From Ascidia mentula (taxonomy: Eukaryota; Chordata; Ascidiacea; Phlebobranchia; Ascidiidae): a DNA stretch of 64,000 bases. The notes below the pieces were generated by a model. The model was not told the origin of the DNA, did no database searches, and saw nothing but the letters and a program-made list of their open reading frames with translations. Below, in pieces: positions 1-64,000 of this stretch (position 1 is the stretch's first letter; the number at the start of each line of letters is the position of its first letter). A program made the position numbers and the translations under genes. The stretch covers positions 11,731,001 to 11,795,000 of the forward strand of contig OX387202.1 of the NCBI GenBank assembly GCA_947561715.1. The letters run 5' to 3'.

Positions 1-1954
1 TGAGAATTCACCAGTGTGGAGGGGAAGAGAGGTGATATTTTCATACAGATCACTGATCAACATTAGTGAACCTTGATTGTAATAGGAACCAACAGCGCCC
101 AGTAACACCTCAGTGTTTCCCTGTGCGAGAAAAATAATTAAATAATTGAAAAAAAATATATTTTTACAGGTTGTGAAATTAAACCAGACATTTATTGTGC
201 ATTAAAATCACTAAATAAACAGTGACAATATAGAAGTATTTATTTATGCATGATATTTAAATTTAATGACAATTGAGATTTTGTAAATTTCATGGGCAAT
301 GATAGTTGCCACAATCTTAAATTTAAAAAAAATCTGAAATTTGTCCTGAAAATTACATGCAAGAACATGAAACCTGTTGCATAATAAATTTAAATTTAGA
401 CCACACAAATCTGGATTTCAATACCTAAATTAGCCACAATAAAGACAATTAAGGTCACCTTAGTGAAAGTAGCACTAAACCCAGCTTGACAATAGCTGTG
501 TAGGTCACCATAATGCCGAGTACCAATAGCTGAAACACAAGGCTTGTATCGATATGTCACTGGATTGGATTTAGTGAAGTCTTTCAGATAGTAGCAGATT
601 CCAATAAGGTCATAAAAATTAACTCCATTTTTCTGAGTCAGATGTGCATACATTGGGTCACACGTCTGAGAAAAATATTGCATGAAAGTTGGATTTAGAT
701 GAACTTACTATAATGCTAATAATTATACATGGGAGAAAAAATGGGTAATTTTACAGATGTTAAAAAAGGAGGTGTCAGAATCCAGAAATATTGTTTTTTT
801 GCCAATGTCCATGTTTTAAGAAAATGCAATATGTGTTTGAAACTTATTTTAATTTACTTTTCATGCTGCACAGGTCAGGAGCAAGTATTATTATTCATTA
901 AATGATCGCTAATTCCATCCAATTTTGCACAACTAATCACAAAAATAGCATGCCCATAATACAAAGTGACGCAGATCCTTTAAGGAGGTACTGACTTGCA
1001 CAGTAAGATATTTTGGCGCAAACACTGGCATGGCAAATAGCTTTGTGCAATACAAGGTTAGTACTCAGCTTTACAAAATGCCTTTCACACAGACCCAAGG
1101 CTATTATAATGTTGATGGTAACTCTCTTAAAATCCTATCACACCTTTTACCTACTGTATGTTATAACTTACCAGTAATTCACGACTGCGACCTACAGCCA
1201 ATGTAGATCCAAGCATTGGCGTAACATTTGTTTTGCTTTTCTCTAAATACAAACAAGAATAATTTAAAATGAAAGCACATCAAAAGAAATGTTTATGTGC
1301 ATTTCAACATTTTATTACCAAATTTAACTGATTTTCCTCCTACCTAACTTTATAATCAACAAAACAAGCGAAGATTAACTTTGGAATAAAGTTTGGACAC
1401 TTGTTAACAAATAAGTTTGTTTTTATAGTCAGGTCATCACCTTTAACAATGACAACCCTTTTGCAGTTAGACGCTGTTGCATTTGGATTGTAATTGCATC
1501 TGTACACTTCACCCCCTGTGCTGGTTTTCGGAGCACCAATTGTTATCCTGGAAAATATTTGTCTTATTCGTTCCTTGAGTTTAAAGGTACTTTTAAGTTA
1601 TAAAATAGAGCCCTACACCACTGTAAACGGCTTGTCTACTTTAAATTAGTGAAGGTTTTAACTACAAAATATATTTTATCTTCAAGACAGAAGAAAAGTG
1701 CAGCATGAGAACATAGCCTACCAGTTTTGTTTGGATCCAGTAAAATAATCCACTGAATATCCAAAGTAAGATGGACTCGTTACAGGACTGTTAATGAAAT
1801 TTGAAAACTTTGCATCCAAGTTAAATGCGTGAGTTTGCCGAAATTCAATGACACTCAAACAAACAAGGACAAAAACAATATGACGACAAAGCTTAAATAG
1901 AACTGGTTGTGAACTTCCACTGCTTGTTAGGGGCTTGTGGTAAAAAAGCAACAT
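1..1954 (-). CDS. Integrin alpha chain, N-terminal part (5' exons; continues beyond window)
   Basis: Cell-surface adhesion receptor subunit that pairs with an integrin beta chain. Five exons are visible: 1954-1722, 1547-1441, 1242-1172, 665-459 and 120-1 (cut by the window edge). All four junctions are GT/AG and phases 2, 1, 0 and 0 agree. The start Met is followed by a hydrophobic signal peptide and then mature-chain features typical of integrin alpha: FNLD near residue 44, YFGYSVD at the first beta-propeller blade, ITIGAPK with GGEVYRC, and YCQAGFSATFTK followed by LLGAVGSYYNQGS (FG-GAP repeats). The overall pattern resembles the alpha4/alpha9 or ascidian alpha group. No I-domain is seen, but it would lie further downstream, outside the window. 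The subclass is therefore open. Confidence 0.9.
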
Positions 1955-2794
1955 TCTTTGCTCCCCAAAACTAACCTACAAAGCTAAAACTAAACATAAA
2001 CAAGAACTTTGAAAATCTATGATAATAAACCAATGACCTATTCTAATACAATGGCTTTCGACCTCACTTCCGCGTTCCGCGAATTATGCTAAAATTCAGC
2101 TTTCAAATAGAGACTGCAGCCTATTACACGGCTTTGCTTGAAGTTTAAATGACCATGGTTACAATTATTTGGGATTCAGTGATCATCTTCATGGCTTTTG
2201 CTCTGAATGTAAACCTCAAATACGCGACGACCATTGTCACAGCACAATGCAATCATTCAACACCACACGGTACAAACAATTCTCCTTACTAGTAAGGGAC
2301 TTTCCCTTTGTGACGCACCCAAATTTGGAAATCACGCGGTTTCGTTCTCTCTGGTCAAGTGAAGTGATTCATTATACGGCACTGGTTTCTCAACCAAAAG
2401 AGAAAAATCCTGCATTGTGACTTTCTCTTCAAAGTGAGTCATTTCCACCCTTTGTGAATTTGGGGTTTCGAAAATAATTCAACGCAATGAGGCCTTAAAT
2501 GTGTTTCGTAGAAAAACGACAAAAAATAGTTTGCAACTAAAACGAAACGTATTACGAGAAAATGTTTTCCATAACTAAGTTAATTTATGCAGACTATAGT
2601 AGTGAGCCTATTCCTTAAAGTAACTATACGCTTCGATTTTGCCGGTAAATAATTGTAGGTTCATGTGGGGAGGAACATTACCAAAGATTCACGATAGGCA
2701 CTTTTGATTCTAAACTGTCCCATCCCGTTAGTTTTAAAGTGTGCTCTGTATTACGCTATTTTGGATTGCTTTTGATGGGAAAATAAGTTATTTT
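1955..2794. other. Intergenic stretch upstream of the integrin gene
   Basis: No supported gene. A short plus-strand open frame near 2169-2420 has no recognisable domain or splice partners. The first few hundred bases presumably hold the integrin promoter, but I see no clear core promoter motif. Confidence 0.5.
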
Positions 2795-3070
2795 TCCCAA
2801 AGATTAGAAATACACTGGTATAGGCTATAGGTTTATTAGCGCAAAAAAAAACATGTTAAAATAGTCCACTGTTTCCAATCATCAACCCCCCAATAGGACT
2901 ATGGTTTGACAAGCGGTTGCTGGGGAGGCGGGTATATGGCATGGAGGGTTGTCCCATTCCTTCTTGGGGGTAGTTTTCGCCGTTCTGTTGACTGGCATAT
3001 GTTGGTGGGGCGGTCATCGGCAGGGGGCTGTAGTAGGGGGAGCTACAATACAAAAATCATGTTCTTATTT
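2795..3070 (-). pseudogene. Damaged second copy of the terminal exon of the Shisa/CYYR1-like gene
   Basis: This segment closely matches 3818-4095, including the splice acceptor (ttgtattgtag on the minus strand), the Pro-rich coding tail, the stop and part of the 3' flank. A small indel just after the acceptor shifts the frame: read from the acceptor it stops after a few codons, while the downstream half stays readable in another frame (ending GNSGLF, as in the intact copy). A minus-strand AATAAA (2831-2836) follows this copy, and none follows the intact exon. The gene's original polyadenylation site may therefore lie here. It is most simply a tandem duplicate that has decayed; alternative last-exon use is possible. 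Confidence 0.7.
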
Positions 3071-3219
3071 TGATGCAAATATGAAAATACAAAACAACAA
3101 ACCAATATCTGCACTGATTGCGAAGCCAATTCATAACGCAACTAAACACACATTGCTTCGTCGCGGTTTAACAAGTAAACATTTGCAATTGGGCGTCTTA
3201 AGGACCATCTGACGCACCA

Positions 3220-3800
3220 CTTTATTCAGATCAGGAAGTACATTGAACACACGCGTGTCCCATTCCGGCATGACCAGCCTCGCATAATCACCAGGCCTGT
3301 AACACGATGATTGTACGAAAGGATGAATGGATGCTTCGAATCAAAGTCAATTATTGCACGCTCAAGTCTTCCACCAACTCTCATGACTCCATCGGCTAGA
3401 ATGAGATTAAGTTTTCCCAGGGCTTTCTTCTTCGATAGCCTTTCAAATCGCGCCGATGACATATGGGAAACTGCGTCCCTGCACATGTTTTAATATCTCG
3501 ATCTCTGCAGCTTTAAGTTCGGCCACGGCAATAAGCTGCTCAGCAGGTACCTCGCATTTTGCAGGAAACCTCTTTGTCAGCAGTATCAACTTATATCGGT
3601 GCAGCCACCCGACAGCCCTATTTATCCGATTCCAAGAAGAATTTACGTTGGCGTTGAAACCGAACTCGTCAGACGAAACGTTCCACCGAACACCAAGAAC
3701 AGTTTTGCAGGTGGATCTTTTCATGTTTAGCTCCATCACGCATTTCGCGCGTTTAGACTCTTCAACGAAAAAGAGAACTCGCTCGCTGTTGTTGATCCAC
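3220..3800 (-). mobile_element. BEL/Pao LTR-retrotransposon pol fragment, degenerate
   Basis: The minus-strand frames carry motifs of BEL/Pao polyproteins. VLGVRWNVSSDEFGFN resembles the conserved LGxxWd segment after the reverse transcriptase. Downstream, VMRVGGRLERA followed by KHPFILSYNHRVTGLVI resembles the zinc-binding/integrase entry region (LRVGGRL...hPiiL...H). The segments are shortened and in different frames, so this is a remnant without coding capacity. It lies between the intact and duplicated last exons of the Shisa-like gene, so insertion and exon duplication may be linked. Confidence 0.7.
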
Positions 3801-3875
3801 ATAAAAAAATAGACTTTTTTGCCCAAAGATTTTAAATACATTGGTGTACGTATATTTGCGCAGAAAAAAAACACG

Positions 3876-5144
3876 TTAAAATAGTCCACTATTTCCAAAC
3901 ATCGACCCCCCAGTAGGACTTTGGTTGACAAACCCCGGCGGTTGCTGGGGAGGCGGGTATGGCATGGGGGGTTGTCCCATTCCTGTTTGGGGGTAGCTTC
4001 CGCCGTACTGTTGACTGCTGGCATATGTTGGTGGGGCGGTCATCCCCAATGGGGCTGTAGTAGGGGGAGCTACAATACAAAAATCATGTTCGTTTTTTTT
4101 ATAAACAATTCATTAGTTGATGATCAGTGCAAAAAGCGGACGCACATATTTATCAAAACACTTTGTGTTGACGCTGCGGGACATTGCTCACTCAATGGAA
4201 AGCTATAAAAGCTAACAAAAAATGATTGTGATCTACGTTATGCAACCGATAACCTTCCTGTGTACTGGTACACGCATAACGACCGAAAGGTAATTATAAA
4301 TAAACCGTGATTTTTCGTCAGGAAAGCTGTTTGAGCTGAGTTGTGTATTAAAACGTTATAGTTGTGATGTGGTATATCCTCACCTTGTGGATAGCTGCTT
4401 GTTAGGTTGGAATTTTCGTTTTGTCTTTGTTTCTTTTTGTGCTCCATGTACATCTTGATAAAAACGACAATAGCAACGATTGTACCTACCCCAATATAAG
4501 CGGGTTCCATCCTGAAGTATAGCATGGAATATGTAAGGATAAATTTGTTACAGTTCGGACAAAAACTATCACTACGTTGCAATCATAAAAGAGTAAAAAT
4601 GTACAAAGTCAAAGATGTTAAATCAAGTTTAAAGACATACCAGGATGAATCGAAACCAAAAATTCCGCCTAGCCAACTATCAGTAACTTGATAACAATAG
4701 TAGTTTTCATCGTTAAAATCTTTGCACTGAAAATGTTCGTCTGAAAATTCGCAGCAATATGCCTCGTTGTGGCAAGTCAAATTGTCACCGCAATTCACCG
4801 ACTGCACATCTAAATTGCAAAAACCAAACATGGACTACCAATAAATCTTATTTACTAAGCATTTATAATTGTGCATTAAATTGGCCAAGCCTTACCTTGA
4901 ATGTCAGTAGTGCTTACCACATTACCAGGGGGTGGTGTCATATTGACTTATTTTAAAATTACCTACTTTGGCCGTCCGCATAAACGTTGTTTTACAAACG
5001 ATTGTTCAGTCACAGAACGTAATTGTTTTTTTTTATTTCCAAGCAGCGCATACCTGTACACCTTGTTATTGCTATTATTAAGCATAACCTTAGTCGTAAA
5101 TCAAAGAACAGCGTTTGATAATTATTATCATAACTTCCTTCCAT
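3876..5144 (-). CDS. Shisa/CYYR1-like single-pass membrane protein, copy 1
   Basis: Predicted 193-residue protein from four exons: 5144-5054, 4809-4641, 4511-4384 and 4069-3876, with intron phases 1, 2, 1 all consistent. Order: a short N-terminal hydrophobic stretch (CLIIAIT), a small Cys/Tyr-rich ectodomain (CGDNLTCHNEAYCCEF ... YYCYQV), one transmembrane helix (YIGVGTIVAIVVFI) followed by a basic stop-transfer stretch (KKKQR), and a cytosolic Pro/Gln/Tyr-rich tail with PPTYA, ending GNSGLF. This architecture is that of the Shisa/CYYR1/VOPP1-type superfamily, whose members act as adaptors in membrane trafficking or receptor maturation. Which member this is cannot be decided. The paralogue at 17.2-18.8 kb has the same exon phases. 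The first exon and upstream flank are also duplicated near 14.5 kb. Confidence 0.75.
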
Positions 5145-5670
5145 CCCCTACACAGTAACCAACACAGTAAGTAAATGTCGCAACGATAGTTTTGACGTTC
5201 CAGCACAAGGATGTGATGCGATGTTGATATTTGTGAAGGAAGCGTTGGCGAGCTAGTGTTACTGAATTGAATTGCATGTGCTTTTGTTGTACGCAGTCAA
5301 CTTATTCCTATTAGTCAACCTGATGTACAGAGCATAGGCATTTCAACTGCTAAGTTTTGGCGAGTTTAACACAGGCTCTGTGAAGTGTTGTTACATGCAA
5401 CTTTTGCTTTGTTTTGGGTACAGTATGTGCGAAGACTTTTGTTCCACAAGTTGCGCTTTTGCTTTCAATAGACCTCGAATTACCTTCAAATATGCTGCAT
5501 ATGATAAGCTGTTGTGTTAGCAGAATATAACACTAATTTGGATCATATTACATGCGCAAAAAGCCATAATAATCTGTAAGATCTGCAGACAGGTGATGAT
5601 ACCTTACAGGTCGAAACAGTGTGTACACCTGTTTGCAGCTGTCAATGATTTGGATCAGTTCAAACCAAGG
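5040..5670. repeat. Segmental duplication, copy A (first exon plus upstream flank of Shisa-like gene)
   Basis: About 500 bases align in direct orientation with 14475-14970 at high identity, for example in the cagtaagtaaatgtcgcaac segment and the following 300 bases. It spans the first exon of the Shisa-like gene and its upstream region. The main difference is a 102-bp insertion present only here (5546-5647). Confidence 0.85.
5546..5647 (+). mobile_element. 102-bp insertion carrying a hammerhead-ribozyme remnant, flanked by a 10-bp target duplication
   Basis: The insert lies between two copies of atttggatca (5536-5545 and 5648-5657). The paralogous segment has a single copy at 14947-14956, so this is a filled site against an empty site. 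Inside is a hammerhead-like order: GTGATGA (core CTGATGA with C3 changed to G), a stem II with ACCTTACAGGT, GAAA, a CAG...CTG stem III, then GCAGCT. The C3 change should inactivate it. Comparable motifs occur at 13.2, 17.0, 29.4, 30.1, 34.4, 46.9, 47.4 and 60.3 kb. Confidence 0.75.
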
Positions 5671-5777
5671 CCCCTGGCTAATTCTATTTGAATAAGTTGC
5701 AGAAACTGATGATGTCTTTAGGTGAAATACATCTTTTTTAACATCAACCAACTCTCTGCGAGATCGCTTTGTTGAAC

Positions 5778-6125
5778 TTAACATAGAAATACATGTATCA
5801 AGCCTTTGGTTGTAAACTTGGTCACACTATGCAAGTTTTCATATTTTGCAATGCTTTTTAAGTTTAGATTAAACAATTGCTTTGTGAGAATCAAATTATT
5901 AAACTCGGCCGTCTCCCTTGCTAGTCTTGATTTCCCTTTGACTTTTTGCAAGACCATTACCCACATGTCGTCCACGCTATGATTAGGCTGGTTGAAGTGT
6001 GCCCCCACTGGCTTTTCAGTGTTATTATGTCGGACATCGTTCTTTTGGCCATTCACCGTCGAGCAACACCACATTAACTGCTTCAACGCCATCAAAGATG
6101 GGCTCAACAGAGATTGGGGATTCAT
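5778..6125 (-). mobile_element. Penelope-like retroelement fragment (GIY-YIG endonuclease end)
   Basis: A 115-codon minus-strand open frame contains KPVGAHFNQPNHSVDDMWV, then RLARETAEFNNLILT and LFNLN. This is the typical C-terminal part of the GIY-YIG-type endonuclease of Penelope-like elements (vGeHFN.pgHs..D, then R..rE...i..L.t..P.GlN). No reverse transcriptase region is found next to it, so it is a truncated copy. Its position beside a hammerhead-bearing insertion fits the known association of hammerheads with Penelope-like elements. Confidence 0.55.
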
Positions 6126-6719
6126 GAGCCATTATCAACACGACGATGCCGCAGGAAGGACGCCGCAACACGACGATGCCAACCAACGACAGCTTATCGT
6201 TTACAGTGCCTTTTTCTTCGACCGCCTTGCGCTTGTTTTTTTTTGTATCACATTGTGTTCATTTACACTTGACGAAGCGAGGGAAATTCGCGAAAGCTAT
6301 AGTGTACTTTTCACATTACAAAAGTTAGTCTTTCACAAAAGAGTGCCAATATGGGTTAACATCTTTATTTTAGCGTTATAAGTAATTCCAGCAGTACTGT
6401 TTCTAGGGTATAAGAATTATTTAAGAATTTTAGTCCCTGCAATCAACGTAATAACATTGTTTGCCTCAAAACTGAGGGATTTCTTTCGTAAAGGTTAGAT
6501 TGCACCTATCAAGTTTCGTGAGTTGTCAAAAAGTGAGACCATGGCTTTCAAATTTGATCATTAACATTTTCAAGCATTCGAAACTTTTTTATGCTCTGAC
6601 ACATTTGACGTAAGTACAATTTCCAATTGTTACAACGCTAGATAGTACGTTGCTTGACATTGTCCAGACAGATGTCACCCTTGTTCATGTTTAGTTACCG
6701 CGGTTAGGTTTTGTTGACT
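6126..6719. other. Intergenic, no feature recognised
   Basis: Low-complexity AT-rich DNA with a short direct repeat (cacgacgatgcc, about 6138-6180). No coding region is supported. Confidence 0.4.
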
Positions 6720-9700
6720 TTTGGGGTCCGGTGTATTTTTAGCACCATATTAATTGACACCTTACGAGTTACTATCCCAAAAATGACGTCATAACCTATG
6801 ACGTCACGAATGTTACAAGACTTCGAAGTTTTGCTCTTCAACGAACTTTAATACCATACTCCATAAGGTAAAACACCCACAAAACCAAAATGTTATTTTA
6901 TGAAAATTAATCACGTCTGACTCGTAACTTGCATTGCGTCGTGTGACTTTTACTGCTCTGTTAAACGCCTTAAACAAACACGCTAAAGTAGCCCGCAGTT
7001 GCTACGAGGAAAATCCTTAACGAACAACATGTATAGTCTTAACACCAACGTGCCAGAATCATAGAGCAAAAACAACTGATCAATTAAGACCATTGTGGTA
7101 TCCTCAGACCTGCCACTCACTTTACACCTAAGTTAAGTTTAAAGATATACTGCGCTTGTACGCCACCTACTGCATTTAATAGTAATAACGGTATACGCAA
7201 CATTGTGACGTCACAAATAAATTTGAAATCCAATCTAAAGAAGCATCGAGCAAAAGACATGTCCTTTGTGACAAAGCGTGACAAATTTCAGCTTACACCA
7301 ACCTTAGCTTTTAAGTTGGGACCCCATCAAACATCCCCATATAATCCGGTCGTGTACACGCAAAATGGCCGAAACCGACCATGTGTACTTTTAGCACCAC
7401 ACATTCGTTGGGTCGTAGCAAAAAACTACGTCCCCCCACATAATGGATTGATACGTCGTCTGGAAGGTCTATCCTTCTACTTTACCATCCACTAAAATTT
7501 AGGTGCCTACTGTGTTTGAGCGACATCTAGTGGCGATTTACGCAACACTATGACGTCACAAACAAATTAGATTTCTAATCTAAAACCTTCACTTTTAACT
7601 TGGACCCTATCAAACACCCCCACTTAATCCGCTCATTTAGGTATGTTAAGGGTTATTGTGACTGTGTTCCAATTAATATCATTTAGGAGGGGATCGTCCC
7701 GGGGGGTGGGTCGGAGGGGGGATTTGGGGGTGGAGAATGGCAATCGCTTCGGTCTTGGTGGGGTTGAGCTAAAGGCCGGTGAAAATGATTTAATGAGAAG
7801 CAATGCTTGTGGTATAGGGGAGTGTCGATGGGCCACTATAGTGTGTCTTGGATGCGTTGCGTCATGGCACGGTGGTTGATATGATAGAGAAGTGGTTCTG
7901 GAGAGCAACGAGGAGCGGATATAAGGCGATCAGGAAAAGGTTCAGACGAAGAGGGTTTCCTTTAATATTTTCATTCCGAAATCGATGTTTTTCCAACGCC
8001 ACTTGTTGCGCGTGACCCAAGTGGAAATTTCACATTTGCAAAATTACAATATTAATAACCTCGTGTCAAAACGCAGTTCTTACCAAAAAAAACATGTTTC
8101 GCTAAAAGCATCATCAGCTCCAACGTAAGACGGAAATCAAAGGTAAAATGCAATCAAGCTTCACGACCAATTGGATTGTGCAAGCTATGGAATAGCAGAG
8201 TTTTACAAAAGACCGTGATTTAGTTACATGCTGCTCTGTGGTGTTATTAGAACAATCAGGCTGTTACATCGTAAGTACAGCACTGATTAAGCCTTTATCC
8301 GCTCCTTAAATTAGTTTGATATTTCTCAATAATTAATGTGACGTAACAATGGCCAATATTGCACATGTGCTGACGAACCGTATTGCCCTTTTTTCCTAAT
8401 ATGAATACTGCGAGGAACGGAGTTTCTACGGGAAAGAATTAATTTATGTGTCAGTGCATTGGTGAATTGTTTTTATAGCTTTGGCTTAATTAAATACTTG
8501 ATTGTGTAATACTTCGACAGCTCATGTAAACGGGATATACGTATTGTGTGTGGGTGGTGCTCTGACGTCGTTGAGCTTATTAAAAACGTGCCGGTTCCCT
8601 AATAGTTAGTGAGCATTTGAAATGATTGTTTTACGTTTATGTCCTGACACGAATTTTTGTGTGCAAGTAACCGTACTCAAGTGCCTGCTTTCCTTATTCA
8701 AAGAAAAATCCATTAAACTTGTCCAATACTGAAGGCACAGATTGGGTAGCGTTTCTCAAAGAGAACCCGTCTTATGTGACGTTAGGCGTTAAACCGTTAG
8801 GGGCCTTCATTGGACGTTACAAACCCCCCTTTGGAGCACTTGGACAATTATGAAAACAGATGGCAAAAACTTTTACACGCACGAATAAATACACAAGAAA
8901 TGAACTAACTGCGATCACGTGATACGCCCAAAGGTTTTATCTTCACACGCAACACATGCTTGTGGCCGCGGTGCTACACCACGCAAGTAGGTCACCTGAC
9001 TATTCAGAGTGACTTGGAGGTAGTTACCACCAGCAGCCTATTTGTTCGGCCAGTTTTAACATTTTACTTTCAGTATTTTACTTTTGTTTTCCGTTTTGCT
9101 TTAGAACTGATGATACTTTTATAGCGAATATGCTTTGTAATAAATTGCGTTTCGACACGAGGTTATTTATATTGTAATTTTGTAAAGGGGTTTCCTTGTC
9201 TGACTCATCTCCAGAACGGAAAATCCATCGTGGAAAACCATTGACTAAGGTCCGGGAAATTGCTGAAGAATGAAGTGGGCAAAGGTACTTTGTAAAGTGA
9301 GGGGAAAAGTGTTGAAGTTTTAAGAGAGAGCCATAGAAGGCAAGAGACAAAAAATGAATCTGATTGAGTCGAGGAGGCGTGGTGGTAAAGATCAAGAAAA
9401 AGGGGGATGTTAGATCTGATGTTGAATTTCCGGGTGTTGCAAATTGGTTAGGGCAAAATACGGAGGCATTGAAGGGTTTGATTCGAAGGTTGAGGATTTT
9501 GAGATCGGTAATAACGTGGGAAAATAGGCGGGAATTTTTTTGTTGATTAGGTGGGGGTGTTTGATGGGGTCCCAACTCAAAAGTGAAGGTTGCTGTAAGC
9601 TGAAATTTGTCACGCTTTGTCATTAAGGACATGTCTTTCGGTCGATGCTACTTTAGACTGAATTTTGAATTTGTTTGTGGCGTCACAGTATTGCTTATAT

Positions 9701-10130
9701 TGTTCTTGTTTTTAATGCCAGTAAACAAGCGCAGTATATCTTCAAACTTAACTTCAGTGTGAAGTAGAGTGGCATGTCTTTCCGAGGATACCACAATGGT
9801 CTAAATTGGATCAGTTTTTATTGCTCTATGATTTCGGCAAGTTGGTGTTAAGTACATGTCGTTCGTTGAGGTTTTTTCTCTTTGTAACTGCGGGCTGGTT
9901 TGGCGTGTTTGTTTAAGACGTTTAACAGAGCAGTAAAAGTCGCACGACGCAATGCAGGTTACTTGTCAGATGTGCTAAATTTGCAAAAAATAACGTTTTG
10001 GTTTTGTGGGTGTTGTACCTTACGGAACTTGTAAGGTGTCATTTGACATTCGTGTGAAGTTTCAGATTTGTATTTCCCGGGATAGCTGAGATACAACGTG
10101 TGGCGCTAGAAGTACACCAAACCCGGCGTT
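6720..10130. repeat. Large inverted repeat / fold-back element
   Basis: The left side (about 6720-7350, plus 8040-8160) matches the reverse complement of the right side (about 9530-10130, plus 9060-9185) over long stretches, for example the tgcattgcgtcgtg and tttcagcttaca blocks and aataacctcgtgtc. A second partial tandem unit begins near 7377 and another near 7500. The outer ends and the internal unit share a motif like gtgtacttttagcaccacac. The core (8160-9060) has no supported gene. Open frames in the arms (7633-7908 and 9078-9632, minus) lack recognisable domains and look repeat-derived. Confidence 0.7.
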
Positions 10131-10403
10131 TGTATGGATGGTTGCGCACCACACGACTTTGAGATTGAGGTTTGTACAATTTCAGTCAACTGTAAAAAGA
10201 GTTTGTCAACTGTACACAGCAGCTTCGTTGCAGTTTTGAATATGGAAATAGCAAAAGTAGAAAGCAAGTGATTGATGAAATTAGTATCTAACAAATTTAA
10301 GGTATTTAAAAAAAATCAGTTTTTTTAGGTGTTTACATTTGTATCAAAATCTATTATCTCACGAAATTTTGTCCTGTACAAGTTTCTTGTTGTTTTGCTG
10401 GAA

Positions 10404-12011
10404 ATGGATTTGCTTCTTTGTTTCATTCTACCTATACTCATCGCTTCCATTTTGTTCCGGAGACGTGCAGACATTTATGAGTACACAAAGAAGTGCCTAG
10501 CATGGCGCAAACTTCCACAGATACCCTACCCTGCTTACCCGTTGGTTGGCCACACCTATCTGTTGCCAAACGATCCAACTGACTTTTTCCGGTATTCCTC
10601 AGACTTGGCGATCAACATGATCGAAAAGAAAAAGAGCAGGTTTTGGTTGCAGTGGATGGGGCCTCTACCTCTGATCACAGTTTGTCACCCTGAAACAGTC
10701 GAAGTCTTGTTAAAAAGTTCGAAGCATACGGAAAAGTCATTCGTTTACCGTTTTCTTCACCCTTGGCTGGGCACAGGTCTGCTGACATCTAGTGGCAATA
10801 AGTGGTATCAGAGGAGACGCCTCATCACGCCTTCCATTTTCATATCCTGGAGGACTTTTTGGATGTCATGAAGGAACAGAGCAAAAAGATGCTGAATATA
10901 CTTGAAGAAAAAATCGCCTCTAACGACCATGTTGACATTGCAAAGATCGTGAAGTTGTGTGCTCTTGACATCATTTGTGAGACGGCCATGGGACAGACAG
11001 TGAATGCTCAAAGTGACGAAGATTCGAAATACGCACAGGCTGTCAGCAGGTAAGATATACTTGTTGTGCGGTGTTATTGACTGTCCGGCTAATTCCAGTC
11101 AGGTTATCGTAGTTCATATGCACAAGGTGTAAATTGTTTTTCTTTTCAGAATGACGCAAATCATTCAAGAACGTCAAAAGAAGCCCGCCCTCTGGTGGGA
11201 CTACATGTTTAAAAGGATGAGAATGGGGAAAGAACAAGAAAAACTCCTTCAAATCCTACATGGATTTACACGTCATGTTATTGAGAAAAATATGCAAAGC
11301 GATAAGAAGATAAAACAAAGAATGGCATTTATGGATGTACTGATTCATGCCAAGACCGAAAATGGAGAAAGTCTTTCTTTCTCTGACATTCAGGAGGAAG
11401 CAGATACGTTCATGTTTGAAGGTCACGACACGAGCGCCTCGGCTATAACATGGTGTCTTTACCTCCTGGGGCGCCATCCTGACGTACAACAACGTGTACA
11501 TGACGAGATTTCTGACGTGATTGGTGACGTACGTTCTCTCAAAACCAAAGACCTAAACAATCTACGATACCTTGAGAAGGTCATCAAGGAGACTTTGCGT
11601 CTTTATCCTCCAGTACCTCTGATTGCAAGAGTTACTACGGAAGATTGCTATGTGGATGGGTACATGATTCCCAAAGGCACAGAAACCATGACAGCCGTCT
11701 TTAATCTACACAGAAATCCTGAAGTATGGGAAGATCCTTTGAGATTTGATCCTGAGCGCTTTAGCACAGAGAGATGCGCCAATCGTCACCCATTCGCCTA
11801 TATTCCATTTTCAGCTGGACCGAGAAACTGCATCGGCCAGAAGTTTGCTATGATGGAGGAAAAAGTGATTCTCACACATTTGTTAAGTTGTTACAGAGTA
11901 AGATCCTATGACAAAGCAGAGGTCGTTAGGATAAAGGCGACTGCAATCCTACAACCTTCCAAACCGTTGCGTATCACCCTAGAAAAACGAAACAAAATGA
12001 AGCAAATGTAG
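10404..12011 (+). pseudogene. Cytochrome P450, CYP4 family, copy 1, frameshifted
   Basis: Haem-thiolate monooxygenase gene with two exons (10404-11049 and 11150-12011; GT/AG, phase 2). It is nearly identical to the intact copy at 15080-16650 except for a 4-base deletion after 10831. The copy-2 sequence acaccagcgtttc corresponds here to acgccttcc, removing bases that encode Ala-Phe in the conserved helix C region (RRRLITPAFHF). The frame then ends within about 20 codons. Downstream features are preserved: the CYP4 I-helix signature EEADTFMFEGHDTSAS, the ETLR K-helix and the haem loop PFSAGPRNCIGQ. So the break is recent, or a sequencing/assembly error, or a polymorphism. An N-terminal membrane anchor (LLCFILPILIASILF) marks an ER location. 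A splice acceptor just upstream (about 10328) suggests a 5'-UTR intron. Confidence 0.85.
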
Positions 12012-13985
12012 AATATTTCAGGTACCACAAAAACTGACTTCCTCATGTTTGCGTGTTTTCCATCCGCTTGTTTTGCGCTTTTCGATGTTGTCTAGGTCAG
12101 CTCTTTGTTTGGAGATCACTGCTTCATCGTGTTTTTGGTCTCCCCACATGGTTCGGAGTTTTAAAAATTTACCCCAACGTCGAGCCTTGTTTTTTTGTTT
12201 GGTTTAATTCTTTTAAACGCAGGACCTGATGATATAATTTTGCGGAAATTACAGTATTTCTGATGTTTTATCATGAAAACAAAATATCCGACATCTGCCA
12301 CTCCTTTGAAGTATTTCTGGATGTTTCTTTTAAAATGCATGTAATACGGTCATGGCAACTTTGCGTAAAACTAATGGTACATCTACAATAAACATATGTC
12401 GAAAGTATTTCGGTTCTACGTCAACTAAGAAGTGTAGAAAACTGCACAAAAAGTAGTGGCGATCTAAATTCGTAAATCGTTTTGGCTGTAGCGAATTTGA
12501 CGCCACACAAGGCGCTAGCGTCAAATTATGCATTGTTTACATAGGAGAAGGTGCCTTATATTGCAGATATTGAATAGATTCAAACATAGGAGAATCCACA
12601 AATTACGTTACCTCATAGGTCAGGACAAGGTTTTTACATCAAATAAAATTATGTTACTGTGACGTCACAAACCGGAGGCGTACTTGTTCCTGATTATCGG
12701 AAAGCTAAACGGTATAGCAGCAACGACATTACTCTGTACTTCGATAATACAGGGATGGTTCGTTTCTTTGCTCAGTGACAGTACATGACGTCATTTTGGG
12801 TGTGATGTCATAAATTTAACCTCACCTTTGTGTTGACTTGAATTTGATAATTCCAACATTTCCAGTTACGAACTGTATTGCGAAAAATACATGTTCGTGG
12901 CGAATTAATCAAATCATTTATGACGCGAACTCGTAGGCAACGCTACTTTCATGCAAAAAGTGGTACTATCACAGAATAACTGTGTTGCATAATCAGCTAA
13001 TTTGGTCAGTTTTTCTCGGCGGTCTTTGCCAGCATCAAAATTTAATTACTGATATCTTTTGCTGTGAGTGGACAAAACGGCAATGTCTAATTGACGGTTT
13101 GTCTCTGTCGTGTTTTTAAAAGTTCATTCATCACGTTAGCGATCATAAAAGCTTTATCCACAAGAAAACCCCCTTCCAGTAACTGTTTTATTATTACGCA
13201 ACTAATAAGACTTAATGGGTCGAAACAGCGGCTATCTGTTTGCAGCTCAAATTAACATAAAAATCCGTTTGTTGTACTTGTTCACTTGTTGTTTTTCTGT
13301 TTAATGCAAATCTATACTAAACCAGTTTTACAATGTTTTCCATTCCTACGCATAAGGATTGCTGCCAGCACTCGTACGACGAATAATCACGCTTTCGCTC
13401 GATTTCGTTTGCAACGGTAAATGCGACTTTGATCAGCTGTATCTCAGAAACCAATCGCCGTATCAAGCTACTTTTTTCTCAAAAAAAGTTTTAAAGTTAT
13501 GAACATCCCTTTGTTTAACTATTAATATTTTTTATTTTTCCGTGTCACATGCACTTTAACTAGGCATGAAATACACTACGTTAACGTTACAACTCGCCAT
13601 TCGTTTAATCAACATTAATAATGATCTTACCGATTTACACACACCAAAATCGTGGTTTCAAAAATGTGTTGCTTTAAACACTTTTTTAATCTTGTAAAAT
13701 TCAAGAGATATTTTTGCATGACAGGTACCCTACTATGCCACTAAACGTGTTGGTAATTTAAAACACCAACGAGCTGCTTACAATAGTTACTTACATTAGA
13801 TTGTTAAGACATTAGATTGTCTCTGGGTCATTAAAAAAGGCAAAGATCTACGGAGGTTAAGCTAATGTGGTTGGGCCTGCGTTTAGTGATAGACGTTAAA
13901 CTAAAGTCAAAACTGGCCAAGGTGTCAAACTGGCGCAACGGGTTTCATTCATAAAAAGTCTGGTAAACGACACTCAAATTCAGGT
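12012..13985. other. Intergenic region between the two P450 genes, with a hammerhead remnant
   Basis: No coding region is supported in this 2-kb stretch. A decayed hammerhead motif lies at 13195-13247 (CTAATAA in place of CTGATGA, then GGGTCGAAACAG, CTGTTTGCAGCT). The remainder is AT-rich single-copy DNA as far as can be judged. Confidence 0.5.
13195..13247 (+). ncRNA. Hammerhead ribozyme remnant
   Basis: The order of elements matches the other copies: CTAATAA (two changes in the core), a GAC...GTC stem II, GAAA, a CAG/CTG stem III, then TTTGCAGCT. The core changes (G5 to A, G8 to A) predict no activity. Confidence 0.5.
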
Positions 13986-14474
13986 GTAAGTTATGCTATG
14001 TACAAACTGCGCTTGAAATACCGTGTCATAAGCAGATTTGTCTTAAAAGAAACTAAATTTAGTGCAATTCCGCTAAATGCTCCCTTTACAGCAAACGAAA
14101 TTTTCGCAGCCATGTCAACTTCAAAACAGTGCAAACGGCTGAATTGCAACCTTGGCCAATTATCGACAGCCTCAACAATTTCAAAATCACAAACACCTTT
14201 TTCTTCGCTGGAAGTAAACTTGCACGGTTGACTGCGCACGTGGCGTCATTCGGCGTTTCTGACAGGCCACATTCCATTCTTTTGTGGTAAAGCAGGTTCA
14301 GTTTTACAGCTAATGTGATCCAGCGTTTTAAATGTACATTTTCAGACAATGTAGTTGTGCTAAATTTGTGAAGGAAGCAATGGGCATGCTTGGATACTAA
14401 AATTGCATACTAGAAAATATTCTGAAACTGAATTCGTAAAGCGAATGACCAAATAAATGCCCAACATATGCATA

Positions 14475-14970
14475 TATACGCAGCGCATGCCCGTATATCC
14501 TGTTGTAATTAATATTATTAAGCATAAAATTCGTAAGTCAAACAACAGCTTTATCAATTATTAACGTGACTCCCTTCCAACTACTATAACCAACACAGTA
14601 AGTAAATGTCGCAACGATAGTTTTGACGTTCCAGCATACGGATGTGATGCTGATATTTGGGAAGGAAGCGCTGACGAGCTAGTGTTACTGAATTGAATTG
14701 CTTATGCTTTTGTTGTAGGCAGTCAACTTATTCCAATTAGTCAACCACAAGTACAGAGCATAGGCATTTATACTGGTAAGTGTTGGTGAGTTAAACACAG
14801 GCCCTGTGACGTGGAGTTCCAGCTATTGCTTTGTTTTGGGTACAGCATGTACGAAGATTTTTGTTTTACAAGTTGCGCTTATGCTTATAGCAGACCTCGA
14901 ACTAACTTATGCTGCATGCATCAAGCTATTGTGTTAGCACAATATAATTTGGATCAGTTCGAACCAAGGT
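14475..14970. repeat. Segmental duplication, copy B
   Basis: Direct-orientation copy of 5040-5670 lacking the 102-bp hammerhead insertion. On the minus strand it keeps a recognisable relative of the first exon of the Shisa-like gene (DLRILCLIILITTG against DLRLRLCLIIAITR), but the splice donor is gc rather than gt and no matching downstream exons are found. It is probably an orphan first exon. It now forms the upstream flank of the intact P450. Confidence 0.8.
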
Positions 14971-15079
14971 TGAGGTGTACCGACATAGAAACGTTAATAC
15001 ACAGTTGACTTAGTGTCATAAGATCGGCAATGACAAATAACTTTAATATTTTTAGGTGTTTAAGTCTTATTTGCGAAAA

Positions 15080-16650
15080 ATGGATTTAGTTTCGTTGCTT
15101 TTTATTGTCCCTATGTTTATTGTTGTTATTTTACTCGTGAAACGAAGAAACATTCACGGGTATATAAGGAAATACCTTGCTTGGCGCCAACTCCCACATA
15201 TCCCATACCCTGCTTACCCGTTGGTTGGTCACACCTATCTGTTGCCAAGCGAACCAACTGCCTTCTTTCAATTTATCTCTGACCTGGCGATCAACATGAT
15301 TGAAAAGAAAAAGAGCAGGTTTTGGTTGCAGTGGATGGGGCCTCTTCCTCTGATCACAGTTTGTCACCCTGAGACAGTCGAAGTCTTGTTAAAAAGTTCG
15401 AAGCATACGGAAAAGTCATTCGTTTACCGTTTTCTTCACCCTTGGCTGGGCACAGGTCTGCTGACATCTAGTGGCAATAAGTGGAATCAGAGAAGACGCC
15501 TCATCACACCAGCGTTTCATTTTCATATCCTGGAAGACTTTTTGGATGTCATGAACGAGCAGAGCGAAAAAATGCTGAAGATATTAAAGGAAAAAATCGC
15601 CTCTAACGACCATGTTGATATTGCAAAGATCGTGAAGTTGTGCGCTCTTGACATTATCTGTGAGACGGCTATGGGACAAACAGTAAATGCTCAAATTGAC
15701 GAAGATTCGAAATACGTACGGGCTGTCAGCAGGTAAATGGCTTTGTTGTGTTATGCTATTGTTGTTATTGTGCACATGGTGAGAATTATTGTTTTTATTC
15801 AAGAATGACGAAAATCGTTCAAGAACGTCAAAAGAAGCCCGCCCTCTGGTGGGACTACATGTTTAAAAGGATGAGAATGGGAAAAGAACACGAAAAACTC
15901 CTTCAAATCCTACATGGATTTACACGTCATGTTATTGAGAAAAATATGCAAAGTGATAAGAAGATAAAACGAAGAATGGCATTTATGAATGTACTGATTC
16001 ATGCCAAGACCGAAAATGGAGAAAGTCTTTCGTTCTCTGACATTCAGGAGGAAGCAGATACGTTCATGTTTGAAGGTCACGACACGAGCGCCTCGGCCAT
16101 AACATGGTGTCTTTACCTCCTGGGGCGCCATCCTGACGTACAACAACGTGTACATGACGAGATTTCTGACGTCATTGGTGACGTACGCTCCCTTAAAACT
16201 GAAGAACTTAAAAATCTAATATACCTCGAGAAGGTCATCAAGGAGACTTTGCGTCTTTATCCTCCAGTACCTCTGATTGGACGAGTTACTACGGAAGATT
16301 GCTTTATGGATGGATACATGATTCCCAAAGGCACAGAAACCATGACAATCGTTTACAGTTTACACAGAAATCCTGAAGTATGGGAAGATCCTTTGAGATT
16401 TGATCCTGAGCGCTTTAGCACAGAGAGATGCGCCAAACGTCATCCATTCGCCTACATCCCCTTTTCAGCCGGACCGAGAAACTGTATCGGCCAGAAGTTT
16501 GCTATGATGGAGGAAAAAGTGATTCTCACACATTTGTTGAGTTGCTACAGAATAAGATCACACGACCGAGAGGATATCATAACCGTAAATGGAGATATGA
16601 TCCTCCACCCTTCCAAACCGTTGCTCATTACCTTGGAAAAACGAAACTAG
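15080..16650 (+). CDS. Cytochrome P450, CYP4 family, copy 2 (intact)
   Basis: Predicted 499-residue microsomal monooxygenase from two exons, 15080-15732 and 15804-16650 (GT/AG, phase 2). Members of the CYP4 family mostly omega-hydroxylate fatty acids and eicosanoids; the substrate here is unknown. Visible motifs: N-terminal membrane anchor (residues about 4-20), PYPAYPLVGH proline hinge, helix C WNQRRR, I-helix EEADTFMFEGHDT (Glu 308 is the residue that covalently links haem in CYP4s), ETLR at 365-368, PERF, and haem-binding PFSAGPRNCIG with Cys about 445. The length is normal for the family. The ATG was chosen because it begins the anchor; an acceptor-like tttttag precedes at about 15055, suggesting a 5'-UTR intron as in copy 1. 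Confidence 0.93.
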
Positions 16651-16764
16651 TAGTTTTTGCTCAGTCGATTGCAATGAGTTTAAAACCACATTCGCGTACA
16701 GCAAATTACTCACGTTTACAGTTGAATGAATGTTTTCACTTTAACTTCTGAACGTTAAGTCATC

Positions 16765-16770
16765 AATAAA
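16765..16770 (+). terminator. Polyadenylation signal of P450 copy 2
   Basis: AATAAA about 115 bases after the stop codon, in a suitable position for cleavage shortly downstream. Confidence 0.6.
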
Positions 16771-17037
16771 CGCAATGATTGTCAAGGTATGTCTCACGAT
16801 CGATGGTAAGATATAGCTTACATATTATTATTATTGCCACCACTTGGCCTATCTTATAATTATTGTGACACGGGGCCTGACGTCACTATTGGTTGAGCTT
16901 TGCTAGGCACCTTGTTTTGCTAGGCGTAAGGTTGCACCTAGTTTGGTGCCCAACGGATGACGGTGATTGTATAGTCACCACAAAGTGGAAGTCTTTGCTT
17001 GGCCGTTTGGACAGCAAAGTCGTCTGATAGTCACACC

Positions 17038-17090
17038 AGCTGCACTGATCAGACCTTTTAGGTCGAAACAGTGGCCATCTGTCTGCAGCT
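17038..17090 (+). ncRNA. Hammerhead ribozyme motif, near-complete (one core change)
   Basis: AGCTGCA, CTGATCA, GACCTTTTAGGTC (perfect stem II), GAAA, CAG...CTG (stem III), TC, TGCAGCT. Stem I pairs over seven bases without mismatch. The only invariant position lost is G8 (to C), the general acid/base position, which should abolish cleavage. It lies just beyond the 3' end of the second Shisa-like gene. Confidence 0.75.
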
Positions 17091-17202
17091 TACACAAACA
17101 TTATTATGTTTACATGAAAATATTTTCCGCATTTGTGTTTTCCACGAAGCAGTTTCCAGTCGTAGTTTATTGCAAACGTTATAATGTCACAAACATTGTA
17201 TC

Positions 17203-18834
17203 TTATCTAGTGCTGCCGAGCATCCCATACTGGGTTTGAAACTGTCCAGGTGGTTGAATACCATACTGGCCCGGGGGCGGAGGTGGCGGGGGTTGTGTCC
17301 CAGGATAAACACCAATTGGTGGCGCACCTGGGTAAGTACCCATAGGGGGTGGAGGAGGCGGTGGTGTACCTGGGTAAGTTCTCATGTTCGGTGGCGAAGG
17401 TACGTGAGAATTTCCACCCAGCGGGGCAGCTGAAACAGGTGGGTATACAGTGTTATGGGTCGAGGAGTATATTTTTCCGTTTATAAAGACTTCTGTTCTG
17501 TTGTCTAAACATCAATTCATATATAATGCAATTTTACGCAAGTGCTTTTTAATGCAGTGCAAAACTGGGTCGATGGTGTAGCAAGGTTACTTACTCATGG
17601 GGGCGCCGTGATCCTGGGGGTGATTTCTTCTGTGTCTTTTCAACATGTACAGTTTTAACCCAGCGAAGCCCACGCATATAATAAAGGCGACCACACCTCC
17701 CAAGATTTCGTATCTGCGTTGTAGTACAATAAGCTAAATACCCGTTAATATGTTTAAATAAACAGTAAATTGTTTTTACTACATGAAATCTACCTAACCA
17801 GCAGCACTTCTTTCACGTGACACAAGTTAACCTTCAATTCAATTTTAAATGTTACTAGAACAACTTTGTGTCCACGCTTCTAGTTTTAGAATACATATTT
17901 CGCTTTTTATTAAAGCATCTTCAGTTCTACAAACAAAATAAACAGAAAAGACATAGTTAGATGGTAAAATGATAAAAAGCGAAACATGTATTCTTAACCT
18001 AGAAGCGTGGACACAAAGTTGTTCTAGTAACATTTAAATAAACAGTCAACAGTAATCACTCATTAACTCGTAAATTGAATTAAAATTTGCTTTGATTTTA
18101 TGCTCGTGATTTTCTCCAAGCAGTAATTTGTGCTTGCAGTTTAAACGTTGCCTTTGGTGTTAACATGTAAACACAAAATAAAATTATTTTTTACGCTAGT
18201 TGAATTTTTAGCGCAAACGTTCTTTAAAAAGCAGGAACATATTACATACCTAAAAAAATACCCAATTAGTGCACTAATAGTACGTTTCAGCTTTTTTTCT
18301 CCAAACGATAGTAGGAATTTTCGCATCATATGGATTTGTTCTAGTGCGCACTGCATAATTGTACTGTATTATACATTTATCAATATGTTTTGTCCATTAC
18401 GTTTTAGTGTGGACAAGATGAAAAATATTTAAATGATAACAAAATTGTTTGTAGTTTTTTGACCAAACTGTAAAATGTTCAAAAACCACTGCACTAGAAT
18501 GCACGCTAAGACATACATGAAACTTTGTTTCCAAATGTCATAGCGCTGATAGTAGCAGTGTTCGTAATGCTTCTCATGACTGCAGAACCCGAAATCTTCG
18601 GTAAAGTAACAGCAGTAGTCGTGGTCCTCACATTCCAAAGTTTTGCCGCACCAGGTGGCTGAAACACGATTGTATTCAAAGCAGGTTTAAATTTATTCTG
18701 TTAAAGCTTGCGCTTAATTACACTCTTTAAATTGCAATTCTGTAGCGAAAAGCATTGATGAAGAATTGTTTTCAAAAAATCCTATTACCATTGGTTGCCT
18801 CGGTGGCGCTGACAGTTGCATCTTCAGATGTCAT
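17203..18834 (-). CDS. Shisa/CYYR1-like single-pass membrane protein, copy 2
   Basis: Predicted 177 residues from exons 18834-18789, 18658-18517, 17713-17595 and 17429-17203; intron phases 1, 2, 1 are the same as in the copy at 3.9-5.1 kb, supporting common origin. Ectodomain WCGKTLECEDHDYCCYFTED ... HCYYQR, one transmembrane helix (YEILGGVVAFIICVGFAGL), a basic juxtamembrane segment (KRHRRN), then a cytosolic tail rich in Pro with runs of seven prolines and repeated TYPG / VYPG units, ending LGSTR. A minus-strand AATAAA (17166-17171) follows the stop. The first visible exon has no signal peptide, so either a further 5' exon exists or the protein inserts by its transmembrane segment. Its function is probably adaptor-like through the proline-rich tail; this is inference from the family. 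Confidence 0.72.
17851..18031. repeat. Palindromic fold-back element in an intron of Shisa-like copy 2
   Basis: Two arms of about 60 bases (17851-17910 and 17971-18031) are near-perfect reverse complements, beginning gttactagaacaactttgtg and ending with its complement. The loop is about 60 bases. The arms contain a minus-strand ctgaagatgctt...aaaagcgaaa sequence resembling the ctgatgatgcttttagcgaa at 8097-8117, so they may belong to one repeat family. Confidence 0.8.
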
Positions 18835-19599
18835 CACTTTGGTTCAACTTAAAACTGTAAAATAGGACCTTGCAAAACTTACTTTTGGAAAACAAAACTT
18901 TACCTTTGTTTTAAGATTGCATTGTGACGAGTCTATCGCCTTTATTGCGCGTGAATAGAAGGGGCTGAGATTACGCCAGGTCAATCCACAATTTCAGCAA
19001 TTCTATTGAGGGGAAGTTTCACAGGTTGTAAATCCCTTTCCTCCATCACAATGTATCAGATGACGTCATAAAGCGTACAGTGCTTGGTTTACTTTTGAAT
19101 GAGCATGAATATATGGACAGGTACTAGTTTAGGTACGCAGACACACCTTGGCGTTATAGAGTGCGCCATGAAACACGACCATTGCAGCACTGCCCTTTTC
19201 TTGCGATAATCAGTGCTGTATATTTAACATCGTGTATTTCCGCGTGCAATAACTAAAATCTCGCCATTGTTGTGTAAAACTACACTACAAATGAGCATAC
19301 CAACAGGGCATTACAAAATTTACTGACAACGGAGTTGTTTAGTTGCATGCTGGAGCGTTCATGTTTGTTTTTACAACTGAACAATCGTGATTGAATTCAA
19401 CATACTGCTAATGTCCAAAATTATGGGTTTTGTGAGCTGTGTTAGCCGCTCCAGTGTTTTTTTGGCTTTCAAAAGTACGTTTCGGCTTTTTTTTTCACAT
19501 ATAAATCTATTAAATGTGTTCAGCATCAACAGCCTCATTCGCAGTGGGGATTTCTTGTGAACCTTGCAGTGTTCCACGGACAAAAACGATCGCAAAATA

Positions 19600-20160
19600 C
19601 GAAGTTTGTGCTCAAATATAGCCCTGATAGTAAATAGAAGTGTCCATGTTTTTTTTTATGACTATGACTTAAGTAACAGCAATAGTCTTGCTTTCACTAA
19701 GCCAAAGTTTTGCCACAACCAAGTGGCTGAAAAAGCAAATTTCAATTTCAATTGTGAAAACATGACACATGTTACTCTATGGGGGCCGCAATTTGGCGAG
19801 TCAACGCTTATAGATACAGACTATATTGTTTCATGAGGTGCACAATTTAAATTGCTATTTATTGATTAGGTAAAGTTGAAAATTTGTGCTTCAGATGTTA
19901 TCATTTTGGCCTGACATCAACGTGTACAATTTTCCATATATTTTACTTTTGCGTTGGGATGCATTGTGACAAAAGTATTACGAACAACCAAATCGTTCAA
20001 TGAGACTGATCCCACGATAACTCTAAAAACGGAAACTATTCATTAGCCTTTATGTGTGCGGTCATGAAATACCCATCTCGTGCCTGCGTAGGGCAGTCTA
20101 TTGTGATCTAATTAAAATCTCAATGACGCAGTAGTTACCTGCGTATTTTGACAAAGACAG
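19600..20160 (-). pseudogene. Decayed tandem copy of the Shisa-like ectodomain exon and flank
   Basis: Sequence resembling 18530-19280 recurs here in the same orientation: the ccaaagttttgcc acceptor-side block (18636 against 19698), tcttcagatgtcatcactt against cttcagatgttatcatttt, gattgcattgtgacg against gatgcattgtgacaaa, and further matches downstream. The coding frame is lost. This marks an old tandem duplication of the 5' half of the gene. Confidence 0.65.
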
Positions 20161-20912
20161 AGCGGAAAAACCCGCAAACTGTTCGGGGTCGCATTGTGTT
20201 GCAGTGATAATATTTTCTGTAAAAGGTAAAGTATGAGTAATGTACATGGGCCGGGTGAAGCGGATGGCGGTATTCAATAGAAGCGGATGCGAAAAGATCT
20301 ATTCATAATTGTGAGTAAGGCGTCATGTACACAGCTGACAGAAAAGTTGTATTCAGTCAAACCGCTTTGATTTTTCAGCTTTTTTGTGTAAAGCATCATA
20401 ATGTAAACCTTTTTTGCAATAGGTGAGAAGCAACATTCGTTAAATTAATTTTGTTATTATGGCTTTTTTGCACATAAACATTCGTTTAGTTTAACAACGA
20501 AGCGGAGTAATTTGTGCGTGTCCTTTCGTCAGCACTGACCTATAATCAATCTTTACTTTCTCTTAGTAATGTGTACTCAACAGCTTAACTTTTGTGCATG
20601 TCAAAGCACGTCACAACAACAAGACTATATTCAAATGCCAATGTTTACAATCTATGACATAGGAAATTAAATGTACATCAAGCAGGGCGGAGTGTGATGG
20701 CTTATGTTTTTAATATAGTCAGTGGAGGAACTTTACGACCAACGCTTTCTCCAGTTTAAATTTTTAGTTTGAAAGAGAGTTTAAGCTTAGTTTGCTGTAA
20801 TCCTGAATTTAATTACTTTACATTCGATGCAGAGGATTGTAATTACCAAGAGGTTGACGTTTAACCTGTTAGATTGTTAACGGATTAGGATTCCAGCAGT
20901 GTTGTGTTAAAC

Positions 20913-21165
20913 CAGTGGCTCTCAAACTTAAACACGTGCTACGCATTTGTAAAATGTTCATCACACTTGCGTCACACTAATCATAAATGTACTTGGCCAT
21001 TTTTTTGTTTACAATTTCCAGGCTTTGTCTTAATTTGGTGTGGTTTTCAGCAAGCGAGCTTAACTTGGTATGCGCCAATAATTCTTTCAAATTTTTTTTT
21101 TTAATTTTGTGGTAGGACCCAAAATGACGGACCATGCGTCGGGCCGCAAAGTTTGAGAACGACTG
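20913..21165. mobile_element. Non-autonomous hAT-type DNA transposon (MITE)
   Basis: Terminal inverted repeats CAGTGGCTCTCAAACTT and (right end, reverse complement) CAGTCGTTCTCAAACTT match the CAGTGGTTCTCAAAC type widespread among hAT elements. It is flanked by an 8-bp target duplication with one mismatch (tgttaaac 20905-20912, tgtcaaac 21166-21173). Length 253 bp with no coding capacity. Confidence 0.85.
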
Positions 21166-21173
21166 TGTCAAAC

Positions 21174-21442
21174 AAGTATAGAGGTCATATATAGTCATGA
21201 GGGCACGACGTAAAACCATTATATGATAAAAACATGTTTCTAGGACTAACCTGGGTCATTGCAAAATCGTTCAAGACGCCTATAAACAATTATAAGTTTA
21301 GTTTCATTGGTAAAATACGTGTTTATGAAACATCTGCCCGGTATCGTTTTCCAGCTAAAAATTAATCAAGACCTTCTCCACAGAACATTTCAGTTCAAAT
21401 GCAAGACTTATTTTGAAGCACTAATTAAGAAGAGCCTGTAAA
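21174..21442. other. Upstream flank of the lectin-like receptor, with a dispersed repeat
   Basis: 21250-21295 resembles the reverse complement of 45178-45228 read on the opposite strand (shared attgcaaaatcg and caatta blocks), so a short dispersed repeat is present. No signal-peptide exon for the receptor was found here. Confidence 0.45.
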
Positions 21443-22624
21443 ATGTCATGCAGCAACTGCGTATACGGCGGATACGAGTACGTCTTCAGCGGCAACCTTC
21501 ACCAAACCTATTCAGAAGCCATTGCAGATTGCCAGAAGCAAGCCGGGGGCAGTTTAGCTGTAGCTGACATAGCTGCAGTCAAAAACAAACTTCTAAGTTG
21601 TTGTGCAACTAGCAATTCCTATTGGGTGAAATTACAGGCACAGCCAAGTTCCACCTGCAGCTGCTTTACAACTGTTACGCCCTACCTGATTGGTAAAAAA
21701 GACTGCAACTCTGCCTTAAGATACATCTGCCAAAAGCCACTGCTGGTACCAACTACAGTGAGCCAAAGTGACGTCACAAACACGGGGAATGCCGTTTTGC
21801 ACAAAGGATCGACCATTGTAGCAACGACACAAGCACAAAACGGTCCAAGCTCCTTAATATACGGACTTGTAGCACTAGGTGTTACTCTAATTTTGTGCGT
21901 GTTGTTGTTTTATTTGTACGCAAGAAAGCGTGGTTCAAAGAACGTCAGCAAGAAACAGGTTTTGGAGCCAGAATCCAATTCCCGGCCTTTACCACCAGCA
22001 GGTAATGATTTTGTGACAGTGCAAAGCATCCAGAAGGATCATCAAGATCCCGAATACTGCTAGTAAGTACAGGTTTTAGTTTTGTGGGTTACCGGTAATT
22101 GTTTACACTTGAAATGACATTTCGTCTACAGAAAACTAATAATTTTCCCGCCAAAAATCGCATTTACCTGCTGGATAGGAACATATGTGTTGTTGTGAAA
22201 GTAAAGAAACCATGGTTAGATTTTGTAAAGCTAGGTGACATTAACATAGACATTAAACGCGTAGGATCTATGCTCCTAAACATTTTTACCATGTTGCTTT
22301 AGAACTAACAACGACCTAAAACTTTTCAGCATTGCAAGTCAACGCGAAACCACTGCCAACCAAATATACGAAAACGCAAATGAAGCACCAAAGGATATAG
22401 ATGACCCAAACTCCCCTTATCAAGTCCCACTTTCAAGGTCCCAAGTCCCACTGCCACCTTTGCCAGGTACTGTGACGTCACCACCGCCAGCCGATTTGCA
22501 TCCAGTGTCAATCGAGGCTGACTGGATGGTCCCGGAAGTAATCTACCCTGATGACCCGCCTTCCCTGACCTACGTCGAACTGCATCACACGCCCAACGAA
22601 GAGGAATCCGCTCATGGGATTTAG
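21443..22624 (+). CDS. C-type-lectin-like type I receptor with ITIM-like cytoplasmic motif
   Basis: Two exons, 21443-22062 and 22330-22624 (GT/AG, phase 2), give 304 residues. Residues 6-97 look like a small C-type-lectin-like domain (CVYGGYEYVF, TYSEAIADCQ, YWVKL, CNSALRYICQK). A Thr/Ser-rich stalk follows, then a transmembrane helix (LIYGLVALGVTLILCVLLFYLY, about 140-160) with a basic stop-transfer sequence. The cytosolic tail holds several tyrosines: IYENA (a YxN, Grb2-type site), SPYQVP, and LTYVEL, which fits the ITIM consensus (I/V/L/S)xYxx(L/V/I). ITIMs recruit SH2 phosphatases in inhibitory immune receptors; a role here is inference. The chosen Met lacks a signal peptide, so a 5' exon is probably missing. 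The gene converges tail-to-tail on the SLC22-type gene (231 bases between stops). Confidence 0.75.
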
Positions 22625-22855
22625 TCAATGTTTACGGTTTTACAAAATACCAACTTTTTGCGACAAAGCGTATATTTGTCAAAAAATCAAAAACTGAAAA
22701 AAAAGCGAAAAAATAAGTCTTGACGAAAACTAGTTTTAGATCAGTAATGATTTTCGCCTTTGCTGATCAATTACATACGTCACTAATGTGTGCGATGTTT
22801 ACATTGCATAACAATATTTATAGATCCAAGATTACTTTGTTTTACATTCAGCAAG

Positions 22856-25800
22856 CTAAAACTGTTGTCCGACATTTTCATTTTCTTCTCCTTGTTTGTC
22901 CTTCTTTCCGCAACACAATTTCTTGAGGGGTCCTGGGTTAGCGGCAATAAATTCTTCGGCGTCCTTCATCGTCTCACACAACTGTGAGTGCTTCGTTTCC
23001 GGAAGAAAGAGGACCAATACTCCTGAAAAAAAAAACAGTTCCATTTTTTGCTGTAACTAATTTGCGTCAAGTACAAGCAAGTGAACCAATAATGATCAAT
23101 GAGCTTAAGACACAGTACACTGCTTCCACCTATCCGGTCTCATCAGCACAGCTTATGTCTGACGACTGACTTTTTTTCAGTGACACGCGCAAGTCAACAT
23201 TTTCTCATTTTTTACCATCCATTGATGTCATTATCTGTCAAGTAGTTTTCATCCCAACATGTCACTTTTCTACACAACTGCATAACACCTTCACAATAAG
23301 TCATTGTCTTACCAGCCACTAACGACATGATACCGAACAGAATGTAGGGTAGAGCGTAATGATAAATTTCCAACAACGCTATTGCTGGTGCAATTACAGC
23401 GCCAACACGTGCCATTGCGTTTCCGAAGTTGGTCGCCGTCGACCTGCGGCAAAAAAAAGAAAAAAATGGTTCCAGAAAAAATTTTGTTTTATACCCAGGT
23501 AACCTTCTTAATTTTTTTAACGTATTTTCGGGCTGTCATTTGTTTACCTGATCACGGTAGGATACAATTCCATTGTATACAGAAACAACGTGGATAATGG
23601 GATTATTGAGCATATCCTAGCAAGCATGAATAACGCCAGATGTACCTCTGTCATATCTGTAAAACGTAAAAAACTCAAATAATTGCTTGATTCGGGGAGC
23701 ATTTAGTTCCGTACGTTGTTTGATCCTATTAAGTGTCATTGAAGAAAACGACAAATGCACTGGTAGTCTATAACATTTTAAATCAAATGTTTCACGTCAC
23801 ACAGTTTTGAGAAACCCTGCCATGAAGTACATAATTTACTCACATACAGTACATACACCCACTTATATATAGCTAAAAAGGTTTTTAGCAAACTGTTCAT
23901 TTACCTGTAGGCACAAAGAAAGTAGGTACAGAGAAAACTGCCACCAGAATCAAGCAGGAAGATATGACAATTTGCCTTCCCAGCTTGTCACATGCACAGA
24001 TGGCCATCGGGTACATGGGAATTGCCATGGCGCCCATGATGAGAGTGCTAATGTAAATATTTCCACCAACGTTGGCTACATTGAGGGTCATACCGAAAAA
24101 TGCGCATGATGTAGCAAACCTTTAATAAAAACACAGGATGACAAACAATGACAACAAATGCTATGTGATGCATTTTTTACAGTTCAATGCTAAAAATAAA
24201 TTAATTTTATTCCCCTTTTCGTTGAATAATTCTGACCGTATTTAATGTTAATGTTGTATAATTAGATGTTATTGTGTGTTATGTATATGTAAAGGGTTAT
24301 ATAGCTGAGTGTATTGCACATAGTACTATATATGTATGTGTAAACGAAGTAAGATGTTGCTATACAGAAAAAGCTGTAGGAAACTTAGGTTATTATAAAC
24401 TGTCTCAGCATCATTTCAAAACATGCACATACCACACGTAGGATATGATGATAGTAGTTTTCGCCAGATGAGAAAAACGCAATGTGTCCGTCATTCCGAT
24501 ATCCGTCTGTTTTTCACGGACAACAACCGTGCTCGCATCCGATATATCTTCGAGGGTGTCAAGTGTTGCACAAAATCTGGAAGGTGTACTCGTTTTCTGT
24601 TATTGCATTGACTGGAACAGTGACAGGATATGTGTCTGATTTGATAAACACCTTGGTTTTACCTTGCAACAACTTCTGCAGATTGCTCGCTAATTTTGTT
24701 GAACTTCGCCATTTTTACAATAATCCGCGCTGCCTCAGCGTATCGACCGCGCGAAATCAGCCAACGCGGAGATTCGTCTTTAATCCTGTTCCCAAAAATG
24801 AAGTCAATAGCAAAAATATCGAAGTTTAAGATTGTGAACTTTAAAGAGCGTGAAACAAATATTGATTTGGTGCAATTCTCACTGACCTCTGGTAATAAAA
24901 CTCACCAAATACCAACAACTACTGGTATATAAGCCAGAGAAATAGCGAGTTGAAATGTTCTCCAATGTCGCGCAAGAAGTGCGAATAACACCATTATCAT
25001 CGTTCCCGATGATAAACCAAAGCTACTTATTTGCAACACCATCGCCCTCCGCGAGGGGATCGTCATTTCAGATCCTGTACAGAAGAGGTCGCCAAACTGG
25101 ATCATTTTTTAAATAGATTACTGCGTTTTTAAAATAGATGTTTAGATTATAAGTTGCATGTAAAGTTGGTCCAGTAAAACGTAGTCTGAATATGATTTTG
25201 CAACAATCTAATTTAACCTTGCACACAGTTCCCACGCTTACCTATGACGTAAATGTTTGCTGCAAAGAAACAGGAAAATCCAACCAACGCGTGTAGGACA
25301 GCATAAAGGGGCAGAGAATTTGTAAATGAAACTCCAACTCCTGTTATCGCGGTGGCAACGCACATAATTAGAGATACAAGACGACGTCCATACCTAAACG
25401 TTACGAAACTGAGTTCATTTTAAACCAAGTCAAATTTCAATTTCCATACAGCACTCCACCTTATATACCTGTCAGTTGCTTTCCCAATGACCAAGCCATT
25501 CAGCAATATTCCGAACATGAAGATGGACTGCAAAAGATACCTTATCCACACCCTTCCGCATACGAGATCAAATTGCGTCACCACTGATGACGTCACAGTT
25601 CCGTCGCTCGTATACACGTAATTATTGCATGGACGCGTCTGGAAGTTTATTAACATAACTAAAATGCTTCACTGCTACTTGCTTTTGGAGCACCTGAAAG
25701 TTAATAGGGCGGGAGCAGTTTGCCAAATAAGGACAAATTTCATTTTCGGCGGTTGGGGTTGTGATATCAAACCTAAAAGTAAAAACACAATTAATTCATG

Positions 25801-26214
25801 TTAATATGCCTTTGCGTAATAACTTACTGAATGCATTGTTCAAACTTTCCTTGCTTGTCCACAGGTACCAAATTCTCTCCAATACTAAAGTTGCAAGAAA
25901 CATTGCAAGCCTATACAACACAACGATAGACCCTAAAGCTTTAGACAAACATTTATACGGGGATTTGCCTCAACAGCACGAGGGTGAAATTTATTGCCCA
26001 GAATTGATTAAACACATGTAAGCAAATTTCACACTTTTACCGTCACCACAGCGGAACTCATTGTAACGTCACAGGAGTGAGGGACTGGGTAAGCAACGAA
26101 AATGGAACCGAAAAACTGAAGTCCCAACAGCGAAACGAGGAATGACGTCAAGATCATGTGAAAGATCTGATATCTACCCCAGCCTACTTGCAACAAAATA
26201 TCCCCGAATTCCAT
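22856..26214 (-). CDS. SLC22-type organic ion transporter A
   Basis: Predicted 571-residue 12-helix major facilitator carrier. Exons: 26214-26041, 25910-25828, 25772-25694, 25638-25469, 25393-25242, 25074-24906, 24785-24663, 24576-24433, 24119-23905, 23656-23548, 23443-23313, 23022-22856. All junctions are GT/AG and phases agree. SLC22 hallmarks: N-terminal LLxxVGxGRYQ, a large Cys-rich first extracellular loop with possible N-glycosylation (NVSC, NCS), FDLVCGR, GKATDRYGRR after helix 2, ESPRWLISRGR after helix 6, and LPETKHSQLCETMKDAE near the C-terminus. Such carriers move organic cations, zwitterions (carnitine) or anions across the plasma membrane; the substrate cannot be told. It is divergent from transporter B, with 1.7 kb between their starts. 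Confidence 0.92.
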
Positions 26215-27939
26215 TCAAGGTCTTTAAACTAAACCGAGCTACAAAACAGACTTATGTGAAAAGTTTTGGGTTAATTTGGTTTGTTAGTGTTAAAATTGCA
26301 ACGCTGGAGACGCCAACAAACTTTGAATGCCTGGGCACTAAACTTTGAAAACCTGGCACTAAACAGCTGATTTTCCGGCAATCTGACTTTTACCTAAAGA
26401 ATGTTAAGAAATCGTATGTTGTTTTAGATCCAACAACGTGCAATCAAGCTTTTTTGCGAACATATTTTAAGACATCACCTCTAAAATAGGTCAAACACAA
26501 GTGTATAAGTTGTAAACCCTTGATCTAAGGCTTTACCCAGGTCGAAAAGCAAATCTAGTCGCTCCGCTCACAGCGCCGTCACGGCTTCAGAATGAATGCC
26601 ATTTTCTTCATGGTCGTGCATTGCTGAGCACGGAATTGCGTAACTTTGCGTGCCTTTGCTTTTCGCCCAAATAGTTTTTCGCAGACTGTGCCGCTCTCAA
26701 CATTTTGCTGTCTTTTTGTGCGATTGTACGTTAACTTAACAAGGGTTAGCTCGATTTTGAAATCAAAATCAGGTAAACCAGACTGTTGACGGTAAAATTA
26801 CCAATATATCCCATATGCTGATTTAAATCAAATTAGTCTAGAACAAGATGATGCTTTTTACTTCATATAGGATTGTGTAGCAAACTTTAAATGTACAATT
26901 TTCTACATCCTATAATTTCGAAACAGCAAAATGGAAGCCCAATGAACCAAATCACACTCCATTGGATAAGGAAAAACCTTCTTGGTCTAAAAATATCATA
27001 CCAAATTTTTGCGCAACCAAAATATTGAATGTAATAAAACCAATGTCTACGTTGTAAAATGAAATCATTGCATACATAATATTGTGTTCCAAAAGTGCTA
27101 TATCTTGCAAAGCATTTTTTGCTGAGGTGCGTTTCACACACTGTTGAGCACTTCTTCTCTGCACACTTTTACCCACACAGTGCGTTGACAGATTACCGCA
27201 AAGCAACGAGGTAAACACGTTTGCCACTGCATTCGTCTAAGTTCGTAACCCCTGCAGTTTGCAAAAGCTTGTTTTGAAGAGTGAGTTCAAAACAGGACGT
27301 TTGGATTCATTTACATTGAAAGCAATTGTAAATTGTAATCAAACCTTTAGAGCATATGAGATATTGTACAAGGGTGAATGGCAGGAAAGGTAGTTTTACG
27401 ACTACAGGTTTTTTTGAACTATATCATTAATTCAATCACAAGTTTTTGCGTTGGTTTTTCGGTATATAGCAATACACGATATTAAGGCGTTGCTGAGCGG
27501 CTTACAACTTTGCAAGCCAATAGTTGTTACTTGAGGAAAAACGTGACTAATTTGAACTCAGATGAAGTAAAATTTTATGAAGAAAGTGCCTAGTTGCGAT
27601 AGTAATGAAGACCAGTGACTGTTGCCAGTATTATGCGATCATATATTATTATGCATTACTGAATCGCAGACGTTACAATGGTTCATACAAGAATCTTTCA
27701 ACGCGTACATTTAATGTTCGAAAAACTAAAACATACGTTGGTGCACTTTTTGTAATTGGACTTACTGTTCTATTTTAAGTGCCAATATTTCATTAAGCGA
27801 CAATTCGCACACACAGTAATGTTTCGAAACCAACGTAAACCCAAACGATCGCAAATGGTAAAAGGAAACTCTAAAATGACTAAATTGCAGAGATGTTTTA
27901 TTTTGAAGGTGGTTGAGTATTGTTGACATTAGGAACATC
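26215..27939. other. Intergenic region between divergent SLC22-type genes
   Basis: No supported gene. A minus-strand open region at 26887-27227 has no recognisable domain. Regulatory DNA for both flanking transporters is expected here, but no specific site is identified. Confidence 0.45.
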
Positions 27940-30900
27940 ATGACTTTCGACGACTTGTTGCCACACATTGGTTGGGGAAGATACCAGATCACAAATATGC
28001 TTTTTGCCATGTCGTTGATGGGATTGGCGGCAATGCACGTTCTCTCGTCCATTTTCATCGCATACCCAATGCCCTACAAGTGTAAGCAGTTGGCTGCAGC
28101 AGAAAAGGTGCGCGTTAGGTGGAATATGGGATAAATGTGTTCAACATGTTTATGTGCATTGCTTCGGTTTTGTTCCAACATAGGAAAGTTTACCGCATAA
28201 AATGGAATGCAACTTTTTTGTTTCACTTTTATTAAAACATCGCATTATTATTTGAACATTTGTAATACCTCAAGTAATTGACAAACAATAATAGTTTAGT
28301 TTTGAAAAACTTTTGTATGTTTAGTTGTGTGGAGAAAATTGGAACGACACCTCCAGTAATCTATTCGTGCCCTCAGACGGAAAGGGGAATACATTGAATC
28401 AATGCAAACGGTTAGAGTTGTTTTCGCTTCAAAAGCAAACTTAATCTATTGATGCTTCGTGCATTTTATATTCCCGCACTGGAAATTTACAACCAACGAG
28501 TTGATTTTCGCATTTAAAGTGACAAATTTTCTTTTACCGGGATAGTTTTTTGTCTGTTTTAGTTACATACTTGACATAAACAACACAACTGACATCTGTC
28601 TGTGGATAAGTAACTCTACCACAATGGAAACTTCTGGTCGACAGGTTCGTATTACTGAATAACATTTTAATGTATGCTTGTTTGCGAACATGACAAAAAT
28701 TCTGCGTGACTCCAACTAATTTCTAGATTTCCAAATAAATTGTTTTTCGTATAAACATTAGGAAAACACTTAATATTGCATCAAACCCTCTCTGTCTTTA
28801 CCCGACCCCTTAAAGGACGTTTGAAAGTGGGGCATGTCGCTTGTCGAATTAGACTAAATCCATCAACGTTCGGCACTTTTGCCAATATTTGTTCTGCAGA
28901 CCGAAGCATGCCATGAACACACGTTCGCGAGCGACGGTACGGTTTCTACATCAATAGTCGAGGATTTTGACATGGTTTGCGAGAGGTCTTGGTACAAGTA
29001 CTTGTTGCAGTCGGTCTTCATGCTGGGGGTGTTTTTCGCTGGATTGACTTTCGGAAAGGCATCGGACCGGTGGGTTGGAACTGTGGAAATTTTGCCGATT
29101 TTAATTTTGAGGAATGCAGGTTTTACCTAATTCAGTTTACACGCATGTTGATATATTTTCGCTTTGAACGGAAGATGCACATTTTATTACTGACGCTGCC
29201 AAGCATAATGTTCAGTCAATTCAAAAACACTTGTTCTGCCAGAAGTGCTTTAAAAATGACCAAACCGCTTCTTTACTATGCATTTACTATATGCGCTCCA
29301 CAGTGGTTCGTCGTCTCTGTTGTTCGGTACCCAGCATAGGGTACCCTGCAGATCGACGTTGACCGCAAGGTACCACAAAGTGGATACTAGTGTGCCTGCT
29401 AGTGTAAAGGCTAGCACAGTGCCACTCAACAGCTGCACTGATGAGACCTTACAGGTCGAAACAGTGCGTGTACACACCCTGTCTGCAACTTTGCATTTAA
29501 ACCCTATTTTACCATTTACCCAAGAATTTCAAAACAAACCAGAAAAGTACCTTTGTTATACCTGAAAAACAAATTTATTTTTTTCTTGGAATACTTTCTG
29601 ACGCATGACTATGAATTCCACATTACCCCTCCCACAATGTAAGTTTGATGTTTCACTTATTTCAACAACCAGAAAAAATTAGGGAATGGTGATTCCCCGT
29701 AAGGAAATCGCCTGACTCCCGGATCCAATGAGCACTGTGCTCGTAAACGATATAGTATAGCTGACAATGATTAATTTCTTTTGATTCGATAAGGTTTTTT
29801 TTTCACTTTTAACTCTGAAATACACCAATTTTGTCGCGCAGTGTTGGAAGAAGAGTGGTGGTGATTGTGATGACCGTTGGTGCCTTGGTTGTTTCGATTG
29901 CAATTGCTTTCGTGAAGTCGTTTGTTGCTTACGCCATACTGAGAGGATTGGTCGGGTTTTTCTGCTTCCATGCACCCACAGTTTACGTGCTTGGTGAGCA
30001 AAACGGGGCCTTTGTAAATACTAGTAATAACATTGGACTCACGATTTTTGGTGTTAGTAACTGTTTAGGAGTTGTGCAATTTTAATATCTCAAAATACCC
30101 GCTTTAAGTGAGTTTGCAAACTACACTGATGAGACGTAATGGACAGAAACAGTGGCCCGGTCTGCGTCTCATTTAAAACGTACATAAAAAGGAATGAACA
30201 TGTTATTGACTCCACAGCTTAGTTTTTGAATGCTTCTGTGGCTCAACAGTTGCAGTAAATAATTTTAATGTAGGTTTTTAAATCCAAATAAAATTCAAAA
30301 GAAACACGATAAATAGTTTGCAGCAAAGCGTGCTGTTGAAAGACTAAACAAACCCTTAACAAAAAGGTTCATGGTTTAACGAAAATGCAAACAATATTTT
30401 CATGGTTTCCAGCTGCCGAAACAGTTATCCCCAATCGCCGTGCAGTGGTAGTCGAAATCGGAAGCTTCGGTTTTTCCATCGGAAACATGATCCTAGTGCC
30501 ATTTGCTTACTTGGCGAGGGACTGGGTGACTTTGCAGCTTGCTCTCACCGCATGTTACACGCTCTGTATCGCCATCTGGTGGTAAGAAGTAACTGATATT
30601 GTTGCGATTACTTTAATTGAAAAAAAGGAGGAAAGTATTCATCAGGAATGTCCGTGTATTTTGCTATGGCGTATCCATTAAGTATATTTTGGCAAGCGCA
30701 TAAATCACCATTACATGAGATCTGTGTCGTATCTGGAATACTGATGTTTTTACGAGCGTTCAAATGTAGTATTTGAAACTTTCAGGTTTCTAAATGAATC
30801 CCCACGCTGGCTTATTTCTCGTGGAAGGAAATCTGAAGGGGCCGAAGCTTTGAGGAAAATTGTCAAAACAAACAAATGCAACGAGGAGGCGAAAGCCCTC

Positions 30901-32661
30901 GTAAACAGGTCTACCATTTTCTTATTAGGTAGGATTTGTAGAAATTCTAATCTATTTTCTTTAGGTTTTGTGAAAAGCTGACCGGTGCGTCCGCTTCGTC
31001 AGGTGAAGGTTTACTTGATAAAAATCACAAGGAGGCGACAAAGAGCAAGGTTAAGAATCTTGGTATGATGGACACTTTAAGAGACCCAGAACTACGAATA
31101 GCGACCATCGTACTGACTTACACATGGTAATTAAGGAACATGGGATGACACAACTCTATGAGATATCCTAAACTTTAGTTATTTTTGCTTCGAAGGGGAA
31201 AGTTTCCTAACACAAGGCAACTTTTTTTTCAGGTTCGCCACATCTTGTGCTTTCTACGGTCTCACCTTAAACGTAGCCAACTTGGGCGGAAACATTTACG
31301 TAACCACTCTGATTATGAGCACAATGGCAATTCCTGCATATCCAATAGCCATTTACATGTGCAACAGGGTCGGGCGAAGATTCGTAATCTCGATTAGTTT
31401 CATTCTTGTCGGAGTCTTTTGCGTTCCGATGTATTTCATCCCAGTTGGTAAATATTTTTTTGGTGTTAAAAATCTGTGTTTTATGAATTCTAGGCGATAT
31501 TTAGAATAGGATATCTGTTTATGCATCTTATTCTGTTTGTTTTTTTCCTTCAGTACAAAGTTATTAGGCACACAGATTATTTTTGATTTATTTAATTGTG
31601 TGTATTTTCTGTTCTTACATAGGTGAAACTGAAGACCGTGCCAGGTCTATTAGCAATATACCAGTTACGACATGCAATATTTTATATGAACGGTTTCTTG
31701 GGAATTGCGTATTATGGGTTGTCACGGAATAAAGTGTATTAAAGACAACCCGGATAACCGCGGAAAACCTTTACCATTTATTTCAGAATACCAAATCCTA
31801 CAAGTCACGATGTTTCTATTCGGGAGAATGTTTTCAATGATACCTTTCTCCACTATGTTCCTGTTAACGGTTGAAATTTACCCGACTGTGATAAGGTCAA
31901 GAACGTTTGTAGTGCCGTGTAACATGTTTTTCTTGCTACCAAACACAATAACCGCACGTTTAAACGTTACAAGTACAAGTAATTATTAATTAAATGAACT
32001 TCCTTTAAATTAGGTCCACTGCTGTCAACTACGGAAATTCTCTTGCCAGAGTTGGTGCGGTTGTCGCTCCCGCTATTGCCATGACAGAATCCATCTATCC
32101 CACCTTACCCAACATTCTGTTTGGGCTTATCACCATTCTAGCAGGTAGCTAAGCCCAAATTTTCTTTTCGTACAGACATGTAATGTCGCGTTGAAGTATA
32201 CTTAAACTTTAAAAATCCAAAAATTTTTGTTTAACTCTCGTTTGTTCAAAGCATGTCAAATTGATACAAGTCTACTAATACTTAACTTCACCACTTTTGG
32301 AAGCTCGCCAGGGAAATTACTTTCATACTTTCGAGATTTGATCACAAGTTGGCCGCGTGTTAACAAAATTTGATACACGCCTGTTCGTTGCAAACACAAC
32401 TCCACCATCTAGACAACTAGCGTTTGTGAGCGAAACCAACGTGAATAGTTTATTTTGAGGAGAAAATCCTTTAACAACTACATGCAAGTCTTCCCAGATC
32501 GCACCTCCGTTGATTGTTGATCTTTTTTTACAGGTATCTTGATCCTCTGTTTGCCGGAAACTCGCAAAGCAAAAATGAGTGAAACCATAGAAGATGCCAG
32601 TTCCTACATGAGGGAAAACCCCGGACCTTTGCTACGGTTGTGCAGAAAATCTGAAGCTTAA
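27940..32661 (+). CDS. SLC22-type organic ion transporter B
   Basis: Predicted 564 residues from 12 exons: 27940-28107, 28325-28410, 28563-28644, 28900-29069, 29842-29993, 30413-30581, 30786-30908, 30965-31126, 31233-31447, 31787-31895, 32014-32144, 32534-32661. Phases (0,2,0,2,1,2,2,2,1,2,1) are identical to those of A and C. Features: DDLLPHIGWGRYQ start, glycosylatable loop (NDTS, NNTT, NST) with Cys residues, FDMVCERSW, GKASDRVGRR across exons 4/5, NESPRWLISRGR, GGNIYVTTLIM, LPETRKAKMSETIEDA. It differs from A mainly in the first loop and the tail. Introns 4 and 5 hold hammerhead motifs (29431-29490 and 30113-30163). Confidence 0.93.
29300..29500 (+). mobile_element. Hammerhead-bearing repeat in intron 4 of transporter B
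   Basis: About 200 bases, from ggttcgtcgtctctgttgtt onward, recur at 34230-34424 with few differences, ending in each case with the hammerhead motif. The shared unit is much longer than the ribozyme itself, as expected for a small non-autonomous hammerhead retroelement. Confidence 0.75.
29431..29490 (+). ncRNA. Type I hammerhead ribozyme, core intact
   Basis: AGCTGCA (29431-29437), CTGATGA (29438-29444), GACCTTACAGGTC forming a 5-bp stem II (29445-29457), GAAA (29458-29461), stem III ACAG (29461-29464) with CTGT (29479-29482), cleavage-site C (29483), then TGCAACT pairing back with AGCTGCA (one mismatch in seven). All invariant residues (C3 to A9, G12-A14, the A15.1-U16.1 pair, H17 = C) are present. 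The predicted cut falls after 29483. It lies on the sense strand of the transporter pre-mRNA. Confidence 0.85.
30113..30163 (+). ncRNA. Hammerhead ribozyme remnant in intron 5 of transporter B
   Basis: CTGATGA (30126-30132) is kept, followed by GACGTAATGGACA (stem II largely unpaired), GAAA, CAGTGG and TCTGCG. The loss of stem II and III pairing suggests inactivity. Confidence 0.55.
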
Positions 32662-32884
32662 ATATAGCACAGAAAAACAGCAGATCACAATGTCGTTGAG
32701 AACTTTATCATAATGAAGAAGTAACTTCAATTAATGCACAATTCACGAACTAAAAGATGTGTTTAATCTCATTTGCTTTGTCCTTCCTTGTCAGCTTGCT
32801 GTACATAATTGAATCATTTACTTCAATTCGCCGTGGTCTATGCCTATAAAGCTTGCTGGTGCACTGCTTTTTTAGCAGAGACTG

Positions 32885-32960
32885 TCTAGTACACGACGTT
32901 ATTAGCACGAGCTTTTGCGAGCTTGACCTCGCTTCATCAGGTGCAGCAAACGGCGTGACA
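32885..32960 (-). repeat. Hairpin repeat with CTGATGA-like core
   Basis: On the minus strand, CTGATGA is followed by a perfect GCGAG...CTCGC hairpin and then AAAAGC instead of GAAA. It resembles a decayed hammerhead of a different subfamily; the assignment is tentative. Confidence 0.35.
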
Positions 32961-33149
32961 AGTAAAATACGGTAACGGTGCTAAAAACAAGAAAGAAAAA
33001 AAGGAAAAACGCACGAAGAGGTGGTCACTGTTGGACATGAGGGTTTACTTGTCAGTCTCTCACAAAAGCAGTGGACCAGCAAGGTTCATATGATTGAATC
33101 AATAATACGTAGCAAAACTGTTACATACGATTGCCGCAGCGATTTTAAC

Positions 33150-33700
33150 TTGTCTGTACACTTCCTTTTCGCAGTTCCACAGAACATGGTATATGATAAA
33201 AGATATTTTGCCAAACCACTGAGGCAGTAAACCAACACATTTCTACCTCAAATGGCCTCTTGGAGTGTTTTTCGTATCTGTCTTAGGTCAGTAGTGCAGC
33301 AGCTTCAACATTTTGTACGTAGTATGTTCTAAAAGGCTTTGTTGTTGTTTTCTTCTTATCAAATATGCCATGAGGTTTGGAAACATTTTCCTTTTTCCGT
33401 TTGTGGCCTACTCAATGCACAAAACGCATGTATCCAGCAATTCTTGAGTATCTTTTAACACGAAATTATTGATGTGGACATAAAATACTAACACGACCGT
33501 ATATTACAGTGCTGTCGAAATTAAATAGTCGTATTTTGTGGAGAAAAGTGGAATGATACATCCAATGGACTTGTAGTGCCAATGAACGCAAAGGACAATG
33601 CACTAAATCAATGCAAGAGGTTAATTTTATGTCAGAACTTGAAAGTTTGGTGTAACCATTATTCAACCCTTAACCACCATCTAAATTTTAACGAGCCATC
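33150..33700 (+). pseudogene. Fragment of a fourth SLC22-type gene (5' flank joined to exon 2)
   Basis: This stretch aligns with the upstream flank and intron 2 region of transporter C (43548-43745, 44280-44465, 44830-45030). Exon 2 is readable (CGEKWNDTSNGLVVP), but exon 1 and intron 1 are missing: the upstream sequence runs directly into exon 2 and the splice acceptor AG is gone. No later exons follow before the satellite array. Confidence 0.8.
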
Positions 33701-34157
33701 GCTGCGAACAGATATAGAGACAATTTTGCACAAAAAAAGAATTTGATTTTCGCTGGCAAATATTTTAAAGCAGAGCATTCTACGCGTTTAACCCTTACAA
33801 ACGATGTTAAAATATCTGAAAAAATCGAACAGACAAGTACAGAAATATGAATTTATATTTTGAAAACATAAAAAAATATCGATTTATCTTTGTTAACTTG
33901 TCTAAAAGCACATCAAGCCGCCGCTGTACGAGCCGAATACAGTTAAACCCAATACCCCCCAATATGAGCACAGGTTAGGGGTGGTGCGGTAAATGTTCGT
34001 ACAAACAGAGTCGCAAGCTCTTCTTTCGCAAAAAAAAAATCTTATACCATACCACTATCGAAAGAAATCAAACTTTAACCAATTCGGCCGTAGATGCTAT
34101 GCGAAATTCAACGATAACTAAAATCAACAGTAACTACAAAAACTAACCTAATTACAA

Positions 34158-34424
34158 AGCTCATCAGTGCAGCTGTTGAGTGGCACTGTGCTATAGTTTT
34201 TACACTAGCAGGCGCACTAGTCTACACTTTGTGGTACCTTTCGGCGGTTCGTCGTCTCTGTTGTTAGGTACTCAGTATAGGGTACCCTGCAGATCGACGT
34301 TGACCGAAAGGTACCACAAAGTGGAGACTAATGTGCCTGCTAGTGTAAAAGCTAGCACATTGCCACTGAACAGCTGCACTGATGAGACCTTACTGGTCAA
34401 AACAGTGCGTGTACACACCCTGTT
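34158..34424. mobile_element. Palindromic hammerhead element, truncated at the satellite array
   Basis: A central block (ggttcgtcgtctctgttgtt) is flanked by inverted arms, each ending in CAGCTGCACTGATGAG: minus strand near 34162-34177, plus strand at 34371-34386. The plus arm continues GACCTTACTGGTC then AAAA instead of GAAA (G12 lost), then the stem III region, and breaks off at CTGTT where the satellite's terminal sequence begins (34426). Confidence 0.7.
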
Positions 34425-34425
34425 A

Positions 34426-37400
34426 TGAAACCTCTTGTACGTTAGTTTATGAAATTCTTTGCGTTTAACGTAAACTGTGGTTTTTGTTGACAGTTGCAAG
34501 TGTCTAAGTTAAGAAATGCATTACGTTTAACGTAAACTCTGGTTTTTGTTGGCAGTTGCAAATGTCTAAGTTAAGAAATGCATTGCGTTTAACGTGGACT
34601 GTGGTTTTTGTTGGCAGTTGCAAGTGTCTACGTTAAGAAATGCATTGCGTTTAACGTAAACTCTGGTTTTTGTTGGCAGTTGCAAGTGTCTGAGTTAAGA
34701 AATGCATTGCGTTTAACGTAAACTCTGGTTTTTGTTGACAGTTGCAAGTGTCTAAGTTAAGAAATGCATTACGTTTAACGTAAACTCTGGTTTTTGTTGG
34801 CAGTTGCAAATGTCTAAGTTAAGAAATGCATTGCGTTTAACGTGGACTGTGGTTTTGTTGGCAGTTGCAAGTGTCTACGTTAAGAAATGCATTGCGTTTA
34901 ACGTAAACTGTGGTTTTTGTTGGCAGTTGCAAGTGTCTGAGTTAAGAAATGCATTGCGTTTAACGTAAACTCTGGTTTTTGTTGGCAGTTGCAAATGTCT
35001 AAGTTAAGAAATGCATTGCGTTTAACGTGGACTGTGGTTTTTGTTGGCAGTTGCAAATGTCTAAGTTAAGAAATGCATTGCGTTTAACGTAAACTCTGGT
35101 TTTTGTTGACAGTTGCAAGTGTCTAAGTTAAGAAATGCATTGCGTTTAACGTAAACTCTGGTTTTTGTTGGCGGTTGCAAATGTCTAAGTTAAGAAATGC
35201 ATTGCGTTTAACGTAAACTCTGGTTTTTGTTGGCGGTTGCAAATGTCTAAGTTAAGAAATGCATTGCGTTTAACGTAAACTCTGGTTTTTGTTGGCGGTT
35301 GCAAATGTCTAAGTTAAGAAATGCATTGCGTTTAACGTAAACTCTGGTTTTTGTTGACAGTTGCAAGGGTCTAAGTTAAGAAATGCATTGCGTTTAACGT
35401 AAACTCTGGTTTTTGTTGGCAGTTGCAAGTGTCTGAGTTAAGAAATGCATTGCGTTTAACGTAAACTGTGGTTTTTGTTGGCAGTTGCAAGTGTCTAGGT
35501 TAAGAAATGCATTGCGTTTAACGTAAACTGTGGTTTTTGTTGACAGTTGCAAGTGTCTAAGTTAGGAAATGCATTGCGTTTAACGTAAACTGTGGTTTTT
35601 GTTGACAGTTGCAAGTGTCTAGGTTAAGAAATGCATTGCGTTTAACGTAAACTGTGGTTTTTGTTGGCAGTTGCAAGTGTCTAGGTTAAGAAATGCATTG
35701 CGTTTAACGTAAACTGTGGTTTTTGTTGACAGTTGCAAGTGTCTAAGTTAAGAAATGCATTGCGTTTAACGTAAACTGTGGTTTTTGTTGACGGTTGCAA
35801 GTGTCTAAGTTAAGAAATGCATTGCGTTTAACGTAAACTGTGGTTTTTGTTGACGGTTGCAAGGGTCTAAGTTAAGAAATGCATTTCGTTTAACGTAAAC
35901 TGTGGTTTTTGTTGACAGTTGCAAGTGTCTAAGTTAAGAAATGCATTGCGTTTAACGTAAACTGTGGTTTTTGTTGACAGTTGCAAGTGTCTAAGTTAAG
36001 AAATGCATTTCGTTTAACGTAAACTGTGGTTTTTGTTGACAGTTGCAAGTGTCTAAGTTAAGAAATGCATTGCGTTTAACGTAAACTGTGGTTTTTGTTG
36101 ACAGTTGCAAGTGTCTAAGTTAAGAAATGCATTGCGTTTAACGTAAACTGTGGTTTTTGTTGACAGTTGCAAGGGTCTAAGTTAAGAAATGCATTTCGTT
36201 TAACGTAAACTGTGGTTTTTGTTGACAGTTGCAAGGGTCTAAGTTAAGAAATGCATTGCGTTTAACGTAAACTGTGGTTTTTGTTGACAGTTGCAAGTGT
36301 CTAGGTTAAGAAATGCATTGCGTTTAACGTAAACTCTGGTTTTTGTTGACAGTTGCAAGTGTCTAGGTTAAGAAATGCATTGCGTTTAACGTAAACTCTG
36401 GTTTTTGTTGACAGTTGCAAGTGTCTAGGTTAAGAAATGCATTGCGTTTAACGTAAACTCTGGTTTTTGTTGACAGTTGCAAGTGTCTAGGTTAAGAAAT
36501 GCATTGCGTTTAACGTAAACTCTGGTTTTTGTTGACAGTTGCAAGTGTCTAGGTTAAGAAATGCATTGCGTTTAACGTAAACTCTGGTTTTTGTTGGCAG
36601 TTGCAAGTGTCTAAGTTAAGAAATGCATTGCGTTTAACGTAAACTCTGGTTTTTGTTGGCAGTTGCAAGTGTCTAGGTTAAGAAATGCATTGCGTTTAAC
36701 GTAAACTCTGGTTTTTGTTGACAGTTGCAAGTGTCTAGGTTAAGAAATGCATTGCGTTTAACGTAAACTCTGGTTTTTGTTGGCAGTTGCAAGTGTCTAA
36801 GTTAAGAAATGCATTGCGTTTAACGTAAACTCTGGTTTTTGTTGGCAGTTGCAAGTGTCTAGGTTAAGAAATGCATTGCGTTTAACGTAAACTCTGGTTT
36901 TTGTTGGCAGTTGCAAGTGTCTAAGTTAAGAAATGCATTGCGTTTAACGTAAACTCTGGTTTTTGTTGGCAGTTGCAAGTGTCTAGGTTAAGAAATGCAT
37001 TGCGTTTAACGTAAACTCTGGTTTTTGTTGACAGTTGCAAGTGTCTAGGTTAAGAAATGCATTGCGTTTAACGTAAACTCTGGTTTTTGTTGACAGTTGC
37101 AAGTGTCTAGGTTAAGAAATGCATTGCGTTTAACGTAAACTCTGGTTTTTGTTGACAGTTGCAAGTGTCTAGGTTAAGAAATGCATTGCGTTTAACGTAA
37201 ACTCTGGTTTTTGTTGGCAGTTGCAAGTGTCTAGGTTAAGAAATGCATTGCGTTTAACGTAAACTCTGGTTTTTGTTGACAGTTGCAAGTGTCTAGGTTA
37301 AGAAATGCATTGCGTTTAACGTAAACTCTGGTTTTTGTTGACAGTTGCAAGTGTCTAGGTTAAGAAATGCATTGCGTTTAACGTAAACTCTGGTTTTTGT

Positions 37401-40400
37401 TGACAGTTGCAAGTGTCTAGGTTAAGAAATGCATTGCGTTTAACGTAAACTCTGGTTTTTGTTGACAGTTGCAAGTGTCTAGGTTAAGAAATGCATTGCG
37501 TTTAACGTAAACTCTGGTTTTTGTTGACAGTTGCAAGTGTCTAGGTTAAGAAATGCATTGCGTTTAACGTAAACTCTGGTTTTTGTTGACAGTTGCAAGT
37601 GTCTAGGTTAAGAAATGCATTGCGTTTAACGTAAACTCTGGTTTTTGTTGACAGTTGCAAGTGTCTAGGTTAAGAAATGCATTGCGTTTAACGTAAACTC
37701 TGGTTTTTGTTGACAGTTGCAAGTGTCTAGGTTAAGAAATGCATTGCGTTTAACGTAAACTCTGGTTTTTGTTGACAGTTGCAAGTGTCTAGGTTAAGAA
37801 ATGCATTGCGTTTAACGTAAACTCTGGTTTTTGTTGACAGTTGCAAGTGTCTAGGTTAAGAAATGCATTGCGTTTAACGTAAACTCTGGTTTTTGTTGAC
37901 AGTTGCAAGTGTCTAGGTTAAGAAATGCATTGCGTTTAACGTAAACTCTGGTTTTTGTTGACAGTTGCAAGTGTCTAGGTTAAGAAATGCATTGCGTTTA
38001 ACGTAAACTCTGGTTTTTGTTGACAGTTGCAAGTGTCTAGGTTAAGAAATGCATTGCGTTTAACGTAAACTCTGGTTTTTGTTGGCAGTTGCAAGTGTCT
38101 AAGTTAAGAAATGCATTGCGTTTAACGTAAACTCTGGTTTTTGTTGGCAGTTGCAAATGTCTAAGTTAAGAAATGCATTGGGTTTAACGTAAACTCATTG
38201 CGTTTTACGTAAACTGTGGTTTTCGTTGACAGTTGCAAGTGTCTAAGTTAAGAAATGCATTGCGTTTAACGTAAACTCTGGTTTTTGTTGACAGTTGCAA
38301 GTGTCTAAATTAAGAAATGCATTGCGTTTAACGTAAACTTTGGTTTTTGTTGACAGTTGCAAGTGTCTAAGTTAAGAAATGCATTGGGTTTAACGTAAAC
38401 TCATTGCGTTTTACGTAAACTTTGGTTTTTGTTGACAGTTGCAAGTGTCTAAGTTAAGAAATGCATTGCGTTTAACGTAAACTCTGGTTTTTGTTGACAG
38501 TTGCAAGTGTCTAAGTTAAGAAATGCATTGCGTTTAACGTAAACTCTGGTTTTTGTTGGCAGTTGCAAATGTCTAAGTTAAGAAATGCATTGGGTTTAAC
38601 GTAAACTCATTGCGTTTTACGTAAACTTTGGTTTTTGTTGACAGTTGCAAGTGGCTAAGTTAAGAAATGCATTGCGTTTAACGTAAACTCTGGTTTTTGT
38701 TGACAGTTGCAAGTGTCTAAGTTAAGAAATGCATTGCGTTTAACGTAAACTTTGGTTTTTGTTGACGGTTGCAAGTGTCTAAGTTAAGAAATGCATTGCG
38801 TTTAACGTAAACTCTGGTTTTTGTTGACAGTTGCAAGTGTCTAAGTTAAGAAATGCATTGCGTTTAACGTAAACTGTCTAAGTTAAGAAATGCATTGCGT
38901 TTAACGTAAACTCTGGTTTTGGTTGACAGTTGCAAGGGTCTAAGTTAAGAAATGCATTGCGTTTAACGTAAACTCTGGTTTTTGTTGACAGTTGCAAGTG
39001 TCTAAGTTAAGAAATGCATTGCGTTTAACGTAAACTGTCTAAGTTAAGAAATGCATTGCGTTTAACGTAAACTCTGGTTTTGGTTGACAGTTGCAAGGGT
39101 CTAAGTTAAGAAATGCATTGCGTTTAACGTAAACTCTGGTTTTTGTTGACAGTTGCAAGTGTCTAAGTTAAGAAATGCATTGCGTTTAACGCAAACTGTC
39201 TAAGTTAAGAAATGCATTGCGTTTAACGTAAACTCTGGTTTTGGTTGACAGTTGCAAGGGTCTAAGTTAAGAAATGCATTGCGTTTAACGTAAACTCTGG
39301 TTTTGGTTGACAGTTGCAAGGGTCTAAGTTAAGAAATGCATTTCGTTTAACGTAAACTCTGGTTTTTGTTGGCAGTTGCAAATGTCTAAGTTAAGAAATG
39401 CATTGGGTTTAACGTAAACTCATTGCGTTTTACGTAAACTGTGGTTTTCGTTGACAGTTGCAAGTGTCTAAGTTAAGAAATACATTGCGTTTAACGTAAA
39501 CTCTGGTTTTTGTTGGCAGTTGCAAATGTCTAAGTTAAGAAATGCATTGGGTTTAACGTAAACTCATTGCGTTTTACGTAAACTGTGGTTTTCGTTGACA
39601 ATTGCAAGTGTCTAAGTTAAGAAATGCATTGCGTTTAACGTAAACTCTGGTTTTTGTTGACAGTTGCAAGTGTCTAAGTTAAGAAATGCATTGCGTTTAA
39701 CGTAAACTCTGGTTTTTGTTGACGGTTGCAAGTGTCTAAGTTAAGAAATGCATTGCGTTTAACGTAAACTCTGGTTTTTGTTGACAGTTGCAAGGGTCTA
39801 AGTTAAGAAATGCATTGCGTTTAACGTAAACTGTCTAAGTTAAGAAATGCATTGCGTTTAACGTAAACTGTCTAAGTTAAGAAATGCATTGCGTTTAACG
39901 TAAACTCTGGTTTTGGTTGTCGGTTGCAAGTGTCTAAGTTAAGAAATGCATTGCGTTTAACGTAAACTCTGGTTTTTGTTGACAGTTGCAAGGGTCTAAG
40001 TTAAGAAATGCATTGCGTTTAACGTAAACTGTCTAAGTTAAGAAATGCATTGCGTTTTTCGTAAACTGTGGTTTTTGTTGACAGTTGCAAGTGTCTAAGT
40101 TAAGAAATGCATTGCGTTTAACGTAAACTCTGGTTTTTGTTGGCAGTTGCAAATGTCTAAGTTAAGAAATGCATTGCGTTTAACGTAAACTCTGGTTTTT
40201 GTTGACAGTTGCAAGGGTCTAAGTTAAGAAATGCATTGCGTTTAACGTAAACTCTGGTTTTGGTTGACAGTTGCAAGGGTCTAAGTTAAGAAATGCATTG
40301 CGTTTAACGTAAACTCTGGTTTTGGTTGACAGTTGCAAGGGTCTAAGTTAAGAAATGCATTGCGTTTAACGTAAACTGTCTAAGTTAAGAAATGCATTGC

Positions 40401-40836
40401 GTTTAACGTAAACTCTGGTTTTGGTTGACAGTTGCAAGGGTCTAAGTTAAGAATTGCATTGCGTTTAACGTAAACTGTCTAAGTTAAGAAATGCATTGCG
40501 TTTAACGTAAACTCTGGTTTTTGTTGACGGTTGCAAGTGTCTAAGTTACGAAACGCATTTCTTAACTCAAAACCCTTGCAACTGTACACAAAACCAGAGT
40601 GTACGTTGAACGCAATGCATTTCTTAACTCAAGACCCTTGCAACTGTCAACAAAAACCAGAGTGTTTTTTGAACGCAATGCATTTCCTTACTCAAGACCC
40701 TTGCAACTGTACACAAAGCCAGAGTGTACGTTGAACGCAATGCATTTCTTAACTCAAGACCCTTGCAACTGTCAACAAAAACCAGAGTTTACGTTAAACG
40801 CAAAGAATTTCATAAACTAACGTACCACAAGTTTCA
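34426..40836. repeat. 62-bp satellite array, about 100 units, inverted at its right end
   Basis: The basic unit (62 bases) runs gcattgcgtttaacgtaaac, tctggtttttgttgacagtt, gcaagtgtctaagttaagaa, at. Units vary at a few positions (tctgg/tgtgg, gacag/ggcag/gacgg, ctaag/ctagg), and stretches such as 36300-38090 are strongly homogenised. From about 38170, longer units with a second cattgcgttttacgtaaact block and shortened 37-base units appear. After 40556 the last four to five units are in reverse orientation. The outermost sequences (34426-34505 and 40757-40836) are near-perfect inverted copies starting TGAAAC. No coding function. Confidence 0.95.
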
Positions 40837-41089
40837 CACCAAAGCGATACAGTTGATACGGGGAAACTAAGGAGTGATAGTTACCTGGAAAATCCGTGTG
40901 TACGTTAGTATAATTTCCATGTAAACAGGGCTAATGTGGCGGGTTCCCGCCAAAAGCAGCCGGAAACGGTTGAGAATTGTAAAACACTGCGCGAACGAAT
41001 GCGATATTTTTAAAGCGGGTAGAGGGATGCTAGTTGGCAAATTAAATTGTCAGTTATCAAAACTTTGAAAGCGGGCTTACTCAGATACC

Positions 41090-42690
41090 CTGCGAGGCAT
41101 GATTTTTTTCCTTGTAAAAGTTCATAGGCTGACCGGAACGCTGGAGCAAGTCACTTCGACTCCCCGTATCATGCTGTGGTTGCAAGAGACGTTAGAGATA
41201 TTTCACGAGCGCACAAAATCCGATAGAATGTACATAGACGCAACCGGCAGCGTCATTAAAAACCGAGGTAACGATGCAGATTTGTACGTTTACGAATAGT
41301 TGTATAGAAACCCTGATAAAGCGTCATTTGGCTGTCGCATCGTATGTGACAAACCGCCATAATATCGCATCTATTTCACAATTTTTGAAATTTTTCAAAA
41401 TCGACGAAAGCAAATTCATCGGAAAAATAAACATTAAACTTATAATGTGCGATAGTTCAAAGGCGCTTATCTGTTTAATTTTAGTCGAGTATATGGTCGA
41501 GGACTTTCACGCTTATATAGAACGATGTTGCGCGGTCATATCGGGCGAAGCAAGTGACAGGCAGTTAAATCAGAAGCCGTTTTTTCATTTATGTAATGGT
41601 CACATTATGAAAAACTTTTATGCGGATTAGTCAAAAAGCGTCGCGCCGAATCGATGTTTATCGTTGGTTTATTAGTAGCCGCAGGGGGTATGAAGGATAT
41701 TGAGGAAATTTTGTTTCACATGACTCTACTTTACAATTCAAAGGATGCAAATCAAGCTAAAACCAGTTGGGATTTGTTAAATGATATAAAGAGCGCAAAA
41801 ATGTTGACCCAACATAACAAATGGTTGCGTGCCAGAAAGTCACGCGTGTAGAAATGAGAAGCAGAAGAAACAGGAAGCCACGCTTGTGGAAGAGAGCAGC
41901 AGAAGAAACAGGAAACCATGCATGTCGAAGTGAGCAGCAGAAAAAACAGGAAGCCACGCTTGTGGAAGTGAGCAGCAGAAAAAACAGGAAGCCACGTTTG
42001 TAGAAGTGAGCAGCAGAAAAAACAGGAAGCCACGCTTGTGGAAGTGAGCAGCAGAAAAAACAGGAAGCCACGTTTGTAGAAGTGAGCAGCAGAAAAAACA
42101 GGAAGCCGCGTTTGTAGAAGTGAGCAGCAGAAAAAACAGGAATCCACGCTTGTGGAAGTGAGCTTGATCCAAGTTTGGCACGGCGCGCAAAATGGAAACG
42201 ACGAATAGCATGAATACCTCAGATTACGCGGATTTTTCGGCAGAAAATGTTTGGCTTAGTGACAAACGTATAGATGCGGCGCATTATACGTATTACTTTA
42301 TCAATTCCCAGGGATCGACGGAATGCAGAGCACGTTGGCGTACTCACGTGCAATGGATAGGGTACGAACGTACACTCCACAAAAGAAGTTTATTCAAATG
42401 AATAATGTTCATAGTAACCATTGGGTAACAGTTTCAAATATTTTATGATTAAATAACCATACAGTTCAAATATATGACAGTCAGTCGACTGAGTATAAAT
42501 CGGACGAAAAGTTCGCTATTTCTAAATTGCTAAATTTAACTTATTTTAAATACATAAGTCTGGAATTCCCAAATGTGCAAAATTTTGTTCTGGTAACTGT
42601 GGGGTGTACGCTATAGCGTTTGCGGTCGCTTTATGTTTCAAAAGCCGAACTGCTGTGAAGCATGTTTTGTCTGTAACAGTATGCTATGCA
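41090..42690 (+). mobile_element. Remnant of a DNA transposon with transposase-like and Ulp1-like protease coding
   Basis: Several plus-strand frames, separated by frameshifts, look like one decayed element. MYIDATGSVIKNRG and, in another frame, IASISQFLKFFKIDESKF ... IMCDSSKALI ... HLCNGHIMKNF resemble DDE-type transposases of Mutator-like or related elements. Further right, NHWVTVSNI then VQIYDSQST, then (other frame) SGNCGVYAIAFAVALCF matches the His, Asp and Cys blocks of C48 (Ulp1-like) cysteine proteases carried by some such transposons. A 38-bp tandem repeat separates the two parts. The family is not assigned with confidence. Confidence 0.6.
41860..42160 (+). repeat. 38-bp tandem repeat, about eight copies
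   Basis: Unit: gtgagcagcagaaaaaacag then gaagccacgcttgtggaa, with cgcttgtgg/cgtttgtag variants. Because 38 is not a multiple of three, every frame stays open in turn, which explains long spurious frames on both strands. It lies inside the transposon remnant. Confidence 0.85.
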
Positions 42691-43545
42691 ACGCCTATCC
42701 TTCATGGTAACGTCAGTGTGCATATATGTAATATATACTTTTCGTTTTAAGAAGGGGGTTCTTTAGTTTAAAGTAGGTCATGCAATTAAGACGTTAGTTT
42801 TATTTTTTTCATACGTGTTTGACGTTACTTGATGGTGAAACCTAACCTAAACATTTTGTCTGCTTAGAAAGTCCTCCATATGCACAGCAGAGGCGTGGCG
42901 CAGTTAAGGAACCTGGAACATTTCGTGTAGCAAGATCACAGATTTACAATTTCCAGTCATTTATGTCGGAATATCTTAGATCTTCCGTGGTCTTGACGAC
43001 ATGACTTCTATGCGTATGGCATTTAGTCAAGCACGACTGACGTCCCTTATAGGAGAAATCCTTGCACTATTTTTAGCTAGGGTTGTTATGGCTGGTTGAA
43101 GCATTAAACTGCTGATTAACCTAACTCACGTATGATTTTAAGTTTTGGCCCATTTTTTGTGACAAGAATTTATCTTAAACTAAATTACCACTTTTAACGT
43201 TTTATGGTCTTTGTTGTTGTCTAATCCGAAAATATATTTTTTACTACTATTAGTGGCACAAACTTAGTCCTCGTCTACATTTTCTTGTAGCGTCATTTTT
43301 TACGAGGGGAGGTCTAACTCTTGTAAGTCCACTATTTTTAGGAAGATCACCTCCAGTTTGGAAGTATTAGGTGTGACGTGTCTTAAAACTTGGCATTATT
43401 CCAAAAATTGGCATTGAGGATAATTAGTTGTACCTATACTACTTGTGTTGTTGTATATTGCTATTTCTCTTTATTCATACCTGAATGAGTACAGATTATT
43501 GATTATATACGAGATGAGCCAATTTACTTTTTGACGGCCATCCAG
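42690..43545. other. Intergenic, nothing recognised
   Basis: AT-rich DNA with no supported gene or repeat between the transposon remnant and the duplicated flank of transporter C. Confidence 0.4.
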
Positions 43546-43751
43546 CTGTCTGTACACTTCCTTTTCGCAGTTCCACAGAACATGGTATCATATAAAATAT
43601 ATTTTGCCAAACCACTGGGGCAGTAAGCCAACACATTCTTACCTCAAATGGCCTCTTGAAGCGTTTTTCGTATCTGTCTTAGGTCAGTAGTGCAGCAGCT
43701 TCAACATTTTGTACGTAGCATGTTCTAAAAGGCTTTGTTGTTGTTTTCTTC

Positions 43752-44267
43752 ATAAGGTTCACAGGCTTCGCAGCCAAGGCATTGCAGCCAAGCTGGATCA
43801 GCCACTTTTCCCGACAAGTCGGAGCGAGATCTGAAAAATCAAGCTCCCGGTGAGGTTTAAACTTATGACCCTGGGCTAACCAGGCCCAACGCTCTACCCA
43901 TGAGCTACAGGAGCTCAGTGGCTTCACGGGGTTTATTGTGGCCAAGGTACACTGGTGCGCAAGCGCACAACTTGTCAGGCGACATTCACAAGCGTAGAGG
44001 ATCTCCACCACCGTAATCAGACAACGCAGAAGTAATGCCATGCTTGCGCATAGCAAGGCGGGATCGCCCCACTGCGCAGGCCCTTTATATTTTTATATCC
44101 AAATTGTCGGGAAAAGTGGCTGATCCAGCTTGGCTGCAATGCCTTGGCTGCGAAGCCTGTGAACGTTATGATAAGAATATTAGAGCTGTGATCGCCAAAT
44201 ATAAAGGGCCTGCGCAGTGGGGCGATCCTGCCTTGCTATGCGTAAGCATGGTATTACTTCTGCGTTA
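43752..44267. mobile_element. tRNA-derived SINE in fold-back form, 11-bp target duplication
   Basis: About 516 bases lie between two copies of ttgttttcttc (43741-43751 and 44268-44278); the paralogous segment near 33340 lacks the insertion. The minus strand at about 43843-43914 folds as a tRNA: GCTCCTG acceptor arm, TAGCTCATGGGTAGAGC (D arm, A box), TGGGC-CTGGTTA-GCCCA anticodon arm (GGT, Thr-like), and AGTTTAAACCT (B box) in a weakened T arm. The SINE body (gtggctgatccagcttggct) recurs inverted at about 44105-44165, and arms 44028-44092 / 44190-44265 are reverse complements, making a large hairpin. Confidence 0.8.
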
Positions 44268-44513
44268 TTGTTTTCTTCCTTTCAAGATATGTCATAAGGT
44301 TTGGCAACAATTTCTTTTTTTGCCGAAAGATTGTGACCTACACAATGCACAAAACGCATGTATCCAGCAATTCTTGAGTATATTTTAACACGAAATTAAT
44401 AATATGGACATAAAATACTAACACGTCGATATATTACAGCGCTGTCTAAATTAAATGGCTTTATAGTATCATTATAATCTTGTGCAATTTGGAAAATCTC
44501 ACAACTTGCTGAA

Positions 44514-47500
44514 ATGACTTTCGACGACTTGTTGCCCCACATTGGTTGGGGAAGATACCAGATCACAAACATGATCTTGACCATGACGATGTTAATGTTG
44601 ATAGCAATGCAAGTCCTCTCGCCTATTTTCATTGCATACCCCATGCCCTACAAGTGTAAGCAGCTGGCTGAAGCAGAGAAGGTGCGTTCGTTGGTTTTGT
44701 TTAATCACCAGTACGTCTACACTAAGAACACTTGTCGATTTGCAAAGAAACTATGTTTTTCATTTGTCCGTTGCTAAAAAGATAAAAAAAAAAAAAAAAA
44801 AAAAAATGGGAAAAATAGTGGCATTTTTTTTAGTTTTGTGGAGAGAAGTGGAATGATACATCCAGTGGACTTGTAGTGCCGATAAACGCAAAGGGCAATG
44901 CACCAAATCAATGCAAGAGGCGAGAGTTGCTTTTTTTTCGAAAACGATTTACCAATAGAATGCAAACAGTGTTTTTATGTCTGAACTTGAAAGTTTAGTG
45001 TAACCGTAATTCAACCTTTAATTTAAACAACATAAGTTTCGAGCAAATATGTTGTTACCCGTGGACATTACTGTATAATATAATACCAGAAATATTTATG
45101 AAATGTATGGATCTTCCACTGACAACTGTATTTGGCGTTGGGAACGTCTTGTGACAAGCGATTTGTAAGACTATCCTAGGTTATTGCAAAATCGCCTGAG
45201 ATATCTAATTGTTAGAGCATCATCAGAATTCTTATTCAAATTTTGCCATAACTTTCACGTTAGTCCTAAAATCACAGCTGTATAATAATATCGTCAACCT
45301 GTAAGCGTATTTGATCTTTCAGATATAACATTAGTGATGACAAGAGGAACACAACTGACTTCTGTCTGGGGATAAGTAATGGAACTGCAACGGTAATTTA
45401 TGACTTGGATAAACGTATTGCTTCTTCCATGTATTTGTTGGCACACCCTGTATTGTTTTCCATATGTTATAACATACTTTTACTTAGCTCCAATGTGACA
45501 AATTTTGTTGCGACCCCATAAATACATCCTTGCAGTTATCAGCCAAAAATGTGACATATCATTTTTGTTGTTGCCCCAAATTAGCGAAGCATGTTGTGTT
45601 TATCGTGCAGACCGAAGCATGCCATGAACACACGTTCGGGAGCGAAGGTACGGTTGCTACATCAATAGTCGAGGATTTTGACATGGTTTGCGAGAGGTCT
45701 TGGTACAAGTACTTGTTGCAGTCGGTCTTTATGCTGGGGGTGTTTTTCGCTGGACTGACTTTCGGTAAAGCGTCTGACAGGTTCGTTGAGCTCATTACAT
45801 GCCTGTTAGGGCGGGGTTTCTTAACTCGTCTGTGGTCCCTCCGACCAATTTTTTGACTCTGTGGACCCCCAACATCGATTATTTAGACCTTTTTGGGGGG
45901 AGAAACTATTTATTGTCTCTTAAAGTGTAATTGTTGGAACCGCTGCTGACCCACAGTTGAGAAATCCTGTGTTGGGGTTCGTGTGGCAACTCTACCTCCT
46001 TTACACAAATTGTTTTCCATCTGTTTAATCAGAGAATACTGTTTCGGTATTCTATGGTTAAACAATAGATTTACTTTCTTTTATCCGGATTTCACTATGT
46101 TGCTGTAGTGTCAATCGATTATCAATTGATGTTATGTATGGTAGTCGCCCACGCGTTTTTGTTAAATATGTCGTTAAACTAAAATCACAGTCTTGTGTTT
46201 TCGCGCAAAAATGGGTTTGATTTAAAGAAACACAAAAACAACATTAAGTTTTTTCGTATCGCAGTGTGGGAAGGAAGAACGTGGTGATTGTGATGACCGT
46301 TGGTGCCTTGGTTGTTTCGATGGCAATTGCTTTCGTGAAATCGTTTGTTGCTTACGCCATACTGAGAGGATTGGTCGGGTTTTTCTGCTTTCACGTGCCA
46401 ACGATCTACGTGCTTGGTGAGTAGAGCAGATGCAAAACATCCAGTGGCGTAGCCGGGCGATATTTTGGTGGTGGTCCAATACTTTCAAGCGACCAAATAA
46501 GGCTTGCTGGCAGGCATTCAAGGACTAAATCTAACGTTTTTTATCTGGCAGCTTCAGAATCAACAGTCTCTCACCGTCGTGCCATGGTTATCCAAGTTGG
46601 TACCTTCGGGTTTTCTTTGGGAACCATCCTCTTGGTGCCGTTTGCTTATTTGGCGAGGAACTGGGTTACTCTGCAGTTTGCTCTCACCGCAAGTTACACG
46701 TTCTGTATTGTCGTTTGGTGGTAAGATGTTTGTTTCAATAAAACTAGTATGGTTGATGCAGAGGATTTTCAGTAATCTAGAACGAAAACTCTTTTCATAA
46801 GTCATCTGCAGACAGTGCAGCGCACTTCGGTTTGGTGACGGCAAGATCGTTCTCAATCAACAGCTGCACTGTTGTGACCTAATAGGTCGAAGCAGCGTTC
46901 ACTGCCTAAAGCTCACTAATCATAAAGTCCCATTTGCTTGTTCAATTTTTTAAATAATTTCTTAATTTAAGAATGTGTGGAGTCATCGCGTTGTTAAATT
47001 GGTGGAGATGTAATCGTACATATAAGCGACATACCTAAGCTAAATTTACCATCTTTCGTAACGTTTAGGTACGTTTAAATGCATCAGTTTATAGGATGTA
47101 AAAACAGGTTGTTTGACGAGTCTCCCCGTTGGCTGATTTCACGTGGGAACGAAAAGGAAGGGTTCAAAATCTTGAAAAAAATCGTCAAAACAAACAAATG
47201 CAGCGGGGAAGTGGAAGCTCTCGTTAACAGGTTTACAAGTTTGTGGGTTGTCTCATCATAAGGATGTGCTTTATTTTTGTTTCGCAAATATAGATTTCTA
47301 TGGACTTAAAGTAAATTTATAGTTTACAAAATTATGTTTTTATTGAGCTATGCAGACAGTTTCGACCCATCAGGTCTCATCAGTGCAGCAGTTGACGTCG
47401 ATCCAGTTAACCGACAAGACTATCTTCAGCCACCAGCTGCACTGATGAGACTTGATACGTCGAAATAGTGTGCATAACTGTATGCAGTTCACCGATCATG

Positions 47501-49400
47501 ATTGGCTCACTAGCTTGCATATTTGTTTATTATCATTAATTTTATTAGAAAAATCGTATTTCAATATTCTCTGTCTTTAGGTTTTGTGAAAAGCTGAACG
47601 GTGATTCCGCTTCGTCAGGTGAAAGTATACTTGAAAAAAACTGCAAGGTGGCGACAAAGCGCAAAGTTAGGAACAAAGGAATGAGCGACACCTTGCGGGA
47701 CCCACAACTCCGAATAGCGACTATTGTTCTTACATATACATGGTAACCAAAGACTCATCAGGCGGTCTTGATGTTTTTAAATTTAAGTCAAATGCTTCGG
47801 ATGGCTTATTAAATAGCGTTGTTTTTGGCGTCGTTTTTTGACACAAATTTGGCGTCGTTTTTTTCACAAAACACAGCAAAAATGCAAAACGGCCGATGAA
47901 ACAGTTTGGTTACATTAAATGATGATTCTTTGTTTTCAAAAACTTGCCACGCAGGTCATTAGTTTTAACTAAAGGACCAAATTTTAAAACTTTTTCAATT
48001 GTCATTAATTGTCATGAAGTTGTGAGATACAGGAAAGGAAAGGAAAGCGGTCACTGACATAGTACCCAGTTTCATTAACTGTATTCAGGTTCGCCACATC
48101 TTGTGCTTTCTACGGCCTCACCTTAAACGTAGCCAACTTGGGCGGAAACATTTACGTCACCACTCTGATCATGGGCTTGACGGCAATTCCTGCTTACCCC
48201 CTCGCTATTTACATGTGCAATAAAGTCGGGCGAAGATTCGTAATCTCGATTTGTTTCATTCTTGGTGGAGTCTCTTGTGTCCCAATGTACTTTGTTCCAG
48301 TTGGTAGGTATATATTTCATATCGGCTATATATATCCATGTACTTACTTCTCATAATGATCAGCATGCTAGCTTTTGCTTTCCTATTCCGTGTAGTTAAC
48401 TCTACGTTTTTCCCTCCCAAGCATATCTACAACATTGCATGATTTTTTTTATAGAATACCAAGTTGTACAAATCACAATGTTCCTCTTCGGAAGGGTGTT
48501 TTCTCTCATTCCTTTTTCAACCATGTTCCTTATAACGGTCGAAACTTACCCGACAGTGATCAGGTCTGTCTTAATACCAGGATTTATCATGGTAGTTTGA
48601 TTGATGTGTAACATATTTTCGCCCAACAGTGGAGTACACTATTCTACATTTAACTGACAGTGCTGACTTCTGAGGGGTTTTTAAGGGATCGTATCGGTTG
48701 TTTTTTTGTCTAAGCAGAGAATAATTTCAAAATACAAGAATTTTTAATCTTTTCTTGCGCTCAACAGAGCCATACATTAAAAAAACATTTTTTAACTTGA
48801 CAAACTATATGCACGCGCACTATTTCTTATCATTCGGATGTTTTGCAGGTCAACTGCTGTTAACTATGGAAGTTCTGTAGCCAGGCTGGGTGCCGTTGTT
48901 GCTCCAGCCATTGCTATGACCGAATCCATCCACCCTACCTTGCCCAACATATTGCTCGGTTTCATCATGATTCTGGCAGGTAAGCGTCAAAACACATTTA
49001 GAGCCACTAGTTCAATACATGTAAAATTTATTTGCGACTGGACAGACCAAGGGGACAAAGAAATACCTTTTGATTGAAAATTTTTGGGCACACATATCTC
49101 ACGTACATTTAAACTCAGTCAGTGTGTGAACGAAATAATTTAACTGCAAAACAATCCAAAACGTACGGCCATGTGTAGCCTTAATAGGAATATATATTCG
49201 AAATACCGCATTTGTATACTGTCATGCAGTACTACCCATAGCCATTAAAAGAAACGGGCATTTTTTTACGATTTCCTCTTGTGTTAGGTATTTTGATCCT
49301 TGCTTTGCCGGAAACTCGCAAAGCAAAAATGAGTGAAACAATACAAGATGCCAGTTCCTACATGAGGGAAAACCCCGGCCCATTGCTGCGTATGTGTTGA
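44514..49400 (+). CDS. SLC22-type organic ion transporter C
   Basis: Predicted 555 residues from 12 exons: 44514-44681, 44834-44919, 45323-45392, 45611-45780, 46265-46416, 46552-46720, 47108-47230, 47581-47742, 48089-48303, 48455-48563, 48849-48979, 49288-49400. Phases equal those of A and B. It is closely related to B, with long identical runs (for example FDMVCERSWYKYLLQSVFML). Features: DDLLPHIGWGRYQ, NDTS and NTTD glycosylation sites in the first loop, GKASDRVGRK, DESPRWLISRGN, GGNIYVTTLIM, LPETRKAKMSETIQDA. Exon 2 uses a GC donor (AAGAG|gcgaga) where B has gt; phase and paralogue alignment demand it. Introns carry a hAT MITE (intron 4) and hammerhead motifs (introns 6 and 7). Confidence 0.92.
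45178..45228. repeat. Short dispersed repeat
   Basis: cctaggttattgcaaaatcg followed by caattgtt-like sequence and gagcatcatcag resembles 21250-21295 (cctgggtcattgcaaaatcg). Copy of an unassigned interspersed repeat. Confidence 0.45.
45812..45969. mobile_element. Short hAT-type MITE in intron 4 of transporter C
   Basis: Ends CGGGGTTTCTTAAC and GTTGAGAAATCCTG are imperfect inverted repeats of the hAT type. Flanks tgttaggg (45804-45811) and tgttgggg (45970-45977) form an 8-bp target duplication with one mismatch. Length 158 bp, non-coding. Confidence 0.7.
46861..46914 (+). ncRNA. Hammerhead ribozyme remnant in intron 6 of transporter C
   Basis: CAGCTGCACTGTTGTGACCTA, then ATAGGTCGAAGCAG and CACTGCC. 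The order of stems is kept, but the core reads CTGTTGT and GAAG, so activity is not expected. Confidence 0.55.
47348..47391 (-). ncRNA. Hammerhead motif lacking stem III, reverse orientation
   Basis: On the minus strand: CTGCTGCA, CTGATGA, GACCTGATGGGTC (4-bp stem II), GAAA, then directly CTGTC and TGCATAG. The core is intact but the stem III hairpin is deleted. It faces away from the plus-strand copy at 47435-47489. Confidence 0.6.
47435..47489 (+). ncRNA. Type I hammerhead ribozyme, core intact, in intron 7 of transporter C
   Basis: AGCTGCA (47435-47441), CTGATGA (47442-47448), GAC...GTC stem II of three pairs (47449-47461), GAAA (47462-47465), stem III ATAG with CTGT (47465-47468 and 47478-47481, one U-G pair), cleavage-site A (47482), TGCAGTT (47483-47489) pairing with all seven bases of AGCTGCA (one G-U). 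All invariant core residues are present; the short stem II may make it weak. Confidence 0.75.
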
Positions 49401-49806
49401 AGCGGAAAATACTACTACACCGGGTCACAAGTTTTTTTCCAAACTTGATCCACATATAAGTATGTATCAAGGCATAAAACATTAATCCAGTCACCAGATT
49501 AAATCAAATGTTTACAAGGTATATCACGTTATAAATGAGCATTAACAAGTGTTGTCGCTATAGTGAAAATATACCGAATCCGCAACCTTTGGCATGAGCC
49601 AGTTACACTCTTTTTGCACGAAGCTGAGCATGTTTTGAGTCGCAAATCTCAGTTGGTATGGATCACTTTGACCCCTCAACGTACAACAAACATAATAAGC
49701 GACACTGTATGTTTTAATGAATTTGTAAAATCTTTAGGAACCAACTATAACTTTGAAATGTTTCTGCTTTATTGTGTTGCTGTTACTGCCAGGCATATTG
49801 TATTGC

Positions 49807-49812
49807 AATAAA
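49807..49812 (+). terminator. Possible polyadenylation signal of transporter C
   Basis: AATAAA about 410 bases after the stop codon; the first clear signal seen downstream. Confidence 0.4.
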
Positions 49813-51595
49813 ACTGCTTTTCTGGCACAAATAATTGTTACTTTTATTCACCGGCGTTTCGGATTTATTCACATTATAGTTGTTTTGTAAATGTGGTTGT
49901 CGTCTATATAGGACCACAACAGAGGGTAAAATAACCACATGTTATTCCGAAACCATAGGTTGCTGACCTCTGCCCTATGCATTTTCCATTTTCTCGTAGA
50001 CCTGTTTATGTTGTGTATGGGCAAATACATAAAAACCAGTAGACAAAAATTAGTTGGGGACAGTGTGTTTATTCATTCGGTTGTTTAAATGTATCTTGAT
50101 AGGAAACTTATTAAGTGTAGACGTAAACGCGACCTTTCAAAGACAGAACACAAACCTTCGCCCTTTATATTTGCCTGAACTGCGAGTAGGGGTCACAATG
50201 TTCTCACTACCAACCCGAAGTAATAACTCCACGCCAAATATTTAGAACCAAAACAGTGGTACAAGGGTGCACACACAATCCACGCTTGTACGATTATTAC
50301 GTCACAGTGCGTGTAATTGATACGCAACAAAGGGGCTGCGCCGGTAAAGAACGTTTCTTTTATTTGGCGATTGTGTTACGCGGTTTACACGTTCCTCCAG
50401 CAATTTAAACAGTATCCTGAGCGCGGGCCTTGTGTTGTTGTTAAAAACTGAAAGACTATGACACGTTAGGAGTTAATTATCCGGTTATGGCAGGTCCCTT
50501 TGAAGTGGAAGATTATTGGCACAGTGTGTATCTGTAGTGTATTGTTCACATTGCCGTCTACGTATTTGGTCTGGGAAAGTGTGGATATGATTGTTGCCAT
50601 TGTAAGGTGAGAAAATCTACGAGAAGAGGTTTACTGGCGTTCTAAGTGCTTTGAGTCACTTCTCAGTGCGTCACTTGCGAATTAAATGTCAAAAATTGTT
50701 GGTTTAAAGTGGGTGAAGTAAGCAACAATGTGAGAAAAAATACGATTAAGAATCTGTAGTTGACTTAGTACTTTTCTTACTTTAATCAGTGTTTCTTCAA
50801 CTGGGGAATAGTTCACCCAATTGTTAATGAAATTTTACTGTGGGGAACAAGGCAAAGTGGATGAAAACTTATGTTTGTTTTTACTGCATTCTACAGTTTA
50901 TTTTTTATTCAACGAAAATCAGTAGTCATGAACACTAAGTCGTACGGTTAGATTTTCTGTGATGGAGTGTTTTAATCTGAAGTAACGTTACACAAGAGTA
51001 AAATGTAGTGTACAAAATATGAATGACAGAAATGCCACAAACTTGAGCAAAGATAAGCAAGCGAACAAATTAAGAAAGTCAAGATTTAAATCGGTACATA
51101 ACGATATCACTACATAAAATCATTTCAGTTTAAACATTTTGTTAAACCCTTGGCGTGTCTTGTGTTAAATGCAAAAATAAACTGTAATCAAACAAAGGGC
51201 ACATTTCACTAAATGTCAACAATCGGTGCATTGTCCGGTGGCAATTTTTTGACGCCGGGGCTTCTTTGAAAAGTGTATTTATTCACACAACCATACGCCC
51301 ACTTGAGCAAATCTTCAAACACGCCCGATCCACTAATAAAATGGGGTGCGTGGACTTTTCACACTTACCGCAACTAAAGCACTTCTCCAATAAAACTTTC
51401 GAGCGTGGTAGGGAAAAGGGACCAGTCATGCTTATGTCATGCCCACAAATAAGAGAGTAATATAAAACCTCTCTGTAGATGCAACAGTAGTGCAAGCCAA
51501 AAAAGACCTCCTATATGTATATATTTGTGATTTTGTATAGCTTTGCAGAACCTTAACAACATAGCTTTTTTAACGACAGTTGATTTTGATAAACA
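49813..51595. other. Intergenic, nothing recognised
   Basis: No supported coding region. Short open frames (50054-50245, 51266-51460) have no recognisable domain or splice context. Confidence 0.45.
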
Positions 51596-52563
51596 ATGGA
51601 AAAGAAACAGGAAAAACCCGGATCAAACCGGTTTATAAAAGGTAGAAGACATGAAGCCATTGCTGAAATTGAAGGATGGATATCAGAAACCAGGGCAGAG
51701 ACCATTAAAGGTTATCGGATAGTTTATTCTTAAATGTGTCAAACGCCAGACACTGCGTGTTGTTTTAAAAATAGCTGGATAGGCACTTTATATTTCAAGC
51801 TAAAGACTGAGTGTTTGCAACACATGTTTTAAAATCAATTCAAAACCCGTTTTTAAACTTAATTGCTATACCGGTATGGTAATTTTACAATTTTTACTTA
51901 CACGCGAAATGGTGGTTTATTATTCGATTATGCCAAATATTTTCACCTCTTGCAGCTGGAGCATCCAGAGTCTCTTCGCAACCATCAAAAAACATCACCG
52001 AACAAAAAATGTTGGACTCCAAACTCTACGACATGTCCAAGCAACGCCTCAACTTCATCCTGCAGAGCCAGTGGCAACGCAAGCTCTTTTTTGAGAAGCA
52101 GAAACGAAAAACAGCGGTGATGCGTGACTTATTACGTAATGTTGACGTCACAGTTTTTTCTGATAAGTTGGGAGCGCCAAACCAGCTCGGCGACAAGCGA
52201 CGGGCGACAGTTATACCCGACGCAAGGCGACAACTACTAGTCTCGAAGCAGCCAAAAGCGGCGACGACTATACCAGGACCCCGCGAGCTGGGTAAAGTGG
52301 AACCATCGCCCTTTGTGACGCAACAAAAAGACGCGTACCTAATGGCGTTAGGGTGTAGTGATGCTTCCGTGGTATCTGACGATGAGACCAAAGCGCAAAA
52401 AATGGCCACAGACGTTTCGGAAAAGTCGTCGCCGAGCCGCACGTGGCCCATGTGTGACGCAAGGTATGTTCGGCTGAGTGAAAGTTTGTGCGAAAATTAC
52501 CCAAAAGGTGAACCGGGAATCACGTGGAAACTAACGGGAAGAAAAGCAACGGAGGCCTATTAG
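51596..52563 (+). CDS. Unrecognised basic protein, two exons
   Basis: Exons 51596-51710 and 51956-52563 (gt/ag, phase 1) encode 240 residues. I do not recognise the family. The protein is hydrophilic and basic, without signal peptide or membrane segment. It has a Lys/Arg-rich N-terminus (MEKKQEKPGSNRFIKGRRHE), a probable helical stretch (DMSKQRLNFILQSQWQRKLF), then a low-complexity middle and a tail ending GRKATEAY. The 184-codon second-exon frame and the in-phase, well-formed first exon argue for a real gene. The base composition of the second exon is more GC-rich than its surroundings, as expected for coding DNA here. No polyadenylation signal was identified. Confidence 0.6.
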
Positions 52564-53052
52564 GTCATTAACGGATACGAAAACTGACACGATTGCAAAT
52601 TATTACATTCTCCGATGATGGATGATGACAGTAATAACTCAAGCACTGCTTACTCTATACAGAAACATGTGAAGTGAGTGCCATCACTTTCACATTTTGT
52701 TGCGAAGCTATGGCGAATTCGAAATCAAAGTGTAACCTACAGTTGGAAAAATAAGTTTTACAAAGCTTTTTAAAATATGTACTTTTTAGGTATACAAATA
52801 CGAATGGTTGTTTTCTTGAGTCTTTTGGCGTATCCCGAACCTCAGACTATTCTAACGGATACAATTTTAATTTCTTTGAAAATTGCTAACTTTTTCTGTT
52901 GTTATTCACACCGATGCTTTACGCATGTTTGAAACTCTGATCACTCATTCTCAAAGAATCACATTAATATTGTTCACAAATTGTTCCTTTTTTAGAACCG
53001 TCCACCAACCATTTTTTTCACACCAATAACAACTTCGTTTTCCTGCGTCATC
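52564..53052. other. Intergenic, between convergent genes
   Basis: AT-rich, no feature recognised. It probably holds the 3' ends of the two flanking convergent genes. Confidence 0.4.
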
Positions 53053-53058
53053 TTTATT
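53053..53058 (-). terminator. Polyadenylation signal of the coiled-coil gene
   Basis: AATAAA on the minus strand, 12 bases past the stop codon. Confidence 0.6.
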
Positions 53059-53069
53059 TGCGTTACTAA

Positions 53070-55212
53070 TTAAATCTCTGCGTGGATGCGTTCCTGCGCA
53101 TTTTCTTGCTTTCTGCCCCTTCTGTTTTTTAGTCGCTCGATGTCGCTGCTGAGTACACCGCCCACACGTGTAAGCATGCCTTGGGCGGATGACAACGAGC
53201 TCTGCATTTTCTGGGCGATCTAAATCAAAGCCATTTAGGATATATGTTTTATAAAAAAAAGCACTTATTAGTTTACGCAGTGTATGGACGTGGATAATTT
53301 TTTGTGATATTCACGCTTTATTAATAAGTAAAATAAAGATTTGGTCAAAAAATGACAAAACATCTCAAGATTTTTCTGTTTTTTGCGATAATGAATGACA
53401 AGCGTGCGAGTAAATGTAATTGTACACGTAAGAAATTTGTGCTCAAATTTACATTTAGGGATAATCGTTATGTTTGATTCGCCCTTTTTTGATTATTCTA
53501 TTGTAAAGTATATGTTTGAGTACATTGGAGGATTGCATTTTAGGTCCTCCGTGTTTAACAGAAACAGACCGACCTTAATCAATTATTGCTCCTCACCTCC
53601 TTCAAATCACCTTCTTTTCGAGTGTCGTCTCCTCTGCTTTGTTCTTCCTGATGGAGTTTGTATAAAAGTGATTCGTTTTCGAGGGACAGCACCTTCACCC
53701 GCTTTAAAGATTCTGCTTGTTTTTCAACCATCTGCTTGCGCTGTCGCGTCATAATCTTCGACAACATTAAAAGAAAATACAGAACAATGGCGTTGTTAGT
53801 TTTAATTGAAGCTTTGCACACCGCCCAACAGTCTAACAAAAACAAATAGATATAATTCTAAAATGAAACTCCTGTTGCTGCCATATTACAATTTAAAATA
53901 TGCTGCTCTTCTGGCATAAAATTAACGTTATGGCATAATTCTAGTAGTTCCTAATTCATACAATCTTAACAAAGGTTTGCACAGTCCGCTTGAAGACTTA
54001 CATACATTGCATATATCCAGTAAATACGTCAGGTGTGTGTCACGATAATCCAATGTCAAGTCAAGCTTGACTGCCATATATCATTACAATTTTGTTATGG
54101 TAAATGTGGTCGAAATTGGATGTATTACCTCCACTGTTGCTCTAAGCATTGCGTTTTCTTTTTCGAGCATTTTTCCAGCTTCTTGTTCCGAACAGAAGAG
54201 CGCCTCCAAGCGGTTTTTCTCGTTTTCAATCTCCTTCATTTCGGCAACATGGCCTTGTGATTTGCCGAGTTGCTCAGTGAATTCATTCTTGATTCTTATT
54301 TCGTCTTGTCTAAATGAAGCCACAAAAGTTTGAAGTTGTACGAGCGAAGTGCTTGTCCACTTTGTAATGCAGGAAATTTAAAAAAACACGTGTGGCTAAT
54401 GATCTTTACGTTTTAAGTTCCAGCTGTTCCTCTAGCTTGCTCTTGTCATTTCTAAGTTCATCGTTTTCGTTCGTCAATGCCTTAACTTGCGTTTCGAAAT
54501 TTTCCACCATGCCCCTTGCAAATTCTTCACTTTTTACGGCTTGCGATTCGAGGTGGCTTTTGGATTCAAGGGCTGTCTTTACGTCTTCAAGGGCACGGCA
54601 AATTGTTTGGCGCATTTCCATTTCTTTCCGTAGTATTCCGTTGCCACAAGAGCCATCGGCGTTCCTGTAGACCACACTGAATATGTTTAGAATTCTTTGA
54701 ACATGTGACCTTTTGGTTTTTAACAAATTATTGTTCTCATACTGGATATTAGTACATGTTAGGGTTTAAGTCTCTCTTACTTTGTCCAATTCGTATGAAT
54801 TATCAATTGCTATCAATATAGTTGAAGCAAGTATTCGACATTCAATTAAGAAATTTTCGTGTTGGTGGTGCAGGCCTACTTAAAAATCTAGCACGCCCTT
54901 TAGCCGTTTAGTATAAGCCTAATCACACAGTTAAACTTACCTTCCTTCGGACAGAGCACATTTGTCATTGCAGAATTTTTTAAAAAACAGGCCAACTGTC
55001 AGAGCCACTAAAATATAAGTCAAAAATTGTACGTCAGTGAAGCTTCGCATCCAGCCTGATAAGCCAAGCAAACTCAAAAACAGCAATTTTAGTCCCAGCA
55101 TGATCCGAATGGACAAAAACGCTGGAAGCAAATTGACGAAGCCAGCCAGCCATTTTATCATCAGCACTAGGCAGTAGTGAAAGGAGGAGCAAAGTTGCTT
55201 TTGCAAATACAT
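53070..55212 (-). CDS. Membrane-anchored coiled-coil protein
   Basis: Predicted 338 residues from five exons: 55212-54941, 54664-54410, 54309-54129, 53755-53597, 53219-53070. Phases 2, 2, 0, 0 are consistent with canonical splice sites. The N-terminal third is hydrophobic, with two or three possible membrane segments (LAGFVNLLPAFLSIRIM, LKLLFLSLLGLSGWM, FLTYILVALTVGLFF). From about residue 95 it becomes strongly charged with heptad-like patterns (RKEMEMRQTICRALEDVK, KALTNENDELRNDKSKLEEQ, EMKEIENEKNRLEALF), i.e. a long coiled coil, ending in a basic stretch and ERIHAEI. The arrangement recalls ER or Golgi tethering proteins such as BAP31, but no family signature is seen. A small upstream open frame (from 55261 on the minus strand) precedes the chosen Met. 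Confidence 0.75.
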
Positions 55213-55666
55213 GTTTTTTTACGGTAGCAGTATCTTGTTCGGTGCAGTCCACAGCTCCATGCTAGCAAATTGTTTTGGACGGCATCGATTGAACTTTTTA
55301 ATTTCACTTTGCGAGGTTCGGTCAAAGTACCACTTGACACAAACATTTTCTACTCAATTTATGTCTGCCTTGCTGTCTTTGTTACATAACAATCAGTAGT
55401 GTTGCGTAATTATTTAATTCTTCGTACAGGTAATAATTAGTGCAATCGTAAACAGTAAGTTGCTTTGAATTGCTAGTAAATTTAAGATAATTGTCGCAAC
55501 TTCTAGCTGGATCTAAATAAAGATGGTTGTTGGGTATTCATGCGCAAACGTAGCCGCTGGCCTTCATAAAGTAGGGACCTGCTAGTATGCTACTGTTATG
55601 TGGCAGGGGCCACAATTTTTAAACATCAATTAATACTGACCAATGATTTTAAAAGTACTGACGCTG

Positions 55667-56110
55667 CCAGGCATGTTTTATTGCTGAAATACTGTCGTCT
55701 CGCAAATTTTATTGTTTTGACATTTCGGTTGCCATGCAGCAGCCTTCATCTGGAGATTGAAAATGTGAATCAACCAATATGGACAATGTTGTTGCACATA
55801 AACAAAGTAAAGAAACGATGAGAAAAGGCGAACACACCTGCACTCCAACTATCAAGAACAGCACGGGTTATCAATGTTTTTAGAGTGCCTGAGGTGTAAA
55901 AAAGAATTTCTAACCCGTGCTGTTCTTGATATTTGTAGTGCAGGTGTGTTCGCCTTTTCTTGTCGTTTCTGCACTTCTTTCTATTCAACTGTATATTTTT
56001 CTATGCCACAACATTGTCCACATTGATTGATTCACATATTTCATCTCCTGGTGAAGGCTGCTTAGTAACCGAAACATCGAAACGATAAAATTTGCCAGAA
56101 GAGCAGTATT
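55667..56110. repeat. Imperfect palindromic element, about 440 bp
   Basis: The left part (about 55667-55860) matches the reverse complement of the right part (about 55910-56110): caaattttattgttttgaca against cgaaacgataaaatttg, gaaaaggcgaacacacctgc against its complement, and aagaacagcacgggtta against taacccgtgctgttctt. Both arms contain a CTGxTGA...CAACCGAAA/TAACCGAAA pattern on the outward strand. Probably a fold-back repeat. Confidence 0.75.
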
Positions 56111-56129
56111 TCAGCAATTTTTCAACATC

Positions 56130-57069
56130 GACTGAATAAACGCACAATTCTCCTGCTTGGAAAGATCACGAGCACATTTTTTGTCATGTGTATTTATTTA
56201 ATACGCTATATGCAATAGAAACGTGCTGGTAAATTGGAATCACGCAAAGACACTTGATTATTATTGATTAAAGCAAAAAATACAGTAGTTACACGAAAAT
56301 GGGCTGTTGCGTCATTGCTTAGATACGACAGCCTTTCGTAAAGGCACATAATAGTGACGTAGGAAAATAGGCAACCGGTTACACTTCGGGTACAAGTTGT
56401 AATGGAATAAAGGCCTGTATGACGACACAAGGCATTAAGGACGGAACAATTACATAAATCTGACGTCACCACGTACCAACAGCGCGTTCAAGAGTAAAGT
56501 GATCTAAATACTGCGAAAAGGCGGTTATTTACACCTAGAAGTTGGTTTATTCGGCTAGCTCACAAACTGCATTTCGAACTTCAGGCTTATTGCATTGTGA
56601 CGTATTCGGGGCGCTCTGTGACGTAACAAAGTGGGGAGCAAACGATGTGTTGACATTGGGGGAATGATTGAAAATTGTGGCGGTATATTTGAAGACAAAA
56701 ACTCGTGACGTATGTGTTGATGACGCCATAAATGACAAGAAAGAAGTATTTAGAATGGAGTGGAAAATCGCGCTTCGTACAGTGATTAGTGTTTCTCTGA
56801 CAAGAAGCAATACTGGACGGGATCAGCTATGTATGACGAAACCAGGGACGTTTGTGACGTAACAACTGCGCTCTTGATGTCATGATGTGCGTGCGCGATG
56901 ATCAAACACTTCGATAGGAATGGAACTTGACGACAACCGAGGATGAAGAAATCGATAGCGGAACATTCTAAAAAAATACATTTTCAACTTACAAATTAAA
57001 CAGCCTTTCGCAAATGTCACTTTCAAATAACTATTTGTACCTATTCAAAAAATTATTTTGTGTTGTACC
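56130..57069. other. 3' flank of the ZFHX-like gene
   Basis: No supported coding region. A minus-strand AATAAA at 56546-56551 could end the ZFHX-like transcript. Short minus-strand frames (56206-56472, 56547-56810) lack domains and probably lie in 3' UTR or intergenic DNA. Confidence 0.4.
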
Positions 57070-60000
57070 TTATTTGTCGGCAAGTTCCGCACCAGATCTT
57101 TGAGACATTTGGAACATCTGCAGATAAAAAGAGCACTTAGTATTGCAACTTGTGACGATGTGCCGATGCTACCAGTCACTGATCAATTCAACACTTGTTC
57201 AAGTTCATATATAGTTACCTGAAAAACAGACTGCTGTAAGGCGTTCTGAATCTGCTGAAGATTCTTTTGTCTCTCTTCATCTGAACGCTCTCCAGTGCCC
57301 TCCTGTGGACAAATGGATAAACGCCATAAAATAAAGTTTTTAGATACCAAAAAAGACAGCAATATGGACCCTGTCATTACCTGTTGCTGATTGGCAAGGA
57401 ACTGTTGCATCGCCTGTTGATATTGTTCAAATAATTCACTGCGGTTGACCGGAACAGTAGAGTTCGTCGTCGCAGTGTTTTCAACTGAAAAGCAAAAAAA
57501 GGTAAAGCTAAAGAAACAAACTGATTGAAAAACACGGCTTTAAGACTTGTCCGATGCGAACCACGGCATACAAAACTTTTTAAAAAAATACAAAGGTGTT
57601 TGTAGAAATACGCAAAGAAACAACCTTACCTCGCGACAAACGACTGTCTTCGATAGACTGCTCGCTAGGTGCGCTATTGAGTCTTCCTTCTTCCTTGCCG
57701 TTCTGGTAACTCCCGCGTTCCCCAACGCGACTCACTGTCAATGTCACATGACCGCTCAGCTGGGGGTCAGTCGTGAATGACGTAGTTGGGGAGGAAGCCC
57801 TTACTTGTGTGGGAGGGGAGTAGGCGGGCTCAGAGAGGATGGCAGCATCCGAGCTATCGTATGACGAAGCCGGACTGCTTTGAGAAATTCCGCAACCTGA
57901 GGACACAAGTGAGTGTTATGAGTGTTTATGACTATAAGTGTTTTTTGTCGTAAAGGATTCGACTTGACAAAACTATCTACACTAAGTTACAATGTAATTA
58001 CATGGCTACGTAGGAATACATAAAGTTATAGTCCGTTGCATACTAGTAATTTTGGTAGTAAATATTCTGCCAAAAAAATTTCTGCGGGCGAATTAAACGA
58101 CCATCTTAATAGTCTGTTCTTCTGACACATTAAAACCAGAAGAACAGACTATTAAAATATAATATGCCTGGCAGCAACAGAAAAATTATATTTGTAAAAG
58201 ACCAATATTATCAAAAAAAGATCGTACCACCAATAGTATCACAGTGATTCACATTGCCATTCTTGTCAGGGTTACAAATACCACAAGAGGCAGGTAAAAA
58301 ATGGGTATAGCAACATAGTGCAAATGCCAGTAGTACTTACCAGAGGCGGCCTCGTACTCCAAATGCCTCACGAGCTGCTGTAGGTGAGGTCGGGAGAAGA
58401 TATGTTCCCTGGCGTGCTGTGGTGAGGCGAAGTGGACGGCAGGAAAGCAAACTTCGCATTCCTTAACCAGGAATCTAAGCAAAACAAGACCATATGATAC
58501 ACAGTCATTGAGAGCTGCAGACAAAGGGTACACACCGACCTGGAAGGTCTCATCTATCAATGAATATTGAGGCCTTTTTTAAACAAATACACAATCAAAT
58601 TAACGCTAAGAATAGTTTAACGTAAGGTTTCACAAACACGATGCATCAACATATACAGCAATACCAGCTTGCATGAGGTAAGTCATTATAACATGGACGT
58701 GCTTAATATGTCACACAGCAGCATCTGAGCTTTGGCTACTTTATTTAGTATATGACGCTCCTATTTTGTTGTACCGAAAGGTATATTTTCGCATAAGATG
58801 GTAAGGTTTTAACTAGTGCATAAACCTGAAACATAAAAACTATAACTTACTCATCGATCGAGCTTGTCGGCTGTATTGATTTGTGCTTCTTCTCCTTTGC
58901 CCTTGAATTCTGGAACCACACCTGCGTAAAATAAAGAAAATATGGTTAAAAATAACATGTCCATAGATTCATAGATTTATATAAAGTAGAACTGTTTTCA
59001 GTTTTTGATTCCTTGGAGATATCGAATCCCCCGAAAAATTTCCAAGTTTTGTTGATATGCGTAGGCTACACCCCAAGAACAAGCAGGACTACAGGCAGGG
59101 TTTTTACTAATGTAGTATCTTTTAAAACGGCGCAAGATCGCTATCGCCGATGCAGTGATGATTATAGGCCTTTTGATCAACCAACCTTCACCGTACAAAA
59201 CAACTACCTAGGAATAGAAATCGTACCTGCACAACCCGTTTCGCCAACCCGACCTCAGATCCAATGAGTTCACATTCGGGGAGAGATGGAGTTTTGCAGG
59301 CTTTGAAGCAGTTCTTGAGCGCCCTCACTTGGCTGGAGCTCATCTGGGTCCGAAAGCGCTTTGGCGGCGGAAGAATCCCGGAATCTGCAAAACGAAAAGT
59401 TTAAAGCCCATTGACGCAAAATTGATCAAATTGCTGTTTTTTTCCTACACAGCTTCATTTTGTACAAAGATTTTTCACACTTACCAGCATGGGTGGGTGA
59501 AGTAGACGGTACGCCACCAGTTGTCTTCAACACCGACGCAAACGTCACTTCCGGAACTGTGCCACGACTGAACGGCATTGCAGTTGACGCCGTTGCATGC
59601 TCGTATTGTGGCGTCACCACTGCAGGCCTTTCGACCACAACCTCTCGTTTCGGCGAAGTGGGTTCCCCACTTAGGGGTTTCCCCGACGCTGTAGTGCGAC
59701 CCGAAAGCGTTGTAGCGCCGCTAGTGGGCTGGTAATTGAATAATGCTGGGGTGGGGAACTCTTTTGAGCCGCTGGAATACAGGGCGGCCAATTTCTTTTG
59801 GAGGTCGACTCCTTGCTGACCGATGACGTCGTAAAACGCATGGCTGTGATTGGTTGAGGTCGCGGTGACGTTGTTATTGGGATCCTTTGGTGAAGCTGTT
59901 CAAAAAACTGCTTGTTTTTCGTGTATTTACCTCTTGATGTTACTCTTGCCCAAATTATCGAACACCACTAAATGTTTAGCAGACATCAAAATCGGTTACA

Positions 60001-63000
60001 ATATTTTTGAGCATTTTTTGTTGAATTAACAAAATTACCGTTGGAGCTGTTGCCAAAGTTGTTGTTTTCCTTTATAATTTCCATCCTACTACCTTCGGGT
60101 GACGTTTCGCGTTTCAGTTGTGTGTAACCCTCTTTCTTAAGCACTTCGCTGTTCGAGCCAGTATTCAGTGTTTCGAGTTTAAACTGCAAGCAACGTACAG
60201 AAAATAAATGATTTGGTGACATACTAAACTAAAGGATTTGCAAGGCAAGCTACTACTTTTGACCAGAACCATTAGACAGCTGCATTGATAAGACCTTTTA
60301 GTCGAAAATTTACACATAAAGTTATGACACATTTTCACACCAATGTCCATCATACCTTTTTCTCAGGTGGCGAGCCCGCACTCTGTTCATCCTGCCCGTG
60401 TTTCATTTGTAAGTGCGCGTCTAACTCCACTTTCGAACGGAAAACCATCCGACAAAGCTGGCAGAATTTGTACTGGGTCATTTGGCCCGTGACACAGCGT
60501 GCCACCGACGACCGAAACTGGCCCTTGCGCTCGCGGGCCCTCGTATTCTGGAACCAAACCTGTGCGCCAAGCAAAAAATGACGTATTACGTGAGGTTCTA
60601 ACACAAACACGTGATATAGCAGTAAAAAACGAAAAATTCGGACTATCTCAAAAGTAATGACCATTATTGGGATACACTGGTAATTTACCCGTTTTATGGG
60701 GTAATTATTACCTGCACGACGCGTTTTTTGAGTCCGACAACTTCGCTTATTTGTTCGATCACCTTTCTGCTTGGACTGGAATCAATCAAGTATTGTTTGT
60801 ACAAGAACTCGAGTTGCTCCGGGGTAATGGTCGTTCGAAGTCGTTTGGGGTCTTTTTGCGACCCTGAGCTCTCCTTTTCGTTGTTGTCGAACGGCCCTGG
60901 ATCAAAAACAAACACCATTACTATGCAGGCATCAACTATATCATTTGAAGGAATTGTCGGTGAGTATTAGAAATATTTAAGATGGTAGGCTCATATGTTG
61001 TATAAACTAACCGTCCTCTATAGACACATGTTTAAGGATTTAAAGTTGCAACCCACCTTTTGCTTTAAAGGATCCCATCTGGGTGCTCTGGTAAGGACTC
61101 GTCGACGAAGAAGATGAGTAGGTCGGAGAAATGCTCATTTTTCTCTTATTTGAAGCTGAGTTTTTGTCCTCCTTCGAACTGCTCTGCGCTCCCAACATTT
61201 TTCCAAATGTCGGTTCCGCAAATGAGGATTTCCCGTCAGTGTTTCCCATCACATTTTCTTCGGCGGGCGCTGTGTTTCCGCCCATCATGCCCTGCATGTA
61301 CATCACACCGTACGGCGAAAACATGGACGCCACGGCGCTCACATGCTGCTGGTGATGTTGTTTCCACGTCTCGACTGAACTAAAAGTTGCCTCGCAGTAC
61401 TGACAGGGCAAGGTCATCGCTTCCGGGTTCGGTTTCCCACGCTTTTCGGCGTTCTCCTCGGGTGATTCCAAGCGCCGTGAAATGGTCTTGCTCACTTCTG
61501 TGAGTGCGCGCCTGGCCAGGTCCTCCACACCAGTCGGAGCATCTAGTTGTGACGTCACACGCGATTTGGCGCCACCATCTGCTGGGACGGGTGACCCATT
61601 TGTCGCTTGCTGGGTCTCCCCATCATGGGATACGTTGCCCTGCATCTGCTGTTGCTGTTCCAGGCTCTTTCGGGCCTTCTGGCGCGCATTTTGGAACCAC
61701 ACGACAATAACACGGGTGCTCAAGCCCAAGGCATTCGACATACGGTCTAGATCGTCATCTTTGGGATAAGCGTTGCGGTCAAAGAATTCCTGTAGAATCT
61801 GTAGCTGATAGTCAGTAAAGCGAGTTCGTGGCGTGCGACGACAAGATCCCGATTGTGACGTCATAGAAGAGTTAGAAGCATCCGAGACGTGACTGTCGTA
61901 ATAGTAGGAATCGTTCTTGGTGTCTGCGGCAAAATTAGCAAAGCTGTACGCCGGTGGCTGGGACTGCATTTTGTTCTCCTGTCCCTGAATGATGCCCTGC
62001 TCTTCCTTTTTCACCTCCACGCGCTGTTGCGATTGCGACATATCTGTAACGAGTGAAAGAGAATCTGGGAAGTCTCCACCTCCTGCAGTTGCCTTGGAGG
62101 AGGAGTGTGCCAATCTTCTTAGTATTTCCGCGCTAGTCGCTATTCTGGATGCGTCGTTATTGAGAATATTACGTTTTTCGTTGTTGTTCGCATCCAATGT
62201 GGAAGGACGCTGAAACGAGACGTCCATCTTGGAGGAGTCCGCCATGTCTTGCATTTTGGTCTCTGTTTTTTCCCTGTAAGCAGGTTCTTCCTTGCTTGTT
62301 GATTTTTTGAAAGCGTCCTCGAGGCTCGTAATCGGAGGTATGTTGAAATTGTACGGAGAGTCCTTGGATCTTTGCCTCTCCTTGAAAAGAGTATTTCGGA
62401 ACCAGTGCTTGATTACTTTGGGAGGGAGACACGTTTGGGTTGCCATCTGTTCGATTTGTTCCTCGCTCGGCGAATTGTTGATGTCGAAATTAGCCCGGAG
62501 GACCTTCAGCTGGTCGTCGGTGATGCGAGTACGTGGTCGTTTTACCGGCATCTCCATCTGCTGAGGTTGTGATGATGAGGAAGAACTTCTGTTCGTATCC
62601 TTCTTGGCAAAGCCATCAAAGTTAGACGTTTGGTTGAGGGTTTGATTAGGAAGAGCGGAAAGAGCCGGGGCATAGTTAAGAGCTCCAGGAGCTGTTCTTG
62701 CTGCATCTTGTGGTCTGAGCAGACTCCCCATCGCTCCTCTTCCGAGGTTTATCTGTTGGATTTGCTGCGCCGCGGCTGCATTAGCAAGAAGCTGAAAGGG
62801 AGTGAGTCCCAGCGATTGGGCCTGCATCTGCAGAAGTGCGGAGTATAAATTCATTGAAAGCATGTTGCCTGGCATCGCATCGCTGGCGTATAGCGGATTC
62901 ACAGCCCCAGTAGGAGGATCCATGTAACCTCCAGACTGAGCTCCGTCCCACTGTCCACCCTGTGCATTCATAATCGCTTTCAAAACAAGTTGCTGTTGAA

Positions 63001-64000
63001 TATCTTTAGCTTGTTCCTCGCTCACGCCATTTATCCCGAGCGGCAGAGTGGGCTGTGCAGTGACGGTGTCGCTTGCGTCGCCAGAGTTCTCCTGGTCCGG
63101 AGTAGTGTGATCTCTTATTTTATCTCGGAACTTGTCGGAGTAAGCGGAGGCAGTTTTCTGTATGTTTTTCGTAGGAACACACACGCCATGTGCGACCTCT
63201 TCGTGGGCTTTCAGGATCCAGAGACCCGTAAAATCTTTGCCGCAGTACTGACAGGAAAGAATCGCCTCCTCATCTTTACTCTTCCCCGCATTTTCGTTTG
63301 CTTCCTCTTCCACTTGTTGTGTCGCAATTTCCATGCTGTCTTCTTGCTTCTGGGAACTAAAACTCTCGCGCTGTGGATCTTCAGATACTTCTGTAGGATC
63401 AGAAACCTGACTATCGCATTCCGGAGCTTTTTTCACCTCGAGTTCTGCTCTGAAAGTTTTCGCTTTGTTGCGATTTTCAGGGCTCCTATTCTCGACGTAG
63501 TGTTGAGCTTGTTCAAGGCCGTAGTTGGTCAGCAAATCAACGCATGCTCGGCTTCTGGAACTTTCCACGACCGGGCAAGAGCGAATGCGACTGCGTTTTG
63601 GTTTTGCCTCTTTTTCTTTCCCCGACAGCTCCACGGCGCCATCTGGCGCCTTAGAATCTTGGAATATGGCTGCCAAGTTGGGACAGGATCGAGACAAGCT
63701 TTCCGATGGTGTGGATGGACTGAGTGGGCGATTTACGGTTTGATTTTCTCGATTTGTTTCGTGAGATGTTGGGTTTACGGTGAAGTCCATTTGTTTTTCG
63801 AACTGTGGCTCGACTTTAAGTTTGCAAGTAGATTCTGCAATGAAAAAAATGACGTGCCAACCAGTATTGTTTACACATACTTCCGCTAATGTTGAACTGT
63901 TTAAACAGACTCACATAAGTGCTACACTGTTTAATTTACAACATTAGCCATTATATTTCGCAAACCTTGTTCTTGAGTTGAAACCGTCGCATCGCTCTCA
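57070..64000 (-). CDS. Zfhx3/4-like: ZFHX3/4-type zinc-finger homeobox transcription factor (3' part; 5' end beyond window)
   Basis: Nuclear DNA-binding regulator. Exons: 64000-63966 (partial), 63834-61057, 60896-60712, 60559-60356, 60183-60039, 59895-59485, 59384-59227, 58921-58851, 58474-58341, 57896-57630, 57484-57381, 57302-57219, 57117-57070; all phases agree, giving about 1,540 residues. In order: C2H2 finger ([10 protein letters not shown], about 63.2 kb), homeodomain 1 ([15 protein letters not shown] ... [13 protein letters not shown]), homeodomain 2 ([17 protein letters not shown] ... [15 protein letters not shown]), finger ([10 protein letters not shown]), homeodomain 3 ([16 protein letters not shown] ... 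[18 protein letters not shown]), finger ([11 protein letters not shown]), homeodomain 4 ([15 protein letters not shown] ... [17 protein letters not shown]), a last finger (CEVCFPAVH ... HIFSRPH) and a Gln-rich C-terminus. Four homeodomains in this order identify ZFHX3/ZFHX4 (ATBF1) relatives, which act in neuronal and muscle differentiation. Homeodomains 3 and 4 are both split before VWFQN. The N-terminal fingers lie outside the window. Confidence 0.93.
58105..58156. repeat. Perfect hairpin in a ZFHX-like intron
   Basis: ttaatagtctgttcttctg and its exact reverse complement are separated by 12 bases. Strong stem of about 19 bp; no known function. Confidence 0.7.
60277..60312 (+). ncRNA. Truncated hammerhead remnant in a ZFHX-like intron
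   Basis: CAGCTGCATTGATAAGACC then TTTTAGTCGAAAATTT: the core reads TTGATAA and everything after GAAA is lost. Antisense to the gene. Confidence 0.5.

Follow-up and report, generated by a model that had tools for sequence, protein, structure and literature searches.

The SLC22-type gene and its intronic hammerhead

The window examined here, i.e. the whole stretch of 64,000 nucleotides of Ascidia mentula DNA, carries on its plus strand, at about 27907 to 32661, an SLC22-type gene whose exons were read by eye from the open reading frames. When the exon translations were joined by hand they matched TIGR00898 with an E-value of 1e-101 (341 bits, which is under the curated cut-off of 551) and SLC22 structures with an E-value of 1.6e-61, single exons giving at most a weak match to MFS_1. 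Among the matches listed for this protein the closest homologue is from Ciona intestinalis (43% identity), and the remaining 119 proteins are 26-35% identical to it. Judging from open reading frames inspected by eye, a paralogous SLC22-type gene apparently adjoins at 22000-26200 on the minus strand, in the opposite orientation.

A preliminary description of this DNA had placed an intact type I hammerhead ribozyme in an intron of the gene, on the sense strand. The location is borne out by the TIGR00898 and SLC22 structure matches: the hammerhead, at 29432-29489 on the plus strand, falls between an exon ending in GKASDR (about 29069) and one starting with VGRR (about 29842), with splice sites placed by eye. 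The core is also as described, since all invariant residues were found in order by inspection of the plus strand at 29438-29483. The 5' strand of stem I (29432-29437) is followed by the core CTGATGA (29438-29444), a paired stem II (29445-29448 with 29454-29457), GAA (29458-29460) and a paired stem III (29461-29464 with 29479-29482), and C17 at 29483 provides the UC cleavage site that had been claimed, with a predicted cut at 29483/29484. An invariant core, a UH cleavage site, a closed stem III and an open stem I identify the motif as type I.

Whether the ribozyme is intact is another matter. Three paired stems had been claimed, and stems II and III do pair, but stem I consists of four pairs followed by a C.A mismatch between 29433 and 29488 that is absent from exact family copies (GCTGCA/TGCAGC in the family, TGCAAC in the second strand of the window copy). 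As a result of this mismatch the minimum-energy fold of the window copy is no longer a hammerhead, the core pairing with stem III instead; that of the exact family sequence is a hammerhead. At 37 C the predicted probability of a competent fold is 1.5e-5 for the window copy vs 0.12 for the exact family sequence, i.e. about 8,000-fold lower, and at 18 C it is 3.5e-7 vs 0.026, although even the exact sequence of this first family reaches only 0.03-0.12. These predictions speak against calling the motif intact, and the copy's own ribozyme is probably inactive.

As for a covariance-model check, an Rfam search of the window (families RF00163, RF00008 and RF03152, with the gathering score as criterion) gave no hammerhead reaching that score, and in a search of 301 bases the window copy obtained 26.5 of 56.3 bits for RAGATH-1-hammerhead and 24.9 of 48.5 bits for Hammerhead_3. 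An intact family copy (L026) also falls below threshold, with 28.3 of 56.3 and 24.9 of 48.5 bits, so that the Rfam hammerhead models do not cover this family, and we dropped the threshold as a verdict on the motif. At an E-value of 0.1, Rfam searches of five complete loci, including two that have intact copies, were likewise without a match, and a whole-genome search with RF00163 found no match, but its controls were equally silent.

A high-copy retrozyme family

The hammerhead is part of a longer repeat. A 27-base hammerhead core pattern, allowing up to 3 mismatches, has 3369 matches in the genome (195.8 Mb in 79 contigs were searched) and the reversed pattern has none, while the exact 58-base full ribozyme occurs 146 times. 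When the stretch 29340-29500 was used as a query, at least 48 matches were obtained at an E-value of 0.001 with the best 40 of 1791 first-look candidates scored. The repeat unit is 291 bp long with a GC content of 47.8%, and is found in tandem at several loci, with up to 7.7 units per arm. A type I hammerhead in a many-copy tandem repeat of 150-450 bp with less than 50% GC is what characterizes non-LTR retrozymes, and the unit is too short for the reverse transcriptase and GIY-YIG reading frame of an autonomous Penelope-like element (PLE).

The segment 29289-29495 (plus strand) is a 5'-truncated copy of this high-copy non-coding hammerhead repeat, a metazoan non-LTR retrozyme, running from about unit position 100 through 291 to 12 and 96% identical to the unit of locus M32. 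It has been inserted into the SLC22 intron, leaving an 8-bp target-site duplication, TGCATTTA, at 29279-29286 and 29492-29499 on the plus strand, the first bases of the 3' copy overlapping the element end TTTGCA. The copy consists of a plus arm alone, with a 3' end of the short class defined below. A circularisable RNA, which had been suggested as a product of this hammerhead, fits the retrozyme family but is not specific to the window copy.

Other hammerhead-related loci in the window comprise five that are matched by the retrozyme unit and one core-like remnant. One insert has a left arm at 34160-34244 (minus strand) that ends inside the hammerhead and a right arm at 34246-34423 (plus strand) that ends at the cleavage site, the two lying head-to-head. 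An older, diverged head-to-head pair consists of a hammerhead with a minimal stem III at 47356-47395 (minus strand) and another hammerhead at 47431-47470 (plus strand). Degenerate remnants of the hammerhead block are found on the plus strand at 46854-46895 and at 5594-5653, the latter with a minus-strand piece at 5558-5593, and a block at 17034-17073 (plus strand), whose core reads CTGATCA, belongs to a second family. The core-like remnant, at 30126-30160 (plus strand, end approximate) in a later intron of the SLC22-type gene, was seen by its core pattern alone and was not recovered by the search with the retrozyme unit.

Two further features of the window were recorded. About 24 bases past the end of the retrozyme arm 34246-34423 a minisatellite starts (34447-40030) with a unit of 62 bp, 60.5 copies of which, with 97% matches, make up 34447-38196. 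A tRNA match lies on the minus strand at 43842-43914, with 37.1 bits, above the gathering score.

Architecture of the inserts

We mapped 44 separate inserts of the first family, which derive from 41 merged loci (M00-M40) minus three segmental copies, plus six inserts from a junction-free query. Segmental copies of M19 (M20-M22) and of L089 (L090-L091) were omitted before counting, as were the duplicate entries L074 (the window copy, already counted as M35) and L076-L086 (already counted as M32); the window insert 34160-34423, whose arm ends do not fit the end classes, and the older copies are outside the 44. M00-M40 were found through matches spanning the ribozyme-cleavage junction and are biased toward arms that cross it, the six inserts free of this bias being L075, L087, L088, L089, L092 and L093.

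In 25 of the 44 inserts two arms are arranged head-to-head (minus then plus), 19 are single-armed and none is tail-to-tail. Taking the first base past the cleavage site as unit position 1, the 3' ends of 65 of the 69 arms fall at unit positions 1-60, and 8 of the 9 arms of the six junction-free inserts likewise end there. By comparison, 5' ends are scattered across the unit, with 12/69 at 1-60. The 3' ends form two classes about 25 nt apart, a short one at 1-19 (25 arms) and a long one at 27-53 (40 arms), with none at 20-26; the four outlying ends are at 74, 86, 123 and 175. Of 21 pairs in which both ends could be classified, 17 combine a short with a long end and four are long/long. Shuffling the ends gave a mean of 10.4 mixed pairs, and 316 of 100000 shuffles attained 17. 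The boundary separating the two classes was chosen after inspection of the histogram.

Direct repeats no shorter than 8 bp, i.e. over the 4 bp that retrozyme target-site duplications exceed, flank 23 of the 41 loci, compared with 4.3% of mismatched flanks, and are missing from the other 18. The search for them extended up to 30 bases from each mapped end, and a few of these repeats are not directly adjacent to the element; the 22 that were kept are 77% AT. Head-to-head arms, an optional short tail on one arm and a short target-site duplication, which together are the signature of PLE insertion, are found in these retrozymes as well, with exceptions.

A proposed single template per insert

The arms of one insert resemble each other more than they do the arms of other inserts: their divergence is 1.96%, compared with 2.71% after shuffling, a difference reached in 14 of 20000 permutations. 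Sister arms have 8 rare variants in common in 22 pairs (1.1 expected), and at 11 common variant sites they agree in 90 of 95 insert-sites (64.8 expected), while tandem units agree in 64 of 65 (44.0 expected); in both concordance counts the sites within an insert are not independent. The 12 M32 units that align over more than 100 positions show zero divergence. This pattern fits a single RNA that would have been read repeatedly, and such an RNA could be either circular or a homogeneous multimer. That arms share a template emerges from the pooled data, with a weak signal in single inserts: insert by insert, the nearest arm is often not the sister arm (e.g. M00, M10, M17 and M39), and it is because this nearest-relative test was indecisive that the pooled permutation and variant-concordance tests were used.

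A second retrozyme family

The remnant at 17034 belongs to a second family, with a 285-bp unit of 47.4% GC, for which 40 of 1657 first-look candidates were scored. The two units have in common a 40-bp hammerhead block (92.5% identical), a 14-bp motif, CACCACAAAGTGGA, and 13 junction bases, and outside these three parts a comparison of the two gave no match below an E-value of 0.1. The CACCACAAAGTGGA motif is hairpin-like and occupies nearly the same position in both units (180-193 in the first, 179-192 in the second); it might serve as a promoter or be bound by the copying enzyme. Even with an intact core, the second-family hammerhead has a minimum-energy fold that is not a hammerhead.

Eleven second-family loci were mapped, eight of them two-armed. 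Since L095-L101 were picked for having a neighbouring arm and L108 (plus arm 86% identical) came from a separate search, these loci are uninformative on the rate of head-to-head layout. In all eight two-armed inserts an end of the short class (0-23) is paired with one of the long class (43-56), or in seven of eight under the first-family cut at 22, because one end of L096 is at 23; the figure of 25/29 for the two families pooled is an approximation. One arm (L095) ends at the cleavage site, as the right arm of the window insert 34160-34423 does. Target-site repeats of 10-15 bp were seen by eye at seven of the eight. Older diverged hammerhead copies (L104-L113 and the window pair at 47356-47470) have other stem II and stem III sequences, and these differing stems suggest that there may have been several waves of retrozymes in this genome.

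Penelope-like elements and a model of insertion

Which enzyme spreads animal retrozymes is the question for the field that the inserts bear on, PLEs having been named as candidates (PMC7229834). In the accessible part of that paper they are called strong candidate mobilisers, given type I hammerheads in both, tandem arrangement and coexistence, and a 2020 review that favours PLEs states, in the text available, that no conserved repeat motif reveals the machinery (PMC7761336). PLE insertions are described as having inverted arms, mostly head-to-head, one of which may carry a tail of 31 bp, and a 9-bp target-site duplication (PMC3846280). According to the available account of a purified anole PLE, the enzyme cuts and extends both strands, uses two neighbouring internal start sites on the RNA, with no strand difference seen in where it starts, favours AT-rich DNA and can dispense with ribozyme cleavage in vitro (PMC11167929).

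The Ascidia mentula genome has 121 GIY-YIG matches among the matches listed, not every one of which need be a PLE. Neighbouring GIY-YIG matches no more than 5 kb apart are arranged minus-plus in 17 cases, plus-plus in five, minus-minus in one and plus-minus in none, and hammerhead cores no more than 500 bp apart on contig C1 (67 places) show the same layouts in six, two, three and no cases, respectively. One PLE locus (L071-L073, C67:6132401-6148400) encodes RVT_1 and GIY-YIG domains in an 891-residue open frame and carries a minimal hammerhead. Its 2870-bp units lie head-to-head, with opposite arms 100% identical over 2952 bp and a 10-bp flanking repeat sharing 2-3 bases with the element ends, and its two outer ends lie at +61 and +102, respectively, after the ribozyme cleavage point. 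With identical opposite arms and long open frames this is a seemingly young array. At a second PLE (L063), inspected by eye, a tail some tens of bases long also distinguishes the two arms. Start-site distances differ, being about +15 and +40 in the retrozyme and +61 and +102 in the PLE.

We also considered that the retrozyme might be a deleted PLE and rejected this, since none of the PLE loci L061-L073 showed a detectable match to its unit. The same result implies that the link between retrozymes and PLEs rests on architecture.

From this architecture the elements, which are tunicate non-LTR retrozymes, are most likely copied by Penelope-like machinery, and the following sequence of events can be proposed. 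Tandem retrozyme units would be transcribed, each hammerhead cutting the RNA at unit position 291/1, and a host ligase would close the resulting 291-nt circles. The GIY-YIG/reverse transcriptase enzyme of a PLE would then cut both target strands, 8-15 bp apart, and each free 3' end would prime reverse transcription inside the RNA, at about +1-19 or +27-53 past the cleavage point, usually with one start site per target strand. Both cDNAs would pass the closed ribozyme junction, sometimes for several rounds, before being joined in the middle of the insert, yielding head-to-head arms and tandem units. Taken as a whole, a truncated retrozyme copy made from a circular template and inserted by a PLE enzyme via two start sites is the best explanation of the window locus, and we consider it probable. 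A broader proposal, which in our view stands about even, is that animal retrozymes are parasites of PLEs: a PLE dimer would open both strands and two reverse transcriptases, about 25 nt apart, would travel round one 291-nt circle, producing head-to-head rolling-circle arrays whose paired 3' classes are the footprint.

If this proposal is true, the footprint would identify which enzyme mobilises non-LTR retrozymes. Paired short and long ends in head-to-head inserts give a positive signature, which two retrozyme families and one PLE show within a single genome and which can be sought in any retrozyme-bearing genome. The paired-end footprint in head-to-head retrozyme inserts is new here, no description of it for retrozymes having been found in the accessible portion of the literature searched.

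Alternative explanations

Amniote intronic hammerheads are of type I, and the preliminary description had compared the window motif with vertebrate examples and proposed an effect on transporter mRNA processing. A hammerhead retained in the SLC22 intron for splicing or mRNA processing, as in amniotes, would account for the complete core residues, the sense orientation and the intronic position, but a conserved host hammerhead would be expected in low copy, and this one is among 3369 core matches, in a copy flanked by its own target duplication and with the stem I mismatch that lowers the predicted competent fold so strongly. On these grounds we reject a host-regulatory role, which appears very improbable. 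The parallel with the conserved, few-copy vertebrate hammerheads fails as well, because the motif sits in a mobile element with that many core matches and with further hammerhead loci in the same window. No host function is indicated and no effect on SLC22 is expected; for the gene, a worn transposon copy within an intron is of little consequence. Head-to-head structures might also have formed once the element was in place, if it was duplicated locally or gave rise to a palindrome, and segmental copies do occur (M19-M22 and L089-L091). The end positions contradict this, since arms mostly have unlike 3' end classes and unlike 5' break points, and the target duplication, where found, flanks the whole double structure; we regard such an origin as extremely improbable.

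Two explanations concern the copying itself. Twin priming is known to yield inverted 5' pieces, and the inverted arms could be its ordinary product if a LINE-type enzyme copied the retrozymes, target duplications of 8-15 bp and 5' truncation being LINE-like too. In twin priming, though, the start of the second cDNA is an arbitrary internal position on a different part of the RNA, whereas nearly all arms here start within one 53-nt stretch, their templates overlap and their ends form two paired classes. This reading is therefore disfavoured, and we think it unlikely. Harder to set aside, if still doubtful, is that PLE machinery is at work on an uncleaved tandem transcript, with the hammerhead dispensable for insertion. 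Homogeneous arrays such as M32 could be transcribed whole, unprocessed RNA was used by the anole PLE in vitro (PMC11167929, in part), and multimeric retrozyme RNA is known in axolotl from the available text of PMC7229834. The same text reports retrozyme RNAs of coral and mussel as monomer-sized circles and lines, and in an unsystematic inspection we noticed no arm running upstream of the unit into sequence that different loci share.

Comparison with known systems

Among known elements the closest are the metazoan non-LTR retrozymes, which, as far as the accessible text of PMC7229834 describes them, likewise have type I hammerheads, tandem units of about 300 bp with less than 50% GC, high copy numbers, no coding capacity, target-site duplications longer than 4 bp and PLEs in the same genome. 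The present elements differ in that their host is a tunicate and that they are known here from genomic DNA alone. Tunicates (as tunicate, ascidian or Ciona) go unmentioned in the 2020 retrozyme paper, and in its available text the word "inverted" is absent and neither head-to-head arms nor paired 3' classes are described (PMC7229834). In another tunicate, Didemnum vexillum, the accessible part of the genome paper has a single mention of 9 loci of a type I Rfam hammerhead family (PMC8704543).

Plant LTR retrozymes are also non-autonomous and give rise to a small hammerhead-processed RNA, but they have type III hammerheads, LTRs, PBS/PPT and 4-bp target-site duplications (PMC7229834, in part). 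Amniote intronic hammerheads share the intronic location (PMC7229834, in part) with the window motif, which lies on the sense strand, yet they are few and highly conserved whereas the window motif is a copy of a high-copy transposon. PLEs with a pLTR, a tail and inverted arms resemble the retrozymes in their tandem and head-to-head layout, an optional tail of 30-40 bp at one end, short target-site duplications, AT-rich targets and a hammerhead near the start site, according to the accessible parts of PMC3846280 and PMC11167929. They differ from them in that the retrozyme is devoid of a reverse transcriptase/endonuclease reading frame and of detectable similarity to the PLE loci examined, and in that its hammerhead stem III is 4 bp long whereas that of the PLE is minimal.
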